64,000 nt of DNA from an uncultured Gammaproteobacteria bacterium (GTDB lineage: Bacteria > Pseudomonadota > Gammaproteobacteria > UBA4575). The stretch's first letter is position 1. Each line of letters starts with the position of its first letter. The notes beneath the pieces are model-generated. The model was not told the origin of the DNA. It saw nothing but the letters and a program-made list of their open reading frames with translations, and did not search any database. Location of the stretch: positions 509,630-573,629 of the forward strand of contig OX638335.1 in NCBI GenBank assembly GCA_951812785.1. Direction: 5' to 3'. A program made the position numbers and the translations under genes. Positions 1-64,000 of the stretch are shown in pieces.

Positions 1-294
1 GCAGGAGTGGTTGTGACCATGTTCTATGAGTTCTGCCATTGCATACAGCATTTGCATTACACTCCTAGTATTCAGTTTTTTAGGACTATAAAACGATTTC
101 ATTTATTGCATCATTTCCGAAATGAGCATGGTAACTATGGTATTACTAATTATTTCTGGGATAAGTTATTTGGGACGTTTTACGATAAAGATGATAAATG
201 GGAAAAAAGTCCAACAGTATTTAACTTGGGTTACGATGAACAGCAAGCAGAAAAATACCCTTGGGTTGCTGAATTAACAAAGTCCACCAAATAA
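1..294 (+). CDS. Fatty acid hydroxylase / sterol desaturase family, C-terminal part (cut by window start)
   Basis: The reading frame is open to the first base, so the N-terminus lies outside the window. The visible part has the late di-iron histidine cluster of the membrane-bound hydroxylase family (HCIQHLHY, then FHLLHHF), followed by the NYGITNYFWDKLFGTFY block typical of the end of these proteins. Family members use a His-coordinated di-iron centre to hydroxylate or desaturate lipid acyl chains at the membrane. The next gene starts 41 bases downstream on the same strand and is an acyltransferase-like protein. That pairing fits a lipid-modifying locus, possibly one hydroxylating a sphingoid or amide-linked acyl chain. 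The substrate cannot be read from this fragment. Confidence 0.85.
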   Translation, partial: AGVVVTMFYEFCHCIQHLHYTPSIQFFRTIKRFHLLHHFRNEHGNYGITNYFWDKLFGTFYDKDDKWEKSPTVFNLGYDEQQAEKYPWVAELTKSTK

Positions 295-335
295 CAGCAT
301 CAGACGTTATTTATAGTTACCACTAGGCGAAAATA

Positions 336-1487
336 ATGTCTTTAATGCTGCGTTCATTCGATGTCACTGATCGCACATCGATCAAAAAATTCATTAAAAT
401 GCCTTGGGGCATCTATCAAGATGATCTTTGTTGGGTGCCACCATTAATTAAAGAGCGTTTAGATTTGCTTTCGCCGAAGCATCCTTATTTTGAGCATGCA
501 CAAGCGCGATTCTGGATTGCCTATAAAGACAATAAACCGGTCGGGCGCATTAGCGCTCAGTTTGATCAACTGAAATCTATTAGTGATCATGAGTCGGTAG
601 GTTATTTCGGCATGTTTGAGTGCGTTGATGATGTATATGTCGCGGCTGAACTTTTCGCCCAAGCAGAACAGTGGATTGCATCACGCCGGTGTGCATTGAT
701 TCGAGGCCCCTTTAGTTTGTCCATTAACCAAGAAAGTGGGCTGCTAATAGAAGGCTTTGATACGCAGCCGTATATTATGATGGGGCATGCTAAACGCTAT
801 TATCAAAATCTTTTTGAGAGGAATGATTACGCGAAGGCTAAAGACCTTTATGCGTGGTTGAATAAATCAGATTTTGAAAACCCTCCCGCTATGCAGCGTA
901 TTCTTAAACGCTATGAAGAAAGAATTGTGTTGCGTGATATCGATAAAAATAACCTTAAAACTGATATGAAAATCATGTTAGATATTTTTAATGATGCATG
1001 GGCTAACAATTGGAGTTTCATTCCTTTTACTGAAAATGAATTTATGCATTTAGGTGAAGAGATGTTGCAACTTATCTCTCCTAATCATTTTAAAATTGCA
1101 GAGTTCGAAGGTGAGCCTGCAGGCATGGTGGCGGGTCTTCCGAATTTCAATGAGATTACTAAAGATTTAAATGGTAGATTATTGCCAACGGGTATTTTTA
1201 AATTTTTATGGCGCTTGAAATTTTCTCGTCCTGCTTCAGGGCGAGGTGCTTTGTTAGGGATTAAGCAAAAATATCAAAATAATATGAAGGGATCAGCATT
1301 AGCGTTAACTTTGATTGGCAAATTTAAAGAATTCGCTATAAAAACAGGCTTTCAGCAACATGAATTATCTTGGGTGTTAGAAGATAATATGCGGCTTAAT
1401 AAGATTCTCGGAAGTTTGGGTGCGACTCAATACAAAACTTATCGGGTGTTTGAGAAAAGATTGTCACCTGTGACACAGCAAGCTTGA
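336..1487 (+). CDS. GNAT-fold acyltransferase-like protein, candidate bacterial ceramide synthase
   Basis: This 383-residue protein opens with the pattern of a large conserved family often annotated as a GNAT acetyltransferase: KKFIKMPWGIYQDDLCWVPP near residues 17-36, then VGRISAQFD near 68-76. The C-terminal half has GNAT-like elements, and ELSWVLEDNMRLNKILGSLG near 345-364 is the usual final motif. The bacterial ceramide synthase described from Caulobacter is, as I recall, an acyltransferase of this general type. The neighbours (fatty-acid hydroxylase, lipid kinase, CDP-alcohol transferase, nucleotidyltransferases) make an N-acyltransferase acting on a lipid amine plausible. The fold call is fairly secure. 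The ceramide synthase role is inference and other long-chain acyl acceptors are possible. Confidence 0.6.
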   Translation: MSLMLRSFDVTDRTSIKKFIKMPWGIYQDDLCWVPPLIKERLDLLSPKHPYFEHAQARFWIAYKDNKPVGRISAQFDQLKSISDHESVGYFGMFECVDDVYVAAELFAQAEQWIASRRCALIRGPFSLSINQESGLLIEGFDTQPYIMMGHAKRYYQNLFERNDYAKAKDLYAWLNKSDFENPPAMQRILKRYEERIVLRDIDKNNLKTDMKIMLDIFNDAWANNWSFIPFTENEFMHLGEEMLQLISPNHFKIAEFEGEPAGMVAGLPNFNEITKDLNGRLLPTGIFKFLWRLKFSRPASGRGALLGIKQKYQNNMKGSALALTLIGKFKEFAIKTGFQQHELSWVLEDNMRLNKILGSLGATQYKTYRVFEKRLSPVTQQA

Positions 1488-1491
1488 TGCT

Positions 1492-2268
1492 ATGACGTCT
1501 TGGAGCGCCGTAGTGTTGGCGGGTGATCGTGGTGTAAGTGATCCGGTAGCAAATGCCGCCAAGGTCTATGGTAAAGCAGCTGCTAAATTACACAACATAA
1601 CGCTGATTGAGCGAGTGATTGCGGCATTAAATCAATCTGACAGTATTAATAAAATATTCACGGTTGGTCCGAGCCAGCGATGTTTAGATGGGAATCCAGA
1701 TATACGCACTGTATTAGATAAATATAGCGTAGAAATCATCGAGCCCGCCAAAGGCCCTAGTGCAAGCGCAATGCGAGGCGTGTTAGCCAGTGCACGTTAT
1801 CCAACCTTAGTGGTGACTTGCGATCTACCTTTGTTGAATTCTTCGATGATTGATGATTACTGTCAACAAGTTGTTAATGTTGATGCTGATTTTGTTGTGG
1901 GTGCGGTTGACTATGCATTAATAGGTGAAAAAGCATCTACACTTAAGAAAACTAAATATCAGTTCAAGGGTCAAGCAGTTTGTTTTGCAAATTTATTCGC
2001 ACTGCTGAATCCGCAAGGCATAAAGGCAATTGAATATTGGCAAGATGTTGAAGAAAGTCGTAAGAAACCTTTGGAGCTGATTCGAAAGATAGATTGCTTG
2101 AGTATTCTGAGTTATAAGTTAGGTCGTCTAAGTCTGGCTCAAGCGGCGAATAAATTGTCGCAGAAAGTGGGCGCGAGGCTCGTGATTGAAGATTTTTCAG
2201 TGCCGGAGCTGGCAATAGATGTCGATTCTGCTCACGACTATGAAGTGCTATCTAGCTACCTAGAATAA
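1492..2268 (+). CDS. MobA-like NTP-transferase domain protein
   Basis: The protein has 258 residues. The N-terminal SAVVLAGDRG is a variant of the nucleotidyltransferase loop (normally LAGGxGxRxG), and TLVVTCDLPLLN near residue 104 is the matching metal-binding aspartate strand. It starts four bases after the acyltransferase stop, so the two are probably co-transcribed. A second true MobA is encoded at 34899-35489 beside mobB, so this copy is unlikely to serve the molybdenum cofactor. It more likely activates a lipid headgroup or sugar phosphate for this locus. The signature loop has lost one of its usual glycines (LAGDRG), so activity could be altered. The substrate is unknown. Confidence 0.7.
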   Translation: MTSWSAVVLAGDRGVSDPVANAAKVYGKAAAKLHNITLIERVIAALNQSDSINKIFTVGPSQRCLDGNPDIRTVLDKYSVEIIEPAKGPSASAMRGVLASARYPTLVVTCDLPLLNSSMIDDYCQQVVNVDADFVVGAVDYALIGEKASTLKKTKYQFKGQAVCFANLFALLNPQGIKAIEYWQDVEESRKKPLELIRKIDCLSILSYKLGRLSLAQAANKLSQKVGARLVIEDFSVPELAIDVDSAHDYEVLSSYLE

Positions 2269-2271
2269 TCT

Positions 2272-3000
2272 TTACTTGCGAGACCACTTCTCCGCGAGCT
2301 GTTGAGCGCGATCCAAATCCTGCACAAAATCCACTTCTGTCCATTCTAATCCATGGATAGAACAGGTCCCCACGTGTTGTTGAGATGCAAGCTGGTCAAT
2401 AGTGGATAAATACCATTTTTGTAATGATTCAGGTAAATACATCAATTCTTCGATAGTGTCTTTAAATAACTTAGCGCCTTCAGGGTTGAAATGCATGGCA
2501 CCAATAGATTCGCCGCTTACTTCAGATTTAGCTAGTTTTTTGCCGACTGAAAGTAATTGAGTACCGTCAGTAATGACTTTCATATCGTCATCGTCATAAC
2601 TATCTTTTTTGTCAGTGGCTAATGTAATGGGGAATTCATTAGCACTCAGTAATGTAGAAATTACTGTGGGCTCGAATAAGGCGTCACCATTTAAAATGAT
2701 AAAATCATCTTTAAAATGCTCGCGTGCCATCCAGCAGCTGGCTAGATTGTCAGCAATTTCATAAAACGGGTTGTAAATAAAGCTAACTTTATCTCCATAG
2801 CGTTTGCTAACAATCGCCTCAATACGTTGTGCGGCATATCCAACCACTGCGACTATTTGCTCAACACCGACTTCTTGTAGTGCGTCTATCTGCCATTCAA
2901 TAAAATACTTATCGTTTAGCGACAATAAACATTTCGGTGATGATTCTGTGTAGGGCAGTAACCGGCGTCCTTGTCCTGCACATAATATAATGGCTTTCAT
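2272..3000 (-). CDS. LicC-like nucleotidyltransferase (phosphocholine/alcohol-phosphate cytidylyltransferase type)
   Basis: The 242-residue protein begins with the intact NTP-transferase signature (IILCAGQGRRLLPYT, then SPKCLL near residues 22-27), with FIILNGDALF near 99-108 as the metal-binding strand. Proteins of this subfamily charge phosphocholine, other alcohol phosphates or sugar phosphates to their CDP or UDP forms in the cytosol. It is convergent with the MobA-like gene, three bases apart, and divergent from lptF. A CDP-alcohol phosphotransferase lies about 3.3 kb away (6312-7589), so this enzyme may supply its activated substrate. The nucleotide and alcohol are not determinable by eye. 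Confidence 0.75.
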   Translation of the reverse strand: MKAIILCAGQGRRLLPYTESSPKCLLSLNDKYFIEWQIDALQEVGVEQIVAVVGYAAQRIEAIVSKRYGDKVSFIYNPFYEIADNLASCWMAREHFKDDFIILNGDALFEPTVISTLLSANEFPITLATDKKDSYDDDDMKVITDGTQLLSVGKKLAKSEVSGESIGAMHFNPEGAKLFKDTIEELMYLPESLQKWYLSTIDQLASQQHVGTCSIHGLEWTEVDFVQDLDRAQQLAEKWSRK

Positions 3001-3129
3001 TGAGTTGGATAAAAAATATAGTTAGTGTTAGGTGCCTAGATGTAACAAAATTAGCGCTAGACGAATCGGGCGTAACTATACATTATACGCCAATATATGG
3101 TGAGACCAATTCAATGATAGATTAAAACT

Positions 3130-4179
3130 TTGATCATAACTTCTTACATAACCCGGGAGATACTCAGGCCGTTCGCATTAATTTGTACGGTTTTATTCTT
3201 GCTTATGGTCAGTTATAGCGCATTAGCTCTATTGGCAGATGCAGCAAGCAACTTAATTCCTGCCAACTTGTTAGTTGTATTAATAGTATCAAAGACCATT
3301 GCTGCATTTGAGTTATTTTTACCCCTAGCACTTTACGTTACTTTGCTAATGGGTTTGGGCAAGCTCTATTCTGAACAAGAAATTAGTGCTTTACATGCGT
3401 CAGGTATGAGTGTGTTTGGATTAGTTAAAATTTTGATGCCGCTAATTGTTTCTATTACTTTGCTGACGGCTATTGTGGCTATTTTTGTGCGTCCATGGGC
3501 ATATGATTTGCGCTATAACGCAAAACACCAAGCGCAACAAACTTATGATTTTGATCATTTTGAAGAGGGTTATTTTTATGAGAATAAAGACACTGGACAA
3601 GTTTATTTCGTAAGTAGCATTGATAATGAAAGCGATATAAAAAATGATATTTTTGTTTATCAGCCTAAGCAAAATTCTGTGCAAGTTGTTTATGCCGACA
3701 AAGGTTATCATCTGGAAGGTGAGAAGGATCAAGCGCCGGTGATGGTGTTCTTAGATGGTACTGCACATCAATTACAACAGAATAGTGAGGATACCTTAGT
3801 TAGCTTTAATCAATTCACTGTGTTACCTGAAGCAAAAGAAATTGTGCCGCAGTCGTTTAAAAGAAAAGCTGCATCGACTTATTATCTGGCAAGTTCAGAT
3901 GATCGTAGCGAGCTAGTGGAATTTCAATGGAGAACTACTTCTGCATTTAAAGCATTCTTTTTAGCTGTTATTGCAGTCTTGTTGGCGAAAACATCGCCAC
4001 GACAAGGTCGCTATGGAAAGTTAATTATTGGTGTAATGTTCTTCTTTGTAGTACATGCGGGTAGTCTTGTGATGAAAACATGGATGGAGCAGGGTGCGCT
4101 AAGTGTGGTGCCTGGTATGTGGAGTGTTGTTATTGGTTTAATTATGTTTACTGCGGTATTAGGTAAACGCTACTTGTAA
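3130..4179 (+). CDS. lptF: LptF/LptG-family permease, LptF type
   Basis: The 349-residue protein has the family layout: N-terminal membrane helices, a periplasmic beta-jellyroll region (about residues 130-250), then three C-terminal helices. LptF and LptG form the transmembrane part of the ABC exporter that moves lipopolysaccharide to the LptC/LptA bridge. The start used is TTG at 3130, because an in-frame stop lies at 3118 and no ATG precedes the conserved N-terminus. The LptG partner begins six bases after its stop. In most gammaproteobacteria lptFG lies next to pepA. Here it sits inside a lipid-biosynthesis locus, so it could be a second pair for another lipid. Confidence 0.88.
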   Translation: MIITSYITREILRPFALICTVLFLLMVSYSALALLADAASNLIPANLLVVLIVSKTIAAFELFLPLALYVTLLMGLGKLYSEQEISALHASGMSVFGLVKILMPLIVSITLLTAIVAIFVRPWAYDLRYNAKHQAQQTYDFDHFEEGYFYENKDTGQVYFVSSIDNESDIKNDIFVYQPKQNSVQVVYADKGYHLEGEKDQAPVMVFLDGTAHQLQQNSEDTLVSFNQFTVLPEAKEIVPQSFKRKAASTYYLASSDDRSELVEFQWRTTSAFKAFFLAVIAVLLAKTSPRQGRYGKLIIGVMFFFVVHAGSLVMKTWMEQGALSVVPGMWSVVIGLIMFTAVLGKRYL

Positions 4180-4185
4180 CTTTAT

Positions 4186-5277
4186 ATGTTCATATTACAA
4201 CGTTATATAGGTTTGAGTGTCATACGCGGGTTCCTGTTAATAGCGTTGATTATGGTGTCTTTGTTCTCCATTATTCTACTTATAGAAGAGTTGGATCAAG
4301 TCGGAACTGGCAGTTATAACTGGGTAATAGCAATAAAATATGTGTTATTGCATACGCCTAAATTGTTGCTGGATTTTGCTGCTTTTATTAGCTTGGTGGG
4401 ATCCATTTTGGCGTTAGGTTCATTGGCGTCACATCAAGAATTAGTGGCGACTGAAACGGTTGGTGTTTCTCCACGCGAGGTTACAAATTCTGTATTATTT
4501 GCAGCGTTAATACTGATGGCTTTGGTTTTGATAAACGCTCAATTTGTTATACCGGCAACGTTGCAGCGAGCTAATGTTGAGAAAACACTAGCTGTAGAAG
4601 GGGCTGGCGATTTTGTTAGTGAAGCGGGTTATTGGGCGCAAAATAATCATCAATTTATTCATGTGCAAGATGTAGAGCATGGGCGCATTCCGGCAGATGT
4701 GGAAATTTTTGAGTTTAATGGTCAGCATCAATTGCTGCGTTATTTGCATGCTGACACAGTTGATTTGTCTGAAGGGACTGAGACGGATTGGATGTTACAA
4801 GGAGTGCAGATTAAACAATTAGTTGATGGACGTTTGCAAGTGAGTAATTTGGAATCTATTAAATGGCAATCTTTTCTAAGTGCTGCTCAATTGGGCATTA
4901 TTGTATCTAAGCCCGAAGCTTTATCAATAACAGATCTATATCAATTTGTGCAGAGCTTAAAACAACGCGGAGAACAATCGTATCGATATGAGTTATTGTT
5001 CTGGCAGAAAATAATGATACCAATATCAGCTGCTATTATGATTTTATTGGGAATGCCTTTTGTGTTTGGATTACAACGTACCGTTTCCACAGGCAAGAGA
5101 ATTACCTTAGGTGTGTTGGCCGGAATCACTTTTTACGTGGCTTCTCAGTTGATTACTCATATGGGCTCACTTCAACAATGGTCGCCAATGCTAATCGCGG
5201 CAGTGCCAAGTGCAATTGTATTACTAGTATTACTGCTTATGAAAATGCGCTCGCCTAATGCGTTGTCGGCAGCATAA
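4186..5277 (+). CDS. lptG: LptF/LptG-family permease, LptG type
   Basis: This 363-residue partner of the preceding gene opens with MFILQRYIGLSVIRGFLLIA, has the ELVATETVGVSP block of the coupling region near residues 86-97, a periplasmic jellyroll segment (about 130-265) and three C-terminal helices containing GMPFVFGLQR. It would form a heterodimer with LptF and work with an LptB ATPase that is not in the window. Its last 23 bases overlap the 3' end of the convergent metallophosphoesterase gene. Whether it handles LPS or a locus-specific lipid is open. Confidence 0.88.
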   Translation: MFILQRYIGLSVIRGFLLIALIMVSLFSIILLIEELDQVGTGSYNWVIAIKYVLLHTPKLLLDFAAFISLVGSILALGSLASHQELVATETVGVSPREVTNSVLFAALILMALVLINAQFVIPATLQRANVEKTLAVEGAGDFVSEAGYWAQNNHQFIHVQDVEHGRIPADVEIFEFNGQHQLLRYLHADTVDLSEGTETDWMLQGVQIKQLVDGRLQVSNLESIKWQSFLSAAQLGIIVSKPEALSITDLYQFVQSLKQRGEQSYRYELLFWQKIMIPISAAIMILLGMPFVFGLQRTVSTGKRITLGVLAGITFYVASQLITHMGSLQQWSPMLIAAVPSAIVLLVLLLMKMRSPNALSAA

Positions 5278-6232
5278 ATTCTTTTCTAGTTGTTGCGATA
5301 AATTTTTTCTGCCTCATGTCGAAGGTATAACTCTGTTTGTTGATCATCCAGCTTTGCGTATTCTGAGTTATGTCGAACAATAAAAACTCTGCTTTATGAT
5401 TCTTTGTTTGATTAGTGCTAGATGAAGATGACATACCTACAACAGGAATTTTATTGTTGGCGCAATCAATGGAGTCATAACAACTGTTGTGTCCGTGGCC
5501 ATGTAGTATCAGATCAACTGGATATTGCTTTAATAAACTAATTAATTTGTCGCGATTTAATAAGCATTTGCGTAAGGGTGTGTGCGTCATTGTTACTGGG
5601 TGATGAATGAGTAGCACTTTGCAATAACTATCTAACGTTTTGCTACTAAGTAATTTGTGTAAACGAGTGAGCTGCTGTTGGTCTACTTTGCCAGTAGCGC
5701 GAAACCATGGTGCATCAAATGCGCTAGATAGACCAATAAAGGCAATATTTTTACGCATGCGTATGGTGGGGTAAAGCTGATTTAATTGCTTGAGCGCATG
5801 GTCAGATCGCTCGTCTCTAGTTTGATTGTCACCCAGCATATATTTTTCCCACAAGGCAAAACTGCGATGCCACTTTTCATTGACATATAAATCATGATTA
5901 CCTGGGATGAGAGTGAGGTCATTTGCAGATGCGACACTACGCAACCATTGGCTGGCTTGTTCGAATTCGTTTTTCAAGCCGATATGGGTTAAATCACCGG
6001 TGATGGCATAATGATCAACTTTGAGGCGATGAATTTCTTCAACGGCGAGGTCTAATATCCAGCGCTGATGAGTGTGACGTCGCTTGCGTAACCAGGATAG
6101 ATAACCAAGGATGCGCTTATTAATAAGGTGAATAGGATTGGGTGAGACTATAGTGGATAGGTGCAAGTCAGAAAGTTGCACAAATCTGAAAGACTCATTA
6201 GCCTGCCTGCCAGTTTGACTGCTTTCGTTCAT
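5255..6232 (-). CDS. Calcineurin-like metallophosphoesterase
   Basis: The 325-residue protein carries the metallophosphatase motifs in order: QLSDLHLS near residue 19 (DxH), ITGDLTH near 79 (GDxxH), IPGNHDLY near 107 (GNHD), LLIHHPV near 209, and LILHGHGHN near 240 (GHxH). These ligate a binuclear metal centre. The family hydrolyses phosphomonoesters or diesters, including lipid and nucleotide pyrophosphates. Lying between lptFG and the CDP-alcohol transferase, it may remove a phosphate from a lipid intermediate. No signal peptide or membrane segment is obvious. It is convergent with lptG and overlaps it by 23 bases. Confidence 0.85.
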   Translation of the reverse strand: MNESSQTGRQANESFRFVQLSDLHLSTIVSPNPIHLINKRILGYLSWLRKRRHTHQRWILDLAVEEIHRLKVDHYAITGDLTHIGLKNEFEQASQWLRSVASANDLTLIPGNHDLYVNEKWHRSFALWEKYMLGDNQTRDERSDHALKQLNQLYPTIRMRKNIAFIGLSSAFDAPWFRATGKVDQQQLTRLHKLLSSKTLDSYCKVLLIHHPVTMTHTPLRKCLLNRDKLISLLKQYPVDLILHGHGHNSCYDSIDCANNKIPVVGMSSSSSTNQTKNHKAEFLLFDITQNTQSWMINKQSYTFDMRQKKFIATTRKEFMLPTTH

Positions 6233-6311
6233 TAATTTTAATACGCTAGTTTCTGTTTATTGTTTTGGGCTATTTGAAATGATTTAGCCATGATTTTAAT
6301 CAGTCGAGAGC

Positions 6312-7589
6312 ATGATGAGCGTTAACTTAAATGATTCGGCATTATATACAATTATGGTTTACCACATTATAAATACCTGCGATGTCGCATTATGGGGGGT
6401 TTCTCAAGTTGAGCGTATTCGAAAAGTATTGGCCAAAGCCGGTGATTTCAGTGAAATTGCTGATACTGATGCAGTATTATCAGGACAAAATATTCTCTTA
6501 CTACGCGCTGACTATCTGTATGAAGCTAACGTCATACAAAAATTAGTTGCTCAGTCAGAAGCTATCTTGCTTTCATCATGTGATAAAAAATCTGTATCAG
6601 CCGTCTGGTGTGATGGTGGAAAATCTGTGCAAGCAATTCAGCTACTTAATAAGGAGCGGTCTGAGCCATACTTAGATTCAATCACTGTATATAGCCCACA
6701 ACAACTCACTGGTGGATATGATCCACGTTTGCGCAAATATGATTTAGCTCATGTCGTGCATATTAATGAGCATGACAAAACAGTCATCGAAAACTATTTA
6801 TATGATAAGTCCTATAAGGGTATCACTGATTTGGTGACTAAATGGTGGTGGCCATTACCTGCACGTGGGGTAGTGCGAAAATGTGCTGCTGCTAAAATTA
6901 CCCCCAATATGGTGACTGGATTTGGTTGGCTGCTGACTATCTTTAGTGGCTTTGCATTTTATTATGGTGAGTTAGTGCTGGGCTTATGTGCGGCGTGGTT
7001 GATGACATTTTTGGATACCGTCGATGGAAAGCTGGCACGTGTGACGCTTCAGTCAAGCAGGATTGGTCATGCGATGGATCACGGTTTGGATATTATCCAC
7101 CCGCCAATCTGGTACTGGTGTTGGGCGATGGGCCTTGGTTTGAGTCAAATTACATTTATCCATAGCACTTTGCCGGTCATGGATTGGGTGTGGGTTATGT
7201 TAGCGGCTTATGTGGGTGGCAGAATTTTTGAAGGTCTGTTTCAATTGTTGTTTAACGACATCAGTATCTTTTGCTGGAAACCGATAGACTCATTCCATCG
7301 ATTAATCACCGCGCGTAGAAATCCGTGCATTATCATGTTGAGTTTGGCAGTGATGATGGCTGATCCCGAATTGGGTTTCATGTGGGTAGTAGCATGGTCG
7401 GTGATTTCAACATCATTACTAGCTGCACGTTTCTTGTATGCTTGTTTAGTCAGAGTGATCAAAGGCCCATTAGAATCATGGATAGAAAATATTAGTCCTG
7501 ACCAAAGCGATTCTTCTTTAGCTGTTAAGTTGTTTACGGGTTATCCCGCACAAAAAACTATTGCGCCATTATTGCGCTCAGTGAAATAG
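6312..7589 (+). CDS. CDP-alcohol phosphatidyltransferase with degenerate nucleotidyltransferase-like N-terminal domain
   Basis: The 425-residue protein has two parts. Residues about 185-400 form the membrane CDP-alcohol phosphotransferase with a complete DGx2ARx8Gx3Dx3D motif (D238-G239, A242-R243, G252, D256, D260). Residues about 20-160 look like a worn NTP-transferase domain (ILLLRADYLYEANVIQKLVA near 61-80) without the glycine-rich signature loop. The architecture recalls the fused inositol-phosphate cytidylyltransferase/DIPP synthase enzymes, but here the first domain is probably inactive. Separate nucleotidyltransferases at 1492-3000 could replace it. It would join a CDP-activated alcohol or lipid to its partner in the inner membrane. 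The substrates are unknown. It leads a tight three-gene run. Confidence 0.85.
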   Translation: MMSVNLNDSALYTIMVYHIINTCDVALWGVSQVERIRKVLAKAGDFSEIADTDAVLSGQNILLLRADYLYEANVIQKLVAQSEAILLSSCDKKSVSAVWCDGGKSVQAIQLLNKERSEPYLDSITVYSPQQLTGGYDPRLRKYDLAHVVHINEHDKTVIENYLYDKSYKGITDLVTKWWWPLPARGVVRKCAAAKITPNMVTGFGWLLTIFSGFAFYYGELVLGLCAAWLMTFLDTVDGKLARVTLQSSRIGHAMDHGLDIIHPPIWYWCWAMGLGLSQITFIHSTLPVMDWVWVMLAAYVGGRIFEGLFQLLFNDISIFCWKPIDSFHRLITARRNPCIIMLSLAVMMADPELGFMWVVAWSVISTSLLAARFLYACLVRVIKGPLESWIENISPDQSDSSLAVKLFTGYPAQKTIAPLLRSVK

Positions 7590-7597
7590 CTAATACA

Positions 7598-8584
7598 ATG
7601 AGTGCTAATAATGTGCGGCTAGCAAATATTGTTGCGATTAGCAATCCTCGCAGTGGCAGAAATAAACGAGGTGGGTTTGAGACATTTGAGAGAACTATTA
7701 AAAACTATTCTGTCATTAAGCATGTTGTCATTAAGCATGAAGAGGACTTGCTGAGTGCGTTAGAATCTTGCAAGCAACAACAAATAAAAATAATAATTGT
7801 AAATGGCGGTGATGGGACGCTATTGCAGGTGTTGACCTATTTAAAGAAAAAATCAAATCAAAATTATATACCTGGCTTAGTGCTGTTGCAGGCTGGAACT
7901 ACTAGCATGGCGTTTGGTGATGTGGGTTGTAAGGGTCGCTTAAACAGAGTGATTGCTAAAGTCATCGATTACTCTAAAGGTAATATAAGCGCTCTAGAAG
8001 CAACATTAAGTCCGATACTTCAAATGACATTGCCTGAGAAAAATATGACAGTGTGCGGTATGTTTTTTGGTGCTGGTGCGATATACAACGGCATACTTTA
8101 TTGTCGACAAAACATACATACAAAAGGCGTGCGTGGCGAGCTAGGTCCATCAATGGCGATGATTCGTTATATCTTCGACTGGCTAACTGCGAATAAAATG
8201 ACAACGTCAACTCAAGCCAGTATTGAAGTTGATCAAGCGCCAGCGTTAACAGGCGATTTCGCCATTATTACAGCAACGACATTAAATCGACTGCTCATGG
8301 GCGTGTACCCTTTTTGGGGGCAAGGAAAATCAAATGATGATATTTCGCTAACATTGATAAAGAAAAATGCGCCTAAAGCGACCAAAGCCTTTATGAGGAT
8401 ACTTCGTGGTAAAGACCCTTCTGTAGAAAGTAATGTTGACTATTATCGTAGTGTCTGTCCAACTAAAATTACGTTGATAATTAATGATGGGTTTACCTTG
8501 GATGGGGAGTTATTTGGTCAGTCAGGTGTGCCTACAAAAGTCGTGCTTCAATCTGCCGGAAATGTAACATTCCTAACCACATGA
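7598..8584 (+). CDS. Diacylglycerol/ceramide-kinase-like lipid kinase
   Basis: The 328-residue protein has the DAGK catalytic domain: VAISNPRSGRNKRG at residues 13-26 and the nucleotide-binding VNGGDGTLLQ with GGDGT at 70-74. The later TLDGELFGQ is typical of the C-terminal sandwich. Soluble enzymes of this fold phosphorylate diacylglycerol, sphingoid bases or ceramide with ATP. It follows the CDP-alcohol transferase by eight bases and overlaps the next gene by four (ATGA), so the three are very likely made together. In this context the product could be phosphatidic acid or ceramide phosphate. The choice between the two substrates is inference. Confidence 0.85.
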   Translation: MSANNVRLANIVAISNPRSGRNKRGGFETFERTIKNYSVIKHVVIKHEEDLLSALESCKQQQIKIIIVNGGDGTLLQVLTYLKKKSNQNYIPGLVLLQAGTTSMAFGDVGCKGRLNRVIAKVIDYSKGNISALEATLSPILQMTLPEKNMTVCGMFFGAGAIYNGILYCRQNIHTKGVRGELGPSMAMIRYIFDWLTANKMTTSTQASIEVDQAPALTGDFAIITATTLNRLLMGVYPFWGQGKSNDDISLTLIKKNAPKATKAFMRILRGKDPSVESNVDYYRSVCPTKITLIINDGFTLDGELFGQSGVPTKVVLQSAGNVTFLTT

Positions 8585-9483
8585 ATGACGCTTTATATCA
8601 ACATGTGTTTTCTAATTTGCAGTATCAACAAGATGATGTACTTAGAAAGTTTGTTGAAGCATTAAGATCTGAGTATAAACAATCTTTGCTAGCAGTTGTT
8701 TTTTATGGATCATGTATGCGCACTCGTGATTACCAAGATGCTATGTTGGATTTTTATGTCATCGTTGATGATTATCGTCATGCTTATTCTGGTTGGTGGT
8801 ATTCGCTAGCAAATAAAATACTTCCACCAAATGTTTTCTACTTGCAAATACAACTAGGTAATCAGACTTATCATTGTAAATATGCAGTCATGAGTAAGTC
8901 AGGGCTGTCAACTGCTGTTGAAAAATCGTTTCACCCTTATTTTTGGGCGCGCTTTACACAGCCATTGTCATATATATATGCAGTTAATGATGATGTGAAA
9001 AAATGGATTGCTGAAGTTCAATGTGCAGCCGCAACTGCCTTTGTAGGTTCAGTTAAACATAGCCTCGAAGAAGAATTTTCTAGTGACGTGCTATGGGTGC
9101 GGGGACTTCAGTTAGCATATTCCACTGAACTGAGAACTGAGACTAAACAACGTGCGAGTGTCATTTATAATAGTCAGCGTGATTTCTATGATGGGGTCAC
9201 TGCTATCTTATTCCCGAATAAGATAAATAATTCTTCAACGAGTAAAGTAAAATTTTTTACTTCTATTAAGTGGAAGCTTAGAGTAATTCTCGGGAAAATT
9301 TTATCAATATTACGACTCATGAAAGCTACTACTACATTTGTTAACGGTGTTGATTATATTGCATGGAAAATTGAGCGCCATACTGGTGAACGGGTTATCG
9401 TTAGTGACAAGCTTCGCAGGCATCCGCTTATATACTGTTGGCCCTTGCTGTTGAAGTTCTATAGGCGGGGAAAAATTCGCTAG
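8581..9483 (+). CDS. Nucleotidyltransferase-fold protein resembling mitochondrial Tam41 CDP-DAG synthase
   Basis: The 300-residue protein has a nucleotidyltransferase core: VVFYGSCMR near residues 39-47 and MLDFYVIVDD at 55-64. Spacing and wording resemble Tam41, whose core reads YGSGVF followed by MLDFI and VDD. Further matches are HCKYAVMS near 99-106 and WARFTQPLSYIY near 121-132, against the KYG and GRxHKPV segments of Tam41. Tam41 makes CDP-diacylglycerol from phosphatidic acid and CTP on the mitochondrial inner membrane. The start codon overlaps the lipid kinase stop, so the kinase product could be its substrate. Homology is by eye only and the activity is not shown. Confidence 0.6.
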   Translation: MNDALYQHVFSNLQYQQDDVLRKFVEALRSEYKQSLLAVVFYGSCMRTRDYQDAMLDFYVIVDDYRHAYSGWWYSLANKILPPNVFYLQIQLGNQTYHCKYAVMSKSGLSTAVEKSFHPYFWARFTQPLSYIYAVNDDVKKWIAEVQCAAATAFVGSVKHSLEEEFSSDVLWVRGLQLAYSTELRTETKQRASVIYNSQRDFYDGVTAILFPNKINNSSTSKVKFFTSIKWKLRVILGKILSILRLMKATTTFVNGVDYIAWKIERHTGERVIVSDKLRRHPLIYCWPLLLKFYRRGKIR

Positions 9484-9680
9484 CACATTGTGCGCAAGCA
9501 ATAAAAATATTATTGAAAAATTATTAATATTTGCAATAATTTCTTTAAGTCGCCGGGTCTAGCCTTAGCCACTTGCTGACAGAAACTAAGGCTGAAATAA
9601 CTATATTTCGATTATCAATTAATGTTTTTAATAACATAAGGTTACGGGCGAATTGTAACAATATTTTTCAATTAAATACT

Positions 9681-9929
9681 ATGACAGAAATTGAACGCAA
9701 TAAAGTGAGATTAAAAAAACTAATGCTTTCGCATGGGAAGTCTTCTCGCCATATAGCCATTCTTTTGGCTCAAGTTACAGGTGACCGCTTATCGGCTAGG
9801 ACGGTACAATCTTGGGGTGCATCACCGCACTTGGTTAGTGCGCGCCCATGTCCTGGTTGGGCACTGTATATTTTAGAAACGGAGTTGCAAATTCTTGCAG
9901 AAGAAAGCTTAATAAATAAGCCTTATTGA
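9681..9929 (+). CDS. Small predicted helix-turn-helix protein
   Basis: The best start is ATG 9681, giving 82 residues. A longer frame from 9573 exists but its extra 36 residues look non-coding. The sequence SSRHIAILLAQVTGD, then SARTVQSW, reads like a DNA-binding helix-turn-helix. The tail SARPCPGWALYILETEL occurs in small uncharacterised bacterial proteins with a similar layout. It stands alone about 200 bases after the lipid operon. Its function is unknown, and a regulator is the most likely role. Confidence 0.5.
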   Translation: MTEIERNKVRLKKLMLSHGKSSRHIAILLAQVTGDRLSARTVQSWGASPHLVSARPCPGWALYILETELQILAEESLINKPY

Positions 9930-9948
9930 TAAGAAGGAGTAGATACAG

Positions 9949-10350
9949 TTATAAGTAGTGACTTAGTGCCTCATTAATTTCTGGTCTGATATTTCTAAAT
10001 AGCCAATGTGCGCAAACTTTACTTCCTGTATAAGGGATATCAACAACACGTGTATTGATAGTCATCGTTATTAACGATTGCTCAGGGTAAAAAATCTCTA
10101 TTTGGGTTACCCAGATCCAATCACCTTTGCTTTGATGGGTTCTTGATGTCAAATTTAAGGGAAAAATATATTCTTTATTATCTATATTAGTGATTATTGT
10201 AGTAGTGCTAAATGCATATGTGGCGGCTATGAGTTTTGCTGCCACTATATGTTGACTGTCAATGTGTGCCTGATATGGATTGATTAATTCTGGGTTTGAC
10301 TGGTTGAATAGCGCATACAGATAACGAATTTTCTCTGTCGTATTTTGCAT
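9949..10350 (-). CDS. Conserved hypothetical protein
   Basis: The 133-residue soluble protein has no signal peptide or membrane segment and I do not recognise the family. The first half is helical with an alanine-rich stretch (AAKLIAATYAF). The second half reads as beta strands (WIWVTQIEIFYPEQSLITMT), consistent with a small alpha+beta fold. It lies downstream of ureG on the same strand but is separated from it by about 180 bases containing a large hairpin, so it is probably not in the urease operon. Confidence 0.5.
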   Translation of the reverse strand: MQNTTEKIRYLYALFNQSNPELINPYQAHIDSQHIVAAKLIAATYAFSTTTIITNIDNKEYIFPLNLTSRTHQSKGDWIWVTQIEIFYPEQSLITMTINTRVVDIPYTGSKVCAHWLFRNIRPEINEALSHYL

Positions 10351-10377
10351 TTAAATTTACTTTTAAAGTTTAGTGTC

Positions 10378-10422
10378 ATTTATCTTGGACAATAAAGCAG
10401 GCATTTAGTGTCCAAGATAAAT
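10378..10422. repeat. Perfect 14-bp inverted repeat, long hairpin upstream of the hypothetical gene
   Basis: The arms ATTTATCTTGGACA (10378-10391) and TGTCCAAGATAAAT (10409-10422) are exact reverse complements separated by 17 bases that themselves can partly pair. TTTAGTGTC also occurs directly repeated beside each arm. No U-tract follows on either strand, so a simple terminator is unlikely. It lies 28 bases upstream of the 133-residue gene, where an operator could sit. It could equally be the remains of a small mobile element. Confidence 0.75.
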
Positions 10423-10532
10423 TTAGAGAAAGCAATATACCTAAGGACCCTTGATATACAATAAATAGAGAAGAATCTGAAAATGCACTCAAGAGTGTAA
10501 TTGATAATTAGTCAGGCCAAGAGGAAAAGTAA

Positions 10533-11144
10533 TTAAATCATACCGTTCTTTTTGATGAAGGTAATTATTTGGTCAAGTCCTTGTTCTTGTTTTAGATTGG
10601 TGAATAAGAAAGGTTTATCTCCTCTCATTTTTTTAGCATCACGATCCATTACTTCTAGTGAAGCACCTACCATAGGTGCTAAGTCAGTTTTATTAATGAT
10701 TAGCAAATCTGACTTTGTGATTCCTGGCCCCCCTTTGCGAGGAATTTTTTCTCCTGCGGCGACATCTATAACATAAATAGTAAGGTCGGATAGCTCAGGG
10801 CTGAATGTTGCGCTTAAATTGTCTCCACCACTTTCAATAAATACAAAGTCTAGGTTTTTGAAAGTATCACAAAGACTTTCTACTGCTGACAGATTCATGG
10901 ACGCATCTTCGCGGATTGCCGTATGTGGGCAACCACCTGTTTCGACACCGATGATCCGATTTTTTTCTAATGCTTTATGATGAATTAGAAAGTCCGCATC
11001 TTCACGTGTATATATATCGTTGGTCACAGCGGCTATTTCGTAATCATCACGCATATGCATGCACAGTAAGCGAAGTAGAGCTGTTTTTCCTGAGCCGACT
11101 GGGCCGCCGACACCAATTCTTAGTACTTGTTTATTTGTAGTCAT
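10533..11144 (-). CDS. ureG: Urease accessory GTPase UreG
   Basis: The 203-residue SIMIBI-class GTPase has P-loop [14 protein letters not shown] at residues 12-25, the family motif [11 protein letters not shown] near 103-113, and metal-site GGCPHTAIR near 69-77. UreG hydrolyses GTP to drive nickel delivery into apo-urease as part of the UreDFG complex. It is the last gene of the urease operon, 15 bases after ureF. Length and motifs are complete. Confidence 0.97.
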
Positions 11145-11159
11145 ATGTATTTATGTTGA

Positions 11160-11828
11160 TTATGAGCGAAAAAGTCGTGTGTATTGCTGTTCGTGTTGCA
11201 TGCTAGCCATAATTGCCCCCGGACATGTTGCTCCGATGAAATTATCTTCTATGAGTAATCCACTAGTAACACTTGAATCAATGTCTTCCATTAAATTTGA
11301 TAGGATTAGCTGCCCACTGGTTTGACCAAGTGGAATGAGCTTTACACCGATACTTACTTGGTTTTCACACCAGCTCCAAACTAAGCCTTGTGTTGCAATA
11401 CTCTTTTCAATGTCCCATCTCGTGCAGGCTAAGCTAAATGTTGTTAATAATGAACATTGACTTTTCTTCCAATAAACTGCTTCTGGTATATCTAAATCAA
11501 CTAGCAGTCTTGCCAATGCGCCACCTATTTGAGAGTCTTCTAATAACAATTCGCTGGTTTCACGCGATGCCAATATGTAATCATTCCAATAGCGCACATC
11601 TTCATTGCTCTGTTTAATATGTGCATCGTAAAGGCGTGAAAATATAGGTATATCTAAATACTCTACACTGTTTTTTAGTACACCCTTTATCCATTCATTT
11701 AAGCGTTGCTGATCTGTTACATATTCATTATGGCAGGCAGTTTCTAATCCTTGTGAGTAGGCATAGCTGCCTATGGGTAAAGTAGGGCTGCATATTCTAA
11801 GTAATTGCAATAAAGAAAGCTTACTCAT
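11160..11828 (-). CDS. ureF: Urease accessory protein UreF
   Basis: The start is set at 11828 (MSKLSLLQLLRICSPTLPIG), giving 222 residues. A longer frame exists but runs back through ureE. The helical protein carries the usual PIGSYAYSQGLE near residues 17-28. UreF bridges UreD and UreG and gates the GTPase during nickel insertion. Its start codon overlaps the ureE stop by eight bases, which indicates translational coupling. Confidence 0.95.
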   Translation of the reverse strand: MSKLSLLQLLRICSPTLPIGSYAYSQGLETACHNEYVTDQQRLNEWIKGVLKNSVEYLDIPIFSRLYDAHIKQSNEDVRYWNDYILASRETSELLLEDSQIGGALARLLVDLDIPEAVYWKKSQCSLLTTFSLACTRWDIEKSIATQGLVWSWCENQVSIGVKLIPLGQTSGQLILSNLMEDIDSSVTSGLLIEDNFIGATCPGAIMASMQHEQQYTRLFRS

Positions 11829-12294
11829 GGTGATGATTGTGAGAGTGCGTATGGCTATGTCCCTGTCCATGACCCTGGGAATATGCACCAGACTCAGGTT
11901 CAAAGGGTGCAGACTCTTTAGTAATGCTAAGGCTTAGATGCTCTAGCATTTCATTAAGTACATGGTCGTAATGAAATCTTAAATATGTGTTTTTAACTTC
12001 TAATGGCACATGTCGATTACCTAAATGATAGCTAGCACGCATGAGAAGCAACGGATTATCAGAGGTTGCTGTGCTGACATCTTCATTAGCAGAAATAATC
12101 TCAATGATTTCACCAGATTCTGCTTGTAGCTTATCGCCTCCGCGTAAAATCATTCCACGTGGTAAAAAAAATCCTGCTTCTTCACCTGAATCAAGTTTGG
12201 TGTGCAACCTAGCTTTTTGTCTGGCTTCAAACGGTAAAGTTAAGCTGAATTCAGCATCAATGCTGGAATCAACTTTTGTGGTAATTTTAATCAC
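11821..12294 (-). CDS. ureE: Urease nickel metallochaperone UreE
   Basis: The 157-residue protein has an N-terminal peptide-binding domain and a C-terminal metal-binding domain (NRHVPLEV near residues 92-99). It ends in a histidine-rich tail (HGQGHSHTHSHNHHHE), as in UreE proteins that store or hand over Ni2+. It lies 12 bases downstream of ureC and overlaps ureF. Confidence 0.95.
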   Translation of the reverse strand: MIKITTKVDSSIDAEFSLTLPFEARQKARLHTKLDSGEEAGFFLPRGMILRGGDKLQAESGEIIEIISANEDVSTATSDNPLLLMRASYHLGNRHVPLEVKNTYLRFHYDHVLNEMLEHLSLSITKESAPFEPESGAYSQGHGQGHSHTHSHNHHHE

Positions 12295-12306
12295 TTAGGT
12301 AGTTAT

Positions 12307-14010
12307 TTAAAAAAGAAAGTACCGCTGAGCTAACGCAACTACCTCAGCAGGCTCACAAGTAAGTAGTTTGCCATCGGCGTGTACTTCATAAGTTTGTGGG
12401 TCAACTTCAATGTTAGGTTGGTAACTATTATTAATAAGATTGCATTTCTGAATTGATCGAGTATCTTTTACTGCGATGCATTGTTTGCTTAACGATAATG
12501 CTTTTGCAATGTCATTATCCAGCGCGGCTTGCGAAACAAAAGTATAGCTTGTCTTATGATTTGCATTGCCATAGGCGCCAAACATATAGCGATAATGCAC
12601 TGGCTGTGGAGTAGGTATGGATGCGTTAGGGTCACCCATGGGTGCAGCTGCAATAAAGCCACCTTTAATGATTAACGAAGGCTTAGTTCCAAAGAACGCT
12701 GGTTTCCATAGCACTAAATCGGCAAGTTTGCCGACTTCAACAGAGCCTATTTCATGTGCAATACCATGTGTGATAGCAGGATTAATGGTATATTTTGCGA
12801 TATAACGTTTTGCGCGATTGTTGTCGTTGTCAGAACTATCCTCTTCTAATGCGCCGCGTTGTTTTTTCATTTTATCTGCGGTTTGCCATGTGCGGCAAAT
12901 CACTTCGCCGACACGGCCCATGGCTTGTGAGTCAGAAGCAATCATACTGAATGCACCTAAGTCATGCAGAATATCTTCTGCGGCAATTGTTTCTTTACGT
13001 ATTCTTGATTCTGCAAACGCGACATCTTCAGGTATTTTTGTATCTAAGTGATGACACACCATCAACATGTCTAAGTGTTCATTGATAGTATTGACGGTGT
13101 ATGGGCGAGTAGGGTTAGTACTTGAAGGCAACACGTTAACTTCACCACAAGCACGAATAATGTCGGGCGCATGACCTCCGCCAGCCCCTTCGGTGTGATA
13201 GGTATGGATGGCACGGCCTTTAAATGCAGCAATAGTATCTTCAACAAAACCGGATTCATTAAGCGTATCGGTATGAATTGCCACTTGGATGTCATATTTT
13301 TCTGCCACACTTAAACAATTGTCTATAGATGCCGGGGTGGTGCCCCAGTCTTCATGCAGTTTGAGTCCCATGGCACCTGCGATGACTTGTTCTTCTAATG
13401 CAGCGGGTAGGCTTGCGTTACCTTTACCTAAGAATCCTAAATTCATGGGAAAAGCATCGGCTGCTTCAAGCATTTTGTGTATGTTCCACGGACCTGGTGT
13501 GCACGTGGTTGCATTGGTGCCGGTTGCGGGGCCAGTGCCGCCACCTAACATTGTTGTAACACCAGACATTAATGCTTCTTCGATTTGCTGCGGACAAATA
13601 AAGTGAATGTGTGCATCAATACCGCCCGCTGTAATAATTTGACCTTCGCCCGCAATCGCTTCTGTGCCAGGGCCGATAGCAATATTTACGTTTGGCTGAA
13701 TGTCGGGGTTGCCTGCTTTGCCTATACCGACAATTCTTCCTTGTTTAATACCAATGTCAGCTTTAACGATGCCCCAATGATCTAAAATCAGTGCATTGGT
13801 AATAACAGTATCGACAACATCCTTAGAACATAATTGACTTTGTCCCATGCCATCACGGATAACTTTGCCACCACCAAATTTTACTTCTTCACCGTAAGTG
13901 GTATGGTCTCGTTCAACTTCAATAAATAACCCGGTATCGCCTAAACGTACTTTGTCACCAACGGTAGGGCCGAACATCTCTGCATAGGCTTGTCTGCTAA
14001 TCTTGGGCAT
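12307..14010 (-). CDS. ureC: Urease alpha subunit UreC
   Basis: The 567-residue catalytic subunit has full family length. Visible active-site elements are HIHF near residue 135 (nickel ligands), [10 protein letters not shown] near 215 with the lysine that is carbamylated to bridge the two nickels, [12 protein letters not shown] (His ligand) near 245, [15 protein letters not shown] near 272 and the mobile-flap [16 protein letters not shown] near 317-332. It hydrolyses urea to ammonia and carbamate in the cytosol as (UreABC)3. It lies four bases after ureB. Confidence 0.98.
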
Positions 14011-14014
14011 GGTT

Positions 14015-14323
14015 CTATTCCACCTTTCCCATTACTTTGGCGTTGAAGCCATAAATAATTTTGCTGCCGTCAATCTCAACTAATTCAATGGTTCTTTCTT
14101 GACCCGGCTCAAAACGTACTGCGGTACCTGCTGCAATATCTAGGCGCATACCTAACGTGCTTTCGCGGTCGTAAACTAATGCAGTGTTAGTTTCATAGAA
14201 GTGATAGTGAGAGCCAACTTGAATTGGTCGGTCGCCAGTGTTTGCAACGGTAATATTTAATTTTTTGCGGCCTTGATTCAGCTCAATGTCACCAGTTTGT
14301 ACAATTAGTTCGCCAGGTATCAT
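14015..14323 (-). CDS. ureB: Urease beta subunit UreB
   Basis: The start is placed at 14323 ([20 protein letters not shown]), giving 102 residues, the normal beta-subunit length. The longer frame to 14443 overlaps ureA and has no family match upstream. The structural subunit carries [17 protein letters not shown], characteristic of UreB. It lies 16 bases after ureA. Together with the separate ureA this is the three-subunit bacterial arrangement. Confidence 0.96.
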
Positions 14324-14339
14324 GTCTATGCTTCCAAGA

Positions 14340-14642
14340 TTAAGTAATAGGGTTGTGTACAGTGACAAGCTTAGTGCCGTCGGGGAATGTTGCTTCGACT
14401 TGTACATCGTGAACCATCTCGGCAATGCCATCCATAACATCATTCTGGGTAAGTAGATGTCTACCTTCTTCCATTAATTCAGCGACTCGCTTTCCTTCTC
14501 TTGCTCCTTCTAAAATAGCACAAGAAATATAAGCGATTGTCTCAGGATAATTTAATTTAATGCCTTTATTTTTGCGCCGCTCAGCTAATAGTCCAGCGGT
14601 GAACAATAATAATTTGTCTTTTTCTCTTGGTGATAATTCCAT
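14340..14642 (-). CDS. ureA: Urease gamma subunit UreA
   Basis: The 100-residue protein begins [20 protein letters not shown] and contains [20 protein letters not shown] (residues 25-44) and the end block [18 protein letters not shown], all standard for UreA. It is the small structural subunit of urease. It starts 18 bases after ureD. Confidence 0.97.
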
Positions 14643-14660
14643 GCCCGTTCCTATGTGAAA

Positions 14661-15512
14661 TTAAGTATACCAAATTCTAGGAGTGCTTGATTCTAGTTGG
14701 AGAATTTGTGGTCTTAGTATTTTCCATAATGCCGCAAAAAAATCTTTAATTTTCTCTGCATAGGCACTCATTGCTCTCACGATAAATAAGCCATTAAATG
14801 ATGTATACGAGCTGCTTAAATCGTTAAATTGTAGAGTTACATTGTTTATCGCCTCAAGGTTGATAATTGTGTCACGATCAGTAGTGACAAAAGTGCCAAC
14901 AGATTTATATCCTTGAAGCCCCCAATTAGCATCAAAGAGTTCATCGCCTCCAATGAGACGATTGATTTCTAACAAGATAGGTTTATTATCCCGCCAAACT
15001 TCTAATTTTTGTCGACATTGACCAGATATAAAGTACTCTTTTTGTGCAGGCAAACCTAAGCATTGAATTTCCCATGCAAAAAAACGATTACTACTATTTA
15101 TATTAATTCTGGTGGTGGAGTTAGCATTAGTGTCATTAAAATAAACAGTTTCTTGAGGTAGCCATTCAAGGATTGCATTAGTTTTTAAAGTGATTGTTTG
15201 GTTCTGGCTGGCTTGTATTCCTGTACTGCGATAAAACTTTGTTGCTGCCGGTGTAGTGATCAATGCATGAGAATTATTGTTAAGTTGCGCGTTCAGACTC
15301 AATGAGTCTCCACCAACAATACCACCGGGAGGATGGATCAAATAGATATGACAACAACCATTTGACTCAGGGTAAAATGGTTTCTGAACCATAAGTGGTC
15401 CAGAGTGCTTCTTGCTTGTTAGGATGGTTTTGTTGTTCCTTTCTGCAAATGACAAATTCAATGTCGCTTTCCAGCTCGCTTGACTTTGTAGTGATAATGC
15501 AGTGGTAACCAT
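14661..15512 (-). CDS. ureD: Urease accessory protein UreD
   Basis: The 283-residue scaffold contains HPPGGIVGGDSL near residues 60-71, TTPAATKFYRS near 84-94 and WLPQETVYFN near 115-124, the conserved UreD blocks. UreD binds apo-urease and, with UreF and UreG, forms the tunnel through which nickel passes. It is the first enzyme gene of the urease operon, preceded six bases upstream by a small membrane-protein gene. Confidence 0.95.
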   Translation of the reverse strand: MVTTALSLQSQASWKATLNLSFAERNNKTILTSKKHSGPLMVQKPFYPESNGCCHIYLIHPPGGIVGGDSLSLNAQLNNNSHALITTPAATKFYRSTGIQASQNQTITLKTNAILEWLPQETVYFNDTNANSTTRININSSNRFFAWEIQCLGLPAQKEYFISGQCRQKLEVWRDNKPILLEINRLIGGDELFDANWGLQGYKSVGTFVTTDRDTIINLEAINNVTLQFNDLSSSYTSFNGLFIVRAMSAYAEKIKDFFAALWKILRPQILQLESSTPRIWYT

Positions 15513-15518
15513 TATCTG

Positions 15519-15692
15519 TTACTGGTTTTTGATGTAACGGTAAATAACGCCGGCAATCACAAGCAATATTAAAAAGTATTCAATGCCAGAATGATTGTGA
15601 AAGATAGTTGAATGCCTGGAATGCGAAAACGCAGGAGCAGCAATCATCGTTAAGGTTAAAGATAGGCAAGCGCTGACTAATCTTAAATGCAT
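15519..15692 (-). CDS. Small membrane protein between the urea importer and urease genes (57 aa)
   Basis: The start at 15692 has a good ribosome site (GGAGA six bases upstream). The protein has an N-terminal signal-like segment ending near ALA-type residues (MIAAPAFS), a short His-containing linker (HSRHSTIFHNHSG) and a C-terminal transmembrane helix (YFLILLVIAGVIYRYI). It is spaced 21 bases after urtE and six before ureD, so it is very likely co-transcribed. The histidines might bind metal, possibly nickel. That is inference, and the family was not recognised. Confidence 0.65.
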   Translation of the reverse strand: MHLRLVSACLSLTLTMIAAPAFSHSRHSTIFHNHSGIEYFLILLVIAGVIYRYIKNQ

Positions 15693-15713
15693 AATATTCT
15701 CCTAGATGCTTTT

Positions 15714-16412
15714 TTAAACTTTTAAGTATTTATCGATTAGTTGATCATCTAATTCGTTGATTGAGCCATTAGCAACATCTCGGCCTTTTTCTAATATACA
15801 AAAATTAGAAGCAACACGTCTTGCAAATGGCAATTTTTGTTCCACTAATAATACAGTGAGTCCAAGCTCTTGGTTTAATTTTTTTATGATGTCACCAATT
15901 TCACGCACTATATTGGGTTGTATGCCCTCGGTTGGTTCATCAAGAATGAGTAATTCAGGTTCAATGGCTAATGCACGTCCAAGTGCCAGTTGCTGTTGCT
16001 GACCACCTGATAAATCACCACCACGGCGATGTAACATTTCTTTAAGCACGGGAAATAGTTCAAAAATGATGGAGGGTAATTGCTTTGAATTATTCGCAAC
16101 AAGGCCTGTATTTAGATTGTCTTCAACGGTTAACTGAGAAAAAATTTCTCTCCCTTGAGGAACATAGCCAATTTTATGGATAGCACGTTTCTCAGCATTT
16201 AATTTACTGATCTCAGTGTCTTTAAATTGAATAGATCCATCAGTGATTGACTCTAATCCCATAATGCATTTCAAAAGCGTTGTTTTCCCAACGCCATTAC
16301 GCCCCATCAAACATGTGACGCTGCCTTTGGGAACATCTAACGAAAGATCCCAAAGTGTGTGACTTTCTCGGTAATATTGGTTGATTGAAGAAACTTTTAA
16401 CATGTTAATCAC
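15714..16412 (-). CDS. urtE: Urea ABC transporter ATP-binding protein UrtE
   Basis: This LivF-type ATPase has Walker A GRNGVGKTTLLKC, signature LSGGQQQQLALGRAL and Walker B LLILDEPTEGIQPN. The start could be GTG 16412 (232 residues) or ATG 16403 (229). The ATG lies two bases from the urtD stop and matches the usual MLKVSS-type N-terminus. It energises urea uptake together with UrtD and the UrtB/UrtC permeases. Confidence 0.93.
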   Translation of the reverse strand: MINMLKVSSINQYYRESHTLWDLSLDVPKGSVTCLMGRNGVGKTTLLKCIMGLESITDGSIQFKDTEISKLNAEKRAIHKIGYVPQGREIFSQLTVEDNLNTGLVANNSKQLPSIIFELFPVLKEMLHRRGGDLSGGQQQQLALGRALAIEPELLILDEPTEGIQPNIVREIGDIIKKLNQELGLTVLLVEQKLPFARRVASNFCILEKGRDVANGSINELDDQLIDKYLKV

Positions 16413-17154
16413 CTAAATATACTTCAATAACTTTACGATCATTTTGGATTTTATCCATGGTGCCTTCAGCAAGTACTGATCCTTGATGTAAGACAGTGAC
16501 TCGCCTAGCAATTGATCTGACAAATTCCATATCATGTTCCACTACCACGACTGAATGGCGTGTTGCTAATGATGTCAGTAACTCTGCAGTTCGCTCAGAC
16601 TCTTGATGTGTCATTCCTGCAACGGGCTCATCAACTAATAGCACCTGTGGATTTTGAGTGATTAACATACCAATTTCTAACCATTGTTTTTGGCCATGTG
16701 ATAACTCTCCAGCCATTCTGTATTTTTCAGCTTCAAGACCAATTGTTTCTAATGAAGAGTCAATTTTATTACGTTGATCTTCATTAAGCTCATAAAAAAG
16801 ATTGCTTAAAATATTGCGATGACCCTCTAAAGCGAGTTGTAAATTTTCAAACACACTATGATTTTCAAATACAGTAGGTTTCTGAAATTTCCGACCGATG
16901 CCTAAATTAGCAATTTCAGCTTCATCTTTTTTGGTCAAGTCGATGTGATCACCAAAGTAAACTTCACCTTCATCTGGTTTAGTCTTGCCAGTGATAATAT
17001 CCATCATTGTAGTTTTGCCGGCGCCGTTTGCTCCAATAATGCAGCGTAATTCATTTTTATCTATATAAAGACTTAACTCATTTATTGCTTTAAATCCATC
17101 AAAGCTAACTGATACGTTGTTTAAATATAATATGGATTCATTTTTCTCCATCAT
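16405..17154 (-). CDS. urtD: Urea ABC transporter ATP-binding protein UrtD
   Basis: The 249-residue LivG-type ATPase has Walker A GANGAGKTTMMD, signature LSHGQKQWLEIGM and Walker B VLLVDEPVAGMT. The LSHGQKQWLEIGM wording separates UrtD from branched amino-acid LivG. Its start overlaps the urtC stop by four bases. Confidence 0.94.
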   Translation of the reverse strand: MMEKNESILYLNNVSVSFDGFKAINELSLYIDKNELRCIIGANGAGKTTMMDIITGKTKPDEGEVYFGDHIDLTKKDEAEIANLGIGRKFQKPTVFENHSVFENLQLALEGHRNILSNLFYELNEDQRNKIDSSLETIGLEAEKYRMAGELSHGQKQWLEIGMLITQNPQVLLVDEPVAGMTHQESERTAELLTSLATRHSVVVVEHDMEFVRSIARRVTVLHQGSVLAEGTMDKIQNDRKVIEVYLGD

Positions 17155-18296
17155 GAATTCCTTATATTTGCTTGTGATTCTTTCATGGATTTTTTTCTGG
17201 TATTACGAGAACGTGCCTGATTGTATATTCCGACTAAACCTTTAGGCATAAATACGGTTACAAATACAAATATTCCTCCTAGAATAAATAACCATGCTTC
17301 TGGTGCCCACGCGGTAAAGAAGGTTTTGGCATAATTGACAACAAATGCACCTAACACAGCACCATATAAAGTGCCGCGTCCGCCAATAGCCACCCATATC
17401 ACTAATTCAATCGAGCGTATTGGAGCAAATTCACTAGGGTTGATAATGCCAACTTGAGGAACGTAGAGTGCACCCGCGATACCCGCGAGCATGGCAGAAA
17501 TAACAAATATAAATAATTTAATATGTTCATCTCGATAACCCATAAATCTTACGCGACTTTCAGAATCACGTATTGCCATGACTAAGCTGCCTAAACGAGA
17601 TTGAGCAATATATTTACAGAAGGCATAGCCACTGAGTAATGCTACTGCAGAAGCAACAAATAATGCACATCGTGTTGTATTATCTTGAAGGTTAAAGCCT
17701 AAAATTTCTTTAAAGTCAGTGAGTCCATTATTACCGCCAAAGCCAAAATCATTTTGAAAAAATGCGAGCATTAAGGCATATGTCATCGCCTGCGTCATAA
17801 TCGATAAGTACACGCCGGTGACACGTGATCGGAATGCTAGCCAGCCAAATACGAAAGCAAGAATTCCTGGTGCTGCAAACATCATTAAAAGAGCAAGAGG
17901 AAAATGATCAAAGCCAAACCAATACCATGGTAGAGATCCCCAATTTAAGAACACCATGAAATCAGGAAGCAATGGATTTCCGTATACGCCACGATCGCCA
18001 ATTTGACGCATTAAATACATGCCCATTGCATAGCCACCTAAGGCAAAAAATGCACCATGACCTAAACTTAATATGCCTAAGTAGCCCCATACTAAATCTA
18101 CTGATAAAGCGAGTAGGGCATAACAAAGATACTTACCTAATAAAGTAACTGTATATGTGGAGATATGCAGTGGTGAATCAACTGGCACGAGTAAATTGAG
18201 AACAGGGACAACGATTGCGATAAATATAATAACTATCGTGAGTATCTTGCTGCCGGTGTCAGATAAAAGTAACCGTTGTATGAGAGATTTTTCCAT
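17151..18296 (-). CDS. urtC: Urea ABC transporter permease UrtC
   Basis: The 381-residue LivM-type integral membrane permease has about ten hydrophobic segments. LLALSVDLVWGYLGILSLGH and FGFGGNNGLTDF are typical of UrtC, and GRGTLYGAVLGAFVVNYAK marks the cytoplasmic coupling region. It forms the channel with UrtB. It lies four bases after urtB. Confidence 0.94.
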   Translation of the reverse strand: MEKSLIQRLLLSDTGSKILTIVIIFIAIVVPVLNLLVPVDSPLHISTYTVTLLGKYLCYALLALSVDLVWGYLGILSLGHGAFFALGGYAMGMYLMRQIGDRGVYGNPLLPDFMVFLNWGSLPWYWFGFDHFPLALLMMFAAPGILAFVFGWLAFRSRVTGVYLSIMTQAMTYALMLAFFQNDFGFGGNNGLTDFKEILGFNLQDNTTRCALFVASAVALLSGYAFCKYIAQSRLGSLVMAIRDSESRVRFMGYRDEHIKLFIFVISAMLAGIAGALYVPQVGIINPSEFAPIRSIELVIWVAIGGRGTLYGAVLGAFVVNYAKTFFTAWAPEAWLFILGGIFVFVTVFMPKGLVGIYNQARSRNTRKKSMKESQANIRNS

Positions 18297-18300
18297 AAGG

Positions 18301-19941
18301 TTAGTTGTCTGCAGAGCGACCCTTTAAAGCGAACATGCCTCTAGGTCTTTTTTGAATAAATAAAATAATGAATACCAAAACAATGATTTTGGCTAATACG
18401 GCACCCATGGATGGCTCTAAAAACTTATTAGCGATGCCTAAAGTCATTGCGCCAAACAATGTACCCCATAAATTTCCTACGCCGCCAAAGACGACTACCA
18501 TGAATGAATCGATAATATAGGCTTGACCTAAATTGGGGCCAACATTTGTTAGCTGGCTCAACGCAACACCTGCTATGCCTGCAATGCCAGAACCAAGACC
18601 AAAGGTAAATGCATCTACCCAATCCGTTTTAATGCCCATTGCTTTAGCCATGGAGCGGTTTTGCGTCACAGCTCTCACTTGTAAGCCGAACTTGGATTTA
18701 TTCAATAACAGCATTAATCCTGCTAGCACTAACAAAGCAAATATAATGATATAGAGTCGGTTATATGTCAGTGATAAGGCAGGATTGATATCAAGTGAGC
18801 CGCTCATCCATTCTGGTGTTGACACTGCACGGTTTTGTGGAGAGATAAGTGTCCTGACTGCTTGTTGTAAAATTAAGCTAATACCAAAGGTGGCTAATAA
18901 AGTCTCTAGAGGGCGGCCATAGAGAAATCTAATGACACCTCGCTCAATGCCAATGCCAACAAGGCCAGTAAAAATAAATGCGGTAGGAATAGAGATGAGT
19001 ATTGAGTATTCAATGTGGTTAGGTAGTAATAACTGAATGATATAAGTCGTGTAGGCGCCAAGCATGAGCATTTCACCATGTGCCATATTGATAACGCCCA
19101 TCACGCCAAATGTAATGGCTAATCCAACCGCAATGAGTAGTAGTACAGAACCTAAACTAATACCAAAAAATATATTTTCTATTTGTTTATAAATACCAAC
19201 TCTTGATTCGATTTTTTTCAAAGAATTTTGTGTGGTCTCGATAAGAGTGAGTGTTTGTGATGTTTGTGGAGAAGTAGAAAGATTTTTTTCTAATTGATTT
19301 AAAGCAACACGCACTTCAGGGTAGAGTGAATTAGATAATGATTCGATTGCTTGTAGCTTGTCATCATGGACGGAAGATTTAAGCTGATTGATTGAAATTG
19401 CTGTTTCTAGAGTTTTGATGACATGCTTATTTTTTTCTACGCCGAGTTGTTTTTGTAATATAGAAGACATTTCGTCATCCATATTTTTAAACATTTCTAC
19501 AACTGCAGATTTTCTGATTTTAGGGTCTTCATTGTTTAGGCTTAGCTGTGCAATTGAAGAATTTAACGCACGCCTTAATTTGTTGTTAATGCCTACTTTT
19601 TTGAGTTTCTTTTTAGTTGTTTGACCTAATGGTTCGCCGGTACTTGCATTAATAATGCTAGCTGTTTTTTTTGTAATATCAGCAATAACGACTGTTTTGT
19701 CATCTTTTTTATAATAAATTTTTCCATCTAAAAGTTTAGAAAGAATAATTAGTGATTGTGGATGTTCTGATTCTTGAATTTTTTTAATGATGACAGCTTT
19801 TTCATCGAATTTTTTAGTCGTTAGGCTAGCGACTAATTCGGGGAAGCTAAGCACAGTATTACCTTCATCTATTGCATCTGCAAAAGATGTGCTCATAAGC
19901 AAGAATAAAAGTAATAATATGGAGAGTGGTTTAAGTAACAT
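18301..19941 (-). CDS. urtB: Urea ABC transporter permease UrtB
   Basis: The 546-residue protein has an N-terminal signal peptide (about residues 1-21), then a periplasmic region of roughly 220 residues with HEAT-like helices (HPQSLIILSKLL, KIRKSAVVEMF), then a LivH-type permease domain (GVINMAHGEMLMLGAY near 279-294). The large N-terminal extension is normal for UrtB and absent from LivH, which supports urea over branched-chain amino acids. Confidence 0.94.
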   Translation of the reverse strand: MLLKPLSILLLLFLLMSTSFADAIDEGNTVLSFPELVASLTTKKFDEKAVIIKKIQESEHPQSLIILSKLLDGKIYYKKDDKTVVIADITKKTASIINASTGEPLGQTTKKKLKKVGINNKLRRALNSSIAQLSLNNEDPKIRKSAVVEMFKNMDDEMSSILQKQLGVEKNKHVIKTLETAISINQLKSSVHDDKLQAIESLSNSLYPEVRVALNQLEKNLSTSPQTSQTLTLIETTQNSLKKIESRVGIYKQIENIFFGISLGSVLLLIAVGLAITFGVMGVINMAHGEMLMLGAYTTYIIQLLLPNHIEYSILISIPTAFIFTGLVGIGIERGVIRFLYGRPLETLLATFGISLILQQAVRTLISPQNRAVSTPEWMSGSLDINPALSLTYNRLYIIIFALLVLAGLMLLLNKSKFGLQVRAVTQNRSMAKAMGIKTDWVDAFTFGLGSGIAGIAGVALSQLTNVGPNLGQAYIIDSFMVVVFGGVGNLWGTLFGAMTLGIANKFLEPSMGAVLAKIIVLVFIILFIQKRPRGMFALKGRSADN

Positions 19942-19954
19942 TATCTTTATTGTT

Positions 19955-19982
19955 AAAAAGGGCGTCCAGTTATTGAACGCCC
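19955..19982 (-). terminator. Hairpin between urtA and urtB (attenuating terminator)
   Basis: On the minus strand an eight-pair stem (GGGCGTTC with GGACGCCC, one U-G pair) with a seven-base loop is followed by five U residues. It sits in the 82-base gap after urtA. It would let the binding-protein gene be expressed above the membrane and ATPase genes, a common arrangement for ABC importers. Confidence 0.8.
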
Positions 19983-20023
19983 CATTTGTAACGAGGTTAC
20001 GTGTTATTTGGAATGTCTACAAC

Positions 20024-21301
20024 TTAGTAATTCTGACCTGAACACTTCTTAGTCTCAGTGTTGAAATTACCGCAATTGATAGCTGGGTCTGCCCAGTCAG
20101 AGACAATCACTGCACTTTCAGGTAGGTAATCGGTCCATGCATCACCTTTCACTTCGCCGTCTGTAGACCATACGATCTCAAATTGCCCATCATCTTGGAT
20201 TTCACCAATCAGTACTGGCTTAGATAAGTGATGGTTAGTATTCATGACTGCAGTGCCGCCAGTTAAGTTAGGCACTTCAAGGCCGTACATTGCAGGACGT
20301 ACTTTATCGACTTCAGTTGTACCTGCTTTAGAGACTGCTTCAGCCCACATTTTGAAACCAATGTAGGTTGCTTCCATTGGATCGTTAGTCACACGATCTT
20401 CGTTACCAATGAATGCTTGCCATGCTTCGATGAAGCTATCATTTTCTTCGCTTTCTGCACTTTGGAAATAATTCCAAGCGGCAAGATGACCCACAAGTGG
20501 TGCAGTATCAATGCCTGAAAGCTCCTCTTCACCCACTGAGAATGCCACGACAGGAATGTCTTCTGCAGATAATCCTTGGTTACCTAATTCTTTGTAGAAA
20601 GGAACATTAGCATCACCATTGATTGTAGAGACGACAGCTGTCTTTTTGCCTGCAGAACCAAACTGTTTAATATCAGAGACAATTGTTTGCCAGTCAGAGT
20701 GACTAAAAGGTGTGTAGTTAATCATGATATCTTTTTCATCGACACCTTTAAGCTTTAAATATGATTCTAGAATTTTGTTAGTTGTACGCGGGTATACATA
20801 GTCAGTACCGGCTAATACCCAACGCTCAACACCACCATCCATTAAATAGTCTACTGCAGGAATGGCTTGCTGGTTTGGTGAAGCACCTGTGTAGAAAACA
20901 TTTTTAGATGATTCCTCGCCTTCATATTGAACAGGATAGAACAATAATCCGTTGAGCTCTTCAACAACAGGGAGTACCGATTTTCTAGATACTGATGTCC
21001 AGCAACCAAAGATCACATCTACTTTATGTACTTCAACTAATTCACGCATCTTCTCAGCAAACAATGGCCAGTCAGAAGCTGGGTCAACCACCACTGCCTC
21101 TAGTTGTTTGCCTAACAGTCCGCCGGCTTTGTTTTGTTCTTCAACCATCATCAGCACTGTATCTTTTAGGGTGGTCTCACTAATGGCCATCGTGCCTGAT
21201 AGTGAGTGAAGTACGCCTACTTTAATGGTGTCTGAGAATGCGCTTGATGACCATGCGATCATCGCAACACATAACACTGACCACAAACTCAACTTTTTCA
21301 T
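20024..21301 (-). CDS. urtA: Urea ABC transporter substrate-binding protein UrtA
   Basis: The 425-residue periplasmic protein has signal peptide MKKLSLWSVLCVAMIAWSSS with cleavage near SAFS-DT. IKVGVLHSLSGTMAISE is the standard N-terminus of mature UrtA, and VIFGCWTSVSRKSVLPVVEE the ligand-lobe motif. It captures urea (or short amides) for UrtBCDE. The gene is first in the cluster, with about 540 bases upstream available for regulation, probably by nitrogen status. Confidence 0.95.
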   Translation of the reverse strand: MKKLSLWSVLCVAMIAWSSSAFSDTIKVGVLHSLSGTMAISETTLKDTVLMMVEEQNKAGGLLGKQLEAVVVDPASDWPLFAEKMRELVEVHKVDVIFGCWTSVSRKSVLPVVEELNGLLFYPVQYEGEESSKNVFYTGASPNQQAIPAVDYLMDGGVERWVLAGTDYVYPRTTNKILESYLKLKGVDEKDIMINYTPFSHSDWQTIVSDIKQFGSAGKKTAVVSTINGDANVPFYKELGNQGLSAEDIPVVAFSVGEEELSGIDTAPLVGHLAAWNYFQSAESEENDSFIEAWQAFIGNEDRVTNDPMEATYIGFKMWAEAVSKAGTTEVDKVRPAMYGLEVPNLTGGTAVMNTNHHLSKPVLIGEIQDDGQFEIVWSTDGEVKGDAWTDYLPESAVIVSDWADPAINCGNFNTETKKCSGQNY

Positions 21302-21841
21302 TTTATTCTCCAGTGGTTAATATTCAGATGTTCAAAAAGAGGGCTTGCATCAAATTCATTTGTGTAACTGCATTGTCTTTGTACGAAATACCCTTGGTTA
21401 GGTCTTTTCACGTTTTGTGCCACAAAATTTTTCAGATGAGAAAAGTTTTGGATTGTGTATTTAAGTCATTAAATAGAAAGGGAAAATTAATTTCTTAGAA
21501 TTGGTTGTGTGATATGTATCTGAAAGGATGAACATAGAAATGCAGCAGGTTTATGCTCTATGGTGGTGCGAGATATTAAGCAAGAGCCCTGGTTTGGTGC
21601 GCGCTATAACCATGTGTCTACGCTAGCTTATGCAGATATTAGTGTAAATTGAGTTGCTTCAATGTCTACCGCCTTTGTCTTTTATGAGGGGTGTACAAGT
21701 GAAATGGTTGTATATAATTAACTTATTGATAAAACTATACTTAATTAAAATGACCTGTACGTTATCGTTTGTTTTGATATAAATATTACTTGTATCTGAT
21801 TGTTTTTTAGCGACATTAAAGATAATGTATATGTAAGTTAA
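21302..21841. other. Intergenic region upstream of urtA and the MerR-type gene
   Basis: I see no convincing gene here. Frames such as the one from 21560 (30 codons) lack a ribosome site and a recognisable product. The half near urtA should hold its promoter. A TGGCAC hexamer occurs on the minus strand near 21413, but the matching GC at -12 of a sigma-54 promoter is absent. Confidence 0.4.
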
Positions 21842-22855
21842 ATGTATGAGAATGGACTGATGGAAGCACAAATACGCAATGACGAGTATAAAATTGGGGC
21901 GGTATCAAAAATAACAGGGATAGGGACTGAAACACTCCGTGCTTGGGAAAGACGTTACCAAGCGGTTGTACCCAGTCGTTCGGAATCTGGTGATCGTGTA
22001 TATAGTAGCGAAGATTTAGCAAAGTTATTTTTATTAAAGAATTTATCTGATGCCGGTAATTCTATCGGCACGATTGCACGACTCTCTGTACAAGAACTCA
22101 AAAGCAAATGGGAAACCAGTGTGCAGCTTAGTGATCAACATTTAAATCAAATGAACACGCATGATGGTCAAATGGAAAATAACCAATTATGCCGTGTGCT
22201 ATTGCTGGGTGAAGACTTCCCTCTGAGAGTGATGGATGGAATGTCAGACTTTGCTGGTATAGAACTACTTGGACATGCTGATTCAATCGAAAACTGGAAG
22301 CAATTGGATCAAGCTTCATTGGTGCATGTAGCGATTATAGAGCGACCAACGATTAACGAAGAAACAAGGAAGTATGTATCCAAATTACTTAAAGAAATGG
22401 GTGTTTGGCATGTCATAGTATTGTATGGCTTTGGTTCTCAAATAGAGATTAATCAATTACAAAGTCCTCAAGTCAGTGCAATAAGATCATCTATTGATGT
22501 TTATGAGTTGGCTCGTTTGTGTATGGATCGCTCAGGTGGGGATGCTAAGAATTTAGTTGTTACTAACAATTCTACTGTTTATCTTGAAGACTCATTGCCA
22601 ACGCGACGTTATAGTTCTAGGCAGTTAGGCAACTTGGCGAGAATCTCATCATCAATTCAATGCGAGTGTCCTAAACACTTGTCAGACTTGATTAAGAGTT
22701 TGGTTGCTTTTGAAATCTATAGCGCTGAATGTGAAAATAAAAATGATCGTGATGCTGAGTTGCACTCATACCTACACGCAACCTCAGCACAATCGCGCGC
22801 AATTCTTGAAGATGCATTAGCGCACGTGATTAAGCATGAGAACATACAAATTTAA
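21842..22855 (+). CDS. MerR-family transcriptional regulator with C-terminal sensor-like domain
   Basis: The 337-residue protein (331 from the second ATG at 21860) has a MerR winged helix-turn-helix: YKIGAVSKITGIGTETLRAW, then ERRYQ and GDRVYSSEDLAKLFLLK (about residues 17-69). Residues about 115-225 form a receiver- or B12-domain-like Rossmann segment (CRVLLLGEDFPLRVMDGM), but no DxHxxG cobalamin motif is present. It resembles MlrA/CarH-type regulators without the cofactor. Its target is unknown. It is transcribed divergently from urtA but 540 bases away. Confidence 0.85.
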   Translation: MYENGLMEAQIRNDEYKIGAVSKITGIGTETLRAWERRYQAVVPSRSESGDRVYSSEDLAKLFLLKNLSDAGNSIGTIARLSVQELKSKWETSVQLSDQHLNQMNTHDGQMENNQLCRVLLLGEDFPLRVMDGMSDFAGIELLGHADSIENWKQLDQASLVHVAIIERPTINEETRKYVSKLLKEMGVWHVIVLYGFGSQIEINQLQSPQVSAIRSSIDVYELARLCMDRSGGDAKNLVVTNNSTVYLEDSLPTRRYSSRQLGNLARISSSIQCECPKHLSDLIKSLVAFEIYSAECENKNDRDAELHSYLHATSAQSRAILEDALAHVIKHENIQI

Positions 22856-23055
22856 AATGTTATTTGATCGGAAGAATTGATACGTTGAATTAATTGATTT
22901 TGCTTGAGTTTAAGTGTCACTCCATTTAGCCAATAGCTAAATACGCTCATCCGGTTCCATAATAACGTTATGATATTGATTGATATGTTGCTTGCCAATG
23001 GAATCGTACATCGTCTCAATATGAAACGATAATAAAAATTATATCAATAAATAAC

Positions 23056-23754
23056 ATGGTGAGTAATATGCAGTCGGAAGATGTAGCAGGATATGATGAT
23101 ATGCTTGAGGATGCTCGCAGTAATCATCAAGATAATATTGTTCGTGAAAAGTTAGACCAGAGAATTCGTCCATATTTTTTGATTACAGGATTTCTATTTG
23201 CTTTTCTGTTGGTGGAAACGTATCGCTGGTATATGCATGTTCCGCCTATGCCTATTGTGATATTTGGATTGTTTATAGCATCAATTGTATTTGTTGCGTA
23301 TCAGTTAGTAGACTATAAAGATCATTTTCGTTTTTTGCGCTTAGGTAAAAAAGGTGAGCCGTTATTACATGACGCAGTTAAATCTCATAGTGAACAGACT
23401 GGCAGTGCCGTATATAAGAATGTTGTGATGGGGAAGCAGGAAATTGATTATGTTATTGCCAATCAAACAGGTGTAATGCTTGTCAATGTTTGCGATTGGA
23501 GAACGCCGTCGAATAATGCAGCAATTATTCATTATGATGATGAGCAAATTTTGCTTAACGGCTATAGGCCGGATGCAAATCCTATAGAATCGTTAAAAAA
23601 TGTTAAGCAATGGTTTGAAAACAAGCTCTATGCAAGTTTGGGCAAACCAATTAATGTTAAATGTTTAGTTGTATTTCCGCAGTGGTTTGTTAGGTCGCCA
23701 AGTGAGCATGTTGTCGTTAGGGTAATAAATTCACGCGAAATAAAAAAATGTTAG
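23056..23754 (+). CDS. NERD-domain membrane protein, possibly one-base frameshifted at its end
   Basis: The 232-residue protein has two transmembrane helices (about residues 38-58 and 66-84), then a nuclease-related domain: GKKGEPLLHDAV, KNVVMGKQEIDYVIANQTGV and later LVVFPQWFV. NERD domains resemble restriction-endonuclease folds; this one has EID but the usual IEVK-type strand reads LVNVCDW, so catalysis is doubtful. The frame ends just after a run of seven A at 23742-23748. One more A would continue it through KKMLEERRNVLSDND to a stop at 23789, a more natural end. Confidence 0.7.
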   Translation: MVSNMQSEDVAGYDDMLEDARSNHQDNIVREKLDQRIRPYFLITGFLFAFLLVETYRWYMHVPPMPIVIFGLFIASIVFVAYQLVDYKDHFRFLRLGKKGEPLLHDAVKSHSEQTGSAVYKNVVMGKQEIDYVIANQTGVMLVNVCDWRTPSNNAAIIHYDDEQILLNGYRPDANPIESLKNVKQWFENKLYASLGKPINVKCLVVFPQWFVRSPSEHVVVRVINSREIKKC

Positions 23755-23820
23755 AAGAGCGAAGAAATGTTCTGTCTGACAATGATTAAGACGTTGTTTA
23801 ACTATCGCATTGATAAGCAC

Positions 23821-23848
23821 CAAGCACGAGCTACAAAACTCGTGCTTG
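23821..23848. terminator. 10-bp perfect hairpin between convergent genes
   Basis: CAAGCACGAG (23821-23830) and CTCGTGCTTG (23839-23848) pair exactly around an eight-base loop. It lies between the NERD gene (plus) and the ferredoxin gene (minus). The U-tracts are poor on both sides, so it may act as a weak bidirectional terminator or an RNA-stabilising hairpin. Confidence 0.6.
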
Positions 23849-23859
23849 AATAAGAAATG

Positions 23860-24174
23860 TTAGTTTATTGCGTCCTGCCCAAAATCAACCTCAACCTCAA
23901 TATCGCTTTGAAGTCTAGACTGGCAAGCGAGTACCATACCGCTCTTTAGTTGATCACCATCAAGCACGTAGGAAAAATCATTTAACGGTTTGATTTTTCC
24001 ACTCTTAATAGTGGTTCTGCACGAACCACAGCTACCAACACGGCAATCATGTGGCCATTCAATCCCGGCGTTTAATGCAGCTTGTAATAAGTTAATTCCA
24101 CCCTTAACTTCGAAGGTTTGTCCTGTATTAACAATAGTGGCAGTGAAGTCTTTCTTTTTTCCTAATCCAAACAT
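23860..24174 (-). CDS. [2Fe-2S] plant-type ferredoxin domain protein
   Basis: The 104-residue protein has the cluster loop DCRVGSCGSC (three cysteines in the C-x4-C-x2-C pattern with the preceding residues) and a fourth cysteine in VLACQSRL near residue 84. It is an electron carrier of the plant/CDO type. No reductase or oxygenase partner is adjacent, so its redox partner cannot be named. Confidence 0.92.
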   Translation of the reverse strand: MFGLGKKKDFTATIVNTGQTFEVKGGINLLQAALNAGIEWPHDCRVGSCGSCRTTIKSGKIKPLNDFSYVLDGDQLKSGMVLACQSRLQSDIEVEVDFGQDAIN

Positions 24175-24287
24175 TTGTAATCTCCAAGCTTTATTACTTC
24201 CAATGTATTGCCCTAAAGATTAACAGGGCGGTATATAGGTCTAACTTTTAGTATTAATGAATACTTATTGGTAGTTTAACCGCGTGA

Positions 24288-24464
24288 TTATTTAGTAGAA
24301 ATATTAAAGGGTAGATAGGCAGGACACCACCCTGTCACCCCAGTAAATACTGGAATGATTCCAATCAGTCCCCACCATGATGAGAACGCAAATCCGATTG
24401 TGATAATTAGTAGTCCAACAAGGATTCTGGCCAATCTTTCTGTATCACCCACATTGCATATCAT
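24288..24464 (-). CDS. DUF2892 small inner-membrane protein (58 aa)
   Basis: The reading frame from ATG 24464 shows the DUF2892 pattern: NVGDTERLARILVGLLI at residues 4-20, then GLIGIIPVFTGVTGWCPAY at 32-50. It has two membrane helices and the conserved cysteine of GxCPxY. Relatives occur as the tail of YgaP-type rhodanese proteins or alone. The role is unknown, with a sulfur or redox link suspected from those fusions. It is a stand-alone gene. Confidence 0.85.
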   Translation of the reverse strand: MICNVGDTERLARILVGLLIITIGFAFSSWWGLIGIIPVFTGVTGWCPAYLPFNISTK

Positions 24465-24688
24465 AATTAATTGCCTCGATTAAAATAGTGTTATTGATTG
24501 AGTCTATAATAAACAGTCGCTAAATTGGGTGCAATACTACTACGTATAGGAAACGGGACCTAGCAAGAATAATTTTTCGTACAGTATAGCGGGTTAAGCA
24601 GTATGAAATGGTGACCTATTGTCAGGACTGCATAAGATACTTACAGAGGTTATTTTGTGTGAAATTAATTGATGAGAGTGAATGAATA

Positions 24689-25243
24689 ATGAAAGACAAT
24701 CCAGATAAGTCAGGTCTAGTTGTCATGAATACACAGAAACAAGGATTTGAGTCCATGGTCCATGCCTATTCGAAGGATCTTTACAGGTACGGATACTGGC
24801 TTAGCAGGGATAGTGGAATTGCAGAAGACCTCGTGCAGGAGACATTTTTACGTGCTTGGCGAGCGATTGATTCTTTAAATGATGCAAAAGCAGCAAAAAG
24901 CTGGCTTTTTACCATATTGCGGCGTGAAAATGCGCGCCGATTCGAGAAAAAGAGCGCTCAAGCAGAATTAACCACGCTCGATGATGAATTGGTGGAAGTG
25001 TTTGCTACGGTTGAGGATGATTTTGCCAATGTAGATAATATGGCTGTTCGAGCCGCATTACGGCAATTGCCAGCATCTTATGCTGAACCACTAGTGTTAC
25101 AAGTAATCGGTGGCTACTCGTGCGATGAAATCGCAACGATTATCGATGTAAAGCCAAGTGCTGTAATGACGCGCGTGTTTAGAGCTCGACAAAAATTAAG
25201 AAAGTTACTAGAAGAGGACGGGGTTAGACAAGCCTCAATATGA
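24689..25243 (+). CDS. ECF RNA polymerase sigma factor
   Basis: The 184-residue protein has region 2 (AYSKDLYRYGYWLSRDSGIA, then EDLVQETFLRAWR, about residues 26-57) and region 4 (LRQLPASYAEPLVLQVIGGY and CDEIATIIDVKPSAVMTRVF, about 125-165). The start could also be the ATG at 24725. The stop overlaps the start of the DUF3379 gene by four bases, the usual sigma/anti-sigma coupling. Confidence 0.92.
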   Translation: MKDNPDKSGLVVMNTQKQGFESMVHAYSKDLYRYGYWLSRDSGIAEDLVQETFLRAWRAIDSLNDAKAAKSWLFTILRRENARRFEKKSAQAELTTLDDELVEVFATVEDDFANVDNMAVRAALRQLPASYAEPLVLQVIGGYSCDEIATIIDVKPSAVMTRVFRARQKLRKLLEEDGVRQASI

Positions 25244-25965
25244 AGATGGACATAAACATAAATGATATGAACTGTTTAGCGGCAAGACGCATAATTTCCA
25301 CAGATATAACGCATAAGAGTAGTGCTTTTGTAAAGCATGTTACTAGCTGTACGAATTGTAAATCTTTCTATGAGAAACAACTCAAGTTTAACTTGGTATT
25401 AAAGAGAGCAGTTGAAGTTGATGTGCCAGAAGAGTTGGCCGCGCGAATTTTAGTTGAACATAATCTAAATAAGAAAAAAGAAGAGGCTAAAAAATATCGT
25501 TGGAGCGCAATTGCTGCCAGTGTGATACTTGTATTTGCAGTGTCAATTGTTTCTACGTTTAATTCATCTCCTGCAATCGCCAATGTGATTTTGGAACATG
25601 TGCATGAAGAACTTTGGGTATTGGAAGATAAAGGCCATGTTACTCTTAAAAGCCTAAACCAATTGTTAAAACCTCACGGTGTGAAAGCGGACCAAAAAAT
25701 TGGTCATGCTACTCATGCTGGTAATTGCATAATTCAAGGTAAACTGGGTGTACATGTCGTATTTTCTGGTGAAAATGCACCAGTAACATTAATTGTTTTC
25801 CCAGAAGCTTTAGATGAAGAAAAGAGTGTTCGCATTAGTGATCACGTCTTTAAGGGTGTTCTAATGAATACTAATAAAGGTACGTTAGCATTGCTGTCTG
25901 AAGATGAAGTGTCGTTGAAGAAATTTGAAGCCAGATTCAATATTTCTTTGATGACATTTATATAA
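25240..25965 (+). CDS. DUF3379 protein, probable anti-sigma factor
   Basis: The 241-residue protein has an N-terminal zinc-finger-like segment (AFVKHVTSCTNCKSFYEKQ near residues 28-46), one transmembrane helix (about 84-102) and a periplasmic C-terminal domain, the DUF3379 layout. It would hold the preceding ECF sigma factor at the inner membrane and release it on an envelope signal. The signal is unknown. An ATG six bases after the first may be the true start. Confidence 0.85.
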   Translation: MKMDININDMNCLAARRIISTDITHKSSAFVKHVTSCTNCKSFYEKQLKFNLVLKRAVEVDVPEELAARILVEHNLNKKKEEAKKYRWSAIAASVILVFAVSIVSTFNSSPAIANVILEHVHEELWVLEDKGHVTLKSLNQLLKPHGVKADQKIGHATHAGNCIIQGKLGVHVVFSGENAPVTLIVFPEALDEEKSVRISDHVFKGVLMNTNKGTLALLSEDEVSLKKFEARFNISLMTFI

Positions 25966-25982
25966 ACTAATTTTATCTTTAT

Positions 25983-26016
25983 AAAAAGGCGCACCCAATA
26001 ATGGGCACACCTTTTT
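25983..26016 (-). terminator. Rho-independent terminator of the ATP sulfurylase gene
   Basis: Long arms spanning 25983-25996 and 26003-26016 pair fully on the minus strand when three G-U pairs are allowed, whereas on the plus strand these become mismatches. Five U residues follow on the minus side. It lies directly after the sat stop, so it belongs to that gene. Confidence 0.8.
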
Positions 26017-26021
26017 ATTGC

Positions 26022-27206
26022 TTAGCTGTTTTGATAATGCTCCATTAGAATTTTAGCCACTTCTGGTCTTGCGAACTCCATCGGCAAGTCTTTTCCTGCT
26101 GCTAGCATTTCGCGTACTTTGGTGCCAGAAAGCAATACAAAGTCTTCTTTGCTGTGATCAGGTGCATCTCGCATCATCACGACCTTATCTAGTTTCTTGG
26201 AGTAGGCAGTATGGTCAGCATTAAATATTTCTATTTCTAATGCCCCATCAGGAACTTGGTCATCAAAGATAGTTTGCGCATCAAACGCACCGTAATAATC
26301 CCCAACGCCAGCATGATCGCGACCAATAATGAAGTGAGTGCAACCGCAGTTTTGTCTAAACACTGTGTGAAGAACCGCTTCTCTTGGTCCGGCATAAAGC
26401 ATGTCGAATCCATAGCCAGTAATCATCACAGTGTTAGGTGGGAAATATAATTCGACCATCTTACGTATTGCCGCATCACGTACCGGGGCAGGAATGTCAC
26501 CGGGCTTTAATTGACCTAACAACATGTGGATAAGAACACCATCTGCTTTGGTAGACTCTTGGGCCATTTTGCACAATTCTTCATGAGCGCGGTGCATAGG
26601 GTTCCGTGTTTGGAACGCGATAGTTTTCTTCCAGCCACGCTCTTCAATTTCAGCACGAATTTGAACGGCCGTTTTGAATGTGCCTGGGAATTCGGTTTCA
26701 AAGTAGCTGTAATTCAACACTTCAATTGGCCCAGAAACAACTTGGTTACCCAATGAGGTAAACGTGGCGACACCTGGATGATCTGCATCTGTGGTGGCGT
26801 AGACTTTTTCGGTAATTAAATCTAGCTCGGCTTGGCTGAGTTCTTCTATGTTCTCAACGGTTTGAATGGCAATTACTGGGTTACCATCCACGTTAGGATC
26901 TAATAGTGCAATCCTTTTGTGTCCGCTAATCTTAGAAACGTCTTTACACAAATTTAACACAGGTGTGGGCCAAAAAAGGCCGTTACTTGTATGCATATTA
27001 TTAGCAACAGAAATAGCATCTGCTTTATTCATGTAGCCAGCGAGAGGAGTGAAGTATCCAGCACCAAGCATGATTGCATTTGCAGCGGTTGCGGAATTGA
27101 CAAGTAACTTAGGTAACTTCTCTGCTTCTTTTAGCAATGCAGCGCGTTGCTCGTCACTTTCCACATAAAGTGGGGTAAGTTGTGCACTTCCATGCGGTTT
27201 TATCAT
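26022..27206 (-). CDS. sat: Sulfate adenylyltransferase (homo-oligomeric ATP sulfurylase)
   Basis: The 394-residue enzyme has the PUA-like N-domain and catalytic domain with IAFQTRNPMHRAHEELC near residue 195 (the QxRNPxHxxH active-site motif), MLLGQLKPGDIP near 228 and IIGRDHAGVGDYYG near 295. It interconverts sulfate plus ATP with APS plus pyrophosphate. In sulfur-oxidising bacteria the enzyme of this type runs towards ATP and sulfate after AprAB. Assimilatory use is also possible. No apr or APS kinase gene is nearby, so direction is inferred only. Confidence 0.95.
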   Translation of the reverse strand: MIKPHGSAQLTPLYVESDEQRAALLKEAEKLPKLLVNSATAANAIMLGAGYFTPLAGYMNKADAISVANNMHTSNGLFWPTPVLNLCKDVSKISGHKRIALLDPNVDGNPVIAIQTVENIEELSQAELDLITEKVYATTDADHPGVATFTSLGNQVVSGPIEVLNYSYFETEFPGTFKTAVQIRAEIEERGWKKTIAFQTRNPMHRAHEELCKMAQESTKADGVLIHMLLGQLKPGDIPAPVRDAAIRKMVELYFPPNTVMITGYGFDMLYAGPREAVLHTVFRQNCGCTHFIIGRDHAGVGDYYGAFDAQTIFDDQVPDGALEIEIFNADHTAYSKKLDKVVMMRDAPDHSKEDFVLLSGTKVREMLAAGKDLPMEFARPEVAKILMEHYQNS

Positions 27207-27536
27207 CGCATACTCCTTATGGTTAAATTTATGTCGTTATTATTATTTTTTATCTGTATTTATGGATGAATCGAGTTCATCAACTAATCCTGAGGATAAT
27301 ATCACTAACCCCATAGCACGCAAACTTAGCATGCTTATTTGCTACACTCTGTAGTTAGTTTAGCGGCTTCAATGCCGGCTACTGCACATGCTTCATCGTT
27401 GCTTGGCTTGCTGATGATGTTCAGTAGTTTTGAACGTTCTTAGAAGTCTGGAGCGCTAATTGTTGGTCATCAAAAATGTAACATGCATAGTAACAATACT
27501 TTTGCTAGATTTGGCTATAACCCTCTCACAAAATCT
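27207..27536. other. Intergenic region between sat and msrB
   Basis: About 330 bases without a supportable gene. It should hold the sat promoter next to 27206. A 34-codon minus-strand frame ending LTTECSK near 27333 has a protein-like composition but no start codon and was not recognised. It might be a remnant. Confidence 0.4.
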
Positions 27537-28043
27537 TCAGCTAGCCACAAAGCATAACGCGCTACCATTGTTACACCAACGTTCTCCTCGCGGCAACGGT
27601 CCATCCATAAATAAATGACCATGGTGACCACTACAGCGTGCACATTTGTAACCTCTTTGTGGTGGAATTGCTGATAAATCAGTGTAGGTGAATAAGTGTC
27701 CACGGATATGATCAGTGAAGCTGGGCCAGCCAGTATTGCTCTCGTACTTCATTTCTGATGTAAATAGTTCTAAATCACACCCCCTGCATAAATAAGTGCC
27801 CGCTCTCCATTCTTTGTTTAATGAGCTTGATTGTCGTACTTCAGTTTTTCCTTTCCTTAGTATGTAATATGCATCATTAGATAGTTTTTGTTTCCACTCT
27901 TCATTACTGAGCTTTAGCCTTTGAATGTCGCTGGCTGCTGTATATAATTGCTTGTTCTTGCCAGATAAGATTTGCAGATACACAAACCCCGCAAAGCCGA
28001 ACAAAGCTAATAAGAAATTTCTACGTGATTTAGATATATTCAT
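27537..28043 (-). CDS. msrB: Peptide-methionine (R)-S-oxide reductase, membrane-anchored or exported
   Basis: The 168-residue protein starts with a hydrophobic segment after a twin-arginine-like sequence (SKSRRNFLLALFGFAGFVYL), then the MsrB domain: zinc ligands CRGCD and CARCSGHHGHLF, substrate-site TGWPSF and catalytic cysteine in GERWCNNGSALCF. It repairs oxidised methionine, here probably outside the cytoplasm. It is a stand-alone gene. Confidence 0.9.
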   Translation of the reverse strand: MNISKSRRNFLLALFGFAGFVYLQILSGKNKQLYTAASDIQRLKLSNEEWKQKLSNDAYYILRKGKTEVRQSSSLNKEWRAGTYLCRGCDLELFTSEMKYESNTGWPSFTDHIRGHLFTYTDLSAIPPQRGYKCARCSGHHGHLFMDGPLPRGERWCNNGSALCFVAS

Positions 28044-28156
28044 ATGAGACTAAATTATTAATAGTAATATGCATTAGACCATGTGTAGGTAGTGTAATCT
28101 TACAAGCTAATTAGACTATTATAGTGGCCAATGTTTATGCATAAGCAATTTGTAAT

Positions 28157-28456
28157 ATGACCAATAATTCTGCAGGCGTTAAACAATATTTTCTCAAAAC
28201 CAACAGAATGCTAACCATTAGTTTAGTGGTTATCCTGCTAGTAGTGTCAGCGGTGTTTTGGTACACCAAGTCAGTGACCTTGGAAAATGCTTCATTCTGG
28301 ATAGGTGCGGCTTTCATGCTGTTGGCGGTGCTGTTTTACCAGCTACCCTATGTGAGTTTCTTGCTCACTCGGCACCACTTTGATAATGTTGACCACAACG
28401 GCATAGAGATCTTGGGTTCTGATTGGAAAACCTTCAAACAATGGCTTGAGCCATGA
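28157..28456 (+). CDS. Hypothetical membrane protein (99 aa)
   Basis: It has two transmembrane helices (about residues 18-37 and 46-69) followed by a soluble tail ending SDWKTFKQWLEP. I do not recognise the family. It stands alone and divergent from msrB. Confidence 0.5.
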   Translation: MTNNSAGVKQYFLKTNRMLTISLVVILLVVSAVFWYTKSVTLENASFWIGAAFMLLAVLFYQLPYVSFLLTRHHFDNVDHNGIEILGSDWKTFKQWLEP

Positions 28457-28695
28457 TTGTCAAAAGCAATTAACTAATATTGCCTGGAATCGACAAAGAG
28501 GTCACTGTTATGTTCACTTATAATGTAGATCAATTATGCCAAGGTGGTGCTGGTGATGCTAAACTCCTTGAGTATTAAAGGAATACGTCTAAAATCCCAT
28601 AAACAGTTGATGTAATCGATAATGTGTAAAGCAATTTTTCTCCTTACGCTCTGTCTCCACAGCAGTACTTCTAGATATAGCAGGTCTTAATTATT

Positions 28696-29064
28696 ATGAA
28701 ATCGTTGTTATTAGTTGCACACGGTAGTCGACGTGCTGAATCAAATGCCGAAATTACTGTCGTTGCTAAATCATTGAGTGACAGAGTCCATGGCAATTAC
28801 GCTCAAACTGGCTATGCATTTTTAGAATTGGCGCAACCATCGATAGCAGATGGTATTGACGAATTGGTTAATAACGGTGCTACTGAGATCATTATACTCC
28901 CATATTTTCTGTCAGCAGGGCGCCATGTTCATGAAGATGTGCCTGAAATAGTTAATTTGAAGCAGAAAGAATACAGCGATGTGAAGTTACATATAGCGCC
29001 TTACATAGGTGAGGCTGCAGAAATGATAGATGTTTTAGTGGCTACTTCTGAAGCTGAAAATTGA
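28696..29064 (+). CDS. CbiX/SirB-type chelatase
   Basis: The 122-residue single-domain protein has MKSLLLVAHGSRRAESNAEI at its start (metal-binding His9) and IIILPYFLSAGRHVHEDVP near residues 65-83 (second His pair). Short CbiX-type enzymes insert cobalt or iron into sirohydrochlorin or related tetrapyrroles. No cobalamin or siroheme genes lie beside it, so siroheme synthesis for sulfite or nitrite enzymes is one possibility. Confidence 0.88.
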   Translation: MKSLLLVAHGSRRAESNAEITVVAKSLSDRVHGNYAQTGYAFLELAQPSIADGIDELVNNGATEIIILPYFLSAGRHVHEDVPEIVNLKQKEYSDVKLHIAPYIGEAAEMIDVLVATSEAEN

Positions 29065-29202
29065 TAGGCGCGTTTATTCAATTCTAAAATATTTGTAGTG
29101 TGACATTGCGCGCATGCTACATTTCGGCGTGTAAGTTTTTCAAACGGTGGGATGTTGGTATCTCTTTCGATTAAAGTGCTAACTAAACCGAAAGTCACAA
29201 AT

Positions 29203-29904
29203 TTATTCCAGTAATTCTTTGGCAGTGATCGGGTGGTAAGGTGTTTTGCGAGTTTTATCGTGAGTATGCATGCGGTATTCGACAAAATCGCTGCACTCAT
29301 GGAAATGCATGAATGGATTGCCTGTTATTTGTTCGCTTAGCTGGGATGTCACTTTACTGGCGTAGTTATGGCCAGGGTGGATAACGGTCTCAGGATTGAG
29401 TTCAGTTTTCATCTTTTTCAAGGTGGAAAACATTTGCTCAGGGTCGCCGCCCTGCAAGTCACAACGCCCGCAACCGAAAACGAATAATGTGTCGCCTGTA
29501 ATTATATCGTCATTCAGTAAATAACACGCAGAGCCAGGTGTGTGCCCTGGGGTATGTAGTATAGATATTTCAGTATTGCCTATATTGATATTGTCTCCAC
29601 CGTAATGCAGAGAAGGCGTGCTTAGTATTGCTTTCCAGAAGTTTGCTTCATCTTTTAGTAAATGTAACTGTGGATCTGAATGGTTGAGTATTTCTTCGAC
29701 ACCATTGATGTGGTCATGATGGCTATGAGTAAGTAGCACATCAGTGATTTTTATATCCTTAGATTCGGCATATTGAATAATTTTTGAGACATCCCATGCA
29801 GGATCAACAACAGCAGCTTGATTGGCGCTGAGGTCAGTAATTAGATAGACAAAATTTTCCATCGGTCCTAATTCCATAGCGGTGATTTCATATGTCTTAT
29901 TCAC
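29203..29904 (-). CDS. MBL-fold hydrolase (glyoxalase II-like)
   Basis: The 233-residue protein carries the binuclear metal motif THSHHDHING near residues 59-68, HTPGHTPGSACYLL near 118-131, GDTLFVFGCGRCDL near 136-149 and VIHPGHNY near 172-179. These place it with hydroxyacylglutathione hydrolases and persulfide dioxygenase-like proteins. Its C-terminal substrate domain (EYRMHTHDKTRKT) is short. The exact thioester or sulfur substrate is uncertain. Confidence 0.85.
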   Translation of the reverse strand: MNKTYEITAMELGPMENFVYLITDLSANQAAVVDPAWDVSKIIQYAESKDIKITDVLLTHSHHDHINGVEEILNHSDPQLHLLKDEANFWKAILSTPSLHYGGDNINIGNTEISILHTPGHTPGSACYLLNDDIITGDTLFVFGCGRCDLQGGDPEQMFSTLKKMKTELNPETVIHPGHNYASKVTSQLSEQITGNPFMHFHECSDFVEYRMHTHDKTRKTPYHPITAKELLE

Positions 29905-29971
29905 TGTGATGCTCCAAAATGTCTATGCATAAAATGCATAACGTTGTATATATAATGTAAAAGATAGTTGT

Positions 29972-30526
29972 GTGAAATACAAAGAAATGGTTGACGCAAA
30001 TAATAATGAAGCTTGTTTGGCGGATTATATTGATTTCGATTTGAGAATTTTGTCGGTGGGCTTGAATCCTTCGATTCCATCGGCGCAGGTAGGATTTTAT
30101 TTTGCTAATCCTCGCAATCGTTTTTGGAAAGCATTTAATCAAGCGAGAATAATCGATACTGAAATCATACCAACTGAAGATATGCATCAACAGTTATTGA
30201 AGAAATATTCTATTGGTTTTACAGATGTGGCAAAGCGTGCAAGTGCGATGGGGAATGAATTACGTGCCGCAGATTTTAGAAAGGATGCACCTAAACTTCG
30301 GGAAAAAATAGAATGCTACAGACCTGATTTAGTGTGGTTTCATGGGAAGGTGGCGATGCATAAATTTATGCATTATGCATACGGCATGAAGCAAGACTGG
30401 CAATGGGGATTTAACAGTATTGATGTTATAAACTCTAAGGTATTTATTAGTCCAAATCCTAGCCCGGCAAATGCTGCATATAGTCTTGAAGTGCTGGTAG
30501 ATTATTATAAACAGTTACGAGTTTGA
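29972..30526 (+). CDS. mug: Uracil/mismatch DNA glycosylase of the Mug/TDG type
   Basis: The 184-residue protein (GTG start at 29972, or ATG 29987) has LSVGLNPSIPSAQVGFYFAN near residues 28-47, matching the GxNP active-site strand, and FISPNPSPANAAYS near 158-171, matching the NPS intercalation loop. Enzymes of this family remove uracil or other damaged pyrimidines from G:U/T pairs. It is divergent from the MBL gene with a 67-base gap. Confidence 0.82.
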   Translation: MKYKEMVDANNNEACLADYIDFDLRILSVGLNPSIPSAQVGFYFANPRNRFWKAFNQARIIDTEIIPTEDMHQQLLKKYSIGFTDVAKRASAMGNELRAADFRKDAPKLREKIECYRPDLVWFHGKVAMHKFMHYAYGMKQDWQWGFNSIDVINSKVFISPNPSPANAAYSLEVLVDYYKQLRV

Positions 30527-30587
30527 TGAGCCTTCACGTTATATTGCTATCAAATTCATTCAGAAGTCTGTTTGTGAAAAAGGTTGT

Positions 30588-30953
30588 ATGCACTTGAAAA
30601 TTTTTTTCCAAGGTATGTTTATTATAATGATATTATTATCGTTATATCTTTCGCTGTCATCTGCGCCTAACGCAGTGCCAGCAGGGTGGAACGATAAGAT
30701 AATACATTGTTTTAGTTATTTTCTTTTCATAATGATGCTCGATTTCTCATGGAAATCGAGTGACCAATTACTAATTAAATCGGTATTAGTATTGGTTTAT
30801 GGTGGATTGATTGAATGTATGCAAAACTTTATTCCAGGTCGGGAAATGTTATTTGCGGATATAGTTGCAAACGCAACAGGTGTGTTGTTATTTATAGCTT
30901 GTGTGCCCTATTTAAAGCGTCTTAATGCTTACCAAATTTTAAAACTTATATAA
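30588..30953 (+). CDS. VanZ-family membrane protein
   Basis: The 121-residue protein has four short hydrophobic segments with the VanZ pattern: NDKIIHCFSYFLF near residues 35-47 and GLIECMQNFIPGREMLFADI near 74-93, then ANATG. Family members are widespread and of unclear function; none of the vancomycin-resistance context is present. It precedes dsbB by 23 bases. Confidence 0.85.
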   Translation: MHLKIFFQGMFIIMILLSLYLSLSSAPNAVPAGWNDKIIHCFSYFLFIMMLDFSWKSSDQLLIKSVLVLVYGGLIECMQNFIPGREMLFADIVANATGVLLFIACVPYLKRLNAYQILKLI

Positions 30954-30976
30954 TTCAATAAAAGAGAGCAAATAAT

Positions 30977-31471
30977 ATGTATCGAATATTAAACTTGTCG
31001 ATTGTAGGCATAGTGATTGCCTCTATGTTATTTGCGTTCTATTACTTGGAAGCTGTTTTGTCTTTGGAGCCATGTCCTTTATGTATAGTAGATAGAGCTA
31101 TTCTGGTTGTAATTGCTACGCTATGTCTTATTGCTTTTATCCATAACTCAAATGGCGTAATGCGTTGGATCTACACCAGTGTGGCTAGCCTATTTGCCCT
31201 AATCGGAGTGGCAGTGGCGGCGCGTCATATATGGCTGCAAGGGTTGCCACCTGAGCAAGTCCCTGAGTGTGGGTCAGATTTAACCTATATGTTGGATGTA
31301 TTTCCACTTGGAGATGTAATAAAACGCATATTGACCCGGTCAGGTGAATGTGCAGAAGTGAGTTGGAAGTTTTTGGGAATGACAATTCCTCAGCAAACCT
31401 TGTTATTATTTATAGTGTTGATAATTCTCATCGTCGTGGCTCATGTGCAATCTAAAAGCGCCAAGATTTAA
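30977..31471 (+). CDS. dsbB: Disulfide bond formation protein DsbB
   Basis: The 164-residue inner-membrane protein has four helices, the CPLC pair in the first periplasmic loop (residues 33-36) and the second redox pair in the larger loop (PECGSDL and SGECAEVSW). It reoxidises DsbA and passes electrons to quinone. The DsbA partner is not in the window. Confidence 0.92.
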   Translation: MYRILNLSIVGIVIASMLFAFYYLEAVLSLEPCPLCIVDRAILVVIATLCLIAFIHNSNGVMRWIYTSVASLFALIGVAVAARHIWLQGLPPEQVPECGSDLTYMLDVFPLGDVIKRILTRSGECAEVSWKFLGMTIPQQTLLLFIVLIILIVVAHVQSKSAKI

Positions 31472-31513
31472 CTAAAGCTCGAATAAAACTTAGCGTTAAA
31501 ATTCAATAGTCGA

Positions 31514-31519
31514 TATAAT
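31514..31519 (+). promoter_or_regulatory. Candidate -10 box for metX
   Basis: A perfect TATAAT lies 40 bases before the metX start. The -35 candidate (TTAGCG about 18 bases upstream) is weak. An 8-bp inverted repeat (CGTTAAAA and TTTTAACG) surrounds the -10 and start region and could be an operator or a hairpin in the leader. Confidence 0.4.
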
Positions 31520-31558
31520 TTAACCTTAGTTTTAACGTGTTTTAAGACAGATTCAAAT

Positions 31559-32722
31559 ATGAGTACCAGTACATTGGAAGTAAAGCAAACTCATCCGCGT
31601 GCAACAGAAGCAACTAAATTTGTTACTTTAAGAGGCGATTATGCTACTGGCGATTTTGTCATGCATCGTGGTGGTGTGCTTAAAGAGGTGGTTGTTGCTT
31701 ATGAGTCTTGGGGAAAGTTATCAGATAATCACGACAACGTAGTCTTAGTGTTTGGTGGCTTATCTTCATCAGCGCATGCGTGTTCTTCAGAATTAGACCC
31801 TAGTAATGGCTGGTGGGAGTACATGATTGGTCCTGATAAACCCATTGACACCAATAAATACTATGTGGTGTGTGTGAACACGTTGGGCAGTTGCTTTGGT
31901 TCTACTAGCCCGTCGTCTATTAACCCTGAAACAGGTCAAGTTTACGGTTTGGATTTTCCCGATTTAAGTATTGAGGATATTGCCAAGTCTGCACATCATG
32001 CTTTACTAGACTTGGGCATAGACCATGTGCACACCGTGGTTGGTAGCTCTATGGGAGGCATGTCCGCACTGGCTTATGCGCTGATGTATCCACAAGAATT
32101 AGATCACTTGGTTTCTATCTCTGCGGCTACTCGCGCATTACCATTTACTATTGCAGTACGTTCTTTGCAACGTGAAATTATTCGATGTGATCCTGCGTTC
32201 AAAAATGGTTTGTATCCATCTGATGAAAAACCTACAAGCGGGATGGTGTTGGCGCGCAAGCTAGGCCTCATGTCCTATCGTGCAGCAGAAGAGTGGCACC
32301 AGCGATTTAACCGTGCACGTGTGAGTGCCGACCGTAAATCAGAAGATCGTTTTGGCATTGAGTTTGAAGTTGAATCTTACCTGGATTATAACGCGCACAA
32401 ATTTGTAAAAACATTTGACGCTAATAGTTATTTATATTTATCTAGAGTGATGGATTTATTTGACGTCGCTGATCATGGTGGTTCTGTGAATGCAGGATTA
32501 GCTATGATTCAAACTAAAAGCGCGTTAATCATAGGTGTAGAAACCGATATTTTATTCCCAGTGCATCAGCAACAAGAAATAGCCGATGGTATTAGAAAAA
32601 CAGGAAGTCCTGTTGAATTTGTGCAGCTTAATTCAATTAACGGGCATGATTCATTTTTGGTTGATGAGGAGCACTTCGCGCCTGTAATGCGAAAGTTCTT
32701 CGAACAAAACAGTAATGCATAA
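31559..32722 (+). CDS. metX: Homoserine O-acyltransferase MetX (alpha/beta hydrolase type)
   Basis: The 387-residue protein has the MetX fold: FGGLSSSAHACSS near residues 63-75, the nucleophile elbow VVGSSMGGMSAL near 160-171 and the catalytic His in NGHDSFLVDEEHF near 361-373. It activates homoserine for methionine synthesis. The wording LGSCFGSTSPSS near 116-127 differs from the GTTGP form of acetyltransferases and suggests a succinyl-using member, but acyl specificity is not proven by this. Confidence 0.9.
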   Translation: MSTSTLEVKQTHPRATEATKFVTLRGDYATGDFVMHRGGVLKEVVVAYESWGKLSDNHDNVVLVFGGLSSSAHACSSELDPSNGWWEYMIGPDKPIDTNKYYVVCVNTLGSCFGSTSPSSINPETGQVYGLDFPDLSIEDIAKSAHHALLDLGIDHVHTVVGSSMGGMSALAYALMYPQELDHLVSISAATRALPFTIAVRSLQREIIRCDPAFKNGLYPSDEKPTSGMVLARKLGLMSYRAAEEWHQRFNRARVSADRKSEDRFGIEFEVESYLDYNAHKFVKTFDANSYLYLSRVMDLFDVADHGGSVNAGLAMIQTKSALIIGVETDILFPVHQQQEIADGIRKTGSPVEFVQLNSINGHDSFLVDEEHFAPVMRKFFEQNSNA

Positions 32723-32763
32723 AAAAGTCGACATTATAAAAACAATGCCGACTTTAATTTTTT
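32721..32763. terminator. Bidirectional terminator between metX and gltA
   Basis: The 12-base arms AAAGTCGACATT (32724-32735) and AATGCCGACTTT (32744-32755) pair with one mismatch on the plus strand (G-U on the minus). A T run follows on the plus side and an A run precedes it, giving U-tracts in both directions. It suits the convergent metX and gltA genes. Confidence 0.85.
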
Positions 32764-32774
32764 GCTAGCCGAGA

Positions 32775-34088
32775 TTAGCGTTTGTTGATATCAAGGTAAT
32801 CTCTTTCTGTGTAGCCCGTATAAAGCTGGCGAGGTCGACCGATCCTAGCCTCAGGATCACTCATCATTTCCATCCAATGTGTTAACCATCCTACGGTGCG
32901 TGATAATGCAAAAATGACGGTAAACATACTGACAGGGATACCAATCGCTTGGAAAATTATGCCCGAATAGAAATCTACATTTGGATATAGCTTTCGCTTA
33001 ATGAAGTATTTATCTTCAAGCGCGATTTTTTCAAGATCCATAGCAATTTTAAGTAAAGGCTTATTCGGATTATCATCACCTAATTCATCAAGTAAGTCGT
33101 GACAGATTTGACGAATAATCTTAGCGCGTGGATCGTAATTTTTATAAACGCGATGGCCAAATCCCATCAAACGGAAACGATCATCTTTATCTTTAGCGCG
33201 TGCAATATAGTGAGATAAATCTTTACCCGATGCCACGATCTCCTTAAGCATGACAATCACTGCTTCGTTTGCGCCACCATGAGCCGGTCCCCAAAGAGAA
33301 CCAATGCCGGCTGATAACGCTGCAAATGGACTGGCTTCCGAGCTGCCTGTTAAACGCACTGTAGACGTTGATGCGTTCTGTTCATGATCTGCATGCAAGA
33401 TGAGAATTAAATCCATTGCTCGAACTATCGTCGGAGTCGGTTTACGTAAACGGCCTGGCATGCTGTAAAGCATATGCAAGAAGTCAGCCGTGTAATCCAG
33501 ATCAAGATTTGGATAGTTGAATGGTTGGCCAAGTGCAAACTTGTAACACCAGCTAGCTATGGTTGGCATTTTTGCAATAAGTCGATGTGCTGCGAGCTCT
33601 CTAGAGACAGGGTCATGGACATCAACTTCTTCGTGGTAGAACGCGGCAAGAGCACCTACTGAGGCAACCATCATTGCCATTGGGTGTGCATCGTGACGGA
33701 ATCCCAAAAAGAAGCGTCTCATTTTTTCATCAAGCAGCTTATGTTCTTTAATTGAATTAGTGTAAGACAATAATTGTGTTGTTTTAGGTAGCTCTCCGTA
33801 AAGCAATAGATAGCAAACTTCATCGTAAGTACTGTTGCCAGCTAATTGCTCAATAGGATAGCCACGATAAGATAATCGTCCTTCACCGCCATCAATAAAT
33901 GTGATTTTACTGTCACAACTGGCCGTTGACATGAATCCTGGATCAAAAGTAAAATAACCAAGTTCTTTATAAAGCGATCTAATATCAATAGTGCCTGGGC
34001 CGTCTGTTCCTTTTAGAACTGGCAACTTGATTTGTTTGCCGGTGGTATTGTCAGTGATTGTGACGGTTTTGTTTGATTGACTAGACAT
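32775..34088 (-). CDS. gltA: Citrate synthase
   Basis: This 437-residue hexameric-type (type I) enzyme has an N-terminal beta domain ([29 protein letters not shown]) and catalytic residues in [14 protein letters not shown] and [14 protein letters not shown] plus the later [16 protein letters not shown]. It condenses oxaloacetate and acetyl-CoA. It is transcribed alone. Confidence 0.97.
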
Positions 34089-34361
34089 GTTTAGTCCTCC
34101 TGGATTCTAGTTCGGCGTCCGTTGATTGAAGAGCGCACTGATATGTGGCCTGTAGAGAATTTTTTAATAGCAGACAGTACATTATAAATCTAATTAATTA
34201 GGTGGTATAACTTATTGATATTTTGAAAATTAGCCTTTCGGAAATCAACAATGAGCGATAATATCTTCTGGCGCTCTTATATTTGCCGAGCTATTTTACA
34301 TGAGTCGGGAGCATAGAGGATATCTAAATCAATCAATGGTATTTCAACACACATTTATTAT

Positions 34362-34892
34362 TTAACCCAGCTTAAAGCGGCTACAGATAAATGTCGCTAT
34401 CTCCTTAGGTTCATTGATATCTAAGCAAACTACTTGTTGCGGTGCTAGGCATGATTTGTCTGTGGCTAACGCAATTATATTAGCGTCTTCATAGCACATT
34501 AATGGATGGCCCAGACTGGGGCGATGTAATTCTATTTTTGGCAAAGGTGATTTTTTGAAGCCCTCAACCAAAATCAGATCAATATTTTTATGGTCAATTT
34601 GTTCAATCAGGTCAGACAACGATAGTTCTGGCTGATTCTCATTCAATTCCGACACTAAAGCCCAACGGCGTGATGAAGAAATTAACATCTGTGCTGCGCC
34701 TGCATGACGCAGCTTGTAACTGTCTTTTTCTTTGTGGTCGACATCAAAGTTGTGGTGAGCATGTTTAACCACCGCAAGGCGAATACCTTTAGCACTAAGA
34801 ATTGGGATCAATTTGGTTAATAAAGTGGTTTTGCCTGTGCCACTAAATGCACAGAAGCCAACTAACGGGGTAGGGCAGTTTTGTAGGTCCAT
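34362..34892 (-). CDS. mobB: Molybdopterin-guanine dinucleotide biosynthesis adaptor MobB
   Basis: The 176-residue P-loop protein has GFCAFSGTGKTTLLTKLIP near residues 12-30, VVKHAHHNFDVDHKEKDSY near 41-59 and LILVEGFKKSPLPKIE near 106-121. MobB is thought to supply GTP to MobA. It lies six bases after mobA. Together they indicate bis-MGD molybdoenzymes in this organism. Confidence 0.92.
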   Translation of the reverse strand: MDLQNCPTPLVGFCAFSGTGKTTLLTKLIPILSAKGIRLAVVKHAHHNFDVDHKEKDSYKLRHAGAAQMLISSSRRWALVSELNENQPELSLSDLIEQIDHKNIDLILVEGFKKSPLPKIELHRPSLGHPLMCYEDANIIALATDKSCLAPQQVVCLDINEPKEIATFICSRFKLG

Positions 34893-34898
34893 GGTAAA

Positions 34899-35489
34899 TT
34901 AAAGTAATTGGCTGGCAGATTTCAAGTCTTCAGGAGTATTAATATTGGTAAACATATCTGCTGTTGAAGAAAAATTAGCTTTAGCAAATTGGTGTTTATC
35001 ATACCATCGGTCAATCTTACGTTCGCCAGCAGTTAAATATTCGTTTAGGTCTTCTAACAGATCACGGTGGATGAGTGCATACACCGGTTGCAGTCGGCTT
35101 CCATTGAAGGCTACGCTTATCTGGCTGTTCGCATCAGCGGCTGATTGCATAAGAATATCAACATAATTTTCCGGGAGTAGTGGGCCGTCACAAGGAACAG
35201 TAGCGATATATTCAGTTTGGCAATGTCTTAGTCCGCTTGCCATGCCGGCAAGCGGACCTTGAAAATCATCAATATCATCGCTAATCACATCATAACCGTA
35301 CTCTTTATAAGCACTGATGTTACGATTAGCGTTAATTAATATGGAATCTACTTGCGGGCTTAATGCATTAATAATATAGGAAATCATCGGTCGTCCTTCT
35401 AGTGTGACCAGGCCCTTGTCTGTTCCACCCATGCGCCGAGCTAATCCACCAGCGAGAATTAAACCAGTAATATTATTGTGCGTTTTCAT
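34899..35489 (-). CDS. mobA: Molybdenum cofactor guanylyltransferase MobA
   Basis: The 196-residue protein has the intact signature ITGLILAGGLARRMGGTDKG near residues 7-26, GPLAGMASGL near 79-88 and TVPCDGPLLP near 97-106. It links GMP to molybdopterin to make MGD. A second, divergent MobA-like protein at 1492-2268 belongs to the lipid locus instead. Confidence 0.94.
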   Translation of the reverse strand: MKTHNNITGLILAGGLARRMGGTDKGLVTLEGRPMISYIINALSPQVDSILINANRNISAYKEYGYDVISDDIDDFQGPLAGMASGLRHCQTEYIATVPCDGPLLPENYVDILMQSAADANSQISVAFNGSRLQPVYALIHRDLLEDLNEYLTAGERKIDRWYDKHQFAKANFSSTADMFTNINTPEDLKSASQLL

Positions 35490-35568
35490 GTTGGACTAGT
35501 CCACTTCAAGGTAAAATACATGGCAATCGGATTATAAAGGTTTCACACCTAACCAGGAGCATAAATAC

Positions 35569-35874
35569 ATGAGCAACGAGCACAGAGTTGAACAGAAACA
35601 AATGGAAATTGAAGCCGCCGTCTATAGGCGGTTGGTCGAGCACCTGCAATCAAAGCCTGATGTGCAAAATATCGACTTAATGAACCTGGCAGATTTCTGC
35701 CGTAATTGCCTATCCAAGTGGTATGTTACCGCTGCCAAAAAACAAGGACTTGAATTAGATTACGATCAAGCACGTGAGCAAGTTTATGGAATGCCCTATT
35801 CAGAGTGGAAAGATAAATATCAAAAAGAAGCGACGCCAGAGCAACTAGCCGCATTTAACGCGAATAAAAAATAA
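35569..35874 (+). CDS. DUF1244 family protein
   Basis: The 101-residue helical protein has the family core NIDLMNLADFCRNCLSKWY near residues 34-52 and YGMPYSEWKDKYQKEAT near 73-89. Structures of relatives exist but the function is unknown. The conserved cysteine pair FCRNC might bind metal. It starts eight bases before moeB. Confidence 0.88.
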   Translation: MSNEHRVEQKQMEIEAAVYRRLVEHLQSKPDVQNIDLMNLADFCRNCLSKWYVTAAKKQGLELDYDQAREQVYGMPYSEWKDKYQKEATPEQLAAFNANKK

Positions 35875-35882
35875 GCAAGTTT

Positions 35883-36647
35883 ATGGCTACTTCCAGTGAG
35901 CTGACTGATGCACAGTTGTTGCAATTTAGTCGACAGATTATGTTGCCGCAAATTGATATTGAAGGTCAGCAAAAGCTAATTGATGCCAGCGTATTAGTTT
36001 TGGGTGCGGGTGGTTTAGGTTGTCCTGCGCTATCTTATTTGGCTACTGCAGGCATTGGTAAAATCGTTATTGTGGATCCTGATGTTGTTGACCGATCCAA
36101 CATGCAACGCCAAATTCTATATACACTTGACGATATCGGTAGCTATAAAGCCGAAGTGGCCGGGAGTAAGCTGCGCAAATTTGGCACACAAATTCAGATC
36201 ACTACAATAACAAAAACCCCAAATGAAAAAGAGTTGTTAACCCTGGTAAACAATGCCGATATTGTTCTTGATGGAACCGATAACTTCGAAGCACGCTATA
36301 AGCACAACCAAGCTTGCTTAAAAGCTAAAACGCCTTTGATATCGGGTGCAGTCATACGCTTTGAAGGGCAGTTGACGACGTTTGACCATAGAAACACAGA
36401 TTCACCGTGCTACCATTGTTTATATCCTGAGGCGACTGACGAACAGCTTAATTGTTCAGAAAATGGAGTGTTAGGGCCTGTTGCAGGCATTGTCGGAACA
36501 ATGATGGCCACTGAAGTAATAAAAATGCTACTAGGAATTGGCGGAGTGCTAGCGGGTAAGCTATTGCTATTAGATACATTGCATATGGACTGGCGTTTAG
36601 TGCGACTGCGTAAAGATCCAAGTTGTTCTGTGTGTTCAAAAAAGTAA
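35883..36647 (+). CDS. moeB: MoeB/ThiF-type adenylyltransferase
   Basis: The 254-residue E1-like enzyme has FSRQIMLPQIDIEGQ, the nucleotide-binding VLVLGAGGLGCPAL near residues 37-50, DGTDNFEARY near 134-143 and two CxxC zinc pairs (CYHC and CSVC). It adenylates the C-terminal glycine of a small sulfur carrier such as MoaD or ThiS. Proximity to mobAB favours molybdopterin synthesis. It is two base pairs upstream of the next gene. Confidence 0.92.
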   Translation: MATSSELTDAQLLQFSRQIMLPQIDIEGQQKLIDASVLVLGAGGLGCPALSYLATAGIGKIVIVDPDVVDRSNMQRQILYTLDDIGSYKAEVAGSKLRKFGTQIQITTITKTPNEKELLTLVNNADIVLDGTDNFEARYKHNQACLKAKTPLISGAVIRFEGQLTTFDHRNTDSPCYHCLYPEATDEQLNCSENGVLGPVAGIVGTMMATEVIKMLLGIGGVLAGKLLLLDTLHMDWRLVRLRKDPSCSVCSKK

Positions 36648-36651
36648 GTTG

Positions 36652-37974
36652 ATGCAAGCCATTTTAAAAAAAATAACTGAAGCGATTTGGAAGGTAGACC
36701 TAAAGTCGCAGCCATTATGGAAGCAACTGCTTATTAGTGTCTGTCGATTTGTTTATCTGATTGTTATTGATTTAGCAAATGGGCAGCTAAACTTGCGTGC
36801 TATGTCGCTCGTGTTCACGACTATCTTGTCTTTTGTTCCTTTAATTGCTGTTAGTTTTTCTGTGTTGAAAGCATTCGGTGTTCACAACCAGATAGAACCT
36901 GCATTATTAAATTTATTCTCACACCTGGGGAATAAAGCTCCTGAGTTAACCAGTAATATAATTGGTTTCGTAGATAACGTTGAAGTTGGGTTGCTGGGAA
37001 CTTTAGGTATTGCGTTCTTGTTCTATTCAGTAATTTCGTTATTAACTAAAGTAGAAGAAGCCTTTAACTACACTTGGCGGATACAAAAAACCAGGACTTT
37101 GGCAGAACGTTTTAGTAATTATTTAAGTGTATTGATGGTGGGGCCAGTGCTGGTGTTTGCGGCGATGGGTGCCACCGCAGGTTTGTTGAATAATTCTGTG
37201 ACAGAAAGCCTGGCAAGTGTTGAACCGTTTGGAATTGTACTTGAGTTTGTTACTAAACTAATTCCTTATGCGTTAATTATATTTGCATTTACTTTCGTAT
37301 ATTCATTTGTCCCTAATACTAAAGTTCGTTTTATCCCGGCATTAACTGGTGGTATTGCTGCGGGAGTATTATGGCAGTCAGTGGGTTATCTTTATGCAGT
37401 AGTGATTGCTCAATCATCGACGCAAACTGCAATTTATGCAGGCTTTGCAATTATCTTTTTCTTCATGACCTGGTTATATTTAAATTGGCTGATATTACTG
37501 GTCGGTTCGAGTGTGGCATTTTATCGTCAATACCCAGAATACTTATTGGCAAAGAATCAATCCGTTGCATTGAATAATCATGATCGTGAACATATAGCCT
37601 TGAATGTATTATTAATTATTGGAGAGAACTTTTATAATAACAATTCACCCATGGGTATTGAAACAATCGTTGATCAGTCATTTCACCCAAAGCAAGCCGT
37701 CGAAGAAGTGCTGCAATGCTATGAAGAGGCGGGAATATTGCAAAGTGTTAATTCCATATCCTCTGCCTATTTGCCAGCAACGCCTTTAGAAAATTTAACT
37801 GTAGCTGAAGCCTATGCAGCGATACGGACTAGTTATGCGGTTTTTTCTCCTGTCGTTATGCATCATGATGTAAACGGCGACATGGCATTGTCTATTGTTG
37901 ATAGAGTAGAAGACTCTATAGATAGAGAGCTTGGTGACCTCGCCATAAAACAAATTATACAGATGAACGCTTAG
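36652..37974 (+). CDS. YihY/BrkB-family inner-membrane protein with C-terminal extension
   Basis: ATG 36652 is preferred over TTG 36649, giving 440 residues. About six transmembrane segments span residues 25-290 with LNLRAMSLVFTTILSFVPLI near 43-62, the family hallmark. The soluble C-terminal ~130 residues resemble a winged-helix domain. Once called ribonuclease BN in error; the true function is unknown. Confidence 0.9.
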   Translation: MQAILKKITEAIWKVDLKSQPLWKQLLISVCRFVYLIVIDLANGQLNLRAMSLVFTTILSFVPLIAVSFSVLKAFGVHNQIEPALLNLFSHLGNKAPELTSNIIGFVDNVEVGLLGTLGIAFLFYSVISLLTKVEEAFNYTWRIQKTRTLAERFSNYLSVLMVGPVLVFAAMGATAGLLNNSVTESLASVEPFGIVLEFVTKLIPYALIIFAFTFVYSFVPNTKVRFIPALTGGIAAGVLWQSVGYLYAVVIAQSSTQTAIYAGFAIIFFFMTWLYLNWLILLVGSSVAFYRQYPEYLLAKNQSVALNNHDREHIALNVLLIIGENFYNNNSPMGIETIVDQSFHPKQAVEEVLQCYEEAGILQSVNSISSAYLPATPLENLTVAEAYAAIRTSYAVFSPVVMHHDVNGDMALSIVDRVEDSIDRELGDLAIKQIIQMNA

Positions 37975-38013
37975 TAACTCCGAAAATATAAACACTGTGA
38001 TAATAAAAATATA

Positions 38014-38367
38014 ATGAAACAGTCAGAAGTTAAAGATTTGACGTTGGTGCTGAGAAAGTTTGCGCAAGACCGGGATTGGGAGCAATTCCATAGCCCAAAA
38101 AATCTATCCATGGCGTTGTCTGTGGAGGCGGCTGAGTTGCTTGAGCATTTTCAATGGATGCCTGAGCAAGCCTGTTATGTATTAGACGAAGCTAAACAAC
38201 AACTTGTGGGATATGAGTTGGCCGATATATTTATTTATCTATTGCGTGTAAGCGATCAACTTGATATTGATTTAATGGCTGTCACTAAAGAAAAAATAAA
38301 AATTAATGACGAGCGTTATCCTGTTAATAAGGTCAAAGGCAGTTCTAAAAAATATACCGAATATTAA
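38014..38367 (+). CDS. MazG-like nucleotide pyrophosphohydrolase
   Basis: The 117-residue all-helical protein carries NLSMALSVEAAELLEHFQW near residues 29-47 (ExxE metal site) and YELADIFIYLLRVSDQLDID near 67-86 (ExxD). This is the RS21-C6/iMazG type that cleaves dCTP or other dNTPs to the monophosphate, for house-cleaning of modified nucleotides. Confidence 0.9.
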   Translation: MKQSEVKDLTLVLRKFAQDRDWEQFHSPKNLSMALSVEAAELLEHFQWMPEQACYVLDEAKQQLVGYELADIFIYLLRVSDQLDIDLMAVTKEKIKINDERYPVNKVKGSSKKYTEY

Positions 38368-38387
38368 TCTAACCTTTTAAAAATCTA

Positions 38388-39590
38388 ATGAGTGAATTAC
38401 CAGCTGGATCACAACCAATAGAAGTGATTCAGGTAAACAATACTAAAATAACTGTTCTTGGTACAGCGCATGTGTCAAAAGCTAGTGCTGATGCGGTGCG
38501 AGAATTAATTGAGTCGAATCAATTTGATGTGATTGCGATTGAGCTCTGTGAGAGTCGTTACAACTCGATTGTAAATCCAGAGTTACTGGCGAAAATGGAT
38601 TTGTTTGAGGTGATTAAGACTAAAAAAGCCAGCATGGTGGCTGCAAGTCTGGCTTTGGGTGCTTACCAGCAACGTTTAGCAGAGCAATTTGGTGTTCAAC
38701 CTGGTGAGGAAATGCGTGTGGCGATTGATCTCGCTGAGAAAAATAATCTGCATTTAGAATTAATTGATAGAGAAGTTGGCATTACTTTAAAACGCCTATA
38801 TAGAAATATCCCCTGGTGGAGAAAGTTGTATGTAATTTCTGGTTTGATCGCCAGCGTGATGACTAATGAAAAAGTCACTGAAGAGGAAATAGAGAAGCTA
38901 AAAACAGGTGACGTGTTGGAAAACACTTTTGCACAATTTGCTACTTCTGCCTACGATCTTTTTAGCCCGCTAATTTCAGAGCGTGATCAGTTTATGTCAG
39001 CAAAGCTTAGACAGGTTATTGAACGATGTGAAGGTAAAAATATATTGGCAGTGGTTGGCGCAGGCCATTTGGCAGGCATGAAAGAGCAGTTAAGTAACTG
39101 CAACACTCAACCGCAAGAAATTATTAATCAATTAACTTATCTGCCGAAAGGGCTAAGTATTGGTAGATCCATTCCATGGATAATCGTTGCACTTGTGTTA
39201 TGCGGTTTTGCTTTTGGCTTTAGCAAGAGTTCTGATCTGGGTTGGAGCTTAGTATTGGATTGGGTGCTTATTAACGGAGGACTGTCAGCATTAGGAGCAG
39301 CTATTGCTGGAGCACATATACTTACCGTTATTGCCGCATTTCTTGCGGCACCATTAACATCATTGAATCCAACTATAGGCGCTGGCGTGGTGGCGTCGGC
39401 TGTTGAACTTTACCTGCGCAAGCCAACTATTAAAGACTTTGAAAATTTACGTTTAGACACAACCAAATTGTCCGGCTGGCGTTCTAATCGTGTGGCAAGA
39501 TTAATTCTTGTATTTTTACTCAGTACATTAGGGTCTGTGTTTGGTACCTATATTGCTGGTTTTCGTATATTCGATGCACTTATAAATTAA
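38388..39590 (+). CDS. TraB/PrgY-family membrane protein
   Basis: The 400-residue protein starts with the TraB domain: KITVLGTAHVSKASADAV near residues 18-35 and VIAIELCESRYNSI near 48-61, with VVGAGHLAGMKEQL near 222-235. Four C-terminal hydrophobic segments follow. Relatives range from pheromone-shutdown proteins in Gram-positives to archaeal and eukaryotic homologues; a metal-dependent protease-like role has been proposed. Its function here is unknown. Confidence 0.88.
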   Translation: MSELPAGSQPIEVIQVNNTKITVLGTAHVSKASADAVRELIESNQFDVIAIELCESRYNSIVNPELLAKMDLFEVIKTKKASMVAASLALGAYQQRLAEQFGVQPGEEMRVAIDLAEKNNLHLELIDREVGITLKRLYRNIPWWRKLYVISGLIASVMTNEKVTEEEIEKLKTGDVLENTFAQFATSAYDLFSPLISERDQFMSAKLRQVIERCEGKNILAVVGAGHLAGMKEQLSNCNTQPQEIINQLTYLPKGLSIGRSIPWIIVALVLCGFAFGFSKSSDLGWSLVLDWVLINGGLSALGAAIAGAHILTVIAAFLAAPLTSLNPTIGAGVVASAVELYLRKPTIKDFENLRLDTTKLSGWRSNRVARLILVFLLSTLGSVFGTYIAGFRIFDALIN

Positions 39591-39593
39591 TCT

Positions 39594-40397
39594 GTGTTTA
39601 CGCTCGATAGCGTTATAATTTTTTTGTTGCTCGGCGCTGTCGTTGGTTTTTTTGCTGGTTTGTTAGGTGTGGGTGGCGGTGGAGTCATGGTGCCGGTGCT
39701 TACCTCGTATTTTCTATATAAAAATGTACCTGTTGAATTTGTCGTGCATTTAGCCTTAGGTACATCAATGGCATCGATCATTATGACCTCAGCATCAAGT
39801 TTGTATGCACATCAAAAGCATCAAGGTGTAGTGTGGGATATTGTAAAGACAATGGCACCAGGCGTGCTGATTGGAACTTTTGCCGCAACATGCTTGGCAG
39901 CACATATCAATTCGCGTTATTTGGCTATATTCTTTGCACTATTTATGACGTACGTGTCTATCCAGATGTTCTTGAATGTACAACCAAAGCCATCACGTAC
40001 AACGCTTGGAAAAACAACTTTGTTAACAGCCGGTAGCGGAATAGGGGCAATTTCTGCAATGGTGGCGATTGGTGGTGGTAGCTTAACAGTGCCTTTCCTG
40101 GCTTGGTATAATACCCCGCTGAAGAAAGCAATAGGTACTTCTGCTGCGGTTGGTTTCCCAATTGCTGTCGCAGGAACACTGGGTTATTTAATCAATGGAT
40201 GGAATAGTGCTTATCAGCAAAACTATTTATTTGGCTTTATTTATCTGCCTGCCGTAGCGCTAATATCGCTGGTAAGTTATTTTACCGCGCCATTAGGTGC
40301 GCGTTTGGCTCATAAATTACCAGTGGTAGTACTTAAGAAAGTGTTTGCAGTCTTGTTACTGTTATTGGGCGTGAAAATGCTGTTATCGATTGTTTGA
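39594..40397 (+). CDS. TauE/SafE-family sulfite/organosulfonate exporter-like permease
   Basis: The 267-residue protein (GTG start) has eight hydrophobic segments and two family motifs: GFFAGLLGVGGGGVMVPVL near residues 18-36 and the repeat GSGIGAISAMVAIGGGSLTV near 148-167. Family members move sulfite, sulfonates or other anions across the inner membrane. It starts three bases after the TraB gene stop. The substrate is unproven. Confidence 0.88.
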   Translation: MFTLDSVIIFLLLGAVVGFFAGLLGVGGGGVMVPVLTSYFLYKNVPVEFVVHLALGTSMASIIMTSASSLYAHQKHQGVVWDIVKTMAPGVLIGTFAATCLAAHINSRYLAIFFALFMTYVSIQMFLNVQPKPSRTTLGKTTLLTAGSGIGAISAMVAIGGGSLTVPFLAWYNTPLKKAIGTSAAVGFPIAVAGTLGYLINGWNSAYQQNYLFGFIYLPAVALISLVSYFTAPLGARLAHKLPVVVLKKVFAVLLLLLGVKMLLSIV

Positions 40398-40405
40398 AGA
40401 TTGAT

Positions 40406-42475
40406 TTATTGTTGAGCAATCACTCTTTGCTTGGCACGGTTCCAATAACTACTCAGGTCGGCTGAAATTTTCGCAGCCTCAATGAGTAGAATATCATTCT
40501 CGATGTTATCTTTCTCATCGTTACTGTCATCGTTATCTTTTTCTTTTTCTTTTATACCAATTAATCGTTCAAATTTTTTCCTATCCTTCTCAAGTTGTGA
40601 GAATGTTTTCTTTCGCTTACTTTGGTTTAAAGATAGCTCAGTTTGTTTTTGTAAACTTTCATTTAAGTTATATAGATTAATCAGCGATTGATATTTTTCA
40701 TCATTCTTAATGCGGTTGACGTGTTGTATTTCTAGGTCGTCAACAATTTGCTTTGAGATGTGGCGGTTATCAAATTGAGTGGGGGAAATCTTGGTCCACG
40801 GCAATGCATTATCTAGGCTGCGCTCACCTTGCTCAGACTTATCGTAAGAAGCCTCAAACAGGATGTCAGGCTCAACACCTCGGTGTTGAGTACTATCGCC
40901 ATTAATTCTGTAATACTGAGCAATAGTTGCTTTTAGCTGTCCGAGGTTGGCGTCGTTATTACGACCAAATTGATTTAAATCTACAAGCTGTTGTACTGAG
41001 CCTTTACCGAAGGTAGTTTCTCCTACAATAACGGCACGGCCATAGTCCTGTAATGCACTGGCAACAATTTCTGAAGCAGATGCGCTGAATCTGTCTACTA
41101 ACACAACCATTGGGCCGGCATATGAAATATTTGCGTCTTTATCTTTATGAATTTCAATGTGGCCGCTTGAGTCGCGCACTTGAACGATAGGGCCTTTATC
41201 GATAAATAATCCGGTTAGTTGAGTTGCTTCGACTAATGAGCCGCCACCGTTTGAGCGTAAGTCGAGGACTAAGCTGTCGATATTCTCTTCTAATAATTCA
41301 CCCAAGAGCTTATGTACATCTCGTGTAGTGCTACGGTAGCCTTTTTCGCCATTTTGAAATGCATTGAAATCTAAATAGAAAGTAGGGATGGTAACAATAC
41401 CTATTTTCTCGGTTTTATTACCATGCGGTATTTCTAGTACATCTTTAGTTGCTGCTTGTTCTTCTAATTTTATTTTGTTGCGGGTAATAGTGATTTCTTC
41501 TACGGCTGCACCATCACCTTTGCTGCCAGCTAAAATTTGTAATTTAACAATGGTATCTTTTGGTCCGCGAATTAATTCGACTACTTCCTCTAGTCGCCAA
41601 CCGACGACATCAGTAAATTGTTTTTCATTTTGTTGGGAAATACCAATGATTTTATCTTTGGCATGAAGTAAACCACTTATATCTGCGGGGCCACCAGGAA
41701 TAATGCGTTCAACAATTGTATTGTCATCATCAGAGCGCAATAGGGCACCAATACCTTCTAGTGAAAGACTCATGTGAATTTTAAAGTTATCGAAAGATCG
41801 TGGTGACAAATAACTTGTGTGTGGGTCGATAGCAGTAGCATATGAGTTGATATAAATCTGGAAGATATCATCTTCATCTAGTTGTTTGGTTCTCTTTAAA
41901 ATACTGCTGTAGCGTTTAATCAAAGTCTTCTTGATTTCGTCTTTTTCTTTATCAGCAAGCACTAATGATAAAACATCATTTTTAATGCGTTTGCGCCATA
42001 CATCATTTTGTTGTTCTATGGTGACAGGCCACTTAGCATTTTCTCGTTCAATAACGAAAGTTTCTTCTTTTGTAAAATCAAAATCTTTTTCAATCAATAA
42101 CAACGCGTATTCAATACGTTCATTGACTCTTTTTTCATAGGTGGAAAAAATAGAATATGCCGGAAGTAAGTTGTTGGCGCGTAAAGCATCATCTAATGTG
42201 AACTTGTATTTATCGAAGCGTGCAATATCAGTGGCTAAAAAATAGCTCTTATTTGGATCCAGAGAATCTAAAAAATTATTGAATATAGTTGCAGAAAACT
42301 GATCATTTAAATCGACTTTTCGATAATGATAGCGGCTTAAAAAGTCAGTAATAATTTTAGTTGCCCGTAACTGGTCAACCGTGGGTGATAAGGTAGAATT
42401 CTCAATGCCAATGCTATTGAATGATAAGATCATCAATAGAAAGGTGGAAATTAGACGGGTTATTTTTTTATACAC
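40406..42475 (-). CDS. prc: Tail-specific (C-terminal processing) protease Prc
   Basis: The 689-residue periplasmic S41 protease has a signal peptide (residues 1-24), N-terminal helical domain, PDZ domain (about 245-325, LEGIGALLR and GGPADISGLLHAKDKIIGIS) and the catalytic Ser/Lys dyad in VDRFSASASEIVASALQDYG and ETTFGKGSVQ. A C-terminal DUF3340-type helical region ends it. Prc degrades misfolded periplasmic proteins and trims peptidoglycan hydrolases and lipoproteins. Confidence 0.95.
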   Translation of the reverse strand: MYKKITRLISTFLLMILSFNSIGIENSTLSPTVDQLRATKIITDFLSRYHYRKVDLNDQFSATIFNNFLDSLDPNKSYFLATDIARFDKYKFTLDDALRANNLLPAYSIFSTYEKRVNERIEYALLLIEKDFDFTKEETFVIERENAKWPVTIEQQNDVWRKRIKNDVLSLVLADKEKDEIKKTLIKRYSSILKRTKQLDEDDIFQIYINSYATAIDPHTSYLSPRSFDNFKIHMSLSLEGIGALLRSDDDNTIVERIIPGGPADISGLLHAKDKIIGISQQNEKQFTDVVGWRLEEVVELIRGPKDTIVKLQILAGSKGDGAAVEEITITRNKIKLEEQAATKDVLEIPHGNKTEKIGIVTIPTFYLDFNAFQNGEKGYRSTTRDVHKLLGELLEENIDSLVLDLRSNGGGSLVEATQLTGLFIDKGPIVQVRDSSGHIEIHKDKDANISYAGPMVVLVDRFSASASEIVASALQDYGRAVIVGETTFGKGSVQQLVDLNQFGRNNDANLGQLKATIAQYYRINGDSTQHRGVEPDILFEASYDKSEQGERSLDNALPWTKISPTQFDNRHISKQIVDDLEIQHVNRIKNDEKYQSLINLYNLNESLQKQTELSLNQSKRKKTFSQLEKDRKKFERLIGIKEKEKDNDDSNDEKDNIENDILLIEAAKISADLSSYWNRAKQRVIAQQ

Positions 42476-42766
42476 GATGATTTCGACTTGAGCTAAAGTG
42501 GTTGATTAAAAGAATTTAATATTAGATTTCAATTTATTGTATACAAATGTTCATGTAAAAGCGCATTTATATCTCTATTTTGATGAAGAGTTCTCAGTGA
42601 GTTCCATTTGAGTCAATAAAATAGTCAGCTAATTCATTTGGAAAGCATAGCTACTGTGCCATATTATAACAAATATAAAACTATAACTTGTTGAAATACA
42701 AGAATATTATTAAATTACGTGCACTCATATACAGGAAATAGTGAGTATATATTAAGGAGAATTTAA

Positions 42767-43263
42767 GTGGATTCACTGAAACAAGAAAAAAATTATTTAT
42801 GACACGCCTGATGACACCAGAGATGACTAATTTCTCTGGCAAAGTCCACGGTGTCTCAATATTGAAGCTTTTGGATGAAGCCGCTTTTTCTTGTGCATCA
42901 CGTTATTGCCAGACATACGTTGTCACTGCTTCACTTGATCAAGTAGTGTTCAAGAACCCGATTACAGTCGGAGACTTGGTTACGTTAAAACGTAACGTTA
43001 ACTACTTGGGACATAGTTCTATGGAGATTGGTATTAAGGTAGAAGGTGAAAGGATCTGTGAGAAGAAAAAATACCATGCTATTTCATGTTACTTCACTAT
43101 GATCTCTGTTGATGAGAATGGAAAATCTCAGCAAGTGCTACGACTAAAGTTAGAGACAGAAACCGAAGAAAAACTATTCCAAGCCGGTAAAATGCGTTGT
43201 CAGATGCGTAAAGAGATCCAGGACAGGAATATGCAATTGCATATAGGGCTTGATTCTGAGTAG
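42767..43263 (+). CDS. Acyl-CoA thioesterase (hotdog fold), with apparent frameshift near the start
   Basis: The main frame from ATG 42799 gives 154 residues with MTPEMTNFSGKVHG, LLDEAAFSCASRYC and VVTASLDQVVFKNPITVGDL, a cytosolic hotdog thioesterase of the YciA/BACH group. The usual second glycine of HGG is valine here. A strong ribosome site (AAGGAG, 42754-42759) points instead to GTG 42767. That frame ends after 11 codons at an ATGA overlap. One more A in the A7 run at 42786-42792 would fuse the two into MDSLKQEKKLFMTRLMTPEM, which matches the normal family N-terminus. Confidence 0.8.
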
Positions 43264-43320
43264 AGCTGAGATATGAGTAACTGGAGCTAGTCCAGCTACT
43301 CACAAAAGTTTTAATTGGTG

Positions 43321-43527
43321 CTAAACAGGAACGACATTATTAGCACATGGGCCTTTCTGGCCTTCACCTACTTCAAATTGAACTGCTTGACCATCATTCA
43401 ACGTTGCGTAACCGCCACCGTTTTTGATTTCAGAGTGGTGTACGAATAGATCTTTGCCTCCGTCCTCTGGAGTAATGAAGCCAAAACCTTTATCCGCGTT
43501 AAACCACTTTACTGTACCTTTACTCAT
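43321..43527 (-). CDS. Cold-shock domain protein (CspA family)
   Basis: The 68-residue OB-fold protein has RNP1 KGFGFITPE and RNP2 DLFVHHSEI, plus the start [17 protein letters not shown]. It binds single-stranded RNA and DNA as an RNA chaperone. About 150 bases separate it from the next upstream gene, room for the long leader typical of csp mRNAs. Confidence 0.96.
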
Positions 43528-43680
43528 TTTCTATCGTTCCTTTAAAGAATTAATTTTCATATTCGTCGACACACAATATTGCGTATATAAATCGACTAGC
43601 ATGAGTGTAACTTATGGGCAGCATTTGTACACATATTATTCGGTCATTTAGCAATATTTATGCTGTTTTAATAGATATTA

Positions 43681-43944
43681 TCAGGAAGTTTCACCGACCT
43701 TGAGCAACAAAGTAGTGCCATGTATCGCATAACCGTTTATTTCGATTTGTCTGAGCACGTCTTTTTGGTCCAAAGCTGGGTGTGATTTATTTGGATCAAT
43801 TTCCAATCTGGTCCTAAAAGGTGAGAGAACAAGTAAGTCTTTATCGGTGGATTCCGGTAATGTTAATTCGCTAACTTTGGTGCCTTTGGGGACAGACAGA
43901 AATTTGTCGCCTTTAATAGCACTGTTATATATGTCTATTTTCAA
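43681..43944 (-). CDS. Hypothetical protein (87 aa)
   Basis: A small soluble protein starting MKIDIYNSAIKGDKFLSVPK with a later YAIHGTTLLLKVG. The start resembles the DUF6139-like group of small beta-rich proteins but the match is weak. No neighbour explains it. Confidence 0.5.
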   Translation of the reverse strand: MKIDIYNSAIKGDKFLSVPKGTKVSELTLPESTDKDLLVLSPFRTRLEIDPNKSHPALDQKDVLRQIEINGYAIHGTTLLLKVGETS

Positions 43945-43998
43945 GTGAAACCTTAGTGTGTGTTTGTATCAATTGGTGGCGTAAGCATAGCAGCGAAG

Positions 43999-44475
43999 CT
44001 AGCTACGTGTAGCAGGTTTAACAAGCATAATATTGCCATCAACTGAGACAATAATGCATTGTTCTCCCTTAGTAATAGATTCTACGCCTGCATTACTATC
44101 AAGACGGCTGCTCCAGTCAATGCCAGAATAACGAATAGTCCCCATGTTGACATTGATGTCGCTACTGGCGGCCACCTCTCGGCCAATTATGTCACTACTA
44201 GTATCTGCACCACCCCCTGAATTTTGGAATTTCTTCAAAGGTTTCCATAACAACAGAGTGGTTAAGGCGGTTAACACACCTAAGGCAAATATTTCCATCT
44301 CCCAGCCAGATAAAACACCCAGGTTAATGAGTACACCAGTAATAAAGCTGGCAATTGCAAAAAATAGTAAGGGCCCGCCTAACCCTAGAATAGCCAGCTC
44401 TACAATAAAGCTAATGCCGGCAACTAAATAAAACAAGTGATCATGGTGATCTGCAAAGTACTGCATCATGTCCAT
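43999..44475 (-). CDS. NfeD-like membrane protein
   Basis: The 158-residue protein has three to four hydrophobic segments (about residues 12-90) and a C-terminal OB-type domain (IGREVAASSDI, GTIRYSGIDWSSR, IVSVDGNIMLVKP). This is the short NfeD1b form that pairs with a stomatin. It lies two bases after the SPFH gene, as is usual. Confidence 0.92.
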   Translation of the reverse strand: MDMMQYFADHHDHLFYLVAGISFIVELAILGLGGPLLFFAIASFITGVLINLGVLSGWEMEIFALGVLTALTTLLLWKPLKKFQNSGGGADTSSDIIGREVAASSDINVNMGTIRYSGIDWSSRLDSNAGVESITKGEQCIIVSVDGNIMLVKPATRS

Positions 44476-44477
44476 GA

Positions 44478-45467
44478 TTAAGCTCCTTCTGACTGGCTGG
44501 GTATTTTCAGGCTGCTAGAGACAGCAATGGCTTGAGCAACAGTATTAACAACATTGTCGCTAGTTTTGCCATCACTTAACACAATCGTACTTTCTGCCGC
44601 AATCGCGCGATGTGCTGCGATAGCTTCACGCCCTAACTGTAACGTCATGGCTGACTCACCTGAATCAGTGTTAGCAACATCGCCCACTGTCTTCAAAGCA
44701 CTAGCATCGGCTTCGGCGACTAAACGTATGGCCGTGGCTTTACCCATGGCCTGCAAAATTTGTGATTCTTTATCTGCTTCTGCTGCGAGTACTTGCTCTG
44801 CTTTGGCGGCTTCCGCATCCAGCACTCGTGCAGCCTTTAAACCTTCTGCTTCAGTGATTGCAGCAGTCTTAACACCTTCGGCAGTGAGAATAACCGAGCG
44901 TTTTTCGCGTTCCGCAGTCATCTGCTTTTCCATGTCTTCACGAATAGACTGAGGTGGAGAAATATCTTTGATTTCATAACGTGTCACCATTACGCCCCAA
45001 GGCTGTGTAGCCTCAGTCATGGCATTTAATATAGTGGCGTTAATCGCATCACGGCTCTGGAAACACTCATCAAGCTCCATTGAGCCAATAGCATTACGCA
45101 TGGTCGTCATCGCCAGTTGCGTAACAGCCATTTTATAATCAGTGACGTTGTTTGTCGCAGCTGCTGCATCTGTGACTTTCATGAAAAGAATGCCATCAAT
45201 ATTCAAAGAGATATTGTCTTTAGTAATGGCAGATTGAGATGAAATGTCTAACGCTTGTTCTTTTAAATTACGATCTGCTGCAACCGTTTGTATGAACGGA
45301 ATTATAAAATTCAAGCCAGAAGATAATGTTTTGGCATATTTGCCGAATGTATATATGACAAAACCGCGGTTTTGAGGAACAAAATGAATACCTTTTTTCA
45401 AGGTATAAAGAATGACTAACGCAATCCACAATAATGGGCTAGAAAGTAAATCAGCAACAACATCCAT
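44478..45467 (-). CDS. SPFH/band-7 stomatin-like protein
   Basis: The 329-residue protein has an N-terminal membrane anchor (about residues 8-24), then the band-7 domain (VPQNRGFVIYTFGKYAKTL, DGILFMKVTDA) and a long alanine- and glutamate-rich coiled coil (about 195-275). It forms membrane-associated oligomers, often with the adjacent NfeD partner. The substrate or client is unknown. Confidence 0.93.
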   Translation of the reverse strand: MDVVADLLSSPLLWIALVILYTLKKGIHFVPQNRGFVIYTFGKYAKTLSSGLNFIIPFIQTVAADRNLKEQALDISSQSAITKDNISLNIDGILFMKVTDAAAATNNVTDYKMAVTQLAMTTMRNAIGSMELDECFQSRDAINATILNAMTEATQPWGVMVTRYEIKDISPPQSIREDMEKQMTAEREKRSVILTAEGVKTAAITEAEGLKAARVLDAEAAKAEQVLAAEADKESQILQAMGKATAIRLVAEADASALKTVGDVANTDSGESAMTLQLGREAIAAHRAIAAESTIVLSDGKTSDNVVNTVAQAIAVSSSLKIPSQSEGA

Positions 45468-45573
45468 AATCTTTTCCTAATGAAATGGTTTGCTAATGAT
45501 AAAGTATTTTTGCAAATACGGGGTAAGAGATTAATGCACTTAAATACAGAACAATTCGAGTTGGGGTAGGGCT

Positions 45574-45800
45574 TTAAAATTGCGCGAGTTGAATTTGCAT
45601 CTTTTTATCAGCAAACTCAATAATATCACCGGAAATTATTTTTTACGCTTCCTGATTTCAATCTTGCCATTCAATAGTACCTGGCCATTAGCGATCACAG
45701 CCTTGGCTTCTGCACCACTGGAAGCTATACCTTCGAACTTTAAAATCTTGTAAAGCTCAACGGGCTCTGAGGTTATTTCGGAAATGGTCATATACTCCAT
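45574..45800 (-). pseudogene. S4-domain RNA-binding protein (YbcJ type), frameshifted in an A run
   Basis: From ATG 45800 the frame gives 54 residues (LYKILKFEGIASSGAEAKAV, IANGQVLLNGKIEIRKRKK) and stops at 45636. A run of six A on the minus strand (45639-45644) precedes the stop. One more A would continue as IISGDIIEFADKKMQIQLAQ and end at 45574, completing the normal ~70-residue S4 protein. Either the gene is broken, read by slippage, or the run is miscounted. YbcJ-like proteins bind RNA, possibly at the ribosome. Confidence 0.75.
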
Positions 45801-45824
45801 TTTATTCTGTGTCAGGGTTGTTGA

Positions 45825-45866
45825 GTGGTGGCGCTAAGGGGCAGCCGCTGCGGCACCTTGTTAGGC
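45825..45866 (-). repeat. attC-like site distal to the GrpB cassette (partial)
   Basis: It contains the GTTAGGC box (45860-45866) and an inner GGTG...CACC, GCAGC...GCTGC stem. The opposite RYYYAAC box next to the S4 gene is not clear, so the outer end of the array appears eroded. Confidence 0.6.
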
Positions 45867-45886
45867 GTCATGTCTGTTTTCTCCTC

Positions 45887-46375
45887 TCAGGCCTTGGACC
45901 CAAGCACGAATTCAATGAACTCACGTTTTGCCTCTCGATACGAGGCCATAGACTTACCATGATGTTCTCGTTTCAAGTTGTTGTATTGATCCCTGAGATC
46001 AGAACTATTCCTCAACAAATCTAGATAAGCCAAGAAATTGTCATGCGGACCATCGGCGATGGTGAGTTGTATCGCCACATCAAGCTTGGATTCGACCATG
46101 TAGGCCTGATATTCGTTCGTAGAGAGTTGATTCGGGTTCCTCTCGAATCTGCTATCCAGGATTACCCGAGTTTGGTTGAACTCATTTGCAGGAACTCGAA
46201 CGAAGTAGTCGAGGTCCTGTTTACCGATAAGTCCCTCTACAGCTGTGCTTCCCACCTCGAAGATGTAGTCACTTTCTAGAAACGCTGAAAGCAACTCGAT
46301 TACGCGCCTTCGCTCAGTGTCGATTATCGCGTCATCTAGCTGGCTGATTAGAAATAGTTTATCCATGCCAATCAT
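45887..46375 (-). CDS. GrpB-family (UPF0157) nucleotidyltransferase-fold protein, cassette gene
   Basis: The 162-residue protein contains FEVGSTAVEGLIGKQDLDYF near residues 39-58 (GS...DxD nucleotidyltransferase core) and HGKSMASYREAKREFIEFVL near 139-158, both typical of GrpB. GrpB proteins are common integron cargo; one branch is fused to dephospho-CoA kinase. Substrate and role are unknown. It is the last intact cassette of the array. Confidence 0.88.
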   Translation of the reverse strand: MIGMDKLFLISQLDDAIIDTERRRVIELLSAFLESDYIFEVGSTAVEGLIGKQDLDYFVRVPANEFNQTRVILDSRFERNPNQLSTNEYQAYMVESKLDVAIQLTIADGPHDNFLAYLDLLRNSSDLRDQYNNLKREHHGKSMASYREAKREFIEFVLGSKA

Positions 46376-46403
46376 TGCTATCTGAATAGCTTCAGCCGAT
46401 GAC

Positions 46404-46487
46404 GCCTAACGCTTTTGTAAGTTGTGGCTGTGAGCGGAGGCCGAAGGCCGGAGCTTACAGACATCAACTGCACACACTTGTTATGGC
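46404..46487 (-). repeat. attC site between ParE and GrpB cassettes
   Basis: It is bounded by GCCTAAC (46404-46410) and GTTATGGC (46480-46487). The inner arms AGTTGTGGCTGTGAGC and GCTTACAGACATCAACT pair imperfectly around a GGCCGAAGGCC hairpin, leaving the extrahelical bases expected of attC. Confidence 0.85.
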
Positions 46488-46503
46488 TGAATTTCATTTT
46501 GCT

Positions 46504-46764
46504 CTAACTTTTGACCTGCAGAACTAATATTCGAGTTTCTTCGACCTTATAAATGACCCGATAATTTTCCTGAACAATTTCTCGGATATTATTTCTTTTT
46601 ATTTCAGGAACAACCCGGCCACTATTCGGGAAATCTGTTAGACGCGCTACTGAGTCAAATATTGCATCTATCCACTGCCCTGCGATTCCAGGCTTATCCA
46701 TGCCAATGTAAGATGCTATATCTCTGGCTTGCTCGACTGCTAACGGAGACCAAATAATTTTCAA
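46504..46764 (-). CDS. parE: ParE/RelE-type toxin, cassette gene
   Basis: The 86-residue protein has the ParE fold: IIWSPLAVEQARDIASYI at residues 3-20, FPNSGRVVPE near 46-55 and REIVQENYRVIYKVE near 61-75. It starts with TTG overlapping the antitoxin TGA stop, giving translational coupling. ParE toxins poison gyrase; RelE relatives cut mRNA. The pair could stabilise the array against loss. Confidence 0.9.
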   Translation of the reverse strand: MKIIWSPLAVEQARDIASYIGMDKPGIAGQWIDAIFDSVARLTDFPNSGRVVPEIKRNNIREIVQENYRVIYKVEETRILVLQVKS

Positions 46765-47042
46765 TTATTAATGCCTTTCATAACTATTGATTTCGCATCT
46801 TCGTGCGAGATACCGCGCCCCTCATTAATCTGAGACTCAGCTTTATAGATATCTTCAAGCATTTCCAAGCGAGCCTGCATGGCTTCAAATTCACCCACAT
46901 CAGATAAAACTGCTACGCCTTTTCCATGCTGGGTAATTACTAAAGATCTTTTAGTTTCAACGACCTGCTGGACATATGAGCTAACGCGCGCTCTAAAATC
47001 TGAGAGAGCACGAATATCTTCATTTGGATTAATTCTTTGCAT
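46761..47042 (-). CDS. Phd/YefM-type antitoxin, cassette gene
   Basis: The 93-residue protein has the N-terminal DNA-binding domain of Phd/YefM (RALSDFRARVSSYVQQVVET, then LVITQHGKGVAVLSD) and a C-terminal helical toxin-binding tail (YKAESQINEGRGISHEDAK). It should repress its own promoter and neutralise the adjacent toxin. Confidence 0.9.
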   Translation of the reverse strand: MQRINPNEDIRALSDFRARVSSYVQQVVETKRSLVITQHGKGVAVLSDVGEFEAMQARLEMLEDIYKAESQINEGRGISHEDAKSIVMKGINN

Positions 47043-47120
47043 TAGGAAGCACCTTTTGTACGTTATTTAGTACAATTTAGCATTCCCTGGAACAGATAGC
47101 TAACCCAAGGGCTACCGTAG

Positions 47121-47180
47121 ACATAACGTCTAAGCTCAGCCACGCCGTTTTTTGGCGTCGGCTAGAGCGCCTTGTTAGGC
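47121..47180 (-). repeat. attC site between DUF3050 remnant and Phd/ParE cassette
   Basis: A 60-base site bounded by ACATAAC (47121-47127) and GTTAGGC (47174-47180). The inner arms CTAAGCTCAGCC and GGCTAGAGCGCC with a CGCC...GGCG hairpin fold imperfectly, as in attC. Confidence 0.85.
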
Positions 47181-47837
47181 AATTTTATTGCTGAGAGGAC
47201 TCCATCCCATAATTCTACTCGAGCTGTTACTGCTTGTTTTGCGGCATCAATGGCTTCCTGAATTTTTCTTTCATCTCCATAGCATAGACCGTTGAGAAGT
47301 CTTAATGATAGCGGTGCATGAAAGTCCTCATCTAGATGTATATGTCTATTAAGGTAGAGATGAAAAATTGGTGCCTCCTTATCAGTAACACCTATTTTCT
47401 TGAGAATTGCCCGAAACATACAGGGAATAATATGCTCTCTACCTAATGCTAAAGCTGCAGCAACCTAGTGAGGTTTATTATTTTCTATAAACTGAAATGT
47501 TGTTGATGTGAACATTCGGGAAGGGGATGGAACACCAGGCATCGCCAGTGCCTCGTTAATGCTTTTTTCTTGAACGGCATAAATAAATTTCGAAGACGCG
47601 CTGATGTCTGCACCTACTTCTTTCATAGCCTTCACCTTGTGGTGTCCATGGGTATTTTGTTGGTGCAACCTTGTATTGGAGGTACTTTATAAGAGACATG
47701 AAATCCCATACATCATAAAAATGATGTTCCATAAAACATTGCAGATCTTCAATAGTTGAAACAGCTTCGTATATTGGATGGTCTTCAAGTTGCTTCTTGA
47801 AAGAAACAATAATGTCGCTTGTAATTTATTTTGGCAT
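47162..47837 (-). pseudogene. DUF3050 protein pseudogene in a cassette
   Basis: Pieces of one ~260-residue DUF3050 protein can be read in order on the minus strand: HPIYEAVSTIEDLQCFMEHH and YDVWDFMSLIKYLQY, then VKAMKEVGADIS, then [15 protein letters not shown] and [16 protein letters not shown] to the end at 47162. Lesions seen are a stop three codons after the ATG at 47837, a frame change with missing sequence near 47660 and an in-frame TAG near 47466. The product is not made. It is a decayed cassette cargo gene. Confidence 0.85.
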
Positions 47838-47853
47838 AAAACCTCTTTAATTC

Positions 47854-47896
47854 GCCTAACCCTTTTCTCAGCGGCAGCTGGAGTGCATTGTTATGT
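47854..47896 (-). repeat. Short attC-like site between glycosylase and DUF3050 cassettes
   Basis: It is bounded by GCCTAAC (47854-47860) and GTTATGT (47890-47896). At 43 bases it is short for attC and the inner stem is minimal, so it may have lost its central part. Confidence 0.6.
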
Positions 47897-47906
47897 TGCG
47901 AAACCA

Positions 47907-48335
47907 TCAAACGACTTCCCAACTCTCAATGCCACCACGAACTTTTGAAAATAGCGAGTGAAGCTTTATTCTTTTGGTAGAGCGAATACTTTTGTACAGC
48001 TCTGGATCTCTTGACTTAAGTTTATTCAACAGGTGTTTAAATTCGTAATCGACCTGCCCACTCGTAACAAGAATATTGCTATTTATCCTTTTGTTTTGAA
48101 TCTTGTCCTTATCAAAATTGTAGCTTCTGCTCTTTGCTTCCTCTGCAACTGCTCTCAAATAGCTCGCAATAGCACCAACCGGATTTGATGTACATTTAAA
48201 CCGAACTAATTGAGGATGATTTTTATACCCAACTGTTTTGCCTGCCAACACGTTCTGAGCAAGTAGAGCCTCTTTCCAAAGGGCAACAAGGCCTTTGGAA
48301 TCGAGGTAGCTTGGATTAATCGACCAAAGTCTCAT
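47907..48335 (-). CDS. Pyrimidine-dimer DNA glycosylase family protein, cassette gene
   Basis: The 142-residue protein begins MRLWSINPSYLDSKGLVALW and has EALLAQNVLAGKTVGYKNHP near residues 22-41, matching the Pyr_excise family of T4 endonuclease V-like enzymes, which cut at UV-induced cyclobutane dimers. The C-terminal RDPELYKSIRSTKRIKLHSL is the extension seen in bacterial members. It is intact cargo of a DNA-repair type. Confidence 0.82.
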   Translation of the reverse strand: MRLWSINPSYLDSKGLVALWKEALLAQNVLAGKTVGYKNHPQLVRFKCTSNPVGAIASYLRAVAEEAKSRSYNFDKDKIQNKRINSNILVTSGQVDYEFKHLLNKLKSRDPELYKSIRSTKRIKLHSLFSKVRGGIESWEVV

Positions 48336-48346
48336 GATATTTCTTT

Positions 48347-48411
48347 AGCAACATAACGCCCAAAGCAGTCGGGCGGCGAAGCCGCCCGACTGCTTTGGGC
48401 GTTATGTTGCT
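48347..48411. repeat. 31-bp perfect palindrome with GAA loop at a cassette junction
   Basis: Arms 48347-48377 and 48381-48411 are exact reverse complements around a three-base GAA loop. The ends carry CATAAC and GTTATG boxes as at other cassette junctions here. Unlike ordinary attC sites it has no unpaired extrahelical base, so strand choice by an integrase would be lost. It also separates two minus-strand genes and could terminate transcription, though no long U-tract follows. Confidence 0.9.
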
Positions 48412-48459
48412 TCGCTCGGATATAAGTCATAGTAGTCTAATTTGATTCGCGAATATCTA

Positions 48460-48624
48460 TTACTTCTCAGTCTTCAATAATTCCTCTTTAGTTATTTGAT
48501 TATCATTATTGAGGTCTACAGTGTTGAATTCGTGTTTTAAGTAAGCGTCAACGATACTACTACAAGCTAACAAGGACACAGAAATTAATACAAGCAACGA
48601 TATAAGTTTGATTGTAGTTTTCAT
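48460..48624 (-). CDS. Small EF-hand-like lipoprotein (54 aa), cassette gene
   Basis: Starting at ATG 48624, the signal sequence MKTTIKLISLLVLISVSLLA runs into a lipobox cysteine (LLAC). The mature part contains DLNNDNQITKEEL, a canonical EF-hand calcium loop pattern (D-x-N-x-D-x-x-I-x-x-E with one variant). A lipid-anchored calcium-binding peptide is plausible. No partner is visible. Confidence 0.65.
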   Translation of the reverse strand: MKTTIKLISLLVLISVSLLACSSIVDAYLKHEFNTVDLNNDNQITKEELLKTEK

Positions 48625-48692
48625 TTTTCTTCTAATTTTAAAGTTGGTTTATATACTATTTAATTATTGTTGCTAATCCGTCTTTCTCAATC

Positions 48693-49867
48693 TTAAGGGC
48701 ATCGGTAAAAGGGTATTGACCCACTGCTGTCCCAGTAACGCGGCGCCAAAGATAAACTAAGTTGAGGTGAACCATGTTTATCTGGTTTTACTTTATTAAA
48801 TAAGCTGAACAAATCGCGCCTAATAAATAAATTGGTATGTAGCAGACGAATGATCTGTTGCATGCTTTGTGTTATTTTTGATTGACACTTCATAAATGCA
48901 ATGAGCAAATAAACACACAATGCTGCTAGCACTTGAGTCAAGACCGCATTTTTACTGATCCCTAGAAAATTCTTAATCTTTAAGTTTTGTTTAATCCACT
49001 TAAAGCATAATTCCACCTGCCAACGTTGTTTATAGATGTCGGTAATGGTTTGAGCAGACCAATCAAAATGATTGGTGATGAATGCATAATGTTTACCTGT
49101 CTGTGGGGCTTGATATCCAACACAACGAATGGGGTACAACTGATTGCCGGCACGTTGTTTTGAGGTGTATTCAATGATTTGATCGCGTGTAATGTTGCTG
49201 TTTTCAGCGATGGGTTTGCGCTCCACCACACGATATAGCGCATTACCTCGAATACGTGTCACCCAATAAATTCCCTTATCTGTTAAGGCTTTATGCCATC
49301 GGTAGTGATTGTAGCCCTTGTCAAAGACCACTACGGAACCACCAGGAAGGTTTACCACTTCATTTTCAGAAATACAGCTTTCCGTGATCCGCGCGAAGCT
49401 TGGAATCAACCCGTCGTGATCTAAGCCCAGATGCAGTTTGAAGACAGCTTTCTTGCGATTGTAATCTGCCGAGGGAAACAGTTTCATCAAAGCATCTAGC
49501 AAACTACCATCTCATGAAAACAACTTCCCTTTGCATCGAAACCCATGTCGGGGTGAGTGATGTAAACAACGTTGATAGAGTTGTTCGAACAAAGAAGCAT
49601 AAAATTGATAATCGCGTTGTTCATTGGCGCGTGCCAGGGCTGATTTACTGACCGACTGACAACCTAAATGGTAGTGTGTATGTTGTTTGGTTGACCAGAC
49701 AGCTTTCAATATCACGTAAACTTTGGCGGCCATTGAGTTGCCCCACGGCTAATGCCACGAATTGGCTCCAACGCGATAGTGCTATCGACCTGATTCGCGA
49801 GGCGTTCAAATTCATGTCTCGGGACCATTTTAAGCATCTGAGATAGGACAGTGTTACAATGCGGCAT
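48693..49867 (-). pseudogene. IS4-family (DUF4372) transposase, frameshifted and interrupted
   Basis: Parts read in order on the minus strand: MPHCNTVLSQMLKMVPRHEF (from 49867), SRWSQFVALAVGQLNGRQSL in a second frame, then HYHLGCQSVSKSALARANEQ in a third frame, a TGA near 49509, and the catalytic domain in the same frame to 48693 with VVFDKGYNHYRW and YKQRWQVELCFKWIKQNLKI (the Y-2-R-3-E-6-K signature). At least two frameshifts and one stop inactivate it. The intact transposase would have about 390 residues. Confidence 0.88.
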
Positions 49868-49937
49868 GGCTTAAATCTCCTTATGTATACAGTGTTTTCT
49901 AGACAACTACATTGTATCAATTAGTTGAGATTTAAGC
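48703..49937 (-). mobile_element. Degenerate IS4-family insertion sequence inside a cassette
   Basis: The element carries the broken transposase. Its ends are placed where the flanking cassette sequence appears to resume: the GIY-YIG-like gene breaks at 49936 on one side, and an unassigned minus-strand tail (DALKIEKDGLATIIK, 48656-48702) lies on the other. Terminal inverted repeats and a target duplication could not be defined by eye, so the limits are approximate. Confidence 0.6.
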
Positions 49938-50046
49938 CTGTTTTTCCGATATAGAGCGTTGTGTCTTTGTCGCCATGTACGATTACTACGTACACTGCAT
50001 ATTCTCGCTTAAGGCTTTCTTTGTTTAATTTGAATGTATGTGTCAT
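49921..50046 (-). pseudogene. GIY-YIG-like nuclease cassette gene, truncated by the IS element
   Basis: The 5' part of a gene from ATG 50046: MTHTFKLNKESLKREYAVYV, then HGDKDTTLYIGKTG, matching the spacing of a GIY-YIG motif with VYV and YIG. After residue 37 the frame enters the insertion sequence and stops at 49921. The rest of the nuclease domain is not found on the far side except perhaps a 15-residue tail ending at 48656, so part was probably lost. Confidence 0.5.
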
Positions 50047-50054
50047 TTTATTAA

Positions 50055-50114
50055 AGCTAACGTCCTGTGTAAGTTGCGCCGCTTTTTGGCGTCAACTTTA
50101 CACGTTTGTTAGCT
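50055..50114 (-). repeat. attC site between RelE-type and GIY-YIG cassettes
   Basis: A textbook 60-base attC: AGCTAAC (50055-50061) and GTTAGCT (50108-50114) outer boxes, inner arms GTGTAAGTTG and TCAACTTTACAC that pair with an extrahelical base, and a CGCC...GGCG central hairpin. The RelE-type gene's original stop lies inside it. Confidence 0.92.
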
Positions 50115-50363
50115 GATGAGTCTGTTATAACCTGCATGACTTCCAACCTAAAACCAAACTATATCAGAGTCGGTTTCTATTCCTAATGCACGATAATGGA
50201 TACCGATTCGAACTGATTTGTAATTCTTAACTTTTTTAAAATGAAGGGAATGATGAGAGGGATCTTCGCTGAGTAATTGATAATTCTTCCTTGCCAAATT
50301 TTGGATAGATTCAGGTAGTTTATCGAAACAAGCCCAAAAATCGGGGGTCGTAAAATGTTTCAC
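50109..50363 (-). pseudogene. RelE/HigB-type toxin with premature stop, cassette gene
   Basis: From GTG 50363 the frame gives MKHFTTPDFWACFDKLPESI through RIGIHYRALG to SDIVWF and then a TAG at 50148. Read past it, the sequence continues VGSHAGYNRLIS to a TAA at 50109, matching the normal WFWIGSHxxYDRL end of this toxin group with the second tryptophan (TGG) changed to TAG. The product lacks its last 13 residues, including a conserved His/Tyr region, so it is probably inactive. Confidence 0.8.
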
Positions 50364-50560
50364 ATTTCTTTTGTTTTTCCCGATTCGTGATGCTGCAATG
50401 CTTTTGCGCCGAGTTCATTTAGTTTTCCAGAACCAATATCCTGCTCTATTTGTGCATCCCAGTTTTTAGCATCAAAATTAGAAAACCATGAACGGAATTC
50501 CTTCAGTTCAGTGTTTGGTAAGCTAGCAACAGCTTCTTCGATTTCTTTTGCAGTATTCAT
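50360..50560 (-). CDS. Antitoxin partner of the RelE-type toxin, cassette gene
   Basis: The 66-residue acidic helical protein reads MNTAKEIEEAVASLPNTELK, then EFRSWFSNFDAKNWDAQIEQ. This type precedes RelE/HigB-like toxins in many cassette arrays. Its stop overlaps the toxin GTG start by four bases. It remains intact while its toxin is truncated. Confidence 0.75.
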   Translation of the reverse strand: MNTAKEIEEAVASLPNTELKEFRSWFSNFDAKNWDAQIEQDIGSGKLNELGAKALQHHESGKTKEM

Positions 50561-50674
50561 AATAATTACTCCTAAGTATCATAATTTTACTCCTTAATTC
50601 TTTAGATTGTCACCATCATCCTGTACTCAGCTAACGTCTTGCTAAGCAGCAGTGGGTCAAAGCCCTTTATTTAT

Positions 50675-50770
50675 GTGAAAACAACCATGATTTATACTCA
50701 TGTCATGAAGAAGGGGGCGAACGCTGTTCGTAGCCCAATTGATAAAATGATAGGTGATTCACCTAAATGA
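50675..50770 (+). pseudogene. intI: Integron integrase (IntI) C-terminal remnant
   Basis: Thirty-one codons read VKTTMIYTHVMKKGANAVRS and then PIDKM to a stop at 50768. This is the hallmark C-terminus of IntI-type tyrosine recombinases, including the catalytic tyrosine in MIYTHV. Homology starts abruptly at VKTTM; the preceding 300 or so residues are missing. A GCTAAC box lies at 50630-50635, just upstream. The fragment overlaps the 3' end of the aminotransferase gene by eight bases. Confidence 0.88.
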
Positions 50771-51941
50771 TGTCATTTAAGCCTAATATGAGTTTGTCTA
50801 TTCCTTTGGTGACGCTATGACTCGTCAGTGCTCCGTAAGAAATTCTTAAATAAGCGTCATTAGCTGCTTCAAATGCACTGCCAGGAACGGTGGCTACACC
50901 ATGTTGTTCTATCAGCTGCTTGGCAATTGTTAGATCGTCTTTGTGGGTGTTTAATTTTATAAACAAATAGAAAGCACCTTCAGAGGTGGCGGGTCTTTCT
51001 AGCAGTTCAGTATTATTTATGTAATCTAAACATACCTGTCTGGATTGTTTAATTTCTTTTAGATTATTTTCAATGTAGGAATAGGGTGCATTATGTGCCC
51101 CGAGTGCTGCGTACTGAGAAATAATTGTGGGTGAAATTAATACGGTGTCTTGTACTTTCCTGAGTGATGCAAACAAAGTAGTTGGGATCACCATATAACC
51201 TACACGCCAACCGGCAAAACCATAAGCTTTCGATAAGGAATATAAGCTAATGGTATGGGCTTCAGCATTGGTTAATGATGCTGGTGAGAAATGTTTTCGG
51301 CCTTCGTGTAAAAAATCTTCATACGCTTCATCTGAAATATGGTAAATGCCATGTTGTGCGCATAATTGATTAATGTCTGTTAATTCTTCTTGCGTGTATA
51401 CCGCGCCAGTCGGGTTGTTGGGTGAGACTGTTACAATGGCACGTGTGTTATGCGTGATTGCTTTTTTAATTTGTTCAATATCTGGATGGTAATTGTCTAG
51501 TGTTGGCACTAATACAGGTTTTGCATTTGCTAAGCGAATGGCCATCTCATGATTAAAATAATAGGGCGTGAGTAAAATAACTTCATCGTCAGGATCAGCA
51601 ATAGCGAGCATTAATGAACTGAATGCCATGTTGGAGCCGGCAGTCACAAACACTTTATTGTGTTGGTTAATGCTGATGTTATTTCTTGCTTGTAATTTAT
51701 TGGCAAGCGCGGTGGTTAATTCAGGTATACCTTCTACTGGCCCGTAAGCATTGAGCTTGCTTGAAGTTAATTGTGTTTGAATTTCATCATAAGCTTCTTG
51801 AGGAGGGCCGTAATACGCAACACCTTGGCCTAATGAAATAGTATCCGGATGCTCACGTGCAAGCTGCGTGATGGTGGGGATGATCGGCGTTTGAACGACA
51901 TCGACACGTTGGCTATGTGTTTTTTTTATAGAATCCTCCAT
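50763..51941 (-). CDS. Class I/II PLP-dependent aminotransferase
   Basis: The 392-residue protein contains ISLGQGVAYYGPP near residues 35-47, VTVSPNNPTGAVY near 168-180, HISDEAYEDFLHEG near 199-212 and the PLP-lysine motif SLSKAYGFAGWRVGY near 236-250. It transfers amino groups between an amino acid and a keto acid. The substrate is not predictable. It is the last gene of a tight minus-strand operon with two VWA genes and a J-domain gene; any role in that system is open. Confidence 0.9.
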   Translation of the reverse strand: MEDSIKKTHSQRVDVVQTPIIPTITQLAREHPDTISLGQGVAYYGPPQEAYDEIQTQLTSSKLNAYGPVEGIPELTTALANKLQARNNISINQHNKVFVTAGSNMAFSSLMLAIADPDDEVILLTPYYFNHEMAIRLANAKPVLVPTLDNYHPDIEQIKKAITHNTRAIVTVSPNNPTGAVYTQEELTDINQLCAQHGIYHISDEAYEDFLHEGRKHFSPASLTNAEAHTISLYSLSKAYGFAGWRVGYMVIPTTLFASLRKVQDTVLISPTIISQYAALGAHNAPYSYIENNLKEIKQSRQVCLDYINNTELLERPATSEGAFYLFIKLNTHKDDLTIAKQLIEQHGVATVPGSAFEAANDAYLRISYGALTSHSVTKGIDKLILGLNDII

Positions 51942-51956
51942 GAAATATTCCGCGGC

Positions 51957-54221
51957 CTACATTGTGATGCGTCGATAAATATCAGAAACTTTATAAGGCA
52001 GTTTATCGACTTGATCAACAATGGTGAAATTGACGAGACCATACATATGTTGCAAGTAATCCATGGCTTCGTCATCAATGGTGATGCAAAAAGGGTGTAT
52101 GCCTAAAAATTTAGACTCAATTAACGCGCGTCGCGTATCTTCAATGCCATAGGCGCCACGGTAACCATCCTGGTCATCAGGTCTACCATCTGATAATGTG
52201 ATTAATACTTTAGTTTTAGCTTCAACGCGTGAAAGCAATTTGGATAAGTGTCGGATGGCTGCACCCATGCGCGTGTAATCTTGAGGTTTAATACTGGCAA
52301 TGCGGTCTTTAACTGTAGTTGAATAGCTTTCTTCAAAATCTTTGATTTTATATAAGTCGCAACGGCGATGAGTTAATCCTGAGAAACCATAAATAGCGTA
52401 GCGATCACCTAGCACCTCTAGCGACTCGCATAATAGAACTAACGCTTCACGTTCCATGTCGTTAATCCAGCCAGAGGTAGAGCCGCTCATGTCTACCATG
52501 AACATGACGGCAATGTTACGGTCGACTTTGCGTTGTTTAATAAATAAGTTTTGGCTGACTTCTTCACCATTGATTATATCGGCATAGGATGAAATAACGG
52601 CATCCAGGTCTATGTCTTCTCCATAAGGTTGTTTGCGTATCCTTCTATCTTCATCACGCAAAGCCTCAAAAGTTCTATGTAAATTATTTAATAATTTGCG
52701 GTGTTTATTAAGTGTTTGTTCTACAAAGTCAGAAGGTTTTCCTTCTACTTCTATTTCCCGAAGATGACACCATTCTTTGCGATATTTTTGTCGAGAGTGG
52801 TCCCACTCATCATATAAGAATACTTCGCCATCACCGACACGAATATTGATATCGTCTTGTTGCTCATCACCATCACCTGTCTGGTAAGCGTTGTCGTCAA
52901 CGGGTGATAAATAATCCTCTGGAATTTTGCCCAAGTCTTGCTGAATAGACTCAAGCAGTTCTTGAATGTTTTCGGGTGGCTCAATAGTTTCACCATCAAG
53001 TTCCAGTTCAAAACAATAACCATCAGGCATTTCATCGTCTTCAATTTCACGTACTTCAAAACGATTGCCATCTTGTTCGTCATCAATAGGCATGTCTTGA
53101 TTGTTGTTACTGGATTCTTTCTGTAACTCATCTAAGGCAAGTTGTAAGTTTTCTTTGTCTTGTTCAATGCGCTCTTCCATAGTTTGCTTGGCAAGCTCAG
53201 GATTTAATACGCCCTGGTATAGGGTGTCCTCGGGAGCGAAATCATGATCGTAAAGTTCATAAACAATACGTGCGCTGTCATGAGCCGTCGCTTCTTTAGA
53301 CGATAACGTGCTAATGGCGCTCTGCCAGGGTTGTGATAAATCATTCGCAACAAGTAAAGAATTGAATTTTTCTATTGCGCGACCAATGCCGGGGAGTTCT
53401 CGCCTTATATTGGCGTCTAACCTGACAGCTTCAAGTTTATGAAACAGGTTAATGGCTTTTTGCTTGTCTGCAAAGTTTGCAACAAGTTGTTGTATGTCCA
53501 CGCGCCATGTGCCAAACCACGTTTGTGCCCACTGATGCACGGCGATTGACTTATATAATGCAAAGTTATCTTCACGATTTTTGAATATAGAGATGTTTTC
53601 AGGTAAATGAATAACTTCTGTATCAGTAAATAATTGCTCGCTTTGTTCTAGCTTTAACGCGCGCCCATTTAATCCGGTAATCACACTTTCAACAATTCGA
53701 CTGATCTCATCAAAACTCACTGAGGTAGGGGCAGCGGTAATGGTGTCGACATATTCATCAACTCTTTTCATTGCGTTAATGCAATCATCCATTCCTCTGG
53801 CGTGATAAATTTTTAATAGATGGGATACCCATGACGCCCAATCTTCTTCGTCAATCACTTTTAAGCTGGGTGGCGCGAAATGGCAAAAATTAAATGCCAG
53901 CATAGCGTCTGTTAGCGAGATGGTATCCACCGATTTAAGGAATCGCTCTTGATCTGCCAAGCTCGAACCTACTAATGCTTGTGCAGGCCCAAACACGCTA
54001 TTCTTTGAAGATAGCACTTGGTCAACAAGTAACTCTAATTTTAACTGAAGTTCACGTTCACCCATGCCGCCAAAGCTGGAGCTATTTTGATTCTTCCCTG
54101 AACGAATGGGTGAACGAATATAGCCACCATCTTTGGAGTAAGATTTAACTTCATATTCAGGCTGGTCGTCAGCAGGGTTTCTGACCTGCTTGTTTTTTTT
54201 CTGCCAGAATTTGAAATTCAT
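51957..54221 (-). CDS. NorD/CbbO-like von Willebrand factor A domain protein
   Basis: The 754-residue protein has an acidic middle region and a C-terminal VWA domain (about residues 565-750) with intact MIDAS MFMVDMSGSTSGW, then YGFSGLTHRRCDLYKIKDF and TLSDGRPDDQDGYRG. NorD and CbbO proteins of this type work with an AAA+ MoxR-family ATPase (NorQ or CbbQ) to activate nitric oxide reductase or Rubisco. No such ATPase or target enzyme is adjacent. It lies 15 bases before the aminotransferase and four after the J-domain gene. Confidence 0.85.
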   Translation of the reverse strand: MNFKFWQKKNKQVRNPADDQPEYEVKSYSKDGGYIRSPIRSGKNQNSSSFGGMGERELQLKLELLVDQVLSSKNSVFGPAQALVGSSLADQERFLKSVDTISLTDAMLAFNFCHFAPPSLKVIDEEDWASWVSHLLKIYHARGMDDCINAMKRVDEYVDTITAAPTSVSFDEISRIVESVITGLNGRALKLEQSEQLFTDTEVIHLPENISIFKNREDNFALYKSIAVHQWAQTWFGTWRVDIQQLVANFADKQKAINLFHKLEAVRLDANIRRELPGIGRAIEKFNSLLVANDLSQPWQSAISTLSSKEATAHDSARIVYELYDHDFAPEDTLYQGVLNPELAKQTMEERIEQDKENLQLALDELQKESSNNNQDMPIDDEQDGNRFEVREIEDDEMPDGYCFELELDGETIEPPENIQELLESIQQDLGKIPEDYLSPVDDNAYQTGDGDEQQDDINIRVGDGEVFLYDEWDHSRQKYRKEWCHLREIEVEGKPSDFVEQTLNKHRKLLNNLHRTFEALRDEDRRIRKQPYGEDIDLDAVISSYADIINGEEVSQNLFIKQRKVDRNIAVMFMVDMSGSTSGWINDMEREALVLLCESLEVLGDRYAIYGFSGLTHRRCDLYKIKDFEESYSTTVKDRIASIKPQDYTRMGAAIRHLSKLLSRVEAKTKVLITLSDGRPDDQDGYRGAYGIEDTRRALIESKFLGIHPFCITIDDEAMDYLQHMYGLVNFTIVDQVDKLPYKVSDIYRRITM

Positions 54222-54225
54222 AAAT

Positions 54226-54957
54226 CTAATCAGAGTGTTGATTGATTAATAAGTCTTTAGCTCGATTAATTTTAATCGCTAAATAACTAGAGCCGCCGCG
54301 GTCAGGGTGTAGTTTCTGTATTAGGCGTTTATGTGCAGTAATAATAGCTTTCTTGTCAGCCCCAGGCTCTAAACCAAGAATAGCATAGGCTTCTTGTTCT
54401 GAAAGACGTGTATGGCTGCTTGTACTGTTATTTGAATGGGATGAACTATCATTTTCGCTACGCCAGTTGGTGCCATGTGTGCAATCAAGGTAATTCTCTA
54501 ATAATAATCTGGAGTCTTCATCACTTTGATTATAGTAGTCGCGCAATTGCAGTAGTTCATCAATGGATAAGTCATCTAGGTTTCGTCCCGAGAGCAATCC
54601 TGATTTAACCATGCCGGATAGCTTTCCGGAATCATGATCTAATTCCATTTGCAGATATTCCGTATCAACTTGTGATGTCTGTCCACTGCTGGGTTTGTTT
54701 CCTCTAAAGCTATTCATCATTCTTTGCAGCATGGGCAAATAAGCAACCAGGCTGATAATACGTTGAAGTGCAGGAATTAATGCGCCGGCAAGTGCGAATA
54801 ACCAATGTAATTTACCAGTAGCAACAAGCCCTAGTAATGCCACTCCCACAATAATCATCATATACTGCCAACGTTTATTAGCGGGCTGGTGTTTTATCCA
54901 CCGGTAAAGTAATAACGCCAGTATTACTGCGGCGATAATTAAAATGATTCTTGCCAT
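54226..54957 (-). CDS. Membrane-anchored J-domain protein
   Basis: The 243-residue protein has two or three N-terminal hydrophobic segments (about residues 3-20, 33-50, 52-75), a cytosolic linker with a DUF-like helical part (GMVKSGLLSGRNLDDLSIDE), and a C-terminal J-domain: EAYAILGLEPGADKKAIITA and the HPD in LIQKLHPDRGG near 217-227. It would recruit DnaK to the membrane. Sitting between two VWA genes, it may serve assembly of a VWA-linked complex. Confidence 0.88.
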   Translation of the reverse strand: MARIILIIAAVILALLLYRWIKHQPANKRWQYMMIIVGVALLGLVATGKLHWLFALAGALIPALQRIISLVAYLPMLQRMMNSFRGNKPSSGQTSQVDTEYLQMELDHDSGKLSGMVKSGLLSGRNLDDLSIDELLQLRDYYNQSDEDSRLLLENYLDCTHGTNWRSENDSSSHSNNSTSSHTRLSEQEAYAILGLEPGADKKAIITAHKRLIQKLHPDRGGSSYLAIKINRAKDLLINQHSD

Positions 54958-54963
54958 AATGAA

Positions 54964-55677
54964 TTATTTAGGCGCTTGCTTAGGCAGTTGTTTAATTATA
55001 GAACGCGCAATAGAGCTGCCTTGCTGTGAATGTTTTTCCAATGCATCGAATCCACCTACTGCAAAAGCAGCGACTGCACACAATAATTCTTTTAATTGCG
55101 CCACGCTATTGTGATCAAAAGCACAATAAGCACCATGACTCAGTTGAGCAATATGTTGAAAGGCATTTTTAGCCGCAGAGTCATGACCTTCATGAAATAC
55201 AAATACCGGAACACCTAACATGCCCAATTTTCCAGCCAGCATGCCGACTTGATCAATCGACTCTTCAAAGCAATCACTGACCAATACAACAGCTTTAATT
55301 TTTTGCTTAACACAACTATCAATGGCATGTTCCAGTGTGCGTTTAATTTGTGTGTGGCCAGGGGAGCAACGTACTTGTAACATCTGCTCGCGAAGCTTGC
55401 TGGCATTACTGCTCCAATCGAATGATTTAAATTCATTGTATCCGCGGTAATAGCACAGTGAAATCTCAAGGTTGCCAATTTCTTCAGTGCTCATAAACAT
55501 GTCAGCTTGAATTTGGCAGGCCATATCCCAGGCATGTTCTCTACTAGCTGTAGCATCCATGGCAAACAGTAAACGACCTGCGTTTTTATTATTCGTATGC
55601 GCCGCAAGCTCATCAGATTTTTTGAGAAAATCTTGTACCGATAGTGAATTAGAACGGGTAAGCTGGTCTTTTGGCAT
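54964..55677 (-). CDS. VWA-like domain protein
   Basis: The 237-residue protein shows RLLFAMDATASREHAWDMAC near residues 35-54, a MIDAS-like strand with DxTxS, and AVVLVSDCFEESIDQVGMLA near 129-148. No signal peptide is present. It is the first gene of the four-gene operon. Relatives next to J-domain proteins occur in other proteobacteria, as I recall, but their function is not known. Confidence 0.78.
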   Translation of the reverse strand: MPKDQLTRSNSLSVQDFLKKSDELAAHTNNKNAGRLLFAMDATASREHAWDMACQIQADMFMSTEEIGNLEISLCYYRGYNEFKSFDWSSNASKLREQMLQVRCSPGHTQIKRTLEHAIDSCVKQKIKAVVLVSDCFEESIDQVGMLAGKLGMLGVPVFVFHEGHDSAAKNAFQHIAQLSHGAYCAFDHNSVAQLKELLCAVAAFAVGGFDALEKHSQQGSSIARSIIKQLPKQAPK

Positions 55678-55762
55678 AACAAGTGATTTCAGTCGTGGTA
55701 CTAAACCTTTTTTGAGCGGATGGGTCTACTAGTAAGCCTATTATTATAGAAGGAGCATAAGA

Positions 55763-57181
55763 ATGCAGCAGTTGATGATCAATCACCACTCGCATTTAGC
55801 ACGATTTTATGTATTAGCGCTGCTAATGGTTGCTAGTTTAACGCCTGTTTATGCCGAAGAGATTAAAACCACTGTTGAAGATCAGCAAGAACTTTCGCTA
55901 ACAGTGTACAACCAAGACTTAGCATTGATTCGAGATGTGCGTAATCTCAAATTAAATAAGGGCTTGAATAAAATCGCGGTGAGAGAAGTCAGCGCACAAA
56001 TTCGACCTGAGACCGCTATTATTACCAGTCTGTCTCATCCAAATTCATTGTCTTTACTTGAGCAGAATTTTGATTACGATTTACTAACACCGCAACAACT
56101 ATTACAAAAATATGTTGGTAAGCAGGTGCGTGTTATCAAAACGCATCCAACCACGTGCGCTGAAAAAGAAGTGGTGGCGACGGTGTTAAGTGCTAACAAT
56201 GGTGTGGTGTTGAAAATAGGTGACCGTATTGAGACGGGTGCGCCGGGTCGTATTGTTTATGATCAAGTGCCGGATAATTTGCGTGATCGTCCTACCTTGT
56301 CAATTCTTGCTAATAGTAAAGCGGGTAACAAACAAACGCTTGAATTAAGCTATTTGTCTGGTGGCTTGAACTGGAAAGCTGATTACGTAGCTAAGTTAGA
56401 TAAAGCTGAAAAATATTTAGATTTAAATGGTTGGGTAACATTAAACAACCAAAGTGGTGCTAGTTATCACAACGCTAAATTGCAATTAGTGGCCGGTAAT
56501 GTCAATCGTGTTCATCAACCGAGAGCAATCCAGCATAGAGATGTAAGAACGATGAAGTCTATGGCTGCCGATAATATTGCTGAAATGGCTGAGGAAAGTT
56601 TATTTGAATATCATCTGTATACGCTAGGGCATAAAACTGACGTATTACAGAACCAAACCAAGCAAGTTGCTTTGTTGTCGGCCAGTAGGGTTCCATTAAA
56701 TAAAGAATTTATGCTTCAGGGGAATCAGCACTACTACTATAACAGGTATGGTGTGATTGCTGATAAGTTAAAAGTAGCTGTGTTTGTCGAGTTTAAAAAT
56801 GAAAAGAAAAATGACTCTTCCGGTAATTCGCAATTTATTGGTGAAGATCGTATTGATCACACACCTAAAGATGAAACCATACGTTTAAAGTTAGGTGATG
56901 CTTTTGATGTCACTGCCAAAAAGAAACAGACCTCGTACAATAAAGAGTCAGCATTTGGTAAGTACAAACATGCCGCGAGTTCTAGTTATGAGATTGAGAT
57001 TCATAATGCAAAAGATGAGGACGTCGTAGTTAAAGTATTAGAGCCTGTTCCTGGTGATTGGAAAATGATTGAGAGTAGTTTGAAACATGACAAAGTGAAT
57101 GCTCATACAGTTCAATGGTTGGTTAAAGTACCAGCTGAGAAGCGCGTCACTTTAAGCTACAAAGTCTTGGTTCGTTATTGA
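55763..57181 (+). CDS. DUF4139 secreted protein
   Basis: The 472-residue protein has a signal peptide (cleavage near residue 31, VYAEE), an N-terminal beta domain (LTVYNQDLALIRDVRNLKLN) and the DUF4139 domain (LSYLSGGLNWKADYVAKLD near 192-210, ending VPAEKRVTLSYKVLVRY). It is probably periplasmic or outer-membrane associated. The function of the family is not established in bacteria. A good ribosome site (AGAAGGAGCA) precedes the ATG. Confidence 0.88.
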   Translation: MQQLMINHHSHLARFYVLALLMVASLTPVYAEEIKTTVEDQQELSLTVYNQDLALIRDVRNLKLNKGLNKIAVREVSAQIRPETAIITSLSHPNSLSLLEQNFDYDLLTPQQLLQKYVGKQVRVIKTHPTTCAEKEVVATVLSANNGVVLKIGDRIETGAPGRIVYDQVPDNLRDRPTLSILANSKAGNKQTLELSYLSGGLNWKADYVAKLDKAEKYLDLNGWVTLNNQSGASYHNAKLQLVAGNVNRVHQPRAIQHRDVRTMKSMAADNIAEMAEESLFEYHLYTLGHKTDVLQNQTKQVALLSASRVPLNKEFMLQGNQHYYYNRYGVIADKLKVAVFVEFKNEKKNDSSGNSQFIGEDRIDHTPKDETIRLKLGDAFDVTAKKKQTSYNKESAFGKYKHAASSSYEIEIHNAKDEDVVVKVLEPVPGDWKMIESSLKHDKVNAHTVQWLVKVPAEKRVTLSYKVLVRY

Positions 57182-57259
57182 TGTTGGCTTCCAGTTTCTA
57201 ACTTCTAAACTATGAAAGTTCTATAGCTAGAAATTATTCATACCTGATTATTATTCTAA

Positions 57260-58174
57260 ATGAAATTGCCTCGACTATTTGATTGGCTGGCTTTACTTGC
57301 GCTTGTTGCCATGTTCGGTTCAGCATTTTTGTTGACCAAGATTGCTGTGCAAGAAGTGCCTCCTGTCATGGTGGTAGCAGGGCGAATAGTGATAGGTGCT
57401 TTGCTTCTGCTAGCTATTGCTTATTATCAAGGCGAGCGTCTTTCTACCTTAAAGCCTTATTGGTTAATATTGCTTGCGTTGGCATTGACAGGAAACTGCA
57501 TTCCATTTTTTGTGATTACTTGGGGGCAGCAATACGTAGATAGTAGCTTGGCAGGTATTTTGATGGCCATGATGCCTTTAACAACAGTTGTGTTAGCGCA
57601 TTTTTTTGTGGCAGATGAACGCATTACTAAAAACAAAGTGATAGGTTTTCTGCTTGGATTTGCCGGTGTGGTAATTTTAATGCAGCCAGAGCTGATTGTT
57701 TCAACTCAACTGGATTGGCTGCATTTATCGGCGATGTTACTAATCTTGATGGGTGCGATTAGTTATGCGGCTAACTCTGTGATTGCACATTCGTTACCAA
57801 AAATTAGTTTACCGTTAATTTCTGCCGGTGTTTTGTTAACGGCATCCATTGTCATTATTCCGCTATCTGCATCGCAAGGCTTTGAGTGGGTGGCCGAGAC
57901 TTCAGCTACGGCTATGTGGGCAGTCATTCTTTTGGGGATTTTCCCTAGTGGTTTAGCAACTATTATTTATTTCAGAGTGATTCGACATGCGGGTCCGGCA
58001 TTTCTGTCCCAGATTAATTATCTGATACCTGTATGGGCGGTATTGCTAGGGGTAGTATTTGGTGGAGAAAAATTAACTATCAATGCGCTGATCGCATTAG
58101 TCGTTATTCTTGTCGGAATTGCTATCGCACAGAAAAACCGATCTGCTAGCGTAGATTCAATTTATCACGATTAA
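57260..58174 (+). CDS. EamA-family (DMT superfamily) transporter
   Basis: The 304-residue protein has ten hydrophobic segments forming two EamA repeats (ALVAMFGSAFLLTKIAVQE at the start; AMLLILMGAISYAANSVIAH at the second). DMT transporters export amino acids, nucleosides or other metabolites. The substrate is unknown. It is convergent with the cupin gene, with only two bases between the stops inside a palindrome. Confidence 0.88.
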   Translation: MKLPRLFDWLALLALVAMFGSAFLLTKIAVQEVPPVMVVAGRIVIGALLLLAIAYYQGERLSTLKPYWLILLALALTGNCIPFFVITWGQQYVDSSLAGILMAMMPLTTVVLAHFFVADERITKNKVIGFLLGFAGVVILMQPELIVSTQLDWLHLSAMLLILMGAISYAANSVIAHSLPKISLPLISAGVLLTASIVIIPLSASQGFEWVAETSATAMWAVILLGIFPSGLATIIYFRVIRHAGPAFLSQINYLIPVWAVLLGVVFGGEKLTINALIALVVILVGIAIAQKNRSASVDSIYHD

Positions 58175-58176
58175 AT

Positions 58177-58860
58177 TTAATCGAATTGTGCGGGCAAACC
58201 GCCGACACGCACATAAATTAGGCAGCCCTCTTTAGAGTGAGGCTTGTGCTTGCTCAAATGCGGACTACGAATCCACGTACCTGTGGGATATTGGCCAAAA
58301 TCATCTTCAAAAATGCCTTCTAAGACTAATATTTCCTCGCCGCCGGAGTGCGTATGTTCAGGGAAATAAGTGTCTGGTTGCCAGCGTATTAAAGCCATAC
58401 TTTCAGGATGATTTGGCTGTGAATATAGAGGTAGCACAGTTAAGCCTTCAACCATACCTTGGCGCCATTCCATGTCATTTGTATTAACGGCTAATTGCTC
58501 GCGATCAGTGCCATCGTACTGACGTAATCTAACCAATAAAGTGCAACCTGTATCAGAGTAGGGTGCATGTTTACTGCCATCCGGATTTAACAAATAAGTG
58601 CCTGTAGGGTAACGACCATGGTCATCACAAAATTCACCGTCGAGCACAAAGATTTCTTCACCTTGAGGGTGTGCATGAGTACGAAACTTACCACCTGGCT
58701 GGTATTTTACAATGCTTGTAACCGGACCAAATTCTCCTCCTTGTCGATACAGTGGTTTGCGCCATACCGTACCACTTGGGCTGGGTTGCCATTGCATTTT
58801 TAGAGTATCAACGACTACATGTTGGCTAAGGTCGGCATTGATATCGTCTAGTTCTTGCAT
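58177..58860 (-). CDS. Double ChrR-type cupin protein
   Basis: The 227-residue protein consists of two cupin repeats. The first has FRTHAHPQGEEIFVLDGEF near residues 59-77 and the second FPEHTHSGGEEILVLEGIFE near 168-187, each with the HxH...E metal-binding pattern and each followed by GxYPxGT. It resembles the C-terminal cupin of anti-sigma factor ChrR but lacks the zinc-finger anti-sigma domain. It may be a metal-dependent sensor or dioxygenase-like enzyme for oxidative damage. Confidence 0.88.
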   Translation of the reverse strand: MQELDDINADLSQHVVVDTLKMQWQPSPSGTVWRKPLYRQGGEFGPVTSIVKYQPGGKFRTHAHPQGEEIFVLDGEFCDDHGRYPTGTYLLNPDGSKHAPYSDTGCTLLVRLRQYDGTDREQLAVNTNDMEWRQGMVEGLTVLPLYSQPNHPESMALIRWQPDTYFPEHTHSGGEEILVLEGIFEDDFGQYPTGTWIRSPHLSKHKPHSKEGCLIYVRVGGLPAQFD

Positions 58861-58874
58861 CGTTCTATTATTAT

Positions 58875-59417
58875 TTATTCGGATGTAATAATTTCTAATA
58901 CATCTAAATCAATAGCCTTATGACTAAAACTTACCAATTCATTTTTAACATTATATAAAAGTTGTGAAGGTACACCTATCAATCTTGATTGAGTAATGTC
59001 TTGATACAGTTCGTTGCTGTGATCAAAATCTGTTAGCACATGTGTGTAATTTAAGTGACGAGATGTTATTTGACTAATGGCTTTCTGCTTGGATTCTAAA
59101 CCATCAGTAACAACGCCTATGATAGTGAGATTGAGAGATGGGTTGTCTTCAATAAATTCAGCTAATTTTTCAAAATCTTTTTTACATATATGACAGTACG
59201 TTGCCCAAAACATAACAAGTTCCCAGCGACCTTGTTGTAGCTCATCTAAAACAGAGTTCTTGATTGGGCCCTGTGCCTCTACAATTTTACTAATAGAGTG
59301 CGTAGTGGAATTTTCGAACTGCGTGTTGTTCTTTGAGGTTTGTGCATCCTTTTGATCTGAACATGCTTGCAGTCCAATAAATAGTAGCGCAATAAAAACT
59401 GCTGAAAATATTTTCAT
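58875..59417 (-). CDS. Thioredoxin-like lipoprotein (TlpA type)
   Basis: The 180-residue protein has a lipobox (FIGLQACSD, cysteine at 19) and a thioredoxin fold with active site WATYCHICKKDFE near residues 70-82 and cis-proline IGVPSQLLYN near 147-156. It would be a membrane-anchored periplasmic thiol reductase, for example for cytochrome c or copper-enzyme maturation. The CHIC pair is intact. Confidence 0.9.
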   Translation of the reverse strand: MKIFSAVFIALLFIGLQACSDQKDAQTSKNNTQFENSTTHSISKIVEAQGPIKNSVLDELQQGRWELVMFWATYCHICKKDFEKLAEFIEDNPSLNLTIIGVVTDGLESKQKAISQITSRHLNYTHVLTDFDHSNELYQDITQSRLIGVPSQLLYNVKNELVSFSHKAIDLDVLEIITSE

Positions 59418-59548
59418 AATTATCTGTGTATGTGATGGTTAACTTAAAGACTAGACCACAATTATATAACAACTATTACAACTACATGCTTTAATTATCT
59501 ATTGAGTTATACTTTAAATATGTAAACAATAATAGGTGCGGAGGGTTT

Positions 59549-60409
59549 ATGACGGCTACACGTGTGCAAAAAATATTGGATCAAGTCGGTTCCTTAGCAT
59601 TCCCGGGTATTTACGACACACTGTCTGCCAAAATTGCTGAAAAAGCAGGCTTTCCTATGGCATTTATCTCTGGTTATTCACTGGCAGCGTCCACGATTGG
59701 TGAGCCTGATTTTGGCTTGCTGACTCAAACTGAAGTAGTCGATCGTGCTCGTCAGATTTGTGCCAGCGTTAATATTCCAGTCATTGTTGATGCCGATACA
59801 GGTTATGGGAATCCATTAAATGTTTATCGCACGGTGAAAGATCTGATTGCCGCAGGCGCCGCAGGGTGTTTCTTGGAAGATCAAGTATGGCCCAAAAAAT
59901 GCGGCCACATGCGCAATAAAAAAGTCATTGAACGTGAGCAGTATTTGCAAAAAATAGCGGCGGCTGTAGAAGCGCGTGGAGACGCAGATTTTTTCATTGT
60001 TGCACGGACAGATGCAGAAGCGGTATTAGGACTAGATGAAGCAATTGCCAGAGTAGAAGGGGCACGCGCATTGGGTGCCGATGCAAGTTTTGTAGAAGCC
60101 CCAGGTTCACTAGAACAATTGAAAGAAATAGGTAAACGTGTGCCTAAGCCAATGGTTGCGAATATGATTGAAGGTGGTAAAACACCAGTGCTGCCCAAAG
60201 AAGGGCTTGCCGATATGGGATTCCAGTTGATTTTATATCCGCTAACAGGCTTGTATGCGGCGGCCGCAAGTATGCGCGATTTCTATCAAAAATTAAGCGA
60301 TGATGGCACTACTTTAGGCAAAGAAAGTGAGCTCATGCAGTTTGCCGAATTTAACGACTTAATCGGTGTGGAAGAAAAATATCGACTGTCAGAGAAATTC
60401 GGTGAGTAA
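59549..60409 (+). CDS. Isocitrate lyase/PEP mutase superfamily enzyme
   Basis: The 286-residue protein has the superfamily signature WPKKCGHM near residues 113-120 with the catalytic cysteine, the Mg site VIVDADTGYGNPLNVYRTV near 82-100, and FLEDQ and ARTDAEA. Length and wording fit the methylisocitrate lyase / dimethylmalate lyase / oxaloacetate decarboxylase branch. The exact C-C lyase substrate is not determined. It is a single gene with its own promoter region. Confidence 0.88.
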   Translation: MTATRVQKILDQVGSLAFPGIYDTLSAKIAEKAGFPMAFISGYSLAASTIGEPDFGLLTQTEVVDRARQICASVNIPVIVDADTGYGNPLNVYRTVKDLIAAGAAGCFLEDQVWPKKCGHMRNKKVIEREQYLQKIAAAVEARGDADFFIVARTDAEAVLGLDEAIARVEGARALGADASFVEAPGSLEQLKEIGKRVPKPMVANMIEGGKTPVLPKEGLADMGFQLILYPLTGLYAAAASMRDFYQKLSDDGTTLGKESELMQFAEFNDLIGVEEKYRLSEKFGE

Positions 60410-60487
60410 TTACCAAATTGGGAAGACCACAAGTTTTATTCTTTGCTTGTTGTAACCACCAAGAATACTAGCTCGCTAAAAAGTTTG

Positions 60488-61081
60488 TTATTGAGCTGAG
60501 TCAGAAAGCGAATTAGAAGAGGCCAGTACTAAGGTCCAATAAATTCGGTAGTCCGATAAATTATTTCGTGTGCAGGCTAGCCCTATTTCAGTGTGCGCAC
60601 TATTCATCAGGTTGTGGCAGTGTCCGGGACTCGCCAGCCATTGATCTATGGTTTGTTCGGGTGTGTCTGTGCCGCCTGCAATATTTTCCGCGACTGTTTT
60701 CCAGTCGTACCCGGTATTAGAGACACGGTCGCTAGCAATTAAACCTGATGTACCTTTATGGTTGAAGAAATTATTGTTCGCCATGTCATCGGAGTGTGAA
60801 ACAGCAGCCATAGATAACTTATTATTCCACGCGATTTTAGAAGTGGCAGGATATAATTTGTCTCCACAGGCGCGAGGCTGTAAGCGCAGCGCATTAATAT
60901 AGTTAACAACACGTTGAATTCTTAATTCGCTAAATTCGCATTCGCTGGTCTTGGATGGTGCTTTATAAACGGGCGCGGCAGCAATTTTTTTACTATTAAT
61001 ATAATTGTCGATGCCACACCCGCTGGTGGTCAGTGATATTAATAGGGCTAACGAAAAACTAATGATAATTTTAGTATTCAC
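60488..61081 (-). CDS. CAP-domain (SCP/PR-1-like) lipoprotein
   Basis: The 197-residue protein has a signal peptide with lipobox (LTTSGCG, cysteine at 22) and a CAP domain: VVNYINALRLQPRACG near residues 58-73, MAAVSHSDDMANNNFFNHKG near 91-110 and WLASPGHCHNLMNSAHTEIG near 148-167. Extra cysteines may form disulfides. Bacterial CAP proteins are secreted and of unknown biochemical role. Confidence 0.9.
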   Translation of the reverse strand: MNTKIIISFSLALLISLTTSGCGIDNYINSKKIAAAPVYKAPSKTSECEFSELRIQRVVNYINALRLQPRACGDKLYPATSKIAWNNKLSMAAVSHSDDMANNNFFNHKGTSGLIASDRVSNTGYDWKTVAENIAGGTDTPEQTIDQWLASPGHCHNLMNSAHTEIGLACTRNNLSDYRIYWTLVLASSNSLSDSAQ

Positions 61082-61092
61082 GATTATGTTTA

Positions 61093-61416
61093 CTAATTAT
61101 TGGGGTATAGCTTATAGCAGGCCGACTGAATATATCTTGCCCCAATTTCTGTCTGCACTTGCTTGCCGTATTTCAATACACAATCACTTGCGGTTTTAGG
61201 CCCAAACCAGGGTCGTTTTTTCTCTACAAATATCCTATCGTGGAATGCAAATTTGTCTTTACAAGAGGAGACTACTTCTTTAGCAATAGTGTCGCTTTGG
61301 ATATTTTGCATATTATCTAATATATATTCCCAGTAGTTATCGGAGCTAAACCAGCCTGCATGTGCGATAATGATGGTGGTCAGCGATATAATGGCTGCTA
61401 GTAAAACAATCTTCAT
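61093..61416 (-). CDS. Hypothetical secreted protein (107 aa)
   Basis: The signal peptide ends near HAGWFS (about residue 20). The mature part contains four cysteines and the phrase KKRPWFGPKTASDCVLKYGK. I do not recognise the family. It lies directly upstream of the CAP lipoprotein gene (11 bases), so the two are probably one transcript. Confidence 0.55.
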   Translation of the reverse strand: MKIVLLAAIISLTTIIIAHAGWFSSDNYWEYILDNMQNIQSDTIAKEVVSSCKDKFAFHDRIFVEKKRPWFGPKTASDCVLKYGKQVQTEIGARYIQSACYKLYPNN

Positions 61417-61488
61417 AGAAGTATTAAGGCTAGCTGTAAATAAAGGACTTAAAGAATAGTCTTTATGTTCTAGTTAATGAGTCTAACT

Positions 61489-62097
61489 TCAGTTAGCGCT
61501 ATATTGAAATGCTGCGGCTAGTCCAACAGTATTTGAATGTGTATGGTCTATACCATTACTGCGGTACCAGGTCTTCTTCGATTTCGCTACCCTAATAGGG
61601 TTGCCGGGAGCGACTGCAAGTGGGTGGTTGCTGACAATAACGTCACCGCCATCTTCACCTTCAATGGTATACATTTCATTTTCACCAACTTTGCCAATCT
61701 TTAAATGGTGCTTTTTACCTTCGATAGTAAATTCTATCGGTGCTTGTTCCACCGTTTTTACTTCACTAATAAGTCCTACAATAACTGCGAGATGTCCGCC
61801 ATGTTTGCCGCTCCATAATTCACTGATAGCCATCACCTGCATTTCAGTTGCTGCGTCATCAATATATAAATTAACCTTCCATCCACCATCGGTTAGCATA
61901 CCTGGTGCCTCTAGGTATACAGCGACCTTGATGCCATCAAGTTTCACTTCACCCAGGTTGCCTTTCTCTATTTTCCACCCGACAAGGGCATGACAGTAAC
62001 CTTTAGTGGGAGGCATTAAAAAAATGCATGGGCATACCAAATCGCAAGTACATGATTCAAAATAATTTCCTTCAAGACTCCAGTTGCCAGCCATCAA
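61489..62097 (-). CDS. DUF1326 protein
   Basis: The 202-residue protein begins WSLEGNYFESCTCDLVCPC with a four-cysteine cluster, the DUF1326 hallmark, and contains GYCHALVGWKIEKG near residues 33-46. No signal peptide is seen. The cysteines suggest metal or redox chemistry. It is divergent from the DUF2182 gene, and the two families are often neighbours, so they probably act together. Confidence 0.9.
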   Translation of the reverse strand: MMAGNWSLEGNYFESCTCDLVCPCIFLMPPTKGYCHALVGWKIEKGNLGEVKLDGIKVAVYLEAPGMLTDGGWKVNLYIDDAATEMQVMAISELWSGKHGGHLAVIVGLISEVKTVEQAPIEFTIEGKKHHLKIGKVGENEMYTIEGEDGGDVIVSNHPLAVAPGNPIRVAKSKKTWYRSNGIDHTHSNTVGLAAAFQYSAN

Positions 62098-62232
62098 TGC
62101 ATTCTCTAAATGAGTGTTTTTATGTTGTTGTCATTGAACAGTATACTCATCAGCCAGTGAAATACAAACTTGTTAAGTGCTTGTTATTATTATAACTATT
62201 GTGCCAAGTGTTTATTTTTTAAAGCATTATTT

Positions 62233-63030
62233 ATGACAGTTGAATCAATAAAACTAAATTATTTCAGCCGCGATCATTTGATTGTGTATAGCGCGATGCT
62301 GGCAATTTGTTTAGCTGCCTGGAGTTATATGGCTTACATGGGGTGGGCAATGCTACACATGGATGTAGTCGACATGTGGATGCCACCTCGTGCGGGAACC
62401 CGATCGTGGCAATTATATGATTTCTGGATGCTGTTTGTTATGTGGGCTGTTATGATGATAGCCATGATGACACCATCAGTGCTTCCCATGGTCTCGTTGT
62501 ACGTGACCGTCACTCGCAGTAAAAAATCTAAAGGTCAAGCCTATACGCCAACCATTGTTTTTTTATGCGGTTATTTAATCGCATGGATTTTGTTTAGTAT
62601 CATCATCTCATTTGTTCAATATCCTTTGCACATTACCGGTCTGTTGAATCCTATGATGGATAGCCGCAGTTATCTGTTGAGTGGGATAATCCTGCTGTTA
62701 GCGGGAATATATCAATGGACACCCTGGAAGGACGCATGTTTAGAATTATGTCGCAGCCCATTACATTACCTAATGACAAGTTGGAGAGAAGGTCATTGGG
62801 GAGCTATCCGTATGGGTATACATCACGGTATTTATTGCATTGGTTGTTGCTGGGCGTTGATGGCGGTGATGTTTGCTGTAGGTGTAATGAATGTAATGTG
62901 GATGCTAGTCATTGCCTTTTTTGTACTGGCTGAAAAAATTTCGCCTGTTTCTGCTAAGCCCGTAAGGCTAGCTTCAGGTTTGGCTTTGATTAGTTGGGGT
63001 GGCTTTTGGTTGTCGTTATACCCATGGTAA
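62233..63030 (+). CDS. DUF2182 integral membrane protein (predicted metal-binding)
   Basis: The start is taken at ATG 62233 (265 residues). Six or seven hydrophobic segments include MWAVMMIAMMTPSVLPMVSL (residues 74-93) and GIHHGIYCIGCCWALMAVMF (196-215), rich in Met, His and Cys as in this family. It may transport or sense a metal, copper being one possibility given the methionines. It is paired divergently with DUF1326. Confidence 0.88.
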   Translation: MTVESIKLNYFSRDHLIVYSAMLAICLAAWSYMAYMGWAMLHMDVVDMWMPPRAGTRSWQLYDFWMLFVMWAVMMIAMMTPSVLPMVSLYVTVTRSKKSKGQAYTPTIVFLCGYLIAWILFSIIISFVQYPLHITGLLNPMMDSRSYLLSGIILLLAGIYQWTPWKDACLELCRSPLHYLMTSWREGHWGAIRMGIHHGIYCIGCCWALMAVMFAVGVMNVMWMLVIAFFVLAEKISPVSAKPVRLASGLALISWGGFWLSLYPW

Positions 63031-63108
63031 TTAATGACAGCAGTTGAATAATATAGTTTGCTAAACTGCCTTAAACCAACTCTTTGTGGAAAAATTTAAC
63101 CGGAACTC

Positions 63109-63402
63109 ATGATGATAAAAGTTAAAACAAGTGGTATTCACGGAAAAGGATTATTTAGCGCAAAAAAGATCCGCAAAAATACTGTGATTGGCAAGTGCAA
63201 AATAAAGAAAACTAAAAAATCCAAATCAAACATGTATACATTGTGGGTAAAAGATAAACCTTATAATGTGAAATGTGACCTGCGCTTTATTAATCACTCT
63301 AATCAACCAAATGCTGTTTACTATGATGACTTCACAGTAGTTGCACTCAGGGATATTAACAAAGGTGAAGAACTGTTACATGATTATGGCTGGGATGAAT
63401 AA
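63109..63402 (+). CDS. Minimal SET-domain protein
   Basis: The 97-residue protein begins with the SET opening GIHGKGLFSAKKIRKNTVIG near residues 9-28 and carries the cofactor and knot motifs RFINHSNQPNA (59-69) and GEELLHDYGW (86-95). SET enzymes methylate lysine using S-adenosylmethionine. The insert between motifs is very short. Many bacteria carry small SET proteins of unknown target. Lysine-rich stretches may aid substrate binding. Confidence 0.88.
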   Translation: MMIKVKTSGIHGKGLFSAKKIRKNTVIGKCKIKKTKKSKSNMYTLWVKDKPYNVKCDLRFINHSNQPNAVYYDDFTVVALRDINKGEELLHDYGWDE

Positions 63403-63428
63403 TGGTCTGTGTTGGGTGTACTGTTAAG

Positions 63429-64000
63429 TTAAAAGCCAACGACAGGCTTGATCACTAAGTACGTAAATGCAGTAATCAACACAACAGCAATTATATTCAA
63501 CCATAATCCAGCTTTACACATTTCTGGAATGGTAATGTGACCGGAGCCAAATACAATAGCATTGGGTGGTGTTGCAATTGGCATCATGAAAGCAAAGCTT
63601 GCAGCTAACGTTGCTGGAAATATAAGTAAGTAAGGGTGTACGTCCGCACCAATAGCCATGCCTGCAAGAATAGGGACTAGAGTCGCCGTAGTAGCAGTAT
63701 TGGAGGTAAGCTCAGTTAGGAAAATAACACTGCTACAGATAATCAACACAAATAATAATTCGGGAACATTATGAAGAAACAATGCTTGTGAGCCGATATA
63801 TTCGGCAACTCCGTTAGTCTTGATTGCCTTGGCGAGAGTAAGCCCTCCACCAAACAAAATAAAAACTCCCCAGGGTAATTTTTTTGCTGTTGGCCAATCA
63901 AGTACAAATACTTTTTGTTTGAAGTTGACTGGAATGATAAACAATAACATCGCCGCTAGCATTGCAATGCCAGGATCACTCAGTTGATGTAGCGGTTGAA
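63429..64000 (-). CDS. DASS/SLC13-family sodium-coupled anion transporter, C-terminal part
   Basis: The frame stays open to the right edge, so the N-terminus is outside the window. Visible are several membrane helices, WGVFILFGGGLTLAKAIK, the first substrate motif TELTSNTATTATLVPIL and the second MPIATPPNAIVFGSG, both standard for DASS. Substrates in the family are dicarboxylates or sulfate. Which one applies cannot be told from this part. Confidence 0.9.
   Translation of the reverse strand, partial: QPLHQLSDPGIAMLAAMLLFIIPVNFKQKVFVLDWPTAKKLPWGVFILFGGGLTLAKAIKTNGVAEYIGSQALFLHNVPELLFVLIICSSVIFLTELTSNTATTATLVPILAGMAIGADVHPYLLIFPATLAASFAFMMPIATPPNAIVFGSGHITIPEMCKAGLWLNIIAVVLITAFTYLVIKPVVGF

Follow-up and report, generated by a model that had tools for sequence, protein, structure and literature searches.

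A cpgC ortholog in a bacterial sphingolipid gene cluster is a Tam41 homolog and a candidate CTP:ceramide-1-phosphate cytidylyltransferase

The ORF at positions 8581-9483 of the 64,000-nucleotide stretch of gammaproteobacterial DNA analysed here (the window) is orthologous to Caulobacter cpgC (CC_1161 / CCNA_01219), matched by gene order and not by accession, and its product is a homolog of Tam41. The protein is proposed to act as a CTP:ceramide-1-phosphate cytidylyltransferase (CTP + ceramide-1-phosphate -> CDP-ceramide + PPi), and the probability of this reading was put at roughly 0.55-0.62. cpgC itself is already known to act in the formation of phosphate-bearing sphingolipids; the chemistry proposed for it here is putative. 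The original prediction had described an ORF encoding a Tam41-like protein, and both parts of that description held: the ORF (300 aa, forward strand) is present, and a profile of 75 relatives and the predicted structure of the protein both point to Tam41.

The published gene order in Caulobacter runs from CC_1165 to CC_1152, with CC_1160 encoding the ceramide kinase CpgB and CC_1161 encoding CpgC (PMC11324152). The Caulobacterales loci collected in this work comprise ligase-reductase-spt, CpgC-kinase-CDP-alcohol transferase, phosphoesterase, LptF-LptG-GNAT-CofC and CpgD. Since this is the published order and CC_1161 is CpgC, the ORF at 8581-9483 was assigned as the cpgC ortholog. The gene set aasR-cerR-acpR-spt/cpgC-cpgB-cpgA/CC_1158/lptF2-lptG2-cerS-CC_1153/cpgD is common to the window together with locus L011 and to the Caulobacterales loci L130-L132, and Pseudomonas luteola (L053), named as a carrier in published work, has the same gene order as the window. 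Caulobacterales genomes with this gene order match the CpgC profile at E values of 1e-58 to 1e-91. Caulobacter CpgC, like the window gene, adjoins a ceramide kinase in a cluster with ceramide, head-group and Lpt genes. Compared with the Caulobacter layout, that of the window has the kinase and cpgC codirectional with LptF/LptG, and spt, ACP, reductase and ligase upstream on the other strand. The features of the cluster are collected in Table 1.

Table 1. Genes of the sphingolipid cluster in and upstream of the window
Feature	Position	Strand	Evidence or remark
cpgC ortholog, Tam41-fold nucleotidyltransferase (predicted), 300 aa	8581..9483	+	proposed CTP:ceramide-1-phosphate cytidylyltransferase
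cpgB-type lipid (ceramide) kinase	7598..8584	+	PF00781 (DAGK_cat) E 7.8e-11; adjoins CpgC in most relatives
cpgA-type CDP-alcohol phosphotransferase	6312..7589	+	PF01066 E 3.7e-7
Calcineurin-like phosphoesterase, CC_1158 position	5255..6232	-	PF00149 E 3.1e-13; same place in Caulobacterales loci
LptG, second genome copy, CC_1155/1156 counterpart	4186..5277	+	TIGR04408 305.6 bits
LptF, second genome copy	3130..4179	+	TIGR04407 267.9 bits
cpgD-like NTP transferase (CDP-head-group synthase), CC_1152 position	2272..3000	-	PF12804, PF00483
CofC/MobA-like NTP transferase, CC_1153 position	1492..2268	+	PF12804 E 3.1e-12
GNAT N-acyltransferase, at the place of cerS (CC_1154), the gene for bacterial ceramide synthase	336..1487	+	PF00583 26.9 bits
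Acyl-AMP ligase	upstream of window, L011		NF006624 762 bits, cut-off 600
Serine palmitoyltransferase	upstream of window, L011		NF047599 596 bits, cut-off 500
Reductase, NAD epimerase family	upstream of window, L011		
ACP ORF with LDS motif	upstream of window, L011		

The cluster holds a complete ceramide gene set, comprising serine palmitoyltransferase, acyl-AMP ligase, ACP, reductase and the GNAT protein at the cerS position. The catalytic motif of the cpgA-type transferase (D-x2-DG-x2-AR-x8-G-x3-D-x3-D) is complete, with D235, D238, G239, R243, D256 and D260 invariant in 20 relatives. The cpgD-like protein is similar to one half of a bifunctional enzyme, the inositol-1-phosphate cytidylyltransferase, and its gene occupies the same position in the Caulobacterales locus L131. 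The presence of second copies of LptF and LptG (the other pair of the genome is at G000:C1:1346806-1348924) parallels that of LptF2/LptG2 in Caulobacter, which have been proposed to serve sphingolipid export.

Several features of the region were noted separately. The N-terminal extension of the cpgA-type transferase, of about 180 aa (6312-6850), is without a Pfam match and is also found in relatives. NeuB- and NeuC-like genes, recognized by inspection, lie directly downstream of the serine palmitoyltransferase gene (L011 2239-4446). Also by inspection, the sphingolipid cluster is followed by a urease gene cluster (10533-15512) with an ABC transporter ATPase beyond it; urease genes likewise come after cpgC in the relatives L012 and L017.

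Taken alone, the protein encoded by ORF 8581-9483 gave no match in Pfam or NCBIfam and no significant match among PDB sequences. PF09139 (Tam41_Mmp37) in particular did not match it at E values up to 1, so the protein was filed as CpgC, a Tam41 homolog, and not as Tam41. Across 398 genomes of the phylum PF09139 gave three weak matches below the cut-off, none of them in this genome, which indicates that the single-sequence Pfam route undercounts the CpgC family. A nine-sequence alignment from this genome and same-class relatives (A1) was used to scan a collection in which each bacterial or archaeal species is represented by one genome. This one scan yielded 454 CpgC relatives, of which 80 loci were kept. 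A second alignment of 75 relatives (A2) served as the profile in comparisons with known families.

The best PDB match of the 75-member profile was fission-yeast Tam41 (6IG2/6IG4) at E 2.8e-7, with the next chain at 0.0042. When the 75 relatives were scanned singly, 35 of them matched PF09139 (best E 8.8e-10); the Pfam check suggested with the original prediction succeeds for these relatives and fails for the window protein by itself. Profile-profile alignment of CpgC with the two solved Tam41 sequences, both PDB-derived, covered 171 columns with a probability of 95.5 % and P 1.6e-8. Addition of a third, human Tam41 sequence, which unlike these two was not taken from a PDB entry and was also used in the reversed control, the column test and the tree, raised the probability to 97.0 %, the reversed control giving 0.1 %. 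Of 20 aligned columns that are at least 95 % conserved in CpgC, 11 carry the same residue in each of the three Tam41 sequences; of the remaining 157 columns, 9 do so (Fisher p 1.8e-7). Judged by these alignments, the resemblance between CpgC and Tam41 is not due to chance.

Bacterial homologs of Tam41 are already known (PDB 7ECD; PMC11646218). Firmicutes Tam41, which makes CDP-DAG, groups with eukaryotic Tam41 and not with CpgC, whose identity to mitochondrial Tam41 is about 16 % and which appears as a sister clade and not an ortholog. In a tree that holds only three Tam41 sequences, one of them the human one, CpgC and Tam41 are split by a long branch. On this sequence evidence CpgC is a widespread lineage, separate from both mitochondrial and Firmicutes Tam41. 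The idea that mitochondrial Tam41 descended from proteobacterial CpgC was considered and found unsupported: the Tam41 sequences formed a clade of their own, set apart by a very long branch, although with three sequences this test is weak.

The AlphaFold2 model of the protein (pLDDT 93, pTM 0.89) consists of a nucleotidyltransferase domain and a helical C-terminal domain, with Tam41 as the closest fold. The top five Foldseek matches in the PDB are all Tam41 (E 1.2e-8 to 1.1e-6). The closest solved fold is that of the CTP-Mg-bound Firmicutes Tam41 (7ECD, Kimura et al. 2022), to which the model aligned in VIA-align with Z 18.1 over 222 residues at 3.6 A; fission-yeast Tam41 (6IG4) gave Z 15.1 over 210 residues. 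The next family, the aminoglycoside nucleotidyltransferases ANT(4'), reached Z 9.3 over 114 residues, half the length, sharing the nucleotidyltransferase core and leaving most of the C-terminal half of CpgC unmatched. The structure overlay thus places the model with bacterial and mitochondrial Tam41, far above ANT(4'), and Tam41, not an unrelated nucleotidyltransferase family, is the best match overall. CdsA (CTP_transf_1, PF01148) catalyses the same type of reaction as that proposed for CpgC (CTP + lipid phosphate), but its integral membrane fold is unrelated; PF01148 is absent from ORF 8581-9483, for which a nucleotidyltransferase fold is predicted.

The motifs YGS, MLDF, VDD, KYA and ARFxQP stand in the Tam41 order and spacing in ORF 8581-9483, as originally predicted. 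CpgC contains the Tam41 motif set of YGS, a single Asp, K, R and SY..[DE].R.E; the elements shared with Tam41/TAMM41 (Mmp37, PF09139; 6IG2, 6IG4) are YGS, D57, K100, R124, P128, Y180, R185 and E187. Residues D57, K100, R124, Y180, E183, R185 and E187 are invariant in all 75 relatives. In the nucleotidyltransferase fold the DxD motif usually has a second acid. At the corresponding position 59 all readable CpgC relatives have Y, F or H and none has an acid, so that the second DxD/DxE acid of ANT is absent from CpgC; it is likewise missing from the Tam41 sequences. Tam41 has been reported to keep one of the three canonical acids and yet to be active (PMC11646218), and D57, which is the acid retained in Tam41, is present throughout the CpgC family, so the catalytic carboxylate is not lost.

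The missing second acid, together with the overlap between the start of cpgC and the stop of the kinase gene, would also suit a catalytically dead Tam41-like scaffold or regulator of the kinase. We consider this very improbable, because Tam41 works with one of its three acids, a dead protein would not need seven invariant residues and several genomes retain cpgC in the absence of the kinase.

The overlap itself was confirmed: the ATG of cpgC (8581-8583) and the TGA of the kinase ORF 7598-8584 (8582-8584) share the four bases ATGA, and the same four-base overlap was found in the relatives L005, L007 and L008. In the proposed mechanism the translationally coupled kinase would supply ceramide-1-phosphate, which CpgC, as a soluble or peripheral-membrane nucleotidyltransferase of the Tam41 fold, would convert with CTP to CDP-ceramide. 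In this cluster, which is of the ceramide phosphoglycerate type, a further, presumed enzyme would then add a glycerate-type head group to the activated ceramide; the three other CDP-alcohol transferases of this genome could serve in that step.

Ceramide-1-phosphate is the lipid expected from the complete sphingolipid cluster and the orthology with cpgC, whereas the substrate of Tam41 is phosphatidic acid. CDP-ceramide synthesis is the likeliest reaction, because the kinase product is ceramide-1-phosphate, the partner protein is predicted to have the Tam41 fold, and ceramide-1-phosphate has to be activated before it can accept glycerate; CTP is the presumed donor, ceramide-1-phosphate the presumed acceptor and CDP-ceramide the presumed product. 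CpgB has been shown to be a ceramide kinase producing ceramide-1-phosphate in Caulobacter (PMC12275187), and deletion of Caulobacter cpgC abolishes both CPG and CPG2 (PMC11324152). According to Olea-Ozuna et al. 2024 (PMC11324152), InterPro assigns a CDP-DAG synthase domain to CC_1161; the window protein shares this CDP-DAG-synthase-like domain. An NDP-activated ceramide was suggested in 2024 by Geiger's group (PMC11324152). A search of one paper collection found no report of bacterial CDP-ceramide.

The original prediction had placed the gene in an alternative route to CDP-DAG beside an ordinary CdsA. The genome does encode CdsA at another locus (G000:C1:992356-993147, E 9.1e-57), and the presence of this enzyme, together with the location of the gene in a complete sphingolipid cluster and its identity as a cpgC ortholog, led to rejection of that route as the main reading. 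A CDP-diacylglycerol synthase of the genuine Tam41 type, which would use phosphatidic acid and feed a second CDP-DAG pool, would have the same fold and core residues, and in one distant relative (L010) the gene is flanked by those for a PlsC-type acyltransferase and a CDP-alcohol transferase. Such an activity is nevertheless unlikely for CpgC, since ceramide and not phospholipid genes adjoin cpgC in nearly all relatives whose flanks are long enough, the Caulobacter cpgC mutant loses CPG and CPG2, CdsA is encoded in the same genome and, in Caulobacterales, CpgC co-occurs exactly with a CpgB-type (ceramide) kinase. The L010 protein (695-3209, genome G023) is 25 % identical to CpgC and may stand in a glycerophospholipid setting; CdsA is present in that genome too.

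The co-occurrence was established in 150 Caulobacterales genomes, 39 of which encode CpgC. Strong matches to CpgB-type kinase (E 2.6e-16 or better) were obtained in the same 39 genomes and in none of the 111 genomes lacking CpgC, where there were only weak partial DAGK matches or none. The CDP-alcohol transferase of the cluster is encoded in 22 Caulobacterales genomes, all among the 39, and is lacking in the remaining 17. The kinase-CpgC pair therefore appears as the unit and the CDP-alcohol transferase as an addition, which fits the genetics of Caulobacter: CPG arises through CpgB and CpgC, and CPG2 requires CpgA. Over the 80 CpgC loci of the wider scan, where contig ends lower the neighbour counts, the kinase was found in 66, LptF in 64, LptG in 62, GNAT in 58 and the CDP-alcohol transferase in 37. 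The predicted coupling of cpgC to a lipid kinase was in this way upheld by the start-stop overlap and by the 39/39 co-occurrence. The predicted succession of kinase, cytidylyltransferase and CDP-alcohol transferase fared less well: all three are encoded in the cluster, but a strict chain is doubtful given the 17 genomes without the transferase and the finding that the Caulobacter transferase gene of the cluster (cpgA) is not required for CPG (PMC11324152). Both points also speak against the CDP-ceramide reading, in which a head-group transferase is needed.

No dedicated next-step transferase is conserved with CpgC, which favours a different use of the Tam41 fold: with another NTP, with a soluble phosphate acceptor such as phosphoglycerate, or for joining glycerate directly to ceramide-1-phosphate. 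CpgC differs from the Tam41 signature in having C45 for G, Y65 for P, Q127 for K and E183 for D, each about 95 % or more conserved among the relatives, and these differences and the long branch mean that its donor and acceptor could differ from those of Tam41. In the published scheme CpgC attaches glycerate by a mechanism called unidentified (PMC12275187), and still so called in May 2026 (PMC13228409). Such a transfer is possible but doubtful, because CpgC keeps the Tam41 core residues, CpgD makes CDP-glycerate and is not needed for CPG, and joining of glycerate and ceramide-1-phosphate without activation is energetically unfavourable (PMC11324152). With CDP-ceramide synthesis as the preferred reading, the Tam41 homology and the strict kinase-CpgC co-occurrence in Caulobacterales reduce the mechanistic gap between ceramide-1-phosphate and CPG to one simple assay. 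If this reading is correct, the Tam41 fold would gain a class of sphingolipid-activating enzymes, and phospholipid head-group chemistry a CDP-sphingolipid branch across several bacterial phyla; bacterial anionic sphingolipids are known to support survival of Caulobacter without LPS.

The kinase is not obligatory for CpgC in general. That rule holds in the 39 Caulobacterales genomes and is false overall, since a CpgB-type kinase is missing genome-wide (E 1e-6) in 10 of the 80 cases (L026, L033, L036, L040, L041, L057, L060, L071, L079 and L082). These genomes belong to several lineages, and some hold only other DAGK-domain proteins or none; their retention of cpgC counts against the CDP-ceramide reading. 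In one of them, Pseudomonas umsongensis (L060), a 20-residue remnant with 90 % identity to the kinase of the near relative L067, whose CpgC is 89 % identical, lies just before cpgC (9932-9991) and looks like a deletion scar. A gene for a PF05118 aspartyl/asparaginyl beta-hydroxylase was found near cpgC in 14 of the 80 loci (e.g. L079 4852-5667), including nine of the ten kinase-less ones, and its product is possibly an acyl-chain hydroxylase for the sphingolipid.
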